NCBI RefSeq assembly: GCF_002994745.2
Contig: NC_037094.1
Span: 41,409,456 to 41,473,455 of the forward strand
Direction: 5' to 3'
Source of the DNA: Rosa chinensis
Taxonomy: Eukaryota > Streptophyta > Magnoliopsida > Rosales > Rosaceae
DNA: 64,000 nucleotides
A program made the translations under genes and the position numbers. Shown here one piece after another: positions 1 through 64,000 of this stretch; position 1 is the stretch's first letter, and each line of letters opens with the position of its first letter. The notes beneath the pieces were generated by a model. The model saw only the letters and a list, made by a program, of their open reading frames with translations, did no database searches and was not told the origin of the DNA.

Positions 1-2070
1 TTACTAGTTTCTATTTTCAGGTCCTTGTCACAAATGAGCTGAAACGAGCTCACAAATGGAGAGAGAAGCTAGCCAACGTTGGAGGGAGACAAGATGAAGT
101 ACAAAGGGAAGCACAAATGAGCAGAAATGAAGAAATGAAGCTTTCCTGGTCCAACCAGGAAACCCTGTCCAGAAAAGGAAAGCTTGCCAAAACAAGACTC
201 TTGAGCCAACCATGAATGGAGATCGAATTAATGAAGTGACATGGCATGAGAGAAGCTTCTTGAAGACTCTAGATGATGACATGGCACAAAGGTGGCGCAT
301 GGAGGCCCAAGAACTCTCAAGACTTGTTGGATTTTCGGCAAATGGATCAAAAGCCCACAAAGCCCATGCAATTAGGGTTTGTGACGCAATGAAGAAACCC
401 TAGAGATGTTTGCCGTCCAAAATGAAGAGAGAAACAAGGAAAATGACGTGGAAAATCAGAAATTAAAAGGAGATTTTCTAGGGAGATTTTCTAGGGCTAT
501 TTTTATGGAAATTCATCAAGAGATAAACCCTAGAATATCTTTTGCCGTCCAAGCCAAGAGGAAAAGAAGGAAGTTGCCGTGTGAATTAAAAGAAAACCCT
601 AGAGAATTCGGCAAGGAGATATTCAAGGGAGAAATAAAAGGAAAGAGAAAAAGGTGGAGACCAAGAAAAGCTCAAAAGAAGTCTAGATACATTCCTTAAT
701 TCCCTAAAGGAAGTTTGGCCGAATTGAACTACAAAAATCAGAATTATATCAAGGGAATTTCGGCAAGATTATTTAGGGAATTAAATGGAATTTTGTGATT
801 GGTTGAACCACCTCATAGGGCTTATTTGGCAAGATATTATTGGAGGAAATTATGTGGAATTTTCAGATTAATTCCATAAGGTTTACACGGCTTGGAGAGC
901 AAGTTGGCCGTCCCCTATATAACCTCCCCTCTTCTCAACGTTTTGGAGTTCCAAGTTCCATTCTTTACGTTTACACTTTGAGAAAATAATTCAGAAAACT
1001 CTTTAGACTAGCCGTGCTCCTCTCCATCCTCTAGGGCAACCACGAAGTGCAAGCAAGGCCAAGGAAGAAGAAGACAAGCCGTGCACACCATCCACCCTCC
1101 ACCTTGAAGATTGCTTTCGAAATTCAAGAGACCACATCATCACTTCATTCATCTCATCTTCATCACGGTGTAATCCGATTCTCCTTGTACCTTTGCTTTG
1201 TATTTTCGTTGGTTTTGCCTTAGTTGACACATATGTATGAACAAGTATTGTTTTCTGAAATTTTATGATGAATTGTTAATTTTCAGATTCATATATTACG
1301 ATTTATGGTTGCTTTTGTGTGAGTGTTTGATTAAATTTGCATGATAGATAACTTTTGTATTTTAATCTTATGTGGTTGCAAACACTTAGGGTTTTGATAT
1401 AATTGGTGCTACGAATTTAAGAACATGAATCAACTTTTTGGTTTTGTGTTCTTGGATCGATACGTAGTAAAGGTTTTGTACAAAAACCGAATTCAATCAA
1501 AGAAGATTGCAATTAGGTGGACTTTTTCATACTAAGTTGCACATTTGAGTTGATAGCCTTTCTAGGTGCTTAATGCGTTAAACATGACATGATTGACTAG
1601 CTTTCTAGGGTTTGATTGCATGTTTGATAGGATTAATCTAGGTGCTTTCGCTTAGGTTAATTAGCATTGAAAGTAAAATATGGGAAATTGTTTGCTTTTG
1701 AACGTTTCACATGATCAACTCCTCTTGCATGACTATGATGAACAATGATGAACTTGAATCAATTTTAATCATGAGTTTCGACTTTGATCTTTGTTCTTAC
1801 ATTCCATTTGTATTTTTATGTTTTTGCATTTTAATTATTTAGGTAACTTAGATTTTATTTTCGAAAATTAAAACCAAAAACCAAAAACTCCCCCCTTTTC
1901 GTAAATATGTCTATATTTTGTAAATATTATACTTTGTTTTAATTTTAATTGTTTAATTGTTTGACAATGACAGGTGTACCCTCAATCCCCGGAATAGAAC
2001 GATCCCTATTTATTACGTACTACTAATGACATTTCAGGGTTAAATTGGTCGCTCGATAAAAGCGACATCA
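1..2070 (+). mobile_element. Family B LTR, left end outside window
   Basis: Plus-strand copy of the B-type LTR that flanks element B on the minus strand at 4181-6495 and 22809-25164. Its first bases correspond to about 200 bp inside a complete LTR, so the U3 start lies left of the window. It has a TATATAA box at 917-923 and the conserved R-U5 block with CAATCCCCGG near 1982. The terminal hairpin GTCGCT/AGCGAC lies just before the end ACATCA at 2070. No PBS follows; an older LTR end does instead, so this is a solo LTR or a 3' LTR. The small ORFs inside it are chance frames. Confidence 0.88.
917..923 (+). promoter_or_regulatory. TATA box of the plus-strand B LTR
   Basis: TATATAA lies about 1.15 kb before the LTR end and is followed by the TCAACGT motif that sits downstream of the TATA box in most A and B LTRs here. 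The position implies a long R-U5 leader. Assigned by comparison between copies only. Confidence 0.5.
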
Positions 2071-2170
2071 ACAGGTGTACCCTCAATCCCCGGAATAGAA
2101 CGATCCCTACTTGCTTATACTACTAATGATATTTCTAGGGTTAAATTATATGCTTGCTTTGAGCGTATCA
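2071..2170 (+). repeat. 3' terminal fragment of an older A-like LTR
   Basis: Starts inside the conserved block (ACAGGTGTACCC) directly after the B LTR and ends GAGCGTATCA. It matches the terminus of the degenerate A-like LTR that begins in reverse at 38884. The B LTR at 1-2070 therefore inserted into this LTR. No PBS follows, so it ends a solo or 3' LTR. Confidence 0.8.
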
Positions 2171-3467
2171 GGTTTGGAAAAGAAAATTTAGAGAGAATTT
2201 GAGATTGTTAGAGTTGAAATTGTGATTTTTGCAAAGGAGAAAAATTAAGAAGGAATGTGGAATTGTTGGAAAAGGATTTATATTATAAATTGGTGGTAAA
2301 TTGTGTTGAAGGAAGTGAATTAAAAATTTGTTAAGTTATCGAACGGTCTTTGTGAAGGTTTAGATTAAGCGAGGTCATGGAATGGTTAAGGAATCGATTT
2401 AAGAATCGATTGAGTGGTTATGAGTTGGAGGGCATCGAGGTTTTAAAGGAATGATAGAATTTAATCCCAAATTAAAGGATGGGAGTTTTATGACAATTTG
2501 TGAATAACGGATGCTTATTCCGAGGGGAATGAGTTGTTTTTGAGAGTATTTCATTATATGGTTAATTATATCCTATTCAATTCTGACAGGACGTACTGAG
2601 CCCTCAAGCGAGGAGGACACAGGCAGGCAGCAGGGTTAGCTGCGGGACTCACTTGTGAGTGGACTTTCATTTTTTTTAAATAATGCATGCAGCATGGAAA
2701 TAAGTTTTCAGTTGATTTATTATTTTGAGAAAATGTGATTTGTGGAAAATAAAGGATTTAAAAAGGAAACAGTTGACAAGGAGGCCAGTTTTGGAGCATG
2801 CGTATCTTACCTAGTTGGCAGTCCCTTCTAGGTAATAGTCTGGTCGGCAGTCCCGTCCAGACTACAGCTCGGTTGGCAGTCTCATCCGATGCGTCATCTG
2901 GTTGGCAGTCCCTTCCAGATGACTTGAGATAGTTAGTCGGTAGTCCCGTCTACTACCTGTGACTAGTTGGCAGTCCCAACTAATCACCGCCTCCTATTCC
3001 GGTTGGCAGTCCCTCCCCGATGGCATGAGATGCCTAGGAAGCAGTCCTTCCTAGTCATCGAAAGAGTTTCTTGGAAAAAGAGTGAATTGGAAACTTTTAT
3101 GAAGTCTAGCAGCATGTTTGTTTTGTTGGAAAGAGAAATGGGAAAGCATACCATAAATTATTTGATTCTTGTTTCGGTTTTGTCCACTCACTCTAATGGA
3201 TTTATATGTTTTCCCCTGGGCCCTTCGTTCTCAAATGCCCAGATTTCAGATTAGCAGAGATAGCGTCCAGGCTTAAAGGACCTTGGAAATCAGCGCTTCC
3301 GTTTTTGTCCGTAGGTTATTACTTAACCTACCTTGTATGATATCGGCTTAGTTTAGTGTTGCTCTGATAAACCTTTTCTTTTAAGTTTGATGGATGTTGT
3401 CGCTTACGGAGGATTATGTTGGGATTTGAACTTTCCGGATGTAATATATGTGCTTGGATTGTAAATT
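2171..3467. other. Unidentified, probably LTR-derived sequence (left part)
   Basis: About 1.3 kb with no convincing coding frame. It continues at 26477-26651 once the solo A LTR and everything nested in it are removed; the TSD AAATT lies at 3463-3467 and 26472-26476. The joined sequence ends in GGGTCCTGTCA, which resembles the 3' end of a chromovirus-type LTR, but no PBS, PPT or protein supports that. A G-rich stretch near 2590-2650 and the hairpin array at 2805-3060 are its notable parts. Confidence 0.5.
2805..3060 (+). repeat. Array of eight hairpins with a constant loop and variable stems
   Basis: Eight units spaced about 29-38 bp share a loop close to TTGGCAGTCCCTT. Each is flanked by different arms that pair with each other. 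Examples are ACCTAG/CTAGGT (2809-2833), TAGTCTGG/CCAGACTA (2836-2864), GTCATCTGG/CCAGATGAC (2893-2923, nine perfect pairs) and CTAGG/CCTAG (3034-3054, extended by four more pairs). The units near 2867, 2930, 2959 and 2998 pair with a bulge or mismatch. Function is unknown. It lies in probable LTR-derived DNA. Confidence 0.85.
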
Positions 3468-4180
3468 TGATAGGAGCATTTTAATGCGACATTTTAACTG
3501 TTATTTCCCTATATTTTCTGCGTTATTTCCTTAATAAAACTCTGTTTAGGAAAGTTTCCATTCTTCGAATGGGAAAGTTCATAATTGTAGAAAGTTTCCG
3601 TTTTGTAGTTTCTATTTTCCATTTTTAGAAAGTTTCCATTTTAGTTTAAGAAAGTTTCCATTTCTTATTTTAGAAAGCTTCTATTTTCAGGTTTTTGGAA
3701 TAAATAAGCAGAATTGAGTTCATAAATGGAACGAGAAGTTTCATGAAGATGACATGGCAAGGAGAGAATCAAGGAAGAGTTTTTTTAAAAAAAGGAAAAT
3801 ATATTTTCCTTGGGGATTAAATTTGCCGTGTAATACTTAAGGAAAAACAAGGTGACAACGTGAGAATTGAAGATGATTGATTGAGGATTTCAAGGAGAGA
3901 TTTTCTTGGGAGACTTTTATGGAAAGAAATATTGTTGGAGGAATAATTTGGTGTGATTGCCAACGTGAAAATCAGAAATAATCAAGGAGATGACGCCAAG
4001 AGAGATTCAAGGGAGATATTTATGGAAGGAAAATATGTGTGCACCAAGGAAAAGCTAAAAAGGCGTCTAGATTCATCCCTAAATTCCCTAAAGGAATGTT
4101 GGCCGAAATTCATGAAGAAAATCAGAATAATTTCAAGGAAATTCGGCAATTAAATATTAGGGAGGTATTTTAGAGAATTA
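3468..4180 (+). mobile_element. Solo family A LTR, left part
   Basis: Begins TGATAGGAGCATTTTAATGCG, contains the U3 GAAAGTTTCC repeats and is cut at 4180 by element B. The rest is at 25170-26471; the parts sum to about 2015 bp, the usual A LTR length. The TSD AAATT flanks the whole. Unrelated sequence rather than PBS or PPT lies on either side, so this is a solo LTR left by LTR-LTR recombination. Confidence 0.93.
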
Positions 4181-6495
4181 TGATGTCGCTTTTGGGAGCA
4201 ACCAATTTAACCCTGAAATGTCATTAGTAGTATAAAGTAAATAGGGATCGTTCTATTCCGGGGATTGAGGGTACACCTGTCATTGTCAAACAATTAAACA
4301 ATTAAAACAAAGTATATTATTTACGCAATATAGACATATTTACGAAAAAGGGGGGAATATTTTTGATTTTGGTTTTCGAAAATTAAACTAAGTTAAGAAA
4401 ATAATTAAAATGCAAAAACATAAAAATATAAAAGGGATGCAAGAACAAAGATCAAAGTCGAAACTCATGATAAAAGTTGATTCAAGTTCACCATTGTTCA
4501 TCATAGTCATGCAAGAGGAGTTGATCATGTGAAACGTTCAAAAGCAAACAATTTCCCATATTTTACTTTCAATGCTAATTAACCTAAGCGAAAGCACCTA
4601 GATTACTCCTATCAAACATGCAATCAAACCCTAGAAAGCTAGTCAATCATGTCATGTTTAACGCATTAAGCACCTAGAAAGGCTATCAACTCAAATGTGC
4701 AACTTAGTATGAAAAAGTCCACCTAATTGCAATCTTCTTTGATTAAATTCGGTTTTTGTACAAAACCTTTACTACTTATCGATTCAAGAACACAAAACCA
4801 AAAAGTTGATCCATGTTCTCAAATTCGTAGCAACATTCACATAAAAACCCTAAATGTTTCGAACCATTCAAGATTATCATACAAAAGATTTCTATCATGC
4901 AAATTTAATCAAACACTCACACAAAAGAAACCATAAATCGCAATATATGAATCTGAAAATTAACAATTAATCATAAAATTTCAGAAAACAACATTTGTTC
5001 ATACATATGTGTCAACTAAGGCAAAACCAACGAAAATACAAAGCAAAGCTACAAGGAGAATCGGATTACACCGTGATGAAGATGAGATGAATGAAGTGAT
5101 GAATGGTCTCTTGAATTTCGAAAGCAATCTTCAAGGATGGTGATGGATGATGTGCACGGCTTGTCTTCTTCTTCCTTGGCCTTGCTTGCACTTCGTGGTT
5201 GCCCTAGAGGATGGAGATGAACACGGCTAGGCTAGAGAGAGTTTTCTGAATTTTCTTCAAAGTGTAAAACGTAAAAGTGGGAACTAGGAACTCCTTGACA
5301 TTGAGAAAGGGGAAGAATATATAGGAGCACGGCCTCCTTTGTTTCCAAACCGTCCAAAACCCTAGAGAAACTCACGGCATGTGCTTGCTTCCTCCACATA
5401 ATTTCCTCCAATGGTTTCTTGCCACATAAGCCCTATGAGGTGGTTCAACCAATCACAAAATTCCAATATTAATTCCCTAAATAATTCTTGCCGAAATATG
5501 TAGATAATTTCTGATTTTATACACCAATTTCGGCAACAATATATTTAGAGAATAAAGGGGGATGAACCTAGACTCCTTTGAGAGCTTTTTGTGTTCAACA
5601 CATATTCTCTTTCCTTTAAAAGCTCCCTAAGAAATCTCCACGAAATCTCTTTATTTTTCTGATTTTTCCTCACGGCAAAAACCCTAATTTCTCTCTTCAT
5701 TATCTCTTGGCCGAATTCCCTAGGGTTTGCACGGCATTCCCTTGTTTTCCTCTTGGCTTGGACGGCTAGGAGTCTTCTAGGGTTTATCTCTTGATTTATT
5801 TCCATAAAAATAGCCCTAGAAAATCTCCCTAGAAAATCTCCTTTTAATTTCTGATTTTCCACGTCACCTCCTTGTTTCTCTCTTGCAAATTCACGGCAAA
5901 ACCTCTTTAGGGCTAGGGTTTGCGTCACAAACCCTAGTTCCATGGGCTCTTGTGGGCTTTTATCCAATTAGCCGAAAATCCAACAAGTCTTGAGAGTTTT
6001 TGGGCCTCCATGCGTCACCTCTATGCCATGTCATCATCTAGAGTCTTCAAGAAGCTTCTCTCATGCCATGTCACTTCATTAATTCGATCTCCATTCATGG
6101 TTGGCTCAAGAGTCTTGTTTTGGCAAGCTTTCCTTTTCTGGACAGGGTTTCCTGGTTGGACCAGGAAAACTTCTTTTCTTCATTTCTGCTCATTTGTGCT
6201 TCCCTTTGTACTTCATCTTGTCTCCCTCCAACGTTGGCTAGCTTCTCTCTCCATTTGTGAGCTCGTTTCAGCTCATTTGTGACAAGGACCTGAAAATAGA
6301 AACTAGTAAGAAAAATAGAAACTTTCCTAAAATGAAAAATGGCAACTTTCCTAAACTGAAAATGGGAAACTTTCTAAAAATGAAAAATAGAAACTACCGA
6401 AAATAGAAACTTTCCTAAACAGGGTTTTATTAAGGAAATAACGCAGAAAATGTAGGGAAATGCAGTTAAAACGTCGCATTAAAATGCTCCTATCA
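4181..6495 (-). repeat. 3' LTR of element B
   Basis: 2315 bp, read on the minus strand as TGATAGGAGC...GCGACATCA. It lacks about 41 bp of the U3 repeat tract that the 5' LTR has near 25037-25080, a deletion probably mediated by the short repeats there. Its terminal hairpin carries one mismatch (AGCAAC instead of AGCGAC). Confidence 0.95.
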
Positions 6496-6510
6496 AATTC
6501 CCCCACACTT
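6496..6510 (-). other. Polypurine tract of element B
   Basis: Minus-strand AAGTGTGGGGGAATT directly abuts the 3' LTR. This is the expected position for the plus-strand DNA primer, and the same sequence abuts the 3' LTR in elements A3, D and E. Confidence 0.9.
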
Positions 6511-8476
6511 AGCTTTTGCTAGTCCCTTAGCAAAATCACACTAAGACACACACTAAGACTCAACGAAAATTAAAGACTTGACACGAAACAGACTCTATAG
6601 CCCTTCAACTTTTTGTCTCAGCAATCTCTTACTTTCACAACACCAAGATTAGCACTTCACCAAGAATAAATGTTTAGGCATTCGAGAGTTAATTGAAACA
6701 CATAATCTTCACATACACAAGTAGGACTTGGTTGGAACAATGGTGATGGTTCCTGTTAAGCATGCTTCAAACAAGTATGATTCAACTCCTCACAAGTTAT
6801 ATCCACTCTTTCTTCTCTCAGATCATGGCAATGCTTAAAAGCTTATACACTCAAGTATATGTGAAAGATAGCAAGTATATCACATAATTCAAGAAACGAA
6901 AGCACATGTATAATTTTCTTTAAAGATCTCATGAAGGATACCAACTACTTGCACAGATGGACCCAAGCCATAGGTTCAACTCTTGTAACTCATCTCCACA
7001 TCAAGGGCTGTCCCATCTTAAGGATCAAGAAGGTCTTCTTAAAGGTTGTAATGGGGCCAAGGCTCAAGGTTTTAAGAAATGAAGGGTAAGGATTTATCAA
7101 AGTGTCCTAAAAACTTAGCAGAGCACATGTAAATGTAGAGACCACAAGAAATCCACCAATGCATTGCAAAAACGTCACTTCCCCTAGAGGTAACATAAAA
7201 GGGCCTAGTGTCTTCATGTTGGGCCCAATCTTCATTGTAAACTTCCCCTGAACTATAGTGAATGGACAAAGGTCAAATTTTTCTTTAATAGGCCTTCATT
7301 TCAAAGTAAACTCCAAAATCACTAAGTATGGGGGACTAAAATCCATAAATATTTCTTTCTTTTCTTTTCTAGCCGTACATTTTTTTCTTTTCTTTTCATT
7401 TTTCACGGCTTTCACATATTTTTTTCTTTTTGGACAAGTCTACCCCCACACTTGAACTTTAACCTCTTCTCAATTTCCATCCTTAGCACCAAACCCATGT
7501 AGTATGTCTCAAAAGATAGCTCCACTAAGTTCTTAGAACAAAGGGTAGGGTTGTTACTATACTAAGTTTCATGGTTAAGGATTTTAGGGTGATGAACGAA
7601 AAGGCTTAATGTAGGCTCAAAGGGGCTTATCTAGGGGAGTCCCACGACGGGCACGAATGGGGACACAAGTTTATATGACAATGGTGGTAATTCCTAGGAT
7701 GCCTCTATCCCTTCCAGAATCAGGGCCATGTATTAATATAACGTTTCAACAAGCACAAGAGTGAATTCTAGCATTCTCTAGTCCATCAAACTTAATCTAT
7801 GGCAAGTAGTCAACCAAGATGAAAGAATAATGAGATCATCAAAACAACGCCAAGAAAATAAGAATATATGTTTCATTTATCACTCCAAGAAAAAGGGACA
7901 TGGGCTCAATTATCTCACATGGGTTTATATGAATCAAAACTCATCTTAACATGCTCATATTCTGTACCAAAGTTTCGAAATCCATATCCACTACAAGGCA
8001 TATATTTTTCATATATCTCAATTAACCAAAGAATACCATTTTAGAAATCATCTCAATTTTGTGATCCTCTTTTAATCATGATTTCAGAGATATAGAATCA
8101 TCCTAGACAGTTGAAAGGGCATCCTAAGACTCAAAACAAAACAAAAGCAACGAAAATTTTTAAATTTTTGACATTTTTCACTTTTTTTTTTGTATTTTTC
8201 AATATATGACTCAAGATAAAAGTGTAAATCCCTTCCCCCACACTTAAATATTGCATTGTCCTCAATGTAATCAAGAAAAAGCATGCAATGAAATACTTAA
8301 GCATTTAGGGATGGAATTTACGAAAATAACTATAAAACAAAGAAGAATTTGAGAAGTAAAAGGGAGAGAGAAAGCAAATCTGCGTTGACGACTCCTCCAC
8401 AGCTACTTCAGAATTGGGTTGCCTCCCAAGCAGCGCTTAATGTTTATAGTCTTTCAGCCTAGACTTGTACCTCCTT
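6511..8476 (-). other. 3' non-coding region of element B
   Basis: About 2 kb between the pol stop and the PPT. No sustained reading frame is present, although Athila elements often carry an env-like gene here. It is collinear with the internal 3' half of the non-autonomous elements F, E, A3 and D. Two further PPT-like motifs occur at 7441-7452 and 8231-8246, and a compound hairpin lies right after pol. Confidence 0.8.
8401..8434 (-). other. Conserved compound hairpin downstream of pol
   Basis: Minus-strand GCTGCTT pairs with AAGTAGC (one G-U pair) around an inner TTGGG/CCCAA stem with loop AGGCAA. Elements F, E, A3 and D keep the same structure with a fully paired AAGCAGC. It lies about 45 bp after the pol stop. 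Confidence 0.7.
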
Positions 8477-10543
8477 TTAATCCTCAGGGTTTGGAACGTT
8501 TTGGAGGGGTACATCCTCCACTTCATGTTCCACAAATGCCTCATAGTAAGGCTTCAAGCGATGGCCATTCACTTTGAACTCGTTGCCTGTTTGTTCACTC
8601 TTTATCTGCACAGCTCCATGAGGAAACACATGAGTGATAACAAAAGGCCCAATCCAACGAGAACGAAGCTTACCTGGGAAGAGTTTGAGACGAGAGTGGA
8701 AGAGAAGAACTTTTTGACCCACAACAAAAGTCTTCCTTCGAATCATTTTATCATGGAATGCCTTAGTCTTATCCTTGTAAATCTTAGCACTTTCGAAGGC
8801 ATCATTCCTAATCTCCTCTAACTCTTGCAATTGCAACTTCCTATGAAGCCCAGCTGCATCAATATCCATGTTGAACTGCTTCACAGCCCACCAAGCTCTA
8901 TGCTCTAACTCCACAGGTAAATGGCAAGGTTTGCCATAGACAATTCGATATGGTGACATACCTATGGGAGTTTTGTATGCAGTTCTGTAGGCCCACAAAG
9001 CATCCTCTAGACGCAAGGACCAGTCCTTCCTGTTGGGGTTCACAGTCTTCTCCAATATCCCCTTGATCTGGCGATTAGAGACCTCCGCCTGCCCACTAGT
9101 TTGGGGGTGATAAGGTGTAGAAACCTTATGTGTCACATCATATCTCTTCAAGAGAGCCTCAATCGTCCTATTGCAAAAATGGGATCCACCATCACTAATG
9201 AGAACTCTAGGCATTCCAAACCTGCTAAAGATGTTAGACTTGATAAAATCTGCAACAACCTTAGAGTCATTAGTTCTAGTGGCCTTTGCTTCCACCCATT
9301 TGGAAACATAGTCCACTGCAAGTAAGATATATATGAACCCAAAAGATGATGGGAAAGGTCCCATGAAATCTATACCCCAAACATCAAAGATTTCAACAGT
9401 TATGATATTAGTCAAGGGCATTTGATCTCTAAGGCCTAGGTTTCCTGTTCTTTGGCACTTATCACAAGTTAAACAATAGGCATGTGCATCCCTAAACAAT
9501 GTTGGCCAATAGAACCCAGACTCTAGTACTTTTAATGCAGTTTTCTTTGACCCAAAGTGACCCCCACATGCTTTAGAGTGGCAAAACGAAAGTATAGCAT
9601 TATGTTCATGTTCAGGCACACATCTTCTAATCAATTGATCAGAACAATATTTCCACAGATAAGGTTCATCCCAAACATATTGCTTAATAGTGTTCTTAAG
9701 CCTATCTCTATGAGCACGTGACATGGTATCAGGAATCTTCCTAGACACAATATAGTTCACAATATCTGCATACCATGGTTCACTTACCTGAAGTCCAAAG
9801 AGTTGCTCATCTGGAAATGTCTCCACCAGAGGGAGATAATCTTCTGCATGCACTAAGCGACTCAAGTGGTCAGCTACCACGTTCTCACTACCCTTCTTAT
9901 CCTTGATTTCCACGTCGAATTCTTGCAAGAGTAGGATCCATCTGATGAGCCTTGGTTTCGCCTCTTTCTTGGTCATCAAGTATTTCAAAGCTGCATGGTC
10001 AGTAAAGATAGTAACTTTGGTACCAAGTAAATAAGAGCGAAACTTCTCAAGGGCAAAGACAACTGCAAGGAGCTCTTTCTCTGTGGTGGAGTAGTTCATT
10101 TGTGCATCATTGAGAGTCCTTGAGGCGTAGTAGATGGCATAGGGTAGCTTGTCCTTCCTTTGCCCCAAAACAGCTCCCACTGCATAGTCAGAGGCATCAC
10201 ACATCAACTCAAAGGGCAAGGACCAATCTGGAGGTAACATGATGGGGGCAGATGTCAACAACTCCTTAAGCTTGTCAAAAGCTTCTTGACACTCCTTGTC
10301 AAAGTGAAAGGGCACATCCTTCTGGAGTAGTTGACATAAGGGTCTCGAAATCTTAGAGAAGTCCTTGATGAACCTCCTATAAAAACCTGCATGGCCAAGG
10401 AAAGAACGAATCTCTCTCACAGAAGTGGGAGAGGGTAAGTGACGCACAATATCCACCTTGGCCTTATCAACCTCTATACCCCTAGCAGAGACAATATGTC
10501 CTAGAACTATTCCTTGTTGAACCATAAATGGCATTTTTCCCAA
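8477..10543 (-). CDS. pol: Pol C-terminal part: RNase H and integrase (fragment)
   Basis: 688-codon frame and the last part of the element B polyprotein. The RT thumb/connection lies at about residues 1-100. RNase H (about 108-230) has candidate acidic residues D116, E156, D182 and D225. Integrase starts with a zinc-binding HHCC region (H322, H329, C357, C360) and has the D392, D451, E487 triad with 35 residues between the last two. A GPF module lies near residue 630 and no chromodomain follows. The start codon is only the first Met of the open frame: the natural frame continues from the RT segment and was split by a one-base deletion near 10530, where the two frames overlap. RNase H and integrase look otherwise undamaged. 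Confidence 0.9.
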
Positions 10544-11679
10544 TTAAGTACAAGGTTAGTTTCCATGCAACGTTTCAAAATTATCTCCAGATTATTAAGA
10601 CAATCATCAAAATTCTTTCCAAAAACTGAAAAGTCATCCATGAATACCTCTATGATTTTCTCAATATAATCTGAAAAGATACTTACCATACACCTTTGAA
10701 AGGTACCTGGAGCGTTGCAAAGTCCGAAGGGCATTCGTCTATAGGCAAACGTTCCAAAGGGGCAAGTGAAAGTTGTCTTCTCTTGATCTTCATTTGCAAT
10801 TGCAATCTGGTTATAGCCTGAGTATCCATCCAAGAAGCAATAATAGTCATGTCCAGCTAGGCGCTCAAGCATCTGATCAATGAATGGCAGAGGAAAGTGG
10901 TCTTTCCTTGTAGTTGCGTTGAGCCTTCTATAGTCAATGCACACTCTGTGGCCTGTGACTGTCCTTTGGGGCACCAGTTCGTTATCAGCATTCTTGACCA
11001 CAGTGATCCCAGACTTCTTGGGCACGACCTGAACTGGGGAGACCCACTTGGAGTCAGAAATAGGGTAGATTACCCCACAATCAAGGAGTTTGATAACCTC
11101 CTTCTTCACTACTTCCATCATTGGAGGGTTGAGACGACGTTGAGCCTCTCTAGTGGGTTTAGACCCCTCCTCTAGAAGTATTCTGTGGACACAAGTTGTA
11201 GGGCTGATTCCCTTGATATCAGCCAATGTCCATCCTATGGCGGTCTTGTGTTGCTTCAACATTTCCACCAACTTCTCTTCTTGTGGAGTCGTCAGTGCAG
11301 AGGACACAATCACTGGTAAGGTCTCCTTGTCCCCTAAGTAGACATACTTCAAATGGTCTGGAAGAGGTTTTAGCTCTAGTTCTGGGGCCTGGATCACTGA
11401 AGGTAAAGTCTTGTTAGTGGATAACTGAATGGACAAGGGAGAAACAGACTTACCTAGATAGGGAGATGCCTCAAGGAAGGAGACGTTTTCAATGATTTTC
11501 TCCTCACAAGTGTCTCTCAACTTGTCCTCTGGAATGGTGATTCCTTCCTTTGTATAGCCTACCCCACTCTCAAGGGTAGTGACTAAGGTATCCTCATGCA
11601 TAATGTCAAACATTTTCTGCGCAAGTTCATCCAAAATATCAGTAGAAAAGCAATCATGAACCTCTAGGGGATACCTCAT
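10507..11679 (-). CDS. pol: Pol middle part: reverse transcriptase (fragment)
   Basis: 390-codon frame. Residues 1-150 are the linker after protease. Reverse transcriptase follows, with VCIDYRRLN (246-254), the FLDGYSGYN block containing D284, [15 protein letters not shown] (about 311-325) and the catalytic FMDDF at 346-350. It converts element RNA to DNA in cytoplasmic particles. It overlaps the upstream frame by four bases and the downstream frame by 37. Both junctions are one-base deletions relative to the continuous frame of element C, so this is one piece of a single polyprotein. The ATG at 11679 is internal (MRYP also occurs in frame in element C). Confidence 0.9.
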
Positions 11680-13196
11680 GGCTTCAAAATGTTAAAGCCA
11701 ATAATGTCACCATCGAACTCCATTGTAAGAGAACCTTCATACACATCAATCTTCGTCCTAGCTGTCCTTAAGAAAGGACGTCCCAAAAGCAATGGAGTTG
11801 AACTTACAGGGGAGTCCTCCATTTCCAACACATAGAAATCAGCTGGGAAGATAAGATGGTTAACCTGTACAAGCACATCCTCCAACAAACCTCTAGGGTA
11901 TGCATTGGATCTGTCAGCTAATTGAATGATAACATTGTCAGATTTAAGTTCCCCTAGACCTAGGGTTTCATAAACAGAGTAGGGCATAACATTAACAGAT
12001 GCACCTAGGTCTAGCATGGCATTCTTAAATCTAGAGTTACCAATAGTACAAGGAATAGTAAAGCTTCCAGGATCCTTACACTTTGGAGGAATCTTCCTCT
12101 GAATCAAGGCAGAGACGTTCTCACTTACCTTTACCACCTCCTTTTCACGGTTTACCCTCCTAGTAGTGCAAAGCTCTTTGAGGAACTTGGCATACTTAGG
12201 GACTTGCTTGATGGCCTCTAGGAGGGGTAAGTTTACTTGCACCTTCTTGAAAGTTTCCAAGATAGCTTGGTCACTTTCATCCTTCTTAGATTGGGCGAAC
12301 CTGCGTGGGAAGGGCATGCAAGAAGAAGAAGGGTTAGCAATAACCGAATTTGATAAGTTAGAGTTACTACCTTGAATTTCCGGTTTTGCCTTTGATGGTG
12401 AGGACGCCCTGGTCTCTTTCTTGGACGTTGCAGGGTCCTTCTCAAGTCCCAACTTGGTGGGGTCTTGGTCTTTCTCAATTTCTATGCTCACTTGGGCCTT
12501 CTTGGGTTGCTTTGGTTGATCCACAAATGGTCTTCCACTCCTTGTAGTAACAACTGATGCATTCGCCACATTAGGGTTAGGTATTGTGTTACTAGGGAGC
12601 TTGCCAGTTTCGTGGATCTTGCTCATGAAATCCACAACTTGACCCATTTGCTTCTTGAGCTCTGCAATGTCCTTGGTGTGGGTCTGTTGTCCTTGAATCA
12701 AAGCCTGTGTAGAGTTTGTCAAGGCTTGGGTAGAACTAGTCAAGGCCTCCAACGTTTTGTCATAGTGAGACATTGAAGGTCCTGAGTTCTGTTGAGGAGG
12801 AGGCATGTAAGGCCTTTGAAAAGATGACCCTTGGAATGAAGGCCCTTGTGGACGTTGGAAGTTCCCACCAAGAGGATTCTGAACGTTCTCATTGTTGGTC
12901 CACTTGAAGTTGGGATGGTCCCTCCATCCTGGGTTGTAAGTATTTGAATAAGGGTCATGCCTAGGACGTTGAGGTCCTCCTTGATATCCTCCTTGGTATC
13001 CTCCAATAGCATTAGCAGATTCCCATCCTCCATTTTCATTGAGTTGGGGGCACTGATCTGTAACATGCCCTTGCATAGAGCACACCCCACAAGCCATTGT
13101 TGCACTTGGTCCCTTGGAGCCTACCACTTGGTTCATGAGGAGAGTAAGCTTATTCAGTTGGTCTTCAATGGCAGTATTCTTGCTCACCTCATGCAC
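11676..13196 (-). CDS. gag-pro: Gag C-terminal part and protease (fragment)
   Basis: 506-codon frame. A CCHC zinc knuckle (CX2CX4HX4C, residues 36-49) marks the nucleocapsid. A Gln/Gly/Pro-rich stretch and a Lys-rich linker follow. The aspartic protease motif DLGAS starts near residue 396, with LLLGRPF downstream. The frame ends four residues after the segment that in element C runs on into the RT linker; a missing base near 11690 creates the stop. At the 5' end a missing base near 13220 separates it from the capsid part. Confidence 0.88.
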   Translation of the reverse strand: MHEVSKNTAIEDQLNKLTLLMNQVVGSKGPSATMACGVCSMQGHVTDQCPQLNENGGWESANAIGGYQGGYQGGPQRPRHDPYSNTYNPGWRDHPNFKWTNNENVQNPLGGNFQRPQGPSFQGSSFQRPYMPPPQQNSGPSMSHYDKTLEALTSSTQALTNSTQALIQGQQTHTKDIAELKKQMGQVVDFMSKIHETGKLPSNTIPNPNVANASVVTTRSGRPFVDQPKQPKKAQVSIEIEKDQDPTKLGLEKDPATSKKETRASSPSKAKPEIQGSNSNLSNSVIANPSSSCMPFPRRFAQSKKDESDQAILETFKKVQVNLPLLEAIKQVPKYAKFLKELCTTRRVNREKEVVKVSENVSALIQRKIPPKCKDPGSFTIPCTIGNSRFKNAMLDLGASVNVMPYSVYETLGLGELKSDNVIIQLADRSNAYPRGLLEDVLVQVNHLIFPADFYVLEMEDSPVSSTPLLLGRPFLRTARTKIDVYEGSLTMEFDGDIIGFNILKP

Positions 13197-13213
13197 CCTA
13201 CGAGTAGAATGTC

Positions 13214-14125
13214 CTACCCCTCATATTGTTGAGAGTTTAGGGCACGATTAGCTATAAGCTCCTTCCCAACCGCAGGTGACTTATCCACAAAAGCTCCTCC
13301 AGCTGCAGCATCAAGCATTTGCCTTTCCAAGGGTAAGAGTCCTTCATAGAAACATGTAAGTAGGGTCTCATCCTTCATCTGATGTTGAGGACACTGTGCA
13401 AGTAGGGAGTTGAACCTCTCATAGTACGCAGCATATGACTCATCATGGGCTTGCTCTATTCCACTAAGCTTCTTCCTAAGTGTGATGACCTTCGAAGCTG
13501 GGAAGTATTTCTCCAAGAAGGCCTTTCTCATTGTTTCCCATGATGTGATACGTCCTGCAGGAAGTTCATATAGCCAATCCTTGGCTCTATCAGCTAGAGA
13601 GAATGGAAATGCTCTCATCTTAAGAAGGTTTTCATCCGCCCCTTGTGGTTGCATGTTTGCACAAACAGATTGGAATTCTCGTACGTGCTTGTTAGCATCC
13701 TCCATATTGAGGCCATGGAAGATAGGGAGCTTGTGCAACAATCCACTCTTAAGCTCGAACTCTGCCTGTCTTCCAGCTGCAGGGGCAGGGTATACTATGC
13801 CTGTAGGGGGTCCTCCTTCAACAGTTGCGGTGGAGAGTTCCCTAATAGATGCCATTCTCTCTTCTTCGACTTCTTCAGGTGGTGGTGAAGGTGGTGTAGA
13901 GTTGGACGAAACCACAGGTGAAGGTGAACGTGAAGGAGGAGATGGACTTGGTGTAGGTGATGTAGACTCCTCAGAACAGTAGGTCCGCTTCCCTTGCTCG
14001 TTAAACGTGTACTCTTTGTATGTTGAAGGAGAAGGGCTTGTGAACTCGAGGAGTGAAGGACCCTTCAAACGAGCGAGCCTTGCTTCAATTTCCTTTATTG
14101 TAGATGGTCTAAAAGGCTCGATCAT
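13214..14125 (-). CDS. gag: Gag N-terminal part: capsid domain (fragment)
   Basis: 303 codons. The first 100 residues are Ser/Pro-rich and low-complexity. The retrotransposon Gag (capsid) domain covers about 122-300 (ELKSGLLHKLPIFHGL; a YFPASK block near the middle). The Gag domain and the following QQYEG aligns with element C, whose frame continues; here a single missing base gives a stop. The ATG at 14125 begins the only frame that reaches the Gag domain. The N-terminal residues differ from those of element C. Confidence 0.88.
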   Translation of the reverse strand: MIEPFRPSTIKEIEARLARLKGPSLLEFTSPSPSTYKEYTFNEQGKRTYCSEESTSPTPSPSPPSRSPSPVVSSNSTPPSPPPEEVEEERMASIRELSTATVEGGPPTGIVYPAPAAGRQAEFELKSGLLHKLPIFHGLNMEDANKHVREFQSVCANMQPQGADENLLKMRAFPFSLADRAKDWLYELPAGRITSWETMRKAFLEKYFPASKVITLRKKLSGIEQAHDESYAAYYERFNSLLAQCPQHQMKDETLLTCFYEGLLPLERQMLDAAAGGAFVDKSPAVGKELIANRALNSQQYEG

Positions 14126-14991
14126 TCATAGGATTCCTGAACATCATCAAAATTCAAAGAAGTTAGCAAAGTATAAAGTAAACTAATTACAAATTAGTCA
14201 TTTATACATCAACGTTACTATTCACGAGTCACTATTCACGAATTTATACAAGTATAAAAAGAAGTATAAATTACAAACTATCCACAAACTTCACAAATAT
14301 ATATATTACGTGAGACGTTTATACAAGTATAAAATGTACAAAACAACTCAATTTACAAGTGGAGGTTATGTTCAAGTGTATTATTATCTTTACAAATAAA
14401 GTTAATATCTTAATTAATTACAAGTTGTAAGTCGAGCCCAATAGAAACCACTACTATTGGTGAGATACGATCTAGGGATAGTCGCCTAGACATAAGTTGC
14501 TTTCCTTTGTTTCAGAAGGCTAGATGGCCAGATTAAGAGGTAAGTGAGAGGGAGGACTCATTTTGGTGACACTACGGAGGCTACTCCCTCATTGAGGTTT
14601 AGGCCCCTATTGGCTACTCCCACATTGTGGTTTACGCACAGTCTATAGTATCTCTGAGATCCAATTTGAACCCATCACCCAGGGTCTCAACCTAGACACC
14701 ACCTATATGCCCCTTACTCAGCTTGAAAAGAACTCATGTGTTAGACAGTTCTCCAAATGTTAATAAAAGCCGCCCTCAACTTCAAAAGACCTTAGAAAGG
14801 CACTAATGAAGGGTTAAGGCCAATATTAACAAAAGGGCCCTTATCTACTCATACGATTTTACACACTTATAACAATTAAGGACTTAACAATATTTACAAT
14901 TAATTCTTTAAATTTCTTTTGTTTAACAAAATTTGACACATTGTAAACACAACTTTTACACAACAAAACGTCACACTTTGTACACTTCTCT

Positions 14992-15024
<33 letters not shown>

Positions 15025-15313
15025 CACGAAAATACTTACAAATATTTGTTTTTCTTCCTTTTCTTTACAATTATTTTCAACACTTAGGTACGGGAACAGG
15101 GAGTCTCGATGTGCAATGGGACTGAAACAGCTACCCTTTTCAAGACTATGTTTAATCCAATATACCTTAGTGAAGCACAATATTTTCATTTGTTATATAT
15201 ATCCTTGATTTCAAATTCAATTCCAAGCGGTAAATCAAGAGGACGTGCGGCCCAAGTATAGTCGTCTAGACACAAAGTCCCTCCTACATCCTTTGGGCAA
15301 CCTTACTGAAAAT
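14126..15313 (-). other. 5' leader of element B (gag-proximal part)
   Basis: Non-coding. From the gag side, 14430-14900 matches the leader of element C at 51180-51600. 15000-15313 matches the leader of the A family, including the poly(T) run and the block around 15085-15160. Element B therefore carries an A-type leader followed by a C-type leader block. The upstream part resumes at 22311 after nested element F. Confidence 0.8.
14992..15024. repeat. Poly(T) tract
   Basis: Uninterrupted run of T on the plus strand in the leader of element B. A-type leaders all carry a homopolymer of variable length here. Confidence 0.9.
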
Positions 15314-17327
15314 TGATAGGAGCATTTTAATGCGACATTTTAACTGTTATTTCCCTATATTTTTTGCGTTATTTCCTTAATAAAACTCTGTTTAGGAAAG
15401 TTTCCATTCTTCGAATGGGAAAGTTCCTAATTGTAGAAAGTTTCCGTTTTGTAGTTTCTATTTTCCATTTTTAGAAAGTTTCCATTTTAGTTTAAGAAAG
15501 TTTCCATTTCTTATTTTAGAAAGCTTCTATTTTCAGGTTTTTGGAATAAATAAGCAGAATTGAGTTCATAAATGGAACGAGAAGTTTCAAGAAGATGACA
15601 TGGCAAGGAGAGAATCAAGGAAGAGTTTTTTAAAAAAAGGAAAATATATTTTCCTTGGGGATTAAATTTGCCGTGTAATACTTAAGGAAAAACAAGGTGA
15701 CAACGTGGGAATTGAAGATGATTGATAGAGGATTTCAAGGAGAGATTTTCTTGGGAGACTTTTATGGAAAGAAATATTGTTGGAGGAATAATTTGGTGTG
15801 ATTGCCAACGTGAAAATCAGAAATAATCAAGGAGATGACGCCAAGAGAGATTCAAGAGAGATATTTATGGAAGGAAAATATGTGTGCACCAAGGAAAAGC
15901 TAAAAAGGCGTCTAGATTCATCCCTAAATTCCCTAAAGGAATGTTGGCCGAAATTCATGAAGAAAATCAGAATAATTTCAAGGAAATTCGGCAATTAAAT
16001 ATTAGGGAGGTATTTTAGAGAATTATGATTGGTTGGAACACATCACAAGGCTTACTTGGCATTCTATGATTGGTTGGACCACATCACAAGCTTACTTGGC
16101 GAATTATCATTGGTTGAAGCTATGTGGAAAATTCTGATTGCTTTGTGAACCCTAGCCATGCTCCTATATATACCCACCTCTTTGACGTTGAGAAAGGTTC
16201 CTCTCCCCCATACAATTTACACTTTAGAAAAAAATCAGAAAATCTTCTTAGCATAGCAGTGAGTTTCTCCATCCTCTAGTCATCTCCACGAGTTCAAGCA
16301 AGGCCAAGGGAGAAGAAGCATAGCCGTGAGCATCCATCATCCATCTCCAACCTTGAAGCTTGCTTTCGAGATTCAAGAGACCACCACATCAATCGTTCAT
16401 CACCATCCCCATCTCACGGTGTAATCCGATTCTCCTTTGTAACCTTTGCTTTGAATTTCGTTGGTTATGAACTAGTTGACATATGTGTTTGAACAAATAT
16501 TAATTTCTGGAATTTTTATGATTAATTGAGAATTTTCAGATTCATATTATTGTGATTCGAGAGTTGCTTATGTGGGTTTGTTTAATTAAATTTGCGTTAT
16601 AGATAACTTTTGTATTTTAATCTTATGTGGTTGCAAACACTTAGGGTTTCGATATAATTGGTGCTAGGTTTAAGAACATGAAATCGACTTTTCGTTTTGT
16701 GTAAACTTGAATCAAAGTAGTAAAGGTTTTGTACAAAGATCGAATTTAATTAACGAGGATTGCAATTAGGTGGACTTTTCCATACTAAGTTGTACACTTG
16801 AGTTGATAGCCTTTCTCTATGTGTAATGCGTTAAACATGACATGATTGACTAGCTTTCTAGGGTTTGATTGCATGTTTGATAGGATTAATCTAGGTGCTT
16901 TCGCTTAGGTTAATTAGCATTGAAAAGTAAAATATGGGAAATAGTTTGCTTTCGAACGTTTCACATGATCAACTCCTTTCTCATGACTTAGATGAACAAT
17001 ATTAGGGTTTGAGTCAATTTTAATCATATGTTTCGGTTTTGATCTTTGTTCTCTCATTCCATATGTATTTTTATGTTTTTGCATTTTAATTGTTTTGTTA
17101 ACTTAGTTTTATTTTCGAAAACCAAAAACAAAATCCCCCCTTTTCGTGTACAATGTTTATAGTTGTGAATATCTTTGTGAATATTATACTTTGTTTTAAT
17201 TTTAATTGTTTAATTGTTTGAGAATGACAGGTGTACCCTCAATCCCCGGAATAGAACGATCCCTACTTATTACGTACTACTAATGACATTTCAGGGTTAA
17301 ATTATGCGCTTGCTTTTAAGTGCATCA
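15314..17327 (+). repeat. 5' LTR of element F (family A)
   Basis: 2014 bp from TGATAGGAGC to AAGTGCATCA, followed after five bases by the PBS. U3 has six or so GAAAGTTTCC-type repeats. A 66-codon open frame at 15798-15998, seen in every A LTR, lies upstream of the TATA box and is not considered a gene. Confidence 0.95.
16019..16174 (+). promoter_or_regulatory. LTR promoter: triple CCAAT repeat and TATA box
   Basis: Three imperfect repeats of about 41 bp each contain ATTGGTTG (a CCAAT box on the other strand). They precede TATATATA at 16165-16172. All A LTRs share this layout (for example minus strand 44007-44160). Directly after the TATA box, 16180-16197 is inverted relative to most sister LTRs. 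Confidence 0.6.
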
Positions 17328-17332
17328 ATTTT

Positions 17333-17350
17333 TGGCGCCGTTGCCGGGGA
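17333..17350 (+). other. Primer-binding site of element F (tRNA-Asp)
   Basis: TGGCGCCGTTGCCGGGGA is complementary to the 3' 18 nt of plant tRNA-Asp and lies five bases after the LTR. The PBS and next bases (CCGGGGATTGA) are also complementary to the LTR block near 17241. Confidence 0.92.
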
Positions 17351-18157
17351 TTGAAAAATCACTTGTTAAATATGTGAATATTTGTTTTGTTTATATTTTG
17401 TGTTCGAAAAAAAAAAATTTACTTGTTAATTGTTCATAATTTGTTAGTTAATTAGTTAATTAATTACTTAGGTTGTTATTTATATTATTGAATACGAATT
17501 TTAATTGTGAGTCGTAAATTAAAGAAGGAATAGGTGAAGTCGTGTTTATTAATATTGGCCTAAACCCCTTATTGGTACCTAGTCCAGGTCCCTTAAGGTT
17601 GAGGGCGGCCTTTATTAACATTCATTGAACTGTCTTCACACTTAGGATCTTTTTCATCCAAGTAAGTATAGCCTATGTGGGATGGTGTCTAGGAATGGGA
17701 CAACGCTCATGACAGGTTCTTGAATTCAGAAGTGCTTACAAATGGGCCTAAACCACAATGTGGGAGTAGCTCATGCCAAAATGGATTCTACCTCTCGTGG
17801 TCGCCCTCCCCTACCTGGCCATTTCAGTAAGGTTGCCCAAAGGATGTAGGAGAGACTTGGTGTCTTGACGACTATACTTGGGCCGCACGTCCTCTTGATT
17901 TACCGCTTGGAATTTAATTTGATATCAATGATATATATAACAAACGAAAATATTGTGATTCACTAAGGTATATTGGATTAAACATAGTCTTGAAAAGGGT
18001 AGCTGTTTCAGTCCCATTGCACATCGAGACTCCCTGTTCCCGTACCTAAGTGTTGAAAATAATTGTAAAGAAAAGGAAAGAATGTAAATATTTGTAAGTA
18101 TTTTCGTACAAAGAAAGAAAAGAAAAAAAAAAAAACACTTGTGTAAATATTTTTCGT

Positions 18158-18196
<39 letters not shown>

Positions 18197-18360
18197 CACT
18201 TGTGTACTTAACTTGTGTCTTATGTACTGACTTGTTAACTTGTGTACTTAACTTGTTAATATTACATGTAGTTAGTAATTCACTAACTTGTTATACTTGT
18301 TTATATATATATAATTTTTTTGTTGTATTTCTTTGTTAATTATAGTCACTAACTTTATTT
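17351..18360 (+). other. 5' leader of element F
   Basis: Non-coding. It contains a block at about 17540-17835 found in every A, B and C element here. A second shared block sits at 17998-18052 (GTAGCTGTTTCAGTCCC...), then a long poly(T) run at 18159-18193. Since non-autonomous copies keep it, it may hold packaging or dimerisation signals. Confidence 0.7.
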
Positions 18361-20360
18361 AATGGAGGTACCGTCTGGCTGAAAGACGTTAAATTCAAGC
18401 GCTGCTTGGGAGGCAACCCAATTCAGAAGCAGCTGTGAAGGAGTCTTCAATAACACAGATTTGCTTTCTCTTTCGCTATTTCTTTTACTTTATAATTTTC
18501 TCCTTTATTTTTGTAGTCTTTTCGTAAATTCCATTCCTATATGCTTAATTGTTTCATTGCATGCTTATGATTGATTACATTGAGGACAATGCAATATTTA
18601 AGTGTGGGGGAAGGGATTTACACTTTTATCTTGAGTCATATATTGAAAAATACAAAAAAAGTGAAAAATGTCAAAAATTTAAAAATTTTCGTTGCTTTTG
18701 TTTTTGTTTTGAGTCTTAGGATGCCCTTTCAACTGTCTAGGATGATTCTATATCTCTGAAATCATGATTAAAAGAGGATCACAAAATTGAGATGATTTCT
18801 AAAATGGTATTCTTTGGTTAATTGAGATATATGAAAAATGTATGCATGTGTAGTGGATATGGATTTCGTGACTTTGGTACAGAATATGAGCATGTTAAGA
18901 TGAGTTTTGATTCATATAAACCCATGTGAGATAATTGAGCCCATGTCCCTTTTTCTTGGAGTGAATCGAAAATATATATTCTTATTTTCTTGGCGATGTT
19001 TTGATGATCTCATTATTCTTTCATCTTGATTGACTACTTGCCATAGATTAAGTTTGATGGACTAGAGAATGCTAGAATTCACTCTTGTGCTTGTTGAAAC
19101 GTTATATCAATACATGGCCCTGATTCTGGAAAGGATAGAGGCACCCTAAGAATTACCACCATTGCCAAATAAACCTGTGTCCTTAATTGTGCCCGTCGTG
19201 GGACCCCCCTAGATAAACCCCTTTGAGCCTACATTAAGCCTTTTCTTTCATCACCTTGAAAATCCTTAACCATGAAGCTTAGTATAGTTACAACCCTACC
19301 CTTTTTTCTAAGAACTTAGTGGAGCTATCTTTTGAGACATACTACGTGGGTTTGGTGCTAAGGATGAAAATTGAGAAGAGGTGAAAGTTCAAGTGTGGGG
19401 GTAGACTTATCCATAAAGAAAAAAAAAATGTGTGAAAAAGCCGAGGAAAAGAAAGTGAAAAAGAAAAAATGTGTACGGCTAAAAGAAAGAAAAATGTTTA
19501 TGGATTTTAGTCCTCCATACTTAGTGATTTTGGAGTTTACTTTGAACTGAAGGCCCATTACAGAAAAAGTTGGCCTTTGTCCAATTCACTAGAGTTCAAA
19601 GGAAGTTTAGAGTGAAGTTAGGGCCCAACATGATGACATTTGGCCATTTTATGTTACCTCTATGGGATTATGACGTTTTATATGCCTTGGTGGATTTTTA
19701 GAAGTCTCTACATTTACATGAGCTCTGCTAGGTTTTTAGGACACTTTGTTAAAATCCTTATCTTTCATTTCTTAAAACCTTGAGCCTTAGCCCCATTACA
19801 ACATTTGAGAAGACCTTCTTGATCCTTAAGATGGGACAGCCTTTGATGTGGAGATGAGTTACAAGAGTTGAACCTATGGCTTGGGTCCATCCGTGCAAGT
19901 AGTTGGTATCTTTCATGAGATCTTTTGAAAAAAAAAATTATATTCACAAAGTGCTTTTCATTTCTTATATATGTGAGCTATTTGATTGCCTCAAAATATT
20001 TTCTCTCACATATAATTGAGTGATTATAAGCTTTTAAGCATTGCCTTGAATTCTGAGAGAAGAAAAAGTGATATACCTTGTGAGGATTTGTATCATACTT
20101 GTCTGAAACATGCTTTACAGACCCCATCACCATTGTTACAACCAAGTCCTACTTGTGTATGTGAAGATTGTGTGTTTCAATTAACTCTCGAATGCTTAAA
20201 CATTGATTCTTGGTTGAGTGCTAATCTTGGTGTTGTGAAAGTAAGAGATTGTTGAGACAAAAAGTTGAAGGGCAATAGAGTCATTGTTTGTGTAGTCTTA
20301 AAATTTTCGTTGAGTCTTAGTTGAATCTTTGTGAGATTTTGCTAAGGGACTAGCAAAAGC
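18361..20360 (+). other. 3' non-coding internal region of element F
   Basis: Matches the region after pol in element B and has no ORF of note. It starts with the compound hairpin (18401-18433) and holds two PPT-like motifs AAGTGTGGGGG at 18600-18610 and 19391-19401. The leader is joined to this region without gag-pol. Confidence 0.75.
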
Positions 20361-20374
20361 TAAGTGTGGGGGAA
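20361..20374 (+). other. Polypurine tract of element F
   Basis: TAAGTGTGGGGGAA matches the PPT that abuts the 3' LTR in sister elements. Here it is followed by TTCCGGGGATTGAG of an inverted LTR instead of TTGATAGGAGC. Confidence 0.85.
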
Positions 20375-22310
20375 TTCCGGGGATTGAGGGTACACCTGTC
20401 ATTGTCAAACAATTAAACAATTAAAATTAAAACAAAGTATAATATTCACAAAGATATTCACAACTATAAACATTGTACACGAAAAGGGGGGATTTTGTTT
20501 TTGGTTTTCGAAAATAAAACTAAGTTAACAAAACAATTAAAATGCAAAAACATAAAAATACATATGGAATGAGAGAACAAAGATCAAAACCGAAACATAT
20601 GATTAAAATTGACTCAAACCCTAATATTGTTCATCTAAGTCATGAGAAAGGAGTTGATCATGTGAAACGTTCGAAAGCAAACTATTTCCCATATTTTACT
20701 TTTCAATGCTAATTAACCTAAGCGAAAGCACCTAGATTAATCCTATCAAACATGCAATCAAACCCTAGAAAGCTAGTCAATCATGTCATGTTTAACGCAT
20801 TACACATAGAGAAAGGCTATCAACTCAAGTGTACAACTTAGTATGGAAAAGTCCACCTAATTGCAATCCTCGTTAATTAAATTCGATCTTTGTACAAAAC
20901 CTTTACTACTTTGATTCAAGTTTACACAAAACGAAAAGTCGATTTCATGTTCTTAAACCTAGCACCAATTATATCGAAACCCTAAGTGTTTGCAACCACA
21001 TAAGATTAAAATACAAAAGTTATCTATAACGCAAATTTAATTAAACAAACCCACATAAGCAACTCTCGAATCACAATAATATGAATCTGAAAATTCTCAA
21101 TTAATCATAAAAATTCCAGAAATTAATATTTGTTCAAACACATATGTCAACTAGTTCATAACCAACGAAATTCAAAGCAAAGGTTACAAAGGAGAATCGG
21201 ATTACACCGTGAGATGGGGATGGTGATGAACGATTGATGTGGTGGTCTCTTGAATCTCGAAAGCAAGCTTCAAGGTTGGAGATGGATGATGGATGCTCAC
21301 GGCTATGCTTCTTCTCCCTTGGCCTTGCTTGAACTCGTGGAGATGACTAGAGGATGGAGAAACTCACGGCTATGCTAAGAAGATTTTCTGATTTTTTTCT
21401 AAAGTGTAAATTGTATGGGGGAGAGGATCCCTTGACGTTGAGAAAGGGGGAGTTTTATATAGGAGCATGGCTAGGGTTCACAAAGCAATCAGAATTTTCC
21501 ACATAGCTTCAACCAATGATAATTCAACAAGTAAGCTTGTGATGTGGTCCAACCAATCATAGAATGCCAAGTAAGCCTTGTGATGTGTTCCAACCAATCA
21601 TAATTCTCTAAAATACCTCCCTAATATTTAATTTCTGAATTTCCTTGAAATTATTCTGATTTTCTTCATGAATTTCGGCCAACATTCCTTTAGGGAATTT
21701 AGGGATGAATCTAGACGCCTTTTTAGCTTTTCCTTGGTGCACACATATTTTCCTTCCATAAATATCTCCCTTGAATCTCTCTTGGCGTCATCTCCTTGAT
21801 TATTTCTGATTTTCATGTTGGCAATCACACCAAATTATTCCTCCAACAATATTTCTTTCCATAAAAGTTTCCCAAGAAAATCTCTCCTTGAAATCCTCAA
21901 TCAATCATCTTCAATTCCCACGTTGTCACCTTGTTTTTCAGTATTACACGGCAAATTTAATCCTCAAGGAAAATATATTTTCCTTTTTTTAAAAAAAACT
22001 CTTCCTTGATTCTCTCCTTGCCATGTCATCTTCATGAAACTTCTCGTTCCATTTATGAACTCAATTCTGCTTATTTATTCCAAAAACCTGAAAATAGAAG
22101 CTTTCTAAAATAAGAAATGGAAACTTTCTTAAACTAAAATGGAAACTTTCTAAAAATGGAAAATAGAAACTACAAAACCGAAACTTTCTACAATTAGGAA
22201 CTTTCCCATTCGAAGAATGGAAACTTTCCTAAACAGAGTTTTATTAAGGAAATAACGCAGAAAATATAGGGAAATAACAGTTAAAATGTCGCATTAAAAT
22301 GCTCCTATCA
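20373..22310 (-). repeat. Inverted, U5-truncated family A LTR ending element F
   Basis: About 1.94 kb, nearly identical in reverse to 15314-17327. It lacks the last 80 or so bases of U5, including the terminal hairpin, and starts at the CCGGGGATTG motif. AATT is shared at the junction. It ends GCTCCTATCA at 22310. Confidence 0.9.
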
Positions 22311-22785
22311 AATGGCCAGGTAGGGGAGGGCGACCACGAGAGGTAGAATCCATTTTGGTATGAGCTACTCCCACATTGTGGTTTAGGCTCATTTGCACGC
22401 ACTTCTGGATTCAAGAACCTGTCATGAGCGTTGTCCCCTTCCTAGACACCATCCCACATAGGCTATACTTACTTGGATGAAAAAGATCCTAAGTGTGAAG
22501 ACAGTTCAATGAATGTTAATAAAGGCCGCCCTCAACCTTAAGGGACCTGAACTAGGTACCAATAAGGGGTTTAGGCCAATATTAATAAACACGACTTCAC
22601 CTATTCCTTCTTTAATTTACAACTTACAATAAAAATTTGTATTCAACAATATAAATAACAACCTAAGTAATTAATCTACTAATTTTCGACAATTACAAAA
22701 TAATTAACAAGTAATTTTTTTTTTTTTTTTTTTTCGGTCACAATATACAAAACAAATATTCACAATATGGCAAATGATTTTTCAA
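22311..22785 (-). other. 5' leader of element B (PBS-proximal part)
   Basis: Resumes after element F and carries the A-type shared leader block (about 22316-22600) and a poly(T) run near 22716-22734. The PBS follows. No coding capacity. Confidence 0.8.
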
Positions 22786-22803
22786 TCCCCGGCAACGGCG
22801 CCA
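22786..22803 (-). other. Primer-binding site of element B (tRNA-Asp)
   Basis: Minus-strand TGGCGCCGTTGCCGGGGA, five bases from the 5' LTR. Followed by TTGA, which extends complementarity to the LTR motif at about 22888-22898. Confidence 0.92.
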
Positions 22804-22808
22804 AAAAT

Positions 22809-25164
22809 TGATGTCGCTTTTGGGAGCGACCAATTTAACCCTGAAATGTCATTAGTAATATAAAGTAAATAGGGATCGTTCTATTCCGGGGATTGAGGGT
22901 ACACCTGTCATTGTCAAACAATTAAACAATTAAAACAAAGTATATTATTTACACAATATAGACATATTTACGAAAAAGGGGGGAATATTTTTGATTTTGG
23001 TTTTCGAAAATTAAACTAAGTTAAGAAAATAATTAAAATGCAAAAACATAAAAATATAAAAGGGATGCAAGAACAAAGATCAAAGTCGAAACTCATGATA
23101 AAAGTTGATTCAAGTTCACCATTGTTCATCATAGTCATGCAAGAGGAGTTGATCATGTGAAACGTTCAAAAGCAAACAATTTCCCATATTTTACTTTCAA
23201 TGCTAATTAACCTAAGCGAAAGCACCTAGATTACTCCTATCAAACATGCAATCAAACCCTAGAAAGCTAGTCAATCATGTCATGTTTAACGCATTAAGCA
23301 CCTAGAAAGGCTATCATCTCAAATGTGCAACTTAGTATGAAAAAGTCCACCTAATTGCAATCTTCTTTGATTAAATTCGGTTTTTGTACAAAACCTTTAC
23401 TACTTATCGATTCAAGAACACAAAACCAAAAAGTTGATCCATGTTCTCAAATTCGTAGCAACATTCACATAAAAACCCTAAATGTTTCGAACCATTCAAG
23501 ATTATCATACAAAAGATTTCTATCATGCAAATTTAATCAAACACTCACACAAAAGCAACCATAAATCGCAATATATGAATCTGAAAATTAACAATTAATC
23601 ATAAAATTTCAGAAAACAACATTTGTTCATACATATGTGTCAACTAAGGCAAAAACCAACGAAAATACAAAGCAAAGCTACAAGGAGAATCGGATTACAC
23701 CGTGATGAAGATGAGATGAATGAAGTGATGAATGGTCTCTTGAATTTCGAAAGCAATCTTCAAGGATGGTGATGGATGATGTGCACGGCTTGTCTTCTTC
23801 TTCCTTGGCCTTGCTTGCACTTCGTGGTTGCCCTAGAGGATGGAGATGAACACGGCTAGGCTAGAGAGAGTTTTCTGAATTTTCTTCAAAGTGTAAAACG
23901 TAAAAGTGGGAACTAGGAACTCCTTGACGTTGAGAAAGGGGAAGAATATATAGGAGCACGGCCTCCTTTGTTTCCAAACCGTCCAAAACCCTAGAGAAAC
24001 TCACGGCATGTGCTTGCTTCCTCCACATAATTTCCTCCAATGGTTTCTTGCCACATAAGCCCTATGAGGTGGTTCAACCAATCACAAAATTCCAATATTA
24101 ATTCCCTAAATAATTCTTGCCGAAATATGTAGATAATTTCTGATTTTATACACCAATTTCGGCAACAATATATTTAGAGAATAAAGGGGGATGAACCTAG
24201 ACTCCTTTGAGAGCTTTTTGTGTTCAACACATATTCTCTTTCCTTTAAAAGCTCCCTAAGAAATCTCCACGAAATCTCTTTATTTTTCTGATTTTTCCTC
24301 ACGGCAAAAACCCTAATTTCTCTCTTCATTATCTCTTGGCCGAATTCCCTAGGGTTTGCACGGCATTCCCTTGTTTTCCTCTTGGCTTGGACGGCTAGGA
24401 GTCTTCTAGGGTTTATCTCTTGATTTATTTCCATAAAAATAGCCCTAGAAAATCTCCCTAGAAAATCTCCTTTTAATTTCTGATTTTCCACGTCACCTCC
24501 TTGTTTCTCTCTTGCAAATTCACGGCAAAACCTCTTTAGGGCTAGGGTTTGCGTCACAAACCCTAGTTCCATGGGCTCTTGTGGGCTTTTATCCAATTAG
24601 CCGAAAATCCAACAAGTCTTGAGAGTTTTTGGGCCTCCATGCGTCACCTCTATGCCATGTCATCATCAAGAGTCTTCAAGAAGCTTCTCTCATGCCATGT
24701 CACTTCATTAATTCGATCTCCATTCATGGTTGGCTCAAGAGTCTTGTTTTGGCAAGCTTTCCTTTTCTGGACAGGGTTTCCTGGTTGGACCAGGAAAACT
24801 TCTTTTCTTCATTTCTGCTCATTTGTGCTTCCCTTTGTACTTCATCTTTTCTCCCTCCAACGTTGGCTAGCTTCTCTCTCCATTTGTGAGCTCGTTTCAG
24901 CTCATTTGTGACAAGGACCTGAAAATAGAAACTAGTAAGAAAAATAGAAACTTTCCTAAAATGAAAAATGGCAACTTTCCTAAACTGAAAATGGGAAACT
25001 TTCTAAAAATGAAAAATAGAAACTACCGAAAATAGAAACTTTCTACAAATAGGAATTTTCCCAATCAAAGAATGGAAACTTTCCTAAACAGGGTTTTATT
25101 AAGGAAATAACGCAGAAAATGTAGGGAAATGCAGTTAAAACGTCGCATTAAAATGCTCCTATCA
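22809..25164 (-). repeat. 5' LTR of element B
   Basis: 2356 bp. The terminal hairpin GTCGCT/AGCGAC is perfect here. The minus-strand TATA region is at about 23944-23953. It retains the U3 segment missing from the 3' LTR. Ends GCTCCTATCA, then TSD AATTA. Confidence 0.95.
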
Positions 25165-26471
25165 AATTATGATTGGTTGGAACACATCACAAGACTTACT
25201 TGGCATTCTATGATTGGTTGGACCACATCACAAGCTTACTTGGCGAATTATCATTGGTTGAAGCTATGTGGAAAATTCTGATTGCTTTGTGAACCCTAGC
25301 CATGCTCCTATATAAAACTCCTCCTTTCTCAACGTCAAGGGTTCCTCTCCCCCATACAATTTACACTTTAGAAAAAAATCAGAAAATCTTCTTAGCATAG
25401 CCGTGAGTTTCTCCATCCTCTAGTCATCTCCACGAGTTCAAGCAAGGCCAAGGGAGAAGAAGCATAGCCGTGAGCATCCATCATCCATCTCCAACCTTGA
25501 AGCTTGCTTTTGAGATTCAAGAGACCACCACATCAATCGTTCATCACCATCTCCATCTCACGGTATAATCCGATTCTCCTTTGTAACCTTTGCTTTGAAT
25601 TTCGTTGGTTATGAACTAGTTGACATATGTGTTTGAACAAATATTAATTTCTGGAATTTTTATGATTAATTGAGAATTTTCAGATTCATATTATTGTGAT
25701 TCGAGAGTTGCTTATGTGGGTTTGTTTAATTAAATTTGCGTTATAGGTAACTTTTGTATTTTAATCTTATGTGGTTGCAAACACTTAGGGTTTCGATATA
25801 ATTGGTGCTAGGTTTAAGAACATGAAATCGACTTTTCGTTTTGTGTAAACTTGAATCAAAGTAGTAAAGGTTTTGTACAAAGATCGAATTTAATTAACGA
25901 GGATTGCAATTAGGTGGACTTTTCCATACTAAGTTGTACACTTAAGTTGATAGCCTTTCTCTATGTGTAATGCGTTAAACATGACATGATTGACTAGCTT
26001 TCTAGGGTTTGATTGCATGTTTGATAGGATTAATCTAGGTGCTTTCGCTTAGGTTAATTAGCATTGAAAAGTAAAAAATGAGAATTCATTTGCTTTCGAA
26101 TGTTTCACATGATCAACTCCTTTCTCATGACTTAGATGAACAATATTAGGGTTTGAATCAATTTTAATCATAAGTTTCGGTTTTGATCTTTGTTCTCTCA
26201 CTCCATTTGTGTCTTTATGTTTTTGTGTTTTATTTGTTTTCTTTACTTAATTTATTTTCGAAAACCCAAAAACAAATTCCCCCCTTTTTCGTATAAAATG
26301 TTTATAGTTGTGAATATATTTGTGAATATTATACTTTGTTTTAATTTTAATTGTTTAATTGGTTGACAATGACAGGTGTACCCTCAATCCCCGGAATAGA
26401 ACGATCCCTACTTACTTTTACTACTAATGACATTTCAGGGTTAAATTATGCGCTTGCTTTTAGGCGCATCA
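25165..26471 (+). mobile_element. Solo family A LTR, right part
   Basis: Continues the LTR that starts at 3468 (first five bases are the element B TSD). It has the triple CCAAT repeat, a TATATAAA box near 25310 and the conserved block near 26374. The perfect terminal hairpin ATGCGC/GCGCAT ends GGCGCATCA at 26471. TSD AAATT follows and no PBS, confirming a solo LTR. Confidence 0.93.
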
Positions 26472-26476
26472 AAATT

Positions 26477-26651
26477 TGATATAGTAGGTTGAGTAGAAGT
26501 TATAGTTGAAAGCATGTCCAGGTTTGTGAAATTTTGGGTAGCCCATATTTAGGGGAGGTTCTGCCGAATTTTCGGTAGGATTTCGCTTAATGTGGGCCCC
26601 GCAGGCTCGTATCCAGGTAATTGGGGTGATTCCTAGGTCGGGTCCTGTCAA
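26477..26651. other. Unidentified LTR-like sequence (right part)
   Basis: Continuation of 2171-3467 after the solo LTR. It contains GTGGGCCCCGCAGGCTCG and ends GGGTCCTGTCA, where it meets an old A-like LTR relic in the reverse direction. Possibly the 3' end of a chromovirus-type LTR. No coding signal. Confidence 0.45.
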
Positions 26652-28249
26652 AAACACAAATACAAGAATGAAATGTAAGAAACAAAGATTAAAACCAAGT
26701 TCATGATTAAATTCGAATTGACCTCATAGTTGTTCTTCCAAGTCATGTGAAAGGAGTTGATCATGTGAAACATTAGAAAGCAAACGATTTCCCATATTTT
26801 ACTTTCAACGCTAATTAATCTAAGTGAAAGCACAAAGACTAACCCTATTAAACATGCATTCAAGCTCTAGAAAGCTAGACAATCATACATATTCAACGCA
26901 ATAGACACATAGAAAGGCTATCAACTCAAGTGTACAACTTAGTATGAATAAGTTCATCTAATTGCAATTCTTTTCAATTGAATTCGATCTTTGTCCAAAA
27001 CCTTTACTACTTTCGATTTAAGTTCATAACACAAGAAGTTGAATCATGTTCTTAAATCTAGCACCACTCATACATAAACCCTAAAAGTTTCGAACCAATT
27101 AAGATTAACATACAAGAGATATCAATTAAGCAAATTCAATCGAACAATCACACATAAGCAACTTTGGAATCACAACGTAGGAATCGAAATTCTTTATTCA
27201 ATCATAAATTTTCAGAATATAAACCTTGTTCAAACATCAATGTTAACTAGAACAATCTCTAATGAAATCAAACAAGGAAAATCAAAAGTGATTACAAGAA
27301 AGAAGGTTGAATTACACCGTGAATGGAGATGGTGATGAAGAACTCGAATGATGAACTAATGGAACTTGAAAGCAAGCTTCAAAATGGCATGGCTTCAAGG
27401 TGGAATGATGGAGATGACACGGCTTCTTCTTGCTTCTTCCTCCCTTGCTTGAAAACGCAGAAGATGAACTAGAGAATGGAGAGAGCTTTCGCGTAGAGAG
27501 AATTTTCTGAATTATGTGGTGTATGAGACGTCTAGGGTAGAGAGTATATATAGGGAGTGGCCAAACTTGGTCTCCAAGTCGTGGATTTTCTGTTATTTTC
27601 CAAGTAATTAAATTAATAACTCCCCGATGGTAGAACAACATGCCACTCTCCGAGTAGGAGAGATGGGGCCTTGATCCATTTTGCCGAAAATCCAACTCAA
27701 ATCCATAGAGTTCTTGGGCCTCGTTGCTTCAACTTCAAGCCTTTTCATCCTCCAACGTCAAGACACTTCCTTTTTCCATTTCTTTTTCATGGTTGCGTTG
27801 GAAACTTGCTTGGTAAGTCTTCCTCCATTTCGCAGGGTTTCCTGGTTGGAACAGGAAAGCTTATTTCTTCATTTATGCTCAATTGTGTGGCCCTTTTCAT
27901 CTCATATTCGCTCGTCTTGACGTTCGCAAGCTCCTCTTTCCATTCGTGAATTCATTTCCACTTTTTAGCTCGGAGGTCCTGAAAATAGAAACTTTCCTGT
28001 TTTGAGAAATAGAAACTTCTAAAAATGAAAAATAGAAACTTACTAAAAATAAAAATAGAATCTTTCCTAAACTAAGAATGGAAACTTGCCAAAAATGAGA
28101 AATAAAAACTACAGAAATGGAAACTTTCTACAATAAGGAACTTTCCCAATCAAAGAATGGAAACTTTCCCAAACAGGGATTTTTCAAGGAAATGGCGCAG
28201 AAAATGTAGGGAAATGCAGTTAAAACGTCGCATTAAAATGCTCCTATCA
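26652..28249 (-). repeat. Old, truncated A-like LTR (reverse)
   Basis: About 1.6 kb, clearly related to but diverged from the A LTRs. It has the AAACCTAG-type R-U5 sequence, a TATATATA box near 27545 and U3 GAAACTTTCC repeats from about 27985. It ends GCTCCTATCA at 28249. The U5 end is missing, cut by the sequence ending at 26651. Confidence 0.82.
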
Positions 28250-28941
28250 TTTATGAACAGTGATTTTCCAAACTTCTCTCTTCTAGGGCTTAGGATTTGC
28301 TTTCGCTTTTAGTGAAATGGCTTCTAAATCTTTAAATGCTTTTTTCTAGTGACATTCAAAGCCCTAGTTATTCTTTCAAACAATTTGATCACTTTGTTTC
28401 CATTTGACTTTATGAACAGTGATTTTCCAAACTTCTCTCTCCTAGGGTTTAGGATTTGCTTTCGCTTTTAGTGAAATGGCTTCTAAATCTTTAAATGCGT
28501 TGTTCTAGTGAGATTCAAAGCCCTAGTCATTCTTTCAAGCAATTTGATCAGTTTGTTTCAATTTGAGTTTATGAACTGTGATTTTCCAAACTTCTCTCTT
28601 CTAGGGTTTAGGATTTGCTTTCACTTTTAGTGAAATGGTTTCTAAATCTTTAAATGCGTTTTTCTAGTGACATTCAAAGCCCTAGTTGCTAATTGAAACA
28701 ATTTGATCACTTTGTTTCAATTTGAGTTTATGAACAATGATTTTCCAAACTTCTCTCTTCTAGGGTTTAGGATTTGTTTTCGCTTTTAGTGAAATGGCTT
28801 GTAAATCTTTAAATGCGTTGATCTAGTGAGATTCAAAGCCCTAGTTGCTAATTGAAACAATTTGATCACTTTGTTTCAATTTGAGTTTATGAACAGTGAT
28901 TTTCCAAACTTCTCTCTTCTAGGGTTTAGGATTTGCTTTTA
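28250..28941 (+). repeat. 159-bp tandem repeat array, left part
   Basis: ATGAACAGTGATTTTCC or a close variant recurs at 28253, 28412, 28571, 28730 and 28889, exactly every 159 bp. Units are highly similar. The array is interrupted at 28942 by element E and continues at 37560. No open frame persists. Confidence 0.95.
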
Positions 28942-30956
28942 TGATGCGCCTAAAAGCAAGCGCATAATTTAACCCTGAAATGTCATTAGTAGTACGTAAT
29001 AAATAGGGATCGTTCTATTCCGGGGATTGAGGGTACACCTGTCATTGTCTAACAATTATACAATTAAAATTAAAACAAAGTATAATATTCACAGAGATAT
29101 TCACAACTATAAACATTGTACACGAAAAGGGGGGATTTTGTTTTTGGTTTTTCGAAAATAAAACTAAGTTAACAAAACAATTAAAATGCAAAAACATAAA
29201 AATACGAATGGAATGAGAGAACAAAGATCAAAATCGAAACATATGATTAAAATTGACTCAAACCCTAATATTGTTCATCTAAGTCATGAGAAAGGAGTTG
29301 ATCATGTGAAACGTTCGAAAGCAAACAATTTCCCATATTTTACTTTTCAATGCTAATTAACCTAAGCGAAAGCACCTAGATTAATCCTATCGAACATGCA
29401 ATCAAACCCTAGAAAGCTAGTCAATCATGTCATGTTTAACGCATTACACATAGAGAAAGGCTATCAACTCAAGTGTACAACTTAGTATGGAAAAGTCCAC
29501 CTAATTGCAATCCTCGTTAATTAAATTCGATCTTTGTACAAAACCTTTACTACTTTGATTCAAGTTTACGCAAAACGAAAAGTCGATTTCATGTTCTTAA
29601 ACCTAGCACCAATTATATCGAAACCCTAAGTGTTTGCAACCACATAAGATTAAAATACAAAAGTTACCTATAACGCAAATTTAATTAAACAAACCCACAT
29701 AAGCAACTCTCGAATCACAATAATATGAATCTGAAAATTCTCAATTAATCATAAAAATTCCAGAAATTAATATTTGTTCAAACACATATGTCAACTAGTT
29801 CATAACCAACGAAATTCAAAGCAAAGGTTACAAAGGAGAATCGGATTATACCGTGAGATGGAGATGGTGATGAACGATTGATGTGGTGGTCTCTTGAATC
29901 TCGAAAGCAAGCTTCAAGGTTGGAGATGGATGATGGATGCTCACGGCTATGCTTCTTCTCCCTTGGCCTTGCTTGAACTCGTGGAGATGACTAGAGGATG
30001 GAGAAACTCACGGCTATGCTAAGAAGATTTTCTGATTTTTTTCTAAAGTGTAAAATTTTATGGAGAGGAACCCTTGACGTTGAGAAAGGGGGAGTTTTAT
30101 ATAGGAGCACGGCTAGGGTTCACAAAGCAATCAGAAATTTCCACATAGCTTCCACCAATAGGAATTCGCCAAGTAAGCTTTGTGATGTGGTCCAACCAAT
30201 CAGAGAATGCCAAGTAAGCCTTGTGATGTGTTCCAACCAATCATAATTCTCTAAAATACCTCCCTAATATTTAATTGCCGAATTTCCTTGAAATTATTCT
30301 GATTTTCTTCATGAATTTCGGCCAACATTCCTTTAGGGAATTTAGGGATGAATCTGGACGCCTTTTGAGCTTTTCCTTGGTGCACACATATTTTCCTTCC
30401 ATAAATATCTCCCTTGAATCTCTCTTTGCGTCATCTCCTTGATTATTTCTGATTTTCATGTTGGCAATCACACCAATTTACTCCTCCAACAATATTTCTT
30501 TCCATAAAAATCTCCCAAGAAAATCTCTCCTTGAAATCCTCAATCAATCATCTTCAATTCCCACGTTGTCACCTTGTTTTTCCTTAAGTATTACACGGCA
30601 AATTTAATCCCCAAGGAAAATATATTTTCCTTTTTTAAAAAAAACTCTTCCTTGGTTCTCTCCTCGCCATGTCATCTTCATGAAACTTCTCGTTCCATTT
30701 ATGAACTCAATTCAGCTTATTTATTCCAAAAACCTGAAAATAGAAGCTTTCTAAAATAAGAAATGGAAACTTTCTTAAACTAAAATGGAAACTTTCTAAA
30801 AATGGAAAATAGAAACTACAAAACGGAAACTTTCTACAATTAGGAACTTTCCCATTCGAAGAATAGAAACTTTCCTAAACAGAGTTTTATTAAGGAAATA
30901 ACGCAGAAAATATAGGGAAATAACAGTTAAAACGTCGCATTAAAATGCTCCTATCA
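28942..30956 (-). repeat. 3' LTR of element E
   Basis: 2015 bp family A LTR. The terminus TGATGCGCCTAAAAGC is identical to that of its 5' LTR. The promoter CCAAT repeat region (about 30130-30240) has diverged from the 5' LTR. Confidence 0.95.
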
Positions 30957-30971
30957 AATTCCCCCACACTT
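30957..30971 (-). other. Polypurine tract of element E
   Basis: Minus-strand AAGTGTGGGGGAATT directly next to the 3' LTR. Confidence 0.9.
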
Positions 30972-31848
30972 AGCTTTTGCTAGTCCCTTAGCAAAATCAC
31001 ACAAAGACTCAACTAAGACTCAACGAAAATTTAAAGACTCTACACAAACAATGACTCTATTGCCCTTCAACTTTTTGTCTCAACAATCTCTTACTTTCAC
31101 AACACCAAGATTAGCACTCCACCAAGAATCAATGTTTAAGCATTCGAGAGTTAATTGAAACACATAATTTACACATACACAAGTAGGACTTGGTTGTAAC
31201 AACGGTGGTGGGTTCTGTTAAGCATGTTTCAGACAAGTATGATTCATATCCTCATAAGGTATATCCACTCTTTCTTCTCTCAGATCAAGGCAATGCTTAG
31301 AAGCTTATTATCACTCAATTATATGTGAGAGAAAATATTTTGAGGCAATCAAATAATAGCTCACATATATAAGAAACGAAAAGCACTAAAGAATATAATT
31401 TTTTTTTTCAAAAGATCTCATGAAAGATACCGACTACTTGCACGGATGGACCCAAGCCATAGGTTCAACTCTTGTAACTCATCTCCACAGATCAAAGGCT
31501 GTCCCATCTTAAGGATCAAGAAGGTCCTCTCAAAGGTTGTAATGGGGCTAAGACTCAAGGTTTTAAGAAATGAAAGGGTAAGGAATTTAACAAAGTGTCC
31601 TAAAAACCTAGCAGAGCTCATGTAACTGTAGAGACTTCTAGAAATCCACCAAGCAAAACGTCACACCCATAGAGGCTAAACAAAAGGACCTAATGTCTTG
31701 ATGTTGGACCCAAACTTCATTCTAAAATTCCTTTGAACTCTAGTGAACTGGACAAAGACCAAATTTTTCTGTAATGGGCCTTCAATTTAAAACAAACTCC
31801 AAACTCACCAAGTATGGGAGACTAAATTCCATAAACATTTTTTTTTTT

Positions 31849-34483
31849 CCTAGCCGTGTACAAACTTTTTTTCTTTTCATTTTTTTCTTCACGGCTTTCA
31901 CATATATTTTTCTTTTCATGGACAAGTCTACCCCCACACTTGAACTTTCACCTCTTCTCAATCTTCATTCTCAATGCCAAATCCTTAAGTAAAGTCCCAA
32001 AAGATAGCTCCACTAAGTTTTTAGAACAAAGGGTAGGAGTGTAGCTATACTAAGATTCAGGGTTAAGGATTTTAAGGGTGATGAAAGAAAAGGCTTAATG
32101 TAGGCTCAAAGGGGTTAAACTAGGGGAGTCCCACAACGGGCACAAATAGGGACACAAGTTTATTTGGCAATGGTGGTAATTCCTAAGGTACCTCTATCCT
32201 TTCCAGAATCAGGGACATGTATTGATAAAACGTCTCAACAAGCACAAGAGTGAATTCTAGCATTCTCTAGTCCATCAAACTTAATCTATGGCAAGTAATC
32301 AATCAAATGAAAGAATAATGAGATCATCAAAACATCGCCAAGAAAATAAGAATATATTTTTCATTTATCACTCCAAGAAAAAGGGACATGGGCTCAATAT
32401 CTCACATGGGCTTTTATGAATCAAAACTCATCTTAACATGCTCATATTCTGTACCAAGGTCACAAAATCCATATCCACTACACATGCATACATTTTTCAT
32501 ATATCTCAATTAACCAAAGAATACCATTTAAAATCATCTCAATATTGTGATCCTCTTTTAGCCATAATTTCAGAGATATAGAATCATCCTAGACAGTTGA
32601 AAGACATCCTATGACTCGAAAATAAAAACAAAGGACTAAGACTCACGGCTACAATAAATTTTTTTTTTTTGACATTTTTCGATTTTTTTTGTATTTTCCA
32701 ATATATATGACTACATTTTTCGATTTTTTTTTTCCTAGCCGTGTACAAACTTTTTTTCTTTTCATTTTTTCTTCACGGCTTTCACATATATTTTTCTTTT
32801 CATGGACAAGTCTACCCCCACACTTGAACTTTCACCTCTTCTCAATCTTCATTCTCAATGCCAAATCCTTAAGTAAAGTCCCAAAAGATAGCTCCACTAA
32901 GTTTTTAGAACAAAGGGTAGGAGTGTAGCTATACTAAGATTCAGGGTTAAGGATTTTAAGGGTGATGAAAGAAAAGGCTTAATGTAGGCTCAAAGGGGTT
33001 AAACTAGGGGAGTCCCACAACGGGCACAAATAGGGACACAAGTTTATTTGGCAATGGTGGTAATTCCTAAGGTACCTCTATCCTTTCCAGAATCAGGGAC
33101 ATGTATTGATAAAACGTCTCAACAAGCACAAGAGTGAATTCTAGCATTCTCTAGTCCATCAAACTTAATCTATGGCAAGTAATCAATCAAATGAAAGAAT
33201 AATGAGATCATCAAAACATCGCCAAGAAAATAAGAATATATTTTTCATTTATCACTCCAAGAAAAAGGGACATGGGCTCAATATCTCACATGGGCTTTTA
33301 TGAATCAAAACTCATCTTAACATGCTCATATTCTGTACCAAGGTCACGAAATCCATATCCACTACACATGCATACATTTTTCATATATCTCAATTAACCA
33401 AAGAATACCATTTAAAATCATCTCAATATTGTGATCCTCTTTTAGCCATAATTTCAGAGATATAGAATCATCCTAGACAGTTGAAAGACATCCTATGACT
33501 CGAAAATAAAAACAAAGGACTAAGACTCACGGCTACAATAAATTTTTTTTTTTTTTGACATTTTTCGATTTTTTTTGTATTTTCCAATATATATGACTAC
33601 ATTTTTCGATTTTTTTTTTCCTAGCCGTGTACAAACTTTTTTTCTTTTCATTTTTTCTTCACGGCTTTCACATATATTTTTCTTTTCATGGACAAGTCTA
33701 CCCCCACACTTGAACTTTCACCTCTTCTCAATCTTCATTCTCAATGCCAAATCCTTAAGTAAAGTCCCAAAAGATAGCTCCACTAAGTTTTTAGAACAAA
33801 GGGTAGGAGTGTAGCTATACTAAGATTCAGGGTTAAGGATTTTAAGGGTGATGAAAGAAAAGGCTTAATGTAGGCTCAAAGGGGTTAAACTAGGGGAGTC
33901 CCACAACGGGCACAAATAGGGACACAAGTTTATTTGGCAATGGTGGTAATTCCTAAGGTACCTCTATCCTTTCCAGAATCAGGGACATGTATTGATAAAA
34001 CGTCTCAACAAGCACAAGAGTGAATTCTAGCATTCTCTAGTCCATCAAACTTAATCTATGGCAAGTAATCAATCAAATGAAAGAATAATGAGATCATCAA
34101 AACATCGCCAAGAAAATAAGAATATATTTTTCATTTATCACTCCAAGAAAAAGGGACATGGGCTCAATATCTCACATGGGCTTTTATGAATCAAAACTCA
34201 TCTTAACATGCTCATATTCTGTACCAAGGTCACGAAATCCATATCCACTACACATGCATACATTTTTCATATATCTCAATTAACCAAAGAATACCATTTA
34301 AAATCATCTCAATATTGTGATCCTCTTTTAGCCATAATTTCAGAGATATAGAATCATCCTAGACAGTTGAAAGACATCCTATGACTCGAAAATAAAAACA
34401 AAGGACTAAGACTCACGGCTACAATAAATTTTTTTTTTTTTTGACATTTTTCGATTTTTTTGTATTTTCCAATATATATGACT
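31849..34483 (-). repeat. 885-bp tandem triplication in element E
   Basis: Copies at 31849-32733, 32734-33619 and 33620-34483 (last slightly shorter) differ by eye almost only in homopolymer length. The junctions join ATATGACT to CATTTTTCGATTTTTT before CCTAGCCG. A3 and D have a single copy, so this is a duplication in element E, not an ancestral repeat. Each copy contains a PPT-like motif (31929, 32814, 33699). Confidence 0.95.
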
Positions 34484-34687
34484 CAAAATAAAAGACTCAA
34501 ATATAAATCCCTTCCCCCACACTTAAATATTGCATTGTCCTCAATGTAATCAATCATAAGCATGCAATGAAACAATTAAGCATATAGGAATGGAATTTAC
34601 GAAAAGACTACAAAAATAAAGGAGAAAATTGAAAAGCAAAAGAAATAGGGAAAGAGAAAGCAAATCTGTGTTGTTGACTCCTTCACA

Positions 34688-34720
34688 GCTGCTTCTGAAT
34701 TGGGTTGCCTCCCAAGCAGC
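34688..34720 (-). other. Conserved compound hairpin in element E
   Basis: Same hairpin as in element B after pol: outer GCTGCTT/AAGCAGC and inner TTGGG/CCCAA stems. Confidence 0.65.
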
Positions 34721-34739
34721 GCTTGTATTTAACGTCTTT

Positions 34740-35522
34740 CAGCCAGACGGTACCTCCATTAAATAAAGTTAGTAACTATAATTAACAAAGAAATACAAAG
34801 TAAAAAAACAAGTAAAACTATGAATTACAAACTACAAGTATAATTAGCAAGTATATTGTACAAAAGACACAAGTAAGTACACAAGTGAGTAAAAAAAAAA
34901 AAAAAAAAAAAAAAGCACGAAAAATATTTACACAAGTGTTTTTTTTTGTACCTTAGTGTATCACAACATTTTATTTTGTTATAAATATTATTGATATCGA
35001 ATCTAATTCCAAGCGGTAAATCAAGTGGACATGCGGCCCAAGTATAGTCGTCTAGACACAAAGTCACTCTTACATCCTTTGGGCAACCTTACTGAAATGG
35101 CCAGGTGGGGGAGGACGAACACGAGAGGAAAAATCCATTTTGGCATGAGCTACTCCCACATAGTGGTTTAGGCCCATTTGTAAGCACTTCTGGATTCAAA
35201 AACCCGTCATGAACGTTGTCCCCTTCCTAGACACCATTCCACATAGGCTATACTTACTAGGATGAAAAAGGTCCTAAGTGTGAAGACAGTTCAACAAGTG
35301 TTAATAAAGGCCGCCCTCAACCTTAAGGGACCTGAACTAGGTACCAATAAGGGGTTTAGGCCAATATTAACAATCGCGACTTCACCTATTCCATTCAATT
35401 TACAACTTACATTTAAAACTCGTATTCAACAATATAAAAAACAACCTAAGTAAATTAATTAATCTATGTTTCGAAAAAAATATATACAACAAATATTCAC
35501 AATTTAACAAGTGATTTTTCAA
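34740..35522 (-). other. 5' leader of element E
   Basis: Non-coding. It holds a poly(A) tract at about 34890-34913, the shared leader block at about 35100-35385, and a deletion of about 190 bp relative to A3 near 34940. Confidence 0.7.
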
Positions 35523-35540
35523 TCCCCGGCAACGGCGCCA
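35523..35540 (-). other. Primer-binding site of element E (tRNA-Asp)
   Basis: Minus-strand TGGCGCCGTTGCCGGGGA, five bases from the 5' LTR. Confidence 0.92.
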
Positions 35541-35545
35541 AAAAT

Positions 35546-37559
35546 TGATGCGCCTAAAAGCAAGCGCATAATTTAACCCTGAAATGTCATTAGTAGTACG
35601 TAATAAATAGGGATCGTTCTATTCCGGGGATTGAGGGTACACCTGTCATTGTCTAACAATTAAACAATTAAAATTAAAACAAAGTATAATATTCACAGAG
35701 ATATTCACAACTATAAACATTGTACACGAAAAGGGGGGATTTTGTTTTTGGTTTTTCGAAAATAAAACTAAGTTAACAAAACAATTAAAATGCAAAAACA
35801 TAAAAATACGAATGGAATGAGAGAACAAAGATCAAAATCGAAACATATGATTAAAATTGACTCAAACCCTAATATTGTTCATCTAAGTCATGAGAAAGGA
35901 GTTGATCATGTGAAACGTTCGAAAGCAAACAATTTCCCATATTTTACTTTTCAATGCTAATTAACCTAAGCGAAAGCACCTAGATTAATCCTATCGAACA
36001 TGCAATCAAACCCTAGAAAGCTAGTCAATCATGTCATGTTTAACGCATTACACATAGAGAAAGGCTATCAACTCAAGTGTACAACTTAGTATGGAAAAGT
36101 CCACCTAATTGCAATCCTCGTTAATTAAATTCGATCTTTGTACAAAACCTTTACTACTTTGATTCAAGTTTACGCAAAACGAAAAGTCGATTTCATGTTC
36201 TTAAACCTAGCACCAATTATATCGAAACCCTAAGTGTTTGCAACCACATAAGATTAAAATACAAAAGTTATCTATAACGCAAATTTAATTAAGCAAACCC
36301 ACATAAGCAACTCTCGAATCACAATAATATGAATCTGAAAATTCTCAATTAATCATAAAAATTCCAGAAATTAATATTTGTTCAAACACATATGTCAACT
36401 AGTTCATAACCAACGAAATTCAAAGCAAACGTTACAAAGGAGAATCGGATTACACCGTGAGATGGAGATGGTGATGAACGATTGATGTGGTGGTCTCTTG
36501 AATCTCGAAAGCAAGCTTCAAGGTTGGAGATGGATGATGGATGCTCACGGCTATGCTTCTTCTCCCTTGGCCTTGCTTGAACTCGTGGAGATGACTAGAG
36601 GATGGAGAAACTCACGGCTATGCTAAGAAGATTTTCTGATTTTTTTCTAAAGTGTAAAATTTTATGGAGAGGAACCCTTGACGTTGAGAAAGGGGGAGTT
36701 TTATATAGGAGCATGGCTAGGGTTCACAAAGCAATCAGAATTTTCCACATAGCTTCAACCAATGATAATTCGCCAAGTAAGCTTGTGATGTGGTCCAACC
36801 AATCATAGAATGCCAAGTAAGCCTTGTGATGTGTTCCAACCAATCATAATTCTCTAAAATACCTCCCTAATATTTAATTGCCGAATTTCCTTGAAATTAT
36901 TCTGATTTTCTTTATGAATTTCGGCCAACATTCCTTTAGGGAATTTAGGGATGAATCTGGACGCCTTTTGAGCTTTTCCTTGGTGCACACATATTTTCCT
37001 TCCATAAATATCTCCCTTGAATCTCTCTTTGCGTCATCTCCTTGATTATTTCTGATTTTCATGTTGGCAATCACACCAATTTACTCCTCCAACAATATTT
37101 CTTTCCATAAAAATCTCCCAAGAAAATCTCTCCTTGAAATCCTCAATCAATCATCTTCAATTCCCACGTTGTCACCTTGTTTTTCCTTAAGTATTACACG
37201 GCAAATTTAATCCCCAAGGAAAATATATTTTCCTTTTTTAAAAAAAACTCTTCCTTGATTCTCTCCTCGCCATGTCATCTTCATGAAACTTCTCGTTCCA
37301 TTTATGAACTCAATTTAGCTTATTTATTCCAAAAACCTGAAAATAGAAGCTTTCTAAAATAAGAAATGGAAACTTTCTTAAACTAAAATGGAAACTTTCT
37401 AAAAATGGAAAATAGAAACTACAAAACGGAAACTTTCTACAATTAGGAACTTTCCCATTCGAAGAATAGAAACTTTCCTAAACAGAGTTTTATTAAGGAA
37501 ATAACGCAGAAAATATAGGGAAATAACAGTTAAAACGTCGCATTAAAATGCTCCTATCA
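35546..37559 (-). repeat. 5' LTR of element E
   Basis: 2014 bp family A LTR with intact terminal hairpin ATGCGC/GCGCAT. Ends GCTCCTATCA, then TSD TTTTA. Confidence 0.95.
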
Positions 37560-38120
37560 TTTTACTTTTAATGAAATGGCTTCTAAATCTTTAAATGTGT
37601 TGTTCTAGTGAGATTCAAAGCCCTAGTTATTCTTTCAAACAATTTGATCACTTTGTTTCAATTTGAATTTATGAACAGTGATTTCCAAACTTCTCCCTTC
37701 TAGGGTTTAGGATTTACTTTCGCTTTTAGTGAAATGGCTTCTAAATCTTTAAATACGTTGTTCTAGTGAGATTCAAAGCCCTAGTTATTCTTTCAAACAA
37801 TTTGATCACTTTGTTTCAATTTGAGTTTGTGAACAGTGATTTTCCAATCTTCTCCCTTCTAGGGTTTAGGATTTGCTTTCGCTTTTAGTGAAATGGCTTC
37901 TAAATCTTTAAATGCGTTGTTCTAGTGACATTCAAAGCCCCAGTTGCTAATTGAAACAATTTGATCACTTTGTTTCAATTTGAATTTATGAACAGTGATT
38001 TTCCAAACTTCTCTCTTCTAGGGTTTAGGATTTGCTTTCGCTTTTAGTGAAATTGCTTCTAAATCTTTAAATGCGTTGTTCTAGTGAGATTCAAAGCCCT
38101 AGTGATTCCTTCAAACAATT
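37560..38120 (+). repeat. 159-bp tandem repeat array, right part
   Basis: Continues the array of 28250-28941; the unit start recurs at 37671, 37829 and 37988. About 7.9 units in total across both parts. It ends near 38120, where an old reverse A-like LTR begins in mid-sequence. Confidence 0.93.
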
Positions 38121-38883
38121 TAATCCTATCAAACATGCAGTCAAGTTCTAGAAATCTAGGCGATCATAACATGTTAGACTCATGAACAACACAAGAAAGG
38201 ATATCAACTCAAATGTATAACTTAGAATGAAAAAGTCATCTAATTGCAATCCTTTTCAATTAAATTCGGTTTTTGTCCAAAACCTTTACTACTTTTGATT
38301 CAAGTTCACAAAACAATAAGTTGAATCATGTTCTTAAATCTAGCAACAATTATATATAAACCATATATGTTTCAAACCACATAAGATAAATACATAAAAG
38401 ATTTCAATCAAACAAATTTAATTAAACAATCTCACAAAAGCAACCAAGAATCACAGTATAGGAATCTGAAATTCTCATTCAATCATATAAAATTCGGAAT
38501 TAAGAACTTTGTTCTAACATCAATGTCAACTAGAACATAACCAACGAAAATCAAAACAAAGTTACAAAGAAGAGGTCGAATTACACCGTGGATGGATGAT
38601 GGAGATGGAGATGTAGACGTTTGGATCCTTGAAGCTTGAAAGCAAGTCTTCAATGGTGGTTGATGGATGGATTGCTCACGGCTCCTTCTTCTCTTCTTTG
38701 GCCTTGCTTGAAATTCGTGGGATGCACTAGAGGGTGGAGAGAGGAGGAGAGGCTAGACGTTAACTATATGATTTTTTTCTGAAAATTGTAAAGTGTGGAA
38801 CTTTTAACGTCAAGAATAGGGGAGTATATATAGGGGACGGCCAAGGCTCTCCAAGCATTCAAAAAATTCCACATAGCTTCTTG
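38121..38883 (-). repeat. Old A-like LTR fragment (reverse)
   Basis: Starts in the middle of the LTR at AATCCTATCAAACATGCAG and runs to CACATAGCTTCTTG, where another LTR is inserted. Diverged from the younger A LTRs. A TATATATA box is at about 38825-38832. The TSD of the inserted LTR may be TCTTG. Confidence 0.75.
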
Positions 38884-40269
38884 TGATACGCTCAAAGCAA
38901 GCATATAATTTAACCCTATAAATATCATTAGTAGTATAAGCAAGTAAGGATCGTTCTATTCCGGGGATTGAGGGTACACCTGTCAATGTAAGACAATTAA
39001 ACAATTAAAATAAAAACAAAGTATAATATTCACACACATATATATTATTTACAAATTCAAAGGGGGGTTTTAGGTTTTTGGTTTTCAAAAATTAAAAGAA
39101 ATAAATAAAACTAAGTATAAACAAAAACATAAATACAAGAATGAAACATAAGAGACAAAGATCAAAACCAAGTTCATAATTAAATTCGATTCAACCCTAC
39201 AATTGTTCTTCCAAGTCATGAGAAAGAAGGTGATCATGTGAAACATTTGAAGCAAACGATTTCCCATATTTTACTTTCCTTTACTAATTAATCTAAGTGA
39301 AAGCACAAAGATCAATCCTATCAAACATGCAATCAAAGTCTAGAAAGCTAGCTAATCAAAACATGTTCAACGCAAGAAGCATAGAGAAAGGTTATCAACT
39401 TAAGTGCACAACCTAGTATGAAAAAGTTCATCTATTTGCAATCCTCTTCAATTGAATTCGACTTTTGTCCAAAGCCTTTACTACTTTTGATTTAGGTTCA
39501 CAAAACTATTAGGTGAATCGTTTACCTAAATCTAGCACCAATTACATGCAAATCCTATAAGTGTCGACCCAAATAAGATAAACACATAAAAGATATCAAT
39601 CAAGTAAATTTAATTGAACAAACTCACAAAAGCAACTTAGAATCATAATCATAGGAATCGAAAATATCATTCAATCATAAAGTTTCAGAATTAAACTTTG
39701 TTAAGATATTATTGTCAACTAGAAACAAATCCAACGGAAATCAAACAAGGTTACAAAGAAAGAGGTTGAATTACACCATGAGATGGAGATGGGGATGGAG
39801 GTGTTGACGTTGGGTTCTTGAATCTTGGAAGCAAGTCTTCAAGGTGGAGGATGGATGATGATGCTCACGGCTCCTTCTTCTTCTTCTTCCTTGCTTGAAA
39901 ACCGTGGATTGCACTAGAGGATGGAGAGAGAGCTTGACGTTATGGAGAGAGTATTTTCTGAATTGTGGGATCTGTAAAACATCAAGAATGAGGGTGTATA
40001 TATATGGGACGTTGGCCTTGGTCTCCAAGTCTTCATGAATCTTCTATTATTTTTCCAAAGAATTATTTAATAATTCTGCATAGCTTCGACCAATCATGTA
40101 GCACCATGTAAGCCCTGGTGTGTCATCCAACCAATCAAAAGCCTTCAAAATAAATCCCAAATATATTATTGCCGAATATCCATGAATTAATTCTGATTTT
40201 CTTCCTTATTTTCTGCCAAAATTCCTTTAGGAATTGTAAGAACGAATTTGGACTTGTTTTTGAACCTTT
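38884..40269 (-). repeat. A-like LTR (reverse), cut by element C
   Basis: Begins TGATACGCTCAAAGC and carries the conserved block with CCGGGGATTGAGGGTACACC near 38960. It is cut at 40270 by element C before its U3 end. Its terminus matches the fragment at 2071-2170. The remainder lies beyond the window on the far side of element C. Confidence 0.83.
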
Positions 40270-40617
40270 TGATAGGAGCAAAAAAGTGTGACGATATTAT
40301 TAATTATGTGCCTCATTTTAGCCTTATTTCTCCCTTAGTTTAGTGTTTTGAGTCATTAAGTCATTTTGAAAGTCTTGTTGAGTGTTTGGAGTGAAATAGG
40401 CGGAAAAAGTAAAATTCATGAAAAATCCTAGCTGGATCAGGATTCCTAACTGTCAACTATTTTTGCGGTCTTTACATTTTAATTTCCCTTTATTTTCTCT
40501 AGAAAATTCTGATATTCTCCTGCTTGTTGTAGGAAACGTTGCCTGGTTGAACTCTTGGAAACAGCAATGATGGAGTCATAAAATAAAGCATTAAGATATT
40601 TGACCAAGCAATGAAGA

Positions 40618-40805
40618 AGGGAAATAAAGGAGAAAAGATGTTTTCAGTTGAGGAATAAAAGAAAAAGATGTTTCAGCTGGAAAATAAATAAGAGAAAGAC
40701 GTTTTCAGTTGGGGAATAAAGGAGAAAAGACGTTTTCAGTTGAGGAATAAAAGAAAAAGATGTTTCAGCTGGAAAAATAAATAAGAGAAAGATGTTTCAG
40801 CTTGG
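40618..40805 (+). repeat. About 31-bp tandem repeats in U3 of LTR C
   Basis: Six units carrying TTTTCAGTTG or GTTTCAGCTGG at 40641, 40671, 40702, 40733, 40762 and 40794, separated by A-rich AATAAAGGAGAAAAGA-type spacers. They lie just upstream of the promoter and are also in the reversed C LTR (about 50150-50350). Plausible enhancer repeats. Confidence 0.85.
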
Positions 40806-40876
40806 AAATTAAAGGAATTGCCCCATTATGAGAGGAGTTAAGGCCATAAAGAAGACGTTTCAATTGGGAAAGCCAA

Positions 40877-40896
40877 CCAATGCTCCCCTATAAATA
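40877..40896 (+). promoter_or_regulatory. LTR C promoter: CCAAT and TATA
   Basis: CCAAT at 40877-40881 and TATAAATA at 40889-40896, followed by GGCAACGTCC. This matches the CAACGT seen after the TATA box in A and B LTRs. Confidence 0.6.
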
Positions 40897-42850
40897 GGCA
40901 ACGTCCAGAACTGAATTTGCATCACTTCCCAGCCAAGATCATTCCAAGACTACCCAATTCACTCCTCAAACCTCCATATCTTACAAGACCGTGACCACCA
41001 TCCATCCATCAATCTACAAAGCTCTAAGGCGCTGAGTCAAGGACGCTCCACCAACATAGTAGAGACAAGTTCATCACCTTGTTGCTAAGCCGCTGAGGAA
41101 AGCTTCAAAGTGTAACTATGACTCTACTTATAATTTTTGTTTCGGTTTTGTGTGTTTGGATTCATGAGTTGTGTAATTGGAGACATGAATTTTTCAGAAT
41201 ATTTTTATTAATATTTTTGAGATTTTCAGTTTATTATTGAGTTAATTTCGAGAATTCTTTTATGATGCATGTTACAATCTTGTGCCCTTTTACGTGTTTA
41301 GGTAATTTCCAAAGTTAGGTTAATAAGTTTGCATGCTAGAATAACGGTGAGAGTTCTTGTGTGTTTTCTTAATTTGCCAAGAGTAATTGTTATTTGTTAA
41401 GGCGCTGAGTTAAACAAGTAGCAATTAGTTCTAAAAAGTGGTAAAAACTATGTTCAATGGTTAAACGATTCTGGAAATTACGTGTTAAATTCTATGTGTA
41501 ATGGTTAATTTGCACGTGTGAGTTGATTCGAGGGTTAGATAATACTACTAGTTAAGAGAATTACGCTGAGTGTTTTCAAAAATTAGTAGTATTAGGCTTG
41601 GTAAGGACTTTTCCGATCCAAGCCTACATTAGAATGAATCAGATAAGTGGATTGATCCGCTGAGGCTTTTCATTTAGGCTCTTATCTAGGCATTTAAGAT
41701 GGGCACATTTTTGTATCATGTTGAAATGAATTTTCTGTTTTTACACTTAGTAATTTCCGAGTGGTATTGGTCTAGGTTAGGGAAGTCGATCATTGTATAT
41801 AGTTTTATTTGTTTCGTTTTTATTTTAAGTAGATTAGGAACTGATGCGGCTGAAATAGCCTCACAATTTAACCCTGCAAAATGTAGTTGTCAGTATAGGA
41901 TAAGCAGGGATCGTTCAGTCCGGGGATTGTAGGGTACACCTACACAAAAAGGTCAATTAACAAATAAAAGAATAAAATGGGGGGTTTTCAAATTTGGTTC
42001 CTAATCTACTTAAAATAAAAACAAAACAAATAAAACTATATACAATGATCGACTTCCCTGACCTAGACCAATACCACTTGGAAATTACTAAGTGTAAAAA
42101 CAGAAAATCCATTTCAACATGCTACAAAAATATGCCCATCTTTAATGCCTAGATAAGAGCTCAAATGAAAAGCCTCAGCGGATCAATCCACTTATCTGAT
42201 TCATTCTAATGTAGGCATGGATCGGAAAAGTCCTTACCAAGCCTAATACTACTAATTTTCGAAAACACTCAGCGTAATTCTCTTAACTAGTAGTATTATC
42301 TAACCCTCGAATCAACTCACACGTGCAAATTAACCATTACACATAGAATTTAACACGTAATTTCCAGAATCATTTAATCATTAAAGCATGATTTTTACCA
42401 CCCGTTAGAACTAATTGCTACTTGTTTAACTCAGCGTCTTAACAAATAACAATTACTCTTGGCAAATTAAGCAAACACACAAGAACTCTCACCGTTATTC
42501 TAGCATGCAAACTTATTAACCTAACTCTGAAAATTACCTAAACACGTAAAAGGGCACAAGATTGTAACATGCATCATAAAAGAATTCTCGAAATTAACTC
42601 AATAATAAACTGAAAATCTCAAAAATATTAATAAAAATATTCTGAAAATTCCATGTCTCCAATTACACAACTCACAAATTGAAACACACAAAACCGAAAC
42701 AAAAATTATAAGTAGAGTCATAGTTACACTTTGAAGCTTTCCTCAGCGGCTTAGCAACACGGTGATGAACTCGTCTCTGCGATGGTGGTGGAGCGTCCTT
42801 GACTCAGCGCCTTAGAGCTTTGTAGATTGATGGATGGATGGTGTCACGGT

Positions 42851-44871
42851 TGATGCACTTAAAAGCAAGCGCATAATTTAACCCTAGAAATATCATTAGT
42901 AGTATAAGCAAGTAGGGATCGTTCTATTCCGGGGATTGAGGGTACACCTGTCATTGTCAAATAATTAAACAATTAAAATTAAAACAAAGTATAATATTAA
43001 CAAAGATATAACAAAATATAAACATTATTTACGAAAAGGGGGGATTTTGTTTTTGGTTTTTCGAAAATAAAACTAAGTTAACAAAACAATTAAAATGCAA
43101 AAACATAAAAATACAAATGGAATGAGAGAACAAAGATCAAAACCGAAACTTTTGATTAAAATCGATTCAAACCCTAATATTGTTCATCTAAGTCATGAGA
43201 AAGGAGTTGATCATGTGAAACATTCGAAAGCAAATGAATTCCCATTTTTTACTTTTCAATGCTAATTAACCTAAGCGAAAGCACCTAGATTAATCCTATC
43301 AAACATGCAATCAAACCCTAGAAAGCTAGTCAATCATGTCATGTTTAACGCATTACACATAGAGAAAGGCTATCAACTCAAGTGTACAACTTAGTATGGA
43401 AAAGTCCACCTAATTGCAATCCTCGTTAATTAAATTCGGTCTTTGCACAAAACCTTTACTACTTTGATTCAAGTTTACACAAAATGAAAAGTCGATTTCA
43501 TGTTCTTAAACCTAGCACCAATTATATCGAAACCCTAAGTGTTTGCAACCACATAAGATTAAAATACAAAAGTTATCTATAACGCAAATTTAATTAAACA
43601 AACCCACATAAGCAACTCTCGAAGAACAATAATATGAATCTGAAAATTCTCAATTAATCATAAAAATTCCAGAAATTAATATTTGTTCAAACACATATGT
43701 CAACTAGTTCATAACCAACGAAAATTCAAAGCAAAGGTTACAAAGGAGAATCGGATTACACCGTGAGATGGAGATGGTGATGAACGATTGATGTGGTGGT
43801 CTCTTGAATCTCGAAAGCAAGCTTCAAGGTTGGAGATGGATGATGGATGCTCACGGCTGTGCTTCTTCTCCCTTGGCCTTGCTTGAACTCGTGGAGATGA
43901 CTAGAGGATGGAGAAACTCACGGCTATGCTAAGAAGATTTTCTGATTTTTTTCTAAAGTGTAAATTGTATGGGGGAGAGGAACCCTTGACGTTGAGAAAG
44001 GGGGAGTTTTATATAGGAGCATGGCTAGGGTTCACAAAGCAATCAGAATTTTCCACATAGCTTCAACCAATGATAATTCGCCAAGTAAGCTTGTGATGTG
44101 GTCCAACCAATCATAGAATGCCAAGTAAGCCTTGTGATGTGTTCCAACCAATCATAATTCTCTAAAATACCTTCCTAATATTTAATTGCCGAATTTCCTT
44201 GAAATTATTCTGATTTTCTTCATGAATTTCGGCCAACATTCCTTTAGGGAATTTAGAGATGAATCTAGACGCCTTTTTAGCTTTTCCTTGGTGCACACAT
44301 ATTTTCCTTCCATAAATATCTCCCTTGAATCTCTCTTGGCGTCATCTCCTTGATTATTTCTGATTTTCACGTTGGCAATCACACCAAATTATTCCTCCAA
44401 CAATATTTCTTTCCATAAAAGTCTCCCAAGAAAATCTCTCCTTGAAATCCTCAATCAATCATCTTCAATTCTCACGTTGTCACCTTGTTTTTCCCTTAAG
44501 TATTACACGGCAAATTTAATCCCCAAGGAAAATATATTTTCCTTTTTTTAAAAAAAAAACTCTTCCTTGATTCTCTCCTTGCCATGTCATCTTCATGAAA
44601 CTTCTCGTTCCATTTATGAACTCAATTCTGCTTATTTATTCCAAAAACCTGAAAATAGAAGCTTTCTAAAATAAGAAATGGAAACTTTCTTAAACTAAAA
44701 TGGAAACTTTCTAAAAATGGAAAATAGAAACTACAAAACGGAAACTTTCTACAATTAGGAACTTTCCCATTCGAAGAATGGAAACTTTCCTAAACAGAGT
44801 TTTATTAAGGAAATAACGCAGAAAATATAGGGAAATAACAGTTAAAACGTCGCATTAAAATGCTCCTATCA
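42851..44871 (-). repeat. 3' LTR of element A3
   Basis: 2021 bp. Terminus TGATGCACTTAAAAGCAAGC; the TTTTATATA promoter core on the minus strand is near 44007-44015. Confidence 0.95.
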
Positions 44872-44886
44872 AATTCCCCCACACTT
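44872..44886 (-). other. Polypurine tract of element A3
   Basis: Minus-strand AAGTGTGGGGGAATT next to the 3' LTR. Confidence 0.9.
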
Positions 44887-46839
44887 AGCTTTTGCTAGTG
44901 CCTTAGCAAAATCACACAAAGACTCAACTAAGACTCAACGAAAATTTAAAGACTCTACACAAACAATGACTCTACAGCCCTTCAACTTTTTGTCTCAGCA
45001 ATCTCTTACTTTCATAACACCAAGATTAGCACTCAACCAAGAATCAATGTTTAAGCATTCGAGAGTTAATTGAAACACATAATCTTCACATACACAAGTA
45101 GGACTTGGTTGTAACAATGGTGATGGGTTATGTTAAGCATGTTTCAGACAAGTATGATTCATATCCTCACCAGGTATATCCACTCTTTCTTCTCTCAGAT
45201 CATGGCAATGCTTAAAAGCTTATACACTTAAGTATATGTGAAAGATAGCAAGTACATCACATATCATATGAAATGAAAGCACATGTATATATTTTTCTAA
45301 GATCTCATGAAAGATACCAACTACTTGCACAGATGGACCCAAGCCATAGGTTCAACTCTTGTAACTCATCTCCACAGATCAAAGGCTGTCCCATCTTAAG
45401 GATCAAGAAGGTCTTCTCAAAGGTTGTAATTGGGCCATGGCTCAAGGTTTTAAGAAATGAAAGGTAAGGAATTTAACAAAGTGTCCAAAAAACCTAGCAG
45501 AGCTCATGTAGATGTAGAGACTTCTAGAAATCCACCAAGGCATAGCAAAACGTCATGTCCTTCCTAGGGGTAAAATAAAAGGGCCTAATGTCTTCATGTT
45601 GGGCTCAACCTTCATTCTAAACTTCCCTTGAACTCTTGTGAATTGGACAAAGGCCAAATTTTTCACTAGTGGGTCTTCAATTCAAAACAATCTCCAAACT
45701 CACCAAGTATGGGGGACTAAAATCCATATATATATTTTTCTTTTTCTTTTCTAGCCGTACACATTTTTTTTCCTTCTTTTTTTTCATTTTTTTTTTCGGC
45801 TTTCACATTTTTTGTTTTCTTCCATGGACAAGTCTACCCCCACACTTGAACTTTCACCTCTTCTCAATCTTCATTTTCAATGCCAAATCCTCAAGTAAAG
45901 TCCCAAAAGATAGCTCCACTAAGTTTTTAGAACAAAGGGTAGGAGTGTAGCTATACTAAGGTTCAGGGTTAAGGATTTTAAGGGTGATGAAAGAAAAGGC
46001 TTAATGTAGGCTCAAAGGGGTTTATCTAGGGGAGTCCCACGACGGGCACAATTAAGGACACAGGTTTGTTTGGCAATGGTGGTAATTCCTAGGTTGCCTC
46101 TATCCTTTCCAGAATCAGGGCCATGTATTGATATAACGTTTCAACAAGCACAAGAGTGAATTCTAGCATTCTCTAGTCCATCAAACTTAATCTATGGCAA
46201 GCAATCAATCAAATGAAAGAATAATGAGATCATCAAAACATCGCCAAGAAATTAAGAATATATTCTTTTTAATTATCACTCCAAGAAAAAGGGACATGGG
46301 CTCAAATATCTCACATGGGCTTTTATGAATCAAAACTCATCTTAACATGCTCATATTCTGTACCAAAGTCACGAAATCCATATCCACTACACATGCATAC
46401 ATTTTTCATATATCTCAATTAACCAAAGAATACCATTTTAGAAATCATCTCAATTTTGTGATCCTCTTTTAATCATGATTTCAGAGATATAGAATCATCC
46501 TAGACAGTTGAAAGGCATCCTATGACTCAAAAACAAAAATAAAAGCAACGAAAATTTTTAAATTTTTGACATTTTTCAATTTTTTTGTATTTTTCAATAT
46601 ATGACTCAAGACAAAAGTGTAAATCCCTTTCCCCACACTTAAATATTGCATTGTCCTCAATGTAATCAATCATAAGCATGCAATGAAACAATTAAGCATA
46701 TAGGAATGGAATTTACGAAAAGACTACAAAAATAAAGGAGAAAATTATAAAGTAAAAGAAATAGCAAAAGAGAAAGCAAATCTGTGTTATTGAAGACTCC
46801 TTCACAGCTGCTTCTGAATTGGGTTGCCTCCCAAGCAGC
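44887..46839 (-). other. 3' non-coding internal region of element A3
   Basis: Collinear with the region after pol in element B and without coding capacity. It has PPT-like motifs near 45836-45847 and 46629-46640 (the latter with four instead of five C), and the compound hairpin at 46807-46839. Confidence 0.75.
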
Positions 46840-46919
46840 GCTTGAATTTAACGTCTTTCAGCCAGACGGTACCTCCATTAAATAAAGTTAGTGACTATAA
46901 TTAACAAAGAAATACAAAA

Positions 46920-46956
<37 letters not shown>

Positions 46957-47910
46957 AAGTATAACAAGTTAGTGAATTACAAACTACATGTAATATTAAC
47001 AAGTTAAGTACACAAGTTAACAAGTCAGTACATAAGACACAAGTTAAGTACACAAGTGAGTAAAAAAAAAAAACACGAAAAATATTTACACAAGTGTTTT
47101 TTTTTTTTTCTTTCTTTTCTTTCTTTGTACGAAAATACTTACAAATATTTACATTCTTTCCTTTCCTTTACAATTATTTTCAACACTTAGGTACGGGAAC
47201 AGGGAGTCTCGATGTGCAATGGGACTGAAACAGCTACCCTTTTCAAGACTATGTTTAATCCAATATACCTTAGTGAATCACAATATTTTCGTTTGTTATA
47301 TATATCATTGATATCAAATTAAATTCCAAGCGCTAAATCAAGAGGACGTGCGGCCCAAGTATAGTCGTCTAGACACCAAGTCTCTCCTACATCCTTTGGG
47401 CAACCTTACTGAAATGGCCAGGTAGGGGAGGGCGACCACGAGAGGTAGAATCCATTTTGGCATGAGCTACTCCCACATTGTGGTTTAGGCCCATTTGTAA
47501 GCACTTCTGGATTCAAGAACCTGTCATGAGCGTTGTCCCCTTCCTAGACACCATCCCACATAGGCTATACTTACTTGGATGAAAAAGATCCTAAGTGTGA
47601 AGACAGTTCAATGAATGTTAATAAAGGCCGCCCTCAACCTTAAGGGACCTGGACTAGGTACCAATAAGGGGTTTAGGCTAATATTAATAAACACGACTTC
47701 ACCTATTCCTTCTTTAATTTACAACTCCCAATTAAAATTCGTGTTCAACAATATAAATAACAACCTAAGTAATTAACTAACTAATTAACTAATTAACTAA
47801 CAATTAAGAGAATTACCAACAATTAACAAGAGAATTTTTTTTTTTTTTTTTTTTCGAACACAACATATAAACAAAACAAATATTCACATGTTTAACAAGT
47901 GATTTTTCAA
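46840..47910 (-). other. 5' leader of element A3
   Basis: Non-coding. A (TA)n run at 46924-46953, poly(T) near 47096-47110, the GTAGCTGTTTCAGTCCC block near 47190-47245, and the shared leader block at about 47413-47700. Confidence 0.7.
46924..46953. repeat. (TA)n microsatellite
   Basis: About 15 TA units in the leader of element A3. The same site in element D (59842-59862) is shorter. Confidence 0.95.
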
Positions 47911-47928
47911 TCCCCGGCAACGGCGCCA
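47911..47928 (-). other. Primer-binding site of element A3 (tRNA-Asp)
   Basis: Minus-strand TGGCGCCGTTGCCGGGGA, five bases from the 5' LTR. Confidence 0.92.
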
Positions 47929-47933
47929 AAAAT

Positions 47934-49955
47934 TGATGCGCCCGAAAGCGAGCGCATAATTTAACCCTAGAAATATCATTAGTAGTATAAGCAAGTAGGG
48001 ATCGTTCTATTCCGGGGATTGAGGGTACACCTGTCATTGTCAAATAATTAAACAATTAAAATTAAAACAAAGTATAATATTAACAAAGATATAACAAAAT
48101 ATAAACATTATTTACGAAAAGGGGGGATTTTGTTTTTGGTTTTTCGAAAATAAAACTAAGTTAACAAAACAATTAAAATGCAAAAACATAAAAATACAAA
48201 TGGAATGAGAGAACAAAGATCAAAACCGAAACTTTTGATTAAAATCGATTCAAACCCTAATATTGTTCATCTAAGTCATGAGAAAGGAGTTGATCATGTG
48301 AAACATTCGAAAGCAAATGAATTCCCATTTTTTACTTTTCAATGCTAATTAACCTAAGCGAAAGCACCTAGATTAATCCTATCAAACATGCAATCAAACC
48401 CTAGAAAGCTAGTCAATCATGTCATGTTTAACGCATTACACATAGAGAAAGGCTATCAACTCAAGTGTACAACTTAGTATGGAAAAGTCCACCTAATTGC
48501 AATCCTCGTTAATTAAATTCGGTCTTTGCACAAAACCTTTACTACTTTGATTCAAGTTTACACAAAATGAAAAGTCGATTTCATGTTCTTAAACCTAGCA
48601 CCAATTATATCGAAACCCTAAGTGTTTGCAACCACATAAGATTAAAATACAAAAGTTATCTATAACGCAAATTTAATTAAACAAACCCACATAAGCAACT
48701 CTCGAAGAACAATAATATGAATCTGAAAATTCTCAATTAATCATAAAAATTCCAGAAATTAATATTTGTTCAAACACATATGTCAACTAGTTCATAACCA
48801 ACGAAAATTCAAAGCAAAGGTTACAAAGGAGAATCGGATTACACCGTGAGATGGAGATGGTGATGAACGATTGATGTGGTGGTCTCTTGAATCTCGAAAG
48901 CAAGCTTCAAGGTTGGAGATGGATGATGGATGCTCACGGCTGTGCTTCTTCTCCCTTGGCCTTGCTTGAACTCGTGGAGATGACTAGAGGATGGAGAAAC
49001 TCACGGCTATGCTAAGAAGATTTTCTGATTTTTTTCTAAAGTGTAAATTGTATGGGGGAGAGGAACCCTTGACGTTGAGAAAGGGGGAGTTTTATATAGG
49101 AGCATGGCTAGGGTTCACAAAGCAATCAGAATTTTCCACATAGCTTCAACCAATGATAATTCGCCAAGTAAGCTTGTGATGTGGTCCAACCAATCATAGA
49201 ATGCCAAGTAAGCCTTGTGATGTGTTCCAACCAATCATAATTCTCTAAAATACCTTCCTAATATTTAATTGCCGAATTTCCTTGAAATTATTCTGATTTT
49301 CTTCATGAATTTCGGCCAACATTCCTTTAGGGAATTTAGAGATGAATCTAGACGCCTTTTTAGCTTTTCCTTGGTGCACACATATTTTCCTTCCATAAAT
49401 ATCTCCCTTGAATCTCTCTTGGCGTCATCTCCTTGATTATTTCTGATTTTCACGTTGGCAATCACACCAAATTATTCCTCCAACAATATTTCTTTCCATA
49501 AAAGTCTCCCAAGAAAATCTCTCCTTGAAATCCTCAATCAATCATCTTCAATTCTCACGTTGTCACCTTGTTTTTCCCTTAAGTATTACACGGCAAATTT
49601 AATCCCCAAGGAAAATATATTTTCCTTTTTTTAAAAAAAAAAACTCTTCCTTGATTCTCTCCTTGCCATGTCATCTTCATGAAACTTCTCGTTCCATTTA
49701 TGAACTCAATTCTGCTTATTTATTCCAAAAACCTGAAAATAGAAGCTTTCTAAAATAAGAAATGGAAACTTTCTTAAACTAAAATGGAAACTTTCTAAAA
49801 ATGGAAAATAGAAACTACAAAACGGAAACTTTCTACAATTAGGAACTTTCCCATTCGAAGAATGGAAACTTTCCTAAACAGAGTTTTATTAAGGAAATAA
49901 CGCAGAAAATATAGGGAAATAACAGTTAAAACGTCGCATTAAAATGCTCCTATCA
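47934..49955 (-). repeat. 5' LTR of element A3
   Basis: 2022 bp. Terminus TGATGCGCCCGAAAGCGAGC with a perfect ATGCGC/GCGCAT hairpin. Otherwise matches the 3' LTR. Confidence 0.95.
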
Positions 49956-50694
49956 ACGGTCTTGTAGGTGATGGAGGTTTGAGGAGTGAATTGGGTAGTC
50001 TTGGAATGATCTTGGCTGGGAAGTGATGCAAATTCAGTTCTGGACGTTGTCTATTTATAGGGGAGCATTGGTTGGCTTTTGTCGATCATACCCTTCATCA
50101 TTGGACGGATGAGATTGCACCGTATTTCCTTTAATTTTCCAGCTGAAACATCTTTCTCCTTTAAGGCCTTAACTCCTCTCATAATGGGGCAATTCCTTTA
50201 ATTTCCAAGCTGAAACATCTTTTTCTTATTTATTTTTCAGTTGAAACATCTTTCTCTTTTATTCTTCAACTGAAAACATCTTTCTCCTTTATTCCCCAAC
50301 TGAAAACGTCTTTCTCCTTTATTCCCCAACTGAAAACATCTTTCTCCTTTATTCCCCTTCTTCATTGCTTGGTCAAATATCTTAATGCTTTATTTTATGA
50401 CTCCATCATTGCTGTTTCCAAGAGTTCAACCAGGCAATGTTTCCTACAACAAGCAGGAGAATATCAGAATTTTCTAGAGAAAATAAAATGTAAAGACCGC
50501 AAAAACAGTTGACAGTTAGGAATCCTGATCCAGCTAGGATTTTTCATGAATTTTACTTTTTCCGCCTATTTCACTCCAAACACTCAACAAAACTCTAAAA
50601 ACGACTCAATGACTCAAAACACTAAACTTAAGGGAGAAACAGGCTAAAATGGAGCATATACTCATTAATATCGTCGCACATTGTGCTCCTATCA

Positions 50695-50854
50695 GGAACC
50701 AAATTTCAAAACCCCCCATTTTATTCTTTTATTTGTTAATTGACCTTTTTGTGTAGGTGTACCCTACAATCCCCGGACTGAACGATCCCTGCTTATCCTA
50801 TACTGACAACTACATTTTGCAGGGTTAAATTGTGAGGCTATTTTAGCCGCATCA
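50695..50854 (+). repeat. 5' LTR of element C, right part
   Basis: Starts with the second GGAAC and carries GTGTACCCTACAATCCCCGG (about 50757-50776). It ends with the hairpin GGCTA/TAGCC and CCGCATCA at 50854. Confidence 0.93.
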
Positions 50855-50859
50855 ATTTT

Positions 50860-50877
50860 TGGCGCCGTTGCCGGGGA
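50860..50877 (+). other. Primer-binding site of element C (tRNA-Asp)
   Basis: TGGCGCCGTTGCCGGGGA, five bases after the LTR. Followed by TTGT, which matches the family C LTR motif ACAATCCCCGG by complementarity. Confidence 0.92.
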
Positions 50878-51878
50878 TTGTTAAAATCCCTTGCACTTAA
50901 AGTGTCATCGATTTTGTTGTATATAGAATGCATGCTAATATTTGTACTACACTTGTGGAATGGTGACAAATTGCTATTTTGGTTAGGCCAAGCTTTAATT
51001 GTGATTTAGTTTCAATTTTATGAGTGTTACGAAATTAAGCATGTGTTTTATCATTGTTGTACAATTTGTAGAAGTTTTTTTTTTTAGCATGTTGTAAATT
51101 GTATGTGTTACTTAGATTAATATACTTAGGTTGTGAATTTTGCTAAATACTTAATTGTTGTAAGTGTGTAAAATCGTATGAGTAGACAAGGGCCCTTTTG
51201 TTAATATTGGCCTAAACCCTTCATTAGTACCTTGCTCAGGTCTCTTGAGGTTGAGGGCGGCCTTTATTAACACTTGGAGAACGGTCTAACACATAAGTTA
51301 ATTTCCTAGCTGAGTAAGGGGCATACGGATGGTGTCTAAGGTTGAGACCCTGGGTGATGGGTTCAATTGGATCTCAGAGATACTATAGAATGAGCGTAAA
51401 CCACTATGTGGGAGTAGCCGATAGGGGCCTAAACCTCAATGAGGGAGTAGCCTCCGTAGTATCACTAAAATGAGTCCTCCCTCTCACTTACCTCTTAATC
51501 TGGCCATTCTGCCTTCTGAAACAAAGGAAAGAGACTTATGTCTGGGCGACTATCTCTATATCGTATCTCACCAATAGTAGTGGTTTCTATTGGGCTCGAC
51601 TTACAACTTGGAATCAATTGAGATATTAACTATGTTTATAATAAAAAAAAAAAATTAAAAAAAAAAAAATGATGTGTGACCTGCTTAAGGTATATTGGAT
51701 TAAACATGACTTTGTCGAGGGTAGCTGTTCTATAGTCCCATTGCACAAACGAGGTCCTCTGTTCCAGTACCTAAGTATGTAAATGTAAAAGTAACTTAGA
51801 AAGTAGGAAAGACATAATGTTTGTATTTCGAACCTTGTATATGTTACTAACACTTGATTTGGTCTTAAAGGTCCATGA
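50878..51878 (+). other. 5' leader of element C
   Basis: About 1.0 kb, non-coding. 51180-51500 is the leader block shared with families A and B (TTAATATTGGCCTAAACCC, GTTGAGGGCGGCC). 51715-51775 is a diverged copy of the second shared block. A-rich runs lie near 51640-51670. Several short upstream ATGs occur, including one at 51875 that overlaps the gag start in another frame. Confidence 0.75.
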
Positions 51879-54800
51879 ATGTCCACTGTCTCTGATAAGA
51901 CTAAGGAGCTCTTTGAAAAATTGGAACGTGCTAGGCAAAGGGCAGAACTCACTTTTTCAGACCGCCCTCCTCTAGAAAGGAGGGATTCTCAAGACTCTAG
52001 CTATTCAGGTTATAACTCCTCAACTAGATCAACCGAGGAGATCAACAAACCTGACCATTCTGAAGAAGGAGAAGAACAAGTCTTTGAAGAGGAAGAAGAG
52101 GAGGTCACTGAAGAGGACGTTGCAGATACAGAAAAGGAAGAGCACACCCGTGTTGAGCAAGTACAGGCACCAATGGCTGAGACTATTAGGCAACTGTCTA
52201 ATCCTACAGGTGGGGGTGCTGCGCCCTTATGCATTGCCTATCCAGAACCAGGAGAGGGGCTTAATGATGATTTTGAGTTAAAGAGTGGGTTTCTGCATCA
52301 CCTACCCAAGTTTCATGGGATGAGTAGTGAAGACACCAACAAGCATCTCAAGGAGTTCGAGTTTGTCTGTGGGAGTATGTGCCCTAAAGGAGCTGATATC
52401 AATATCTTGAAGATGAAGGCATTCCCCTTTACTTTGGAGGACAAGGCCAAGACTTGGCTATTTGAGCTGCCTGCTGGGACTATCAACACTTGGGATAGGA
52501 TGAAGGGCGAGTTCCTTACGAAGTACTTTCCTGCCTCAAAGGTCACTGTTTTGAGGAAGCAGATTAGTGGAATCACGCAAGGACATGAGGAGAATTTCTG
52601 CAATTATTGGGATAGATTTAAGAGCCTTGTAGCAACATGCCCTAACCATGGGATGAGTGAGGGGTCCCTCCTTACCTATTTTTATGAAGGACTCACCGCT
52701 AATGAGCGTGGTCTGTTAGATGCTGCTGCTGGAGGATCCTTTATGGATAAGACACCTGCTGATGCCAAGGTGCTACTTACTAATCGTGCGCTAAACTATC
52801 AACAATATGAGGGGGTACTTGCCTCTCAACGGAGGGTACATGAGGTGTCCACTAACTCTGCTCTTGAAGACAAGGTCAACAAGATGTCTACTTTGCTGTC
52901 TCAAGTCTTAAACGTTAATGGAGGAGGAGCAATGGCTCAAGTGTGTGGGATGTGCTCGACTCAAGGGCACCCCACAGATAAATGTCCCCAACTTGCCTCT
53001 CCAGAAGAATGGGAATCTGTTAACGCCCTAGGGTATCAAGGAGGTCAAGGAGGCCCGAGGTACAACCCTTACTCAAATACTTACAATCCGGGGCTCAGAG
53101 ACCACCCCAACTTTCGTTGGGCCAACAATGATAACACCTTGCGACCACCTCAAGGCCCAGGTCAGAATTCTCAGCGCCCACCAGGTTTGTTTTTGAGGCC
53201 TCAGGTACCTCAAGCTTTTGGTATTCCCAATTCTGTCCCTCCACCTCCTGTTTCTAATACTTTGAATGCCCCTAATTATGATGAACTGTTGAAGTCCCTT
53301 GCTGCGGGTCAACAACAACTTAACACGGCTACTCAAGCTTTGGTTGTAGGACAGGCAACCCATTCAAAGGATATTGCAGAGCTCAAGAATCAAATGGGCC
53401 AAGTGGTGGATTTCATGGGCCGGATTGCTGAAACAGGGAAACTTCCAAGCAACACAGTGCCTAACCCAAGGAATGAGCACGCCCAAGCCATCATCACTAG
53501 GAGTGGGCGCGTACTAGTTGACCCTCCCAAAGCCCACAAGAAGGCCCAAGCGGCCCATAATGAAGAAGAAGACGTTGTGGAGGTGTCTAAGAAGGATGTT
53601 GAGAAGGACCCAGCTACAACAAGGGTGGAAGTTGACTTGCCCCAAGCTGAGGCACCCGAAGGTACAATTCCTAACTCTAGTGGTTTAGTTAAGACTAACC
53701 CAGTTGTTTCTATACCTTTCCCAAGCAGGTTTGCCAAGACGAAGAAAGATAAATCTGATCAAGAGATCTTGGAAATCTTCAAGAAGGTTCAAGTGAACAT
53801 GCCCTTGATTGAGTGCATCAAACAGGTGCCTAAATACGCCAAGTTCTTGAAGGAGCTATGCACCACAAGGAGGCAGACAAGAGAGAAGGAGGTGGTGAAA
53901 ATGAGCGAAACGGTATCAGCCGTTATCCAGAGGAAGCTACCCCCAAAGTTGAAGGACCCAGGGAGTTTTTCTGTTCCCTGTATCATTGGTGACACCAGGT
54001 TTGAAAATGTGATGTTAGACTTAGGGGCATCCATAAATGTTATGCCTTATAATTTGTATGTGTCCTTAGGTCTAGGCCCTCTTAAGAGGGATAATGTTGT
54101 CATTCAACTTGCTGATAGGTCTAACAAATACCCTCAAGGGTATGTTGAGGATGTTCTTGTGCAGGTAAACCATCTGATATTCCCTGCGGATTTCTACGTA
54201 TTGGATATGGAGGAATCGCCCCTAAATACCACTCCATTACTTTTAGGGCGTCCCTTTATGAGGACTGCAAGAACTAAAATCGACGTGTACAAAGGGACTC
54301 TCACCATGGAGTTTGATGGTGATGTTATACGCTTCAACATTCTTGAAGCCATGAGGTACCCTGTTTCTGATTTGAAACCTTGCTTTGCTATTGATGTAGT
54401 TGATTCACTCGCGCAGGTTTTCTCTGAAGCAATGGTTGAGGATGAATTGGCTCTGACCCTAGAGGAGGGGGTCGGATATGATGAAAATGGGGAACCTATC
54501 CCCAAGGTTGAGTGGGATGTTGAGGAGCCTAGAGTGATCAAGACTGTGGCCTCACTGGAGGCTCAACCTATAAAGAGGTCAATTTCCTATTTGTCAATTC
54601 CGGTTTCTACTAATAAAATGCTACCCTCTATTGTTCAGGCCCCCAAGTTGGAATTGAAGGTACTCCCTGAGCATTTGAAATACGCGTACCTAGGAGAAAA
54701 TGAGACCCTCCCAGTGATCATATCATCAACGCTGGAGGTAGAGCAAGAAAGAAAGTTGGTGGACGTGTTGAAGAAGCACAAGACTGCCATTGGGTGGACT

Positions 54801-55760
54801 CTGGCAGATATCAAGGGGATCAGCCCAACCACGTGTGTCCACCGGATCCTATTAGAAGATGGCGCCAAGCCCACAAGAGAAGCCCAAAGACGTCTACATC
54901 CGCCCATGATGAAGGTGGTTCAAGACGAGGTGATCAAGTTGCTAGATTGTGGGGTGATCTACCCCATTTCTGATAGTAAGTGGGTCTCTCCTGTGCAAGT
55001 GGTGCCCAAGAAGTCTGGGGTGACAGTGGTGAAGAACGAGGAGAATGAGCTAGTGCCCCAGAGATTAGTCACTGGTCACAGGGTATGTATCGACTACCGG
55101 AAGCTGAATGCCACAACAAGGAAGGATCATATGCCCTTGCCTTTTATTGACCAGACGTTGGAGCGCTTAGCGGGCCATTCCTACTATTGCTTCTTGGACG
55201 GATATAGTGGGTACAACCAGATCTGCATAGCCCACGAGGATCAGGAGAAGACGACCTTCACATGCCCCTTTGGGACCTTTGCTTATAGGCGCATGCCCTT
55301 CGGCTTATGCAACGCACCAGGTACTTTCCAAAGATGTATGCTTTCCATTTTCTCAGAATACATTGAAAATATTATTGAAGTCTTTATGGACGACTTTAGT
55401 GTCTTTGGTAAAGATTTTGATACTTGTTTAGAGAATCTAGGATTGATACTTGAGAGGTGTGTAGAAACTAACCTTGTGCTGAATTGGGAGAAGTGTCACT
55501 TCATGGTGACACAAGGAATAGTGTTAGGACACATAATATCTAATAGGGGCATTGAGGTAGATAAGGCTAAGGTTGATCTTGTACGTCACTTACCCTCCCC
55601 CACAACTGTGAGGGAGATACGCTCTTTTCTTGGCCATGCAGGATTTTATAGGCGGTTCATCAAAGACTTCTCCAAGGTGGCGAGACCTATGTGTGCCCTA
55701 TTGCAAAAGGACGTGCCCTTTGTGTTCAATGATGCGCCTGAAAGCAAGCGCATAATTTAA
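51879..55760 (+). CDS. gag-pol: Gag-Pol polyprotein of element C, N-terminal part cut by element D
   Basis: Continuous 1293-codon frame. The first 120 residues are charged and Glu-rich. The Gag capsid domain spans about 128-310, and the CCHC knuckle (CX2CX4HX4C) starts near 356. The protease DLGAS is near 714. RT has VCIDYRKLN near 1069 and FMDDF near 1169. The RT connection follows, up to residue 1283. The last ten codons (from 55730) belong to the LTR of element D and supply a foreign stop at 55758-55760. The family makes a single Gag-Pol product without a frameshift, unlike the broken copy in element B. The ATG at 51879 is the first in this frame that leads into the Gag domain. Confidence 0.93.
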   Translation: MSTVSDKTKELFEKLERARQRAELTFSDRPPLERRDSQDSSYSGYNSSTRSTEEINKPDHSEEGEEQVFEEEEEEVTEEDVADTEKEEHTRVEQVQAPMAETIRQLSNPTGGGAAPLCIAYPEPGEGLNDDFELKSGFLHHLPKFHGMSSEDTNKHLKEFEFVCGSMCPKGADINILKMKAFPFTLEDKAKTWLFELPAGTINTWDRMKGEFLTKYFPASKVTVLRKQISGITQGHEENFCNYWDRFKSLVATCPNHGMSEGSLLTYFYEGLTANERGLLDAAAGGSFMDKTPADAKVLLTNRALNYQQYEGVLASQRRVHEVSTNSALEDKVNKMSTLLSQVLNVNGGGAMAQVCGMCSTQGHPTDKCPQLASPEEWESVNALGYQGGQGGPRYNPYSNTYNPGLRDHPNFRWANNDNTLRPPQGPGQNSQRPPGLFLRPQVPQAFGIPNSVPPPPVSNTLNAPNYDELLKSLAAGQQQLNTATQALVVGQATHSKDIAELKNQMGQVVDFMGRIAETGKLPSNTVPNPRNEHAQAIITRSGRVLVDPPKAHKKAQAAHNEEEDVVEVSKKDVEKDPATTRVEVDLPQAEAPEGTIPNSSGLVKTNPVVSIPFPSRFAKTKKDKSDQEILEIFKKVQVNMPLIECIKQVPKYAKFLKELCTTRRQTREKEVVKMSETVSAVIQRKLPPKLKDPGSFSVPCIIGDTRFENVMLDLGASINVMPYNLYVSLGLGPLKRDNVVIQLADRSNKYPQGYVEDVLVQVNHLIFPADFYVLDMEESPLNTTPLLLGRPFMRTARTKIDVYKGTLTMEFDGDVIRFNILEAMRYPVSDLKPCFAIDVVDSLAQVFSEAMVEDELALTLEEGVGYDENGEPIPKVEWDVEEPRVIKTVASLEAQPIKRSISYLSIPVSTNKMLPSIVQAPKLELKVLPEHLKYAYLGENETLPVIISSTLEVEQERKLVDVLKKHKTAIGWTLADIKGISPTTCVHRILLEDGAKPTREAQRRLHPPMMKVVQDEVIKLLDCGVIYPISDSKWVSPVQVVPKKSGVTVVKNEENELVPQRLVTGHRVCIDYRKLNATTRKDHMPLPFIDQTLERLAGHSYYCFLDGYSGYNQICIAHEDQEKTTFTCPFGTFAYRRMPFGLCNAPGTFQRCMLSIFSEYIENIIEVFMDDFSVFGKDFDTCLENLGLILERCVETNLVLNWEKCHFMVTQGIVLGHIISNRGIEVDKAKVDLVRHLPSPTTVREIRSFLGHAGFYRRFIKDFSKVARPMCALLQKDVPFVFNDAPESKRII

Positions 55761-57767
55761 CCCTGAAATGTCATTAGTAGTACGTAATAAATAGGGATCG
55801 TTCTATTCCGGGGATTGAGGGTACACCTGTCAATGTAGGACAAACAAACAATTAAAATTAAAACAACGTATAATATTTACAAAGATATTCACAAGTATAA
55901 ACATTATTTACGAAAAGGGGGGAGATTTTGTTTTTGGGTTTTCGAAAATAAATTAAGTAAACAAAAGAATTAAAATGCAAAAACATAAATACAAAGATGG
56001 AATGAGAAAACAAAGATCAAAACCGAAACTTTTGATTGAAATCGATTCAAACCCTAATATTGTTCATCTAAGTCATGAGAAAGGAGTTGATCATGTGAAA
56101 CATTCGAAAGCAAATGAATTCCCATTTTTTACTTTTCAATGCTAATTAACCTAAGCGAAAGCACCTAGATTAATCCTATCAAACATGCAATCAAACCCTA
56201 GAAAGCTAGTCAATCATGTCATGTTTAACGCATTACACATAGGGAAAGGCTATCAACCCAAGTGTACAACTTAGTATGGAAAAGTCCACCTAATTGCAAT
56301 CCTCGTTAATTAAATTCGGTCTTTGCACAAAACCTTTACTACTTTGATTCAAGTTTACACAAAACGAAAAGTCGATTTCATGTTCTTAAACCTAGCACCA
56401 ATTATATCGAAACCCTAAGTGTTTGCAACCACATAAGATTAAAATACAAAAGTCATCTATAACGCAAATTTAATTAAACAAACCCACATAAGCAACTCTC
56501 GAATCGCAATAATATGAATCTGAAAATTCTCAATTAATCATAAAAATTCCAGAAATTAATATTTGTTCAAACACATATGTCAACTAGTTCATAACCAACG
56601 AAATTCAAAGCAAAGGTTACAAAGGAGAATCAGATTACACCGTGAGATGGGGATGGTGATGAACGATTGATGTGGTGGTCTCTTGAATCTCGAAAGCAAG
56701 CTTCAAGGTTGGAGATGGATGATGGATGCTCACGGCTATGCTTCTTCTCCCTTGGCCTTGCTTGAACTCGTGGAGATGACTAGAGGATGGAGAAACTCAC
56801 GGCTATGCTAAGAAGATTTTCTGATTTTTTTCTAAAGTGTAAATTGTATGGGGGAGAGGAACTTTTGACGTTGAGAAAGGGGGAGTTTTATATAGGAGCA
56901 TGGCTAGGGTTCAAAAAGCAATCAGAATTTTCCACATAGCTTCAACCAATGATAATTCGCCAAGTAAGCTTGTGATGTGGTCCAACCAATCATAGAATGC
57001 CAAGTAAGCCTTGTGATGTGTTCCAACCAATCATAATTCTCTAAAATACCTCCCTAATATTTAATTGCCGAATTTCCTTGAAATTATTCTGATTTTCTTC
57101 ATGAATTTCGGCCAACATTCCTTTAGGGAATTTAGGGATGAATCTAGACGCCTTTTTAGCTTTTCCTTGGTGCACACATATTTTCCTTCCATAAATATCT
57201 CCCTTGAATCTCTCTTGGCGTCATCTCCTTGATTATTTCTGATTTTCACGTTGGCAATCACACCAAATTATTCCTCAAATAATATTTCTTTCCATAAAAG
57301 TCTCCTAAGAAAATCTCTCCTTGAAATCCTCAATCAATCATCTTCAATTCCCACGTTGTCACCTTGTTTTTCCTTAAGTATTACACGGCAAATTTAATTC
57401 CCAAGGAAAATGTATTTTCCTTTTTTAAAAACACTTCCTTGAATCCCTCCTTGCCATGTCATCTTCATGAAACTTGTCGTTCCATTTATGAACTCAATTC
57501 AGCTTATTTATTCCAAAAACCTGAAAATAGAAGCTTTCTAAAATAAGAAATGGAAACTTTCTTAAACTAAAATGGAAACTTTCTAAAAAAATGAAATGGA
57601 AACTTTCTAAAAATGGAAAATAGAAACTATAAAACGGAAACTTTCTACAATTAGGAACTTTCCCATTCGAAGAATGGAAACTTTCCTAAACAGAGTTTTA
57701 TTAAGGAAATAACGCAGAAAATATAGGGAAATAACAGTTAAAATGTCGCATTAAAATGCACCTATCA
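55730..57767 (-). repeat. 3' LTR of element D
   Basis: 2038 bp. Ends with GCACCTATCA (one change from the family GCTCCTATCA, shared by both LTRs). U3 has one extra GAAACTTTCT unit near 57580-57610. Confidence 0.95.
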
Positions 57768-57782
57768 AATTCCCCCACACTT
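57768..57782 (-). other. Polypurine tract of element D
   Basis: Minus-strand AAGTGTGGGGGAATT next to the 3' LTR. Confidence 0.9.
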
Positions 57783-59753
57783 AGCTTTTGCTAGTCCCTT
57801 AGCAAAATCTCACAAAGACTCAACTAAGACTCAACAAAAATTTAAAGACTCTACACAATCAATGACTCTATTGCCCTTCAACTTTTTGTCTCAGCAATCT
57901 CTTACTTTCATAACATCAAGATTAGCACTCCACCAAGAATCAATGTTTAGGCATTCGAGAGTTAATTAAAACACATAATTTACATATACACAAGTAGGAC
58001 TTGGTTGGAACAATGGTGATGGTTTCTGTTAAGCATGCTTCAAACAAGTATGATTCAAATCCTCACAAGGTGTATCCACTCTTTCTTCTCTCAGAATTCA
58101 AGGCAATACTTAAAAGCTTATAATCACTCAATTATATGTGAGAGAAAATATTTTGAGGCAATCAAATAGCTCACATATATAAGAAACGAAAAGCACTTTG
58201 TGAATATAATTGTTTTTTTTTCAAAAGATCTCATGAAAGATACCAACTACTTGCACGGATGGACCCAAGCCATAGGTTCAACTCTTGTAACTCATCTCCA
58301 CATCAAGGGCTGTCCCATCTTAAGGATCAAGAAGGTCTTCTCAAAGGTTGTAATGGGGCTAAGGCTCAAGGTTTAAAGAAATGAAAGGTAAGGATTTATC
58401 AAAGTGTCCTAAAAACCTAGCAGAGCTTATGTAGATGTAGAGACTTCTAGAAATCCACAAAGATATATCAAAACGTCCCATCCCATAGAGGTAATGTAAA
58501 GAGGGCCTAATGTCTTCATGTTGGGCCCTAACTTCACTTTAAACTTCCTTTGAACTCTAGTGAATTGGACAAAGGCCAAATTTTTCTGTAGTGGGCCTTC
58601 AATTCAAAACAAACTCCAAACTCACCAAGTATGGGGGACTAAAATCCAAAGATATATTTTTCTTTTTCTTTTCTAGCGGTACACATTTTTTTTCTTTTTT
58701 TTTTTTCATTTCTTTTTTCACGGCTTTCACATATTTTTCTCTATATGGACAAGTCTACCCCCACACTTGAACTTTCACCTCTTCTCAATCTTCATTCTCA
58801 ATGCCAAATCCTTAAGTAATGTCCCAAAAGATAGCTCCACTAAGTTTTTAGAACAAAGGGTAGGAGTGTAGCTATACTAAGGTTCAGGGTTAAGGATTTT
58901 AAGGGTGATGAAAGAAAAGGCTTAACGTAGGCTCAAAGGGGTTAAACTAGGGGAGTCCCACGACGGGCACAAAAGGGGACACAGGCTTATTTGGCAATGG
59001 TGGTAATTCCTAGGGTGCCTCTATCCTTTCCAGAATCAGGGCCATGTATTGATATAACGTTTCAACAAGCACAAGAGTGAATTCTAGCATTCTCTAGTCC
59101 ATCAAACTTAATCTATGGCAAGTAATCAATCAAATGAAAGAATAATGAGATCATCAAAACATCGCCAAGAAAATAAGAATATATTTTTCATTTATCACTC
59201 CAAGAAAAAGGGACATGGGCTCAATATCTCACATGGGCTTTTATGAATCAAAACTCATCTTAACATGCTCATATTCTATACCAAGGTTACGAAATCCATA
59301 TCCACAACTCATGCACACATTTTTCATATATCTCAATTAACCAAAGAATACCATTTTAGAAATCATCTCAATTTTGTGATCCTCTTTTAATCATGATTTC
59401 AGAGATATAGAATCATCCTAGACAGTTGAAAGGGCATCCTATGACTCAAAAATAAAAACAAAAGCAACAATTTTTTTTTTTTGACATTTTCAATTTTTTT
59501 GTATTTTTCAATATATGACTCAAGATAAAAGTGTAAATCCCTTCCCCCACACTTAAATATTGCATTGTCCTCAATGTAATCAATCATAAGCATGCAATGA
59601 AACAATTAAGCATATAGGAATGGAATTTACGAAAAGACTACAAAAATAAAGGAGAAAATTATAAAGTAAAAGAAATAGCGAAAGAGAAAGCAAATCTGTG
59701 TTATTGAAGACTCCTTCACAGCTGCTTCTAAATTGGGTTGCCTCCCAAGCAGC
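57783..59753 (-). other. 3' non-coding internal region of element D
   Basis: As in A3. PPT-like motifs near 58757-58768 and 59542-59553; compound hairpin at 59721-59753. No ORF of note. Confidence 0.75.
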
Positions 59754-60800
59754 GCTTGAATTTAACGTCTTTCAGCCAGACGGTACCTCCATTAAATAAA
59801 GTTAGTGACTATAATTAACAAAAAAATACAAAAAAAAAAAAATATATATATATATATATATAAACAAGTATAACAAGTTAGTGAATTACAAACTACATGT
59901 AATATTAACAAGTTAAGTACACAAGTTAACAAGTCAGTACATAAGACACAAGTTAAGTACACAAGTGAGTAAAAAAAAAAAAAAAACACGAAAAATATTT
60001 ACACAAGTGTTTTTTTTTTTTTTCTTTTCTTTCTTTGTACGAAAATACTTACAAATATTTACATTCTTTCCTTTCCTTTACAATTATTTTCAACACTTAG
60101 GTACGGGAACAGGGAGTCTCGATGTGCAATGGGACTGAAACAGCTACCCTTTTCAAGACTATGTTTAATCCAATATACCTTAGTGAATCACAATATTTTC
60201 GTTTGTTATATATATCATTGATATCAAATTAAATTCCAAGCGGTAAATCAAGAGGACGTGCGGCCCAAGTATAGTCGTCTAGACACCAAGTCTCTCCTAC
60301 ATCCTTTGGGCAACCTTACTGAAATGGCCAGGTAGGGGAGGGCGACCACGAGAGGTAGAATCCATTTTGGCATGAGCTACTCCCACATTGTGGTTTAGGC
60401 CCATTTGTAAGCACTTCTGGATTCAAGAACCTGTCATGAGCGTTGTCCCCTTCCTAGACACCATCCCACATAGGCTATACTTACTTGGATGAAAAAGATC
60501 CTAAGTGTAAAGACAGTTCAATGAATGTTAATAAAGGCCGCCCTCAACCTTAAGGGACCTGGACTAGATACCAATAAGGGGTTTAGGCCTATATTAATAA
60601 ACACGACTTCACCTATTCCTTCTTTAATTTACAACTCACAATTAAAATTCGTATTCAATAATATAAATAACAACCTAAGTAATTAATTAACTAATTAACT
60701 AACAAATTATGAACAATTAACAATAAAATTTTTTTTTTTTTTTTCGAACACAATAAAAAAACAACACATATATTCACATATTTAACAAGTGATTTTTCAA
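59754..60800 (-). other. 5' leader of element D
   Basis: Non-coding. (TA)n at 59842-59862, poly(A)/poly(T) runs near 59971 and 60010, the second shared block near 60090-60150, and the shared leader block at about 60326-60605. Confidence 0.7.
59842..59862. repeat. (TA)n microsatellite
   Basis: About ten TA units in the element D leader, at the same site as 46924-46953 in A3. Confidence 0.93.
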
Positions 60801-60818
60801 TCCCCGGCAACGGCGCCA
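60801..60818 (-). other. Primer-binding site of element D (tRNA-Asp)
   Basis: Minus-strand TGGCGCCGTTGCCGGGGA, five bases from the 5' LTR. Confidence 0.92.
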
Positions 60819-60823
60819 AAAAT

Positions 60824-62860
60824 TGATACACTATGAGCAAGCGCATAATTTAACCCTGAAATGTCATTAGTAGTACGTAATAAATAGGGATCGTTCTATT
60901 CCGGGGATTGAGGGTACACCTGTCAATGTAGGACAAACAAACAATTAAAATTAAAACAACGTATAATATTTACAAAGATATTCACAAGTATAAACATTAT
61001 TTACGAAAAGGGGGGAGATTTTGTTTTTGGGTTTTCGAAAATAAATTAAGTAAACAAAAGAATTAAAATGCAAAAACATAAATACAAAGATGGAATGAGA
61101 AAACAAAGATCAAAACCGAAACTTTTGATTGAAATCGATTCAAACCCTAATATTGTTCATCTAAGTCATGAGAAAGGAGTTGATCATGTGAAACATTCGA
61201 AAGCAAATGAATTCCCATTTTTTACTTTTCAATGCTAATTAACCTAAGCGAAAGCACCTAGATTAATCCTATCAAACATGCAATCAAACCCTAGAAAGCT
61301 AGTCAATCATGTCATGTTTAACGCATTACACATAGGGAAAGGCTATCAACCCAAGTGTACAACTTAGTATGGAAAAGTCCACCTAATTGCAATCCTCGTT
61401 AATTAAATTCGGTCTTTGCACAAAACCTTTACTACTTTGATTCAAGTTTACACAAAACGAAAAGTCGATTTCATGTTCTTAAACCTAGCACCAATTATAT
61501 CGAAACCCTAAGTGTTTGCAACCACATAAGATTAAAATACAAAAGTCATCTATAACGCAAATTTAATTAAACAAACCCACATAAGCAACTCTCGAATCGC
61601 AATAATATGAATCTGAAAATTCTCAATTAATCATAAAAATTCCAGAAATTAATATTTGTTCAAACACATATGTCAACTAGTTCATAACCAACGAAATTCA
61701 AAGCAAAGGTTACAAAGGAGAATCAGATTACACCGTGAGATGGGGATGGTGATGAACGATTGATGTGGTGGTCTCTTGAATCTCGAAAGCAAGCTTCAAG
61801 GTTGGAGATGGATGATGGATGCTCACGGCTATGCTTCTTCTCCCTTGGCCTTGCTTGAACTCGTGGAGATGACTAGAGGATGGAGAAACTCACGGCTATG
61901 CTAAGAAGATTTTCTGATTTTTTTCTAAAGTGTAAATTGTATGGGGGAGAGGAACTTTTGACGTTGAGAAAGGGGGAGTTTTATATAGGAGCATGGCTAG
62001 GGTTCAAAAAGCAATCAGAATTTTCCACATAGCTTCAACCAATGATAATTCGCCAAGTAAGCTTGTGATGTGGTCCAACCAATCATAGAATGCCAAGTAA
62101 GCCTTGTGATGTGTTCCAACCAATCATAATTCTCTAAAATACCTCCCTAATATTTAATTGCCGAATTTCCTTGAAATTATTCTGATTTTCTTCATGAATT
62201 TCGGCCAACATTCCTTTAGGGAATTTAGGGATGAATCTAGACGCCTTTTTAGCTTTTCCTTGGTGCACACATATTTTCCTTCCATAAATATCTCCCTTGA
62301 ATCTCTCTTGGCGTCATCTCCTTGATTATTTCTGATTTTCACGTTGGCAATCACACCAAATTATTCCTCAAATAATATTTCTTTCCATAAAAGTCTCCTA
62401 AGAAAATCTCTCCTTGAAATCCTCAATCAATCATCTTCAATTCCCACGTTGTCACCTTGTTTTTCCTTAAGTATTACACGGCAAATTTAATTCCCAAGGA
62501 AAATGTATTTTCCTTTTTTAAAAACACTTCCTTGAATCCCTCCTTGCCATGTCATCTTCATGAAACTTGTCGTTCCATTTATGAACTCAATTCAGCTTAT
62601 TTATTCCAAAAACCTGAAAATAGAAGCTTTCTAAAATAAGAAATGGAAACTTTCTTAAACTAAAATGGAAACTTTCTAAAAAAATGAAATGGAAACTTTC
62701 TAAAAATGGAAAATAGAAACTATAAAACGGAAACTTTCTACAATTAGGAACTTTCCCATTCGAAGAATGGAAACTTTCCTAAACAGAGTTTTATTAAGGA
62801 AATAACGCAGAAAATATAGGGAAATAACAGTTAAAATGTCGCATTAAAATGCACCTATCA
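60824..62860 (-). repeat. 5' LTR of element D
   Basis: 2037 bp. Its U5 end reads TGATACACTATGAGCAAGCGC against TGATGCGCCTGAAAGCAAGCGC in the 3' LTR. That weakens the terminal hairpin, although the rest of the LTR looks unchanged. Confidence 0.95.
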
Positions 62861-64000
62861 TTCAATGAGGATTGCAAGAAGGCGTTTGAAAAGCTCAAGG
62901 AGTTGTTGACCACGGCCCCCATCATATGCCCTCCGGATTGGAGTCTACCCTTCGAGCTTATGTGTGATGCATCAGACTATGCTGTTGGAGCTGTGTTGGG
63001 CCAGAGGAAGGATAAAAAGCCCTATGCTATTTACTATGCTTCTCGGACCCTCAACGACGCCCAGCTCAACTACTCCACCACTGAAAAAGAACTCTTGGCT
63101 GTAGTCTTTGCTTTAGATAAGTTTCGTTCTTATTTATTGCACTCTAAAGTAATTGTTTACTCTGACCATGCAGCCTTGAGATATCTGATGATCAAGAAGG
63201 AGGCCAAGCCCAGATTAATTCGATGGATCCTGTTGCTTCAGGAATTTGACTTAGAGATCAAGGACAAGAAGGGCAGCGAGAATGTGGTGGCGGACCATTT
63301 GAGCAGGATAGTATACGAGGAGGACGTCCAGCCCCTACAGGAAACTTTCCCAGATGAGCAGCTCTTTGGGATAGAGGTTAGTGTGCCCTGGTATGCGGAT
63401 ATAGTTAACTATTTAGTCACTAGGACATTTCCTGACACACTTTCCAAAGCTAGTAAGGATAAATTGAAGAAAATGGCTAGGCACTTTATTTGGGATGAGC
63501 CCTATTTATGGAAACATTGTAGTGACCAAGTCATTAGGAGATGTGTCCCAGAGTCTGAGCATAGGTCAATTCTATCATTTTGCCATAGTGAGGCTTGTGG
63601 AGGCCACTTTGGGCCTCGTAGAACAGCCTTGAAGGTCTTAGATTGTGGATTTTATTGGCCCACTATCTTCAAGGATGCAAACTTGTTTTGTATTTCTTGT
63701 GATAGGTGCCAACGGACTGGTAATCTTGGCCCAAAAGATCAAATGCCCATGAGCCCAATAATAAATGTAGAAATTTTTGATGTTTGGGGCATTGACTTTA
63801 TGGGCCCATTTCCCTCGTCTAATGGTTGTTTATATATACTATTGGCTGTGGACTATGTATCAAAGTGGGTGGAAGCAAAAGCCACCAGGACTAACGATTC
63901 AAAAGTGGTTGCAGGTTTCTTGAAAACTAACATATTTTCCAGGTTTGGAGTGCCACGTGTGCTAATCAGTGATGGAGGTTCTCACTTTTGTAACCGTACA
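62861..64000 (+). CDS. pol: Pol of element C resumed: RNase H and integrase, runs off the window
   Basis: 380 open codons starting with the duplicated TTCAA and in phase with the frame cut at 55729. RNase H has candidate acidic residues at 36 (DASDY), about 76, 102 and 145. Integrase shows the HHCC region (about 242-280) and the first two acidic residues near 312 (GIDFMGPF) and 371 (ISDGGSHF). The third lies beyond the window edge. It is collinear with residues 80-460 of the element B fragment. There is no stop inside it. It has no start codon of its own and is not expected to be translated while element D is present. Confidence 0.93.

Follow-up and report, generated by a model that had tools for sequence, protein, structure and literature searches.

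Why would a row of hairpins keep the same loop when the stems that carry it differ from one hairpin to the next? This question is raised by a stretch of 64,000 nucleotides of Rosa chinensis DNA (contig NC_037094.1, positions 41,409,456 to 41,473,455), which we refer to as the window. An earlier note, made from the sequence, had described eight units with a common loop at 2805..3060. This was confirmed: eight hairpin units of 31 nt, spaced 29-36 bp, occupy positions 2806-3059 of the plus strand.

The hairpin array and its host element

The constant part of the units consists of a pentaloop, (C/T)AGTC, and a GG/CC cap. The loop is CAGTC in all window units except one, which has TAGTC, and in the last unit the cap is AG/CT instead of GG/CC, a compensated change inside the cap. 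Some units have TT/TT as their 2x2 internal loop, which in others is partly paired (C-G, T-A, A-T); beyond cap and internal loop, up to nine more pairs are present per unit. The arm sequences vary among the units, yet they are mostly complementary within each unit. The hairpins are the following.

2806..2836, plus strand: hairpin 1, TTACCTAG / CTAGGTAA, TT/TT internal loop, GG-CAGTC-CC
2835..2865, plus strand: hairpin 2, TAGTCTGG / CCAGACTA, inner C-G pair, GG-CAGTC-CC
2864..2894, plus strand: hairpin 3, TCGG / CCGA and a bulged outer part; CAGTC loop followed by T, not C
2893..2923, plus strand: hairpin 4, GTCATCTGG / CCAGATGAC, 9 bp
2928..2958, plus strand: hairpin 5, AGTTAG / CTACT, one base bulged, loop TAGTC
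2958..2988, plus strand: hairpin 6, GTGACTAG / CTAATCAC, one C.A mismatch
2994..3024, plus strand: seventh hairpin here, a hybrid of the 5' arm of family unit 7 and the 3' arm of family unit 8
3029..3059, plus strand: eighth hairpin here, hairpin 9 of the family, GATGCCTAGGAAG / CTTCCTAGTCATC, 12/13 pairs

The earlier note had called the stems unrelated, with pairing preserved in every unit. The stems do differ and do pair within units, but inner CTAG or CTGG pairs recur among them, and units 3-4-5 resemble units 7-8-9. Pairing is mostly preserved but uneven, with 7 to 12 of 13 positions paired per unit, and units 3, 5 and 7 are the poorest if bulges are disallowed. The seventh unit (7/13 paired) is a deletion hybrid: among 30 aligned copies, the window copy (L089) and L117 share a 28-bp deletion between the cores of family units 7 and 8, and this unit pairs poorly because its arms stem from two different hairpins. 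Hairpin 5 is found without its bulge, as GGTAGTTAG / CTAACTACC, in some divergent copies, and the mismatch position of hairpin 6 is unpaired in 73 of the 74 units labelled 6.

The array is embedded in LTR sequence, for which two features are relevant here.

2171..3467, plus strand: LTR fragment of a Ty3/gypsy retrotransposon, both ends cut by other LTR sequences; boundaries read from the sequence
3181..3240, plus strand: LTR block that follows the array and is conserved between subfamilies, with CACTCACTC... CCCCTGGGCCCTTCG, also CACTCACTCTAA...CCCCTGGGCCCTTCG, and a TATA-like TTATATG

Positions 2171-3472 are 96.1% identical to the 5' LTR (L093) of a full element on contig C6, and the flanking stretches 1-2070 and 3464-4184 come from LTRs of other families. 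The window piece is truncated, comprising 1.3 kb of a roughly 2.6-kb LTR into which the array starts at about 1.7 kb; the LTR start was placed at TGTAATGCC following a purine tract. In the full element, the two LTR copies (10968433-10971004 and 10975894-10978452) are 97.1% identical, the first bases of both lying outside the comparison. A primer-binding site, TGGTATCAGAGC, begins two bases past the end of the 5' LTR, and a purine run precedes TGTAATGCC at the start of the 3' LTR. The element contains PF17919, PF17917 and PF17921 in that order, RNase H being followed by integrase, and matches Ty3 Gag-Pol 7q5b with an E value of 2.1e-24. A chromodomain match (PF00385, residues 232-277 of the second frame, E 1.1e-4) scores 22.4 bits, below the curated cut-off of 25.1. 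The LTR pair, primer-binding site, polypurine tract, RNase H and Ty3-related integrase establish that the host of the array is an ordinary Ty3/gypsy LTR retrotransposon, which may, to judge from motif similarity, belong to the Tekay clade.

Pairing beyond chance in the window and in other copies

The fold comparison that the earlier note had proposed gave -110.6 kcal/mol for positions 2790-3070 versus -80.2 (sd 5.0) for dinucleotide shuffles (z -6.1), and none of 200 shuffles was as low as the native sequence. Five perfect hairpins with arms of at least 7 are present in 2800-3062, whereas 1,000 shuffles averaged 0.13 with a maximum of 2. The arms also prefer their own partners. When the 5' and 3' arms of the window array were combined in all 40,320 possible ways, the true pairing alone attained the best duplex energy of -104.8 (mean -57.5), arms of different units pairing weakly with each other; with the four inner positions removed, 4 of the 40,320 pairings, the true one among them, attained the native level. 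The fold of a wider stretch of 731 nt is unremarkable (z -1.3; 2 of 20 shuffles folded equally low).

Over the eight units, paired cells number 79 of 104 (76%) versus 60% after shuffling, the covariation score is 0.497 versus 0.231 (reached by 0 of 500 shuffles), and 11 of the 13 pair positions show two-sided changes. Every measure of pairing and covariation drops when partners are slid by 1-3 columns. The cleanest case is unit 2 versus unit 4, which have ten positions paired in both, eight of them identical and two changed on both sides. G.U pairs are rare in the window units (4 of 79 paired cells), and differences at paired positions are nearly all two-sided. A covariance model of the eight units (R1) recovered every unit on the plus strand (E up to 0.013) and four on the minus strand as well (best E 0.025); outside the array no match was better than E 0.86. 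At gathering score, 0 Rfam families matched in the window.

Two further candidates were rejected. A 10-position stem, GTGAGTGGAC/GTCCACTCAC, that would enclose the array is fully paired in 41 of the 68 arrays carrying a downstream CACTCAC and not in the other 27, and a protein search with a chance ORF over the array yielded three candidates, none with an E value up to 1.

Other copies were sought, as had also been suggested, in the genome of 515,083,735 bases in 53 contigs. A two-core pattern produced 1,448 matches (696 forward and 752 reverse) and its reversed control 0; positions are known for the first matches, all on C1. A similarity search was scored for the best 40 of 1,869 first-look candidates, with identities of 82-100%. 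These 40 copies, the second array of locus L109 and loci in the first 24 Mb of C1 yielded 105 parsed arrays, 82 of them distinct, with 724 units and 307 distinct 31-mers. The earlier note had reasoned that arms no longer pairing in other copies would make the pairing coincidental. Instead, among arrays with at least six units (the four smaller ones left out), 74 of 78 beat all 2,000 sampled arm permutations, and in the remaining four at most 6 of 2,000 were as good; the copies are related, so these arrays do not count as independent.

Nine is the commonest unit number (36 of 82 arrays; range 3-13). Family units 3-4-5 and 7-8-9 have arm and spacer sequence in common, which suggests a duplicated block. 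The array at L182 contains a repeated three-unit block with a hybrid of a unit 5 arm and a unit 2 arm at the joint, and is a snapshot of growth by recombination. Concerning the earlier opinion that simple tandem duplication hardly explains the array, it is correct that units are not alike throughout as in a plain tandem repeat, since the stem columns differ with compensation; the units nonetheless seem to have multiplied by duplication first and to have diverged, with compensating changes, afterwards. Two loci show arrays in other arrangements: L176-L178 (G000 C1:18196757, 18202981, 18209204) are three LTR arrays at equal steps of about 6.2 kb, like tandem elements with common LTRs, and L109 has arrays of different subfamilies at 200-447 and about 1716 on opposite strands, one LTR lying near or inside another.

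With labels set by hand according to the nearest arm, the 724 units comprise 652 with matched arms and 72 hybrids, which deletion or duplication between cores has left behind. Matched units form about 7.0 of nine outer pairs, hybrids about 4.9 and randomly swapped arms 5.2. Even among matched units, numbers 3 and 7 pair poorly (5.4 and 5.1), and units 3, 6 and 7 have retained imperfect stems across copies. The few hybrid kinds that pair well (8/4, 4/8 and 4/2) do so because their parent units are alike.

Constraint on the array and covariation across copies

The main test of constraint used the 40 copies chosen by similarity, not by core, with changes mapped on a tree built from the flanks and columns with >30% gaps dropped. 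The ratio of internal to terminal changes was 232/349 for the flanks, versus 22/91 for the stem (P 2.7e-5), 3/26 for the cap (P 0.0013) and 4/19 for the loop (P 0.03); the 2x2 internal loop (12/14) and the spacer (3/4) did not differ from the flanks. Changes per site on terminal branches were nearly alike (stem 0.60, cap 0.72, loop 0.42, flank 0.57). On internal branches they were 0.14 for the stem, 0.08 for the cap, 0.09 for the loop, 0.33 for the internal loop and 0.38 for the flanks, so that stem, cap and loop have 2.6- to 4.6-fold fewer changes per site than the flanks. Terminal branches were taken to reflect mostly decay after insertion. Because loop, cap and stem are constrained on internal and not on terminal branches, they mattered to active elements, and we infer purifying selection on the array while the element replicated, followed by neutral decay. 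This constraint and the pairing arms kept by the copies support the earlier suggestion of selection on a folded RNA or cruciform. The 2x2 internal loop had no detectable importance to active elements.

A larger set of 80 of the 82 arrays gave the same order (flank 912/1080, stem 64/209, cap 7/52, loop 4/31, internal loop 22/34), with loop and cap conservation inflated by the fact that the units, and partly the arrays, were picked by core. For array pairs with flanks at 52% identity (1,120 of 3,160 pairs), loops are 97.5%, caps 94.2% and stems 86.3% identical, figures in which core-picked units favour the loop and poor alignment of old flanks lowers the flank value; with flanks at 97% (127 pairs), all four parts are 96-98% identical. 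A loop more conserved than the stem would be expected of a retroviral-type packaging signal; the loop leads in these core-picked units, and in the similarity-picked set loop and stem do not differ clearly. Recombination that moves whole arrays from one element to another could also contribute to the contrast between array and flanks.

Within a given unit, covariation across copies is weak. The null used here keeps branch-depth classes and was adopted after the result of a first tree-based null had been seen. The covariation score of 6.38 compares with 5.13 in this null and is reached by 27 of 1,000 nulls; the number of double-changed cells is reached by 122, and paired cells are not in excess (271 of 1,000). 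The signal comes mainly from unit 9 (47 and 20 of 1,000 for score and double changes), and units 1 and 2 fall below their own null, 997 of 1,000 nulls reaching the pairing of unit 1. The first null, which spread changes over deep branches, had given 0 of 1,000 for paired cells (above null), 991 for covariation (below null) and 730 for double changes. One-sided intermediates (G.T, C.A) are common among the copies, and two-sided changes on a single branch that end in a Watson-Crick pair number four, three from Watson-Crick and one from a mismatch, with pair positions 10 and 11 uncounted. Within the radiation seen today the stems seem mostly fixed; compensated differences lie mainly between units and are for that reason older.

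As to scope, one copy of a unit was counted per array. Both arrays of L162, one of which has no downstream flank, were dropped from the tree nulls, pair identities and 80-array test, leaving 80 of 82. The tree nulls also dropped units more than three letters from their label, unit 8 outside one register (31 of 63 labelled kept) and unit 5 with a bulged arm (16 and 15 of 73 kept); the 80-array test left out the same unit 8 register and the other unit 5 register.

Possible roles of the array

We place about as much belief as doubt in the reading that the array has a cis-acting function for an abundant Ty3/gypsy retrotransposon, whose RNA folds to a row of loops that is bound many times by a protein. 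A site of this kind, multivalent and read at the loop, is suggested because the array combines a loop that stays constant, paired stems that can be exchanged, repetition and past selection. The RNA of the element would fold into a row of hairpins, each presenting the same pentaloop; one protein would bind the loops many times over, with the stems as scaffold, and the differing stems would prevent hairpins from pairing with their neighbours. Duplication between cores would generate new hairpins and deletion between cores would remove them. Candidate loop readers are the element's own Gag/nucleocapsid, in genome packaging, or a host RNA-binding protein. A more specific version, which we regard as tentative, is a multivalent RNA landing platform with one protein-read loop on mutually orthogonal stems, a signal by which plant Ty3/gypsy particles would be packaged or assembled.

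The alternative that survives best, though a distinctly less probable one, is that the array acts as DNA: a repeated U3 regulatory element about 120 bp before the TATA-like block, each unit being a binding site with palindromic arms extruded from the duplex as a cruciform or slipped hairpin. A preference for the plus strand was sought in stability and in G.T versus A.C cells, and none was found; the tendency is the reverse, if anything. The minus strand of the window array folds equally well (z -7.65), and the plus strand is lower in 14 of 78 arrays. The outer arms alone average -7.30 on the plus and -7.58 on the minus strand, the plus strand being lower in 186 and higher in 298 of 724 units. 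G.T and A.C cells are about equally frequent in these units (526 versus 502), and the ratios of G.U to A.C on internal (17:6) and terminal branches (70:57) do not differ significantly (P 0.11). The position of the array also fits a DNA role, upstream of the 3181-3240 block, which is the most conserved part of the LTR outside the array in 16 aligned loci chosen for the conservation profile (+122 to +180 after the array in L093) and a possible core promoter judging from its motif. Should this block be the promoter, the array would fall within U3, at the 3' end of the genomic RNA, and an enhancer role of the DNA becomes likelier; this promoter position is, however, guessed from the motif only. 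A reader of duplex DNA would, moreover, preserve arm sequence and not complementarity alone, and for extrusion as a cruciform the arms, at 7-12 bp around 5-nt loops, are short. A duplex reader would gain nothing from complementarity unless the sequence were kept as well, which makes a folded strand likelier; in a retrotransposon this would naturally be RNA. The array is best read as a folded cis-acting structure, probably RNA, that is recognised at its loops, the lack of plus-strand preference leaving some probability for a DNA role.

The other option of the earlier note was that some process writes the palindromic arms on either side of a constant core. In template switching, whether in replication or in reverse transcription, one arm of a hairpin would be rewritten from the other and pairing would be a functionless by-product of mutation; PMC8794818 describes template switching as capable of producing and maintaining perfect stems with the loop retained. 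The two-sided differences between window units and their scarcity of G.U pairs speak for it. We nevertheless disfavour it as improbable: loop and cap are the most constrained parts, constraint is confined to internal branches, hybrids (although perhaps young) do not exceed randomly swapped arms in pairing, one-sided intermediates are common and two-sided single-branch changes few.

It is similarly doubtful that the array guards the element from silencing or exposes it, by blocking RNA-dependent RNA synthesis or decay or by yielding small RNAs. Stems of 7-12 bp are too short as Dicer substrates. RNA structure can raise the mobility of a plant LTR element, as PMC12501189 reports for the ENE triple helix of Evade, but a general structural barrier needs no constant loop. 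That the array is an ordinary minisatellite within the LTR, paired by chance, is very improbable: tandem repeats are often found in LTRs and 3' regions of plant elements, yet fold energy, arm and array permutations, between-unit covariation, the excess of perfect hairpins and internal-branch constraint all speak against it.

The packaging signals that recur in RNA virus genomes, and the psi stem-loops of retroviruses, comprise several hairpins per genome with a conserved loop, in which stem pairing matters more than stem sequence. The rose hairpins likewise carry a conserved loop on sequence-tolerant paired stems; they differ in forming one regular array inside a plant LTR, and Gag binding is here only putative. 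In synthetic MS2/PP7 arrays, stems are recoded to stop mispairing of neighbours and easy recombination, and the same loop is similarly repeated on differing stems. Those arrays are man-made, whereas the rose array is natural, and its CAGTC loop is unlike the MS2 loop. Retand and other elements with hypervariable 3' regions share with the rose element tandem units inside a Ty3/gypsy element. Retand-type repeats are reportedly sequence repeats outside the LTR; the rose array lies inside it, with only loop and cap constant and stems that covary. Few cis-acting RNA signals of plant Ty3/gypsy elements seem to be known. The ENE of Evade, described in PMC12501189 as an RNA triple helix affecting the element's success, is, as the rose array would be, a cis-acting RNA structure of a plant LTR retrotransposon; it is single and binds the poly(A) tail. 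The U-rich loops needed for such binding are not seen in the rose array. Retrozymes, with hammerhead ribozymes in LTRs (PMC4918200), are a further case of a structured RNA motif in a plant LTR; the rose window has no Rfam match at gathering score.

Among the matches listed in the open-licence papers searched, no such hairpin array was found, in agreement with the earlier remark that no named element has this form, although its host is an ordinary retrotransposon. In viral and GTDB contigs, two neighbouring cores occurred in 64 and 23 stretches; inspection of the arms wherever exact cores stood close together revealed no array with variable pairing arms, but repeats of unrelated kinds and cores adjacent by chance. 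When the LTR piece was compared with these 87 loci by BLAST, no match was better than E 0.065, and a scan for the downstream LTR motif hit one viral contig that looked unrelated.

The array is a short, well-defined candidate cis signal with a constant loop and probably hundreds of copies of differing age, which makes the loop partner amenable to pull-down and the structure to probing. If the loop-read RNA interpretation is true, a repeated structural signal escapes its own repetitiveness, its stems drifting apart while each stays paired.

The window as a whole looks like plant DNA crowded with nested LTR retrotransposons. Long gag-pol frames with RNase H, integrase, reverse transcriptase and gag domains of Ty3/gypsy type, presumably of an Athila-like clade, lie at 8477-14125 (minus strand) and 51879-55760 (plus strand). 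Positions 1-2070, 4181-6499 and 15310-62860 form a dense nest of LTR-type repeats, many of about 2 kb and >90% identical, in both orientations. A (TA)n run is located at 46921-46953, in the part of the window richest in short perfect hairpins, with 14 of them in 260 bp.
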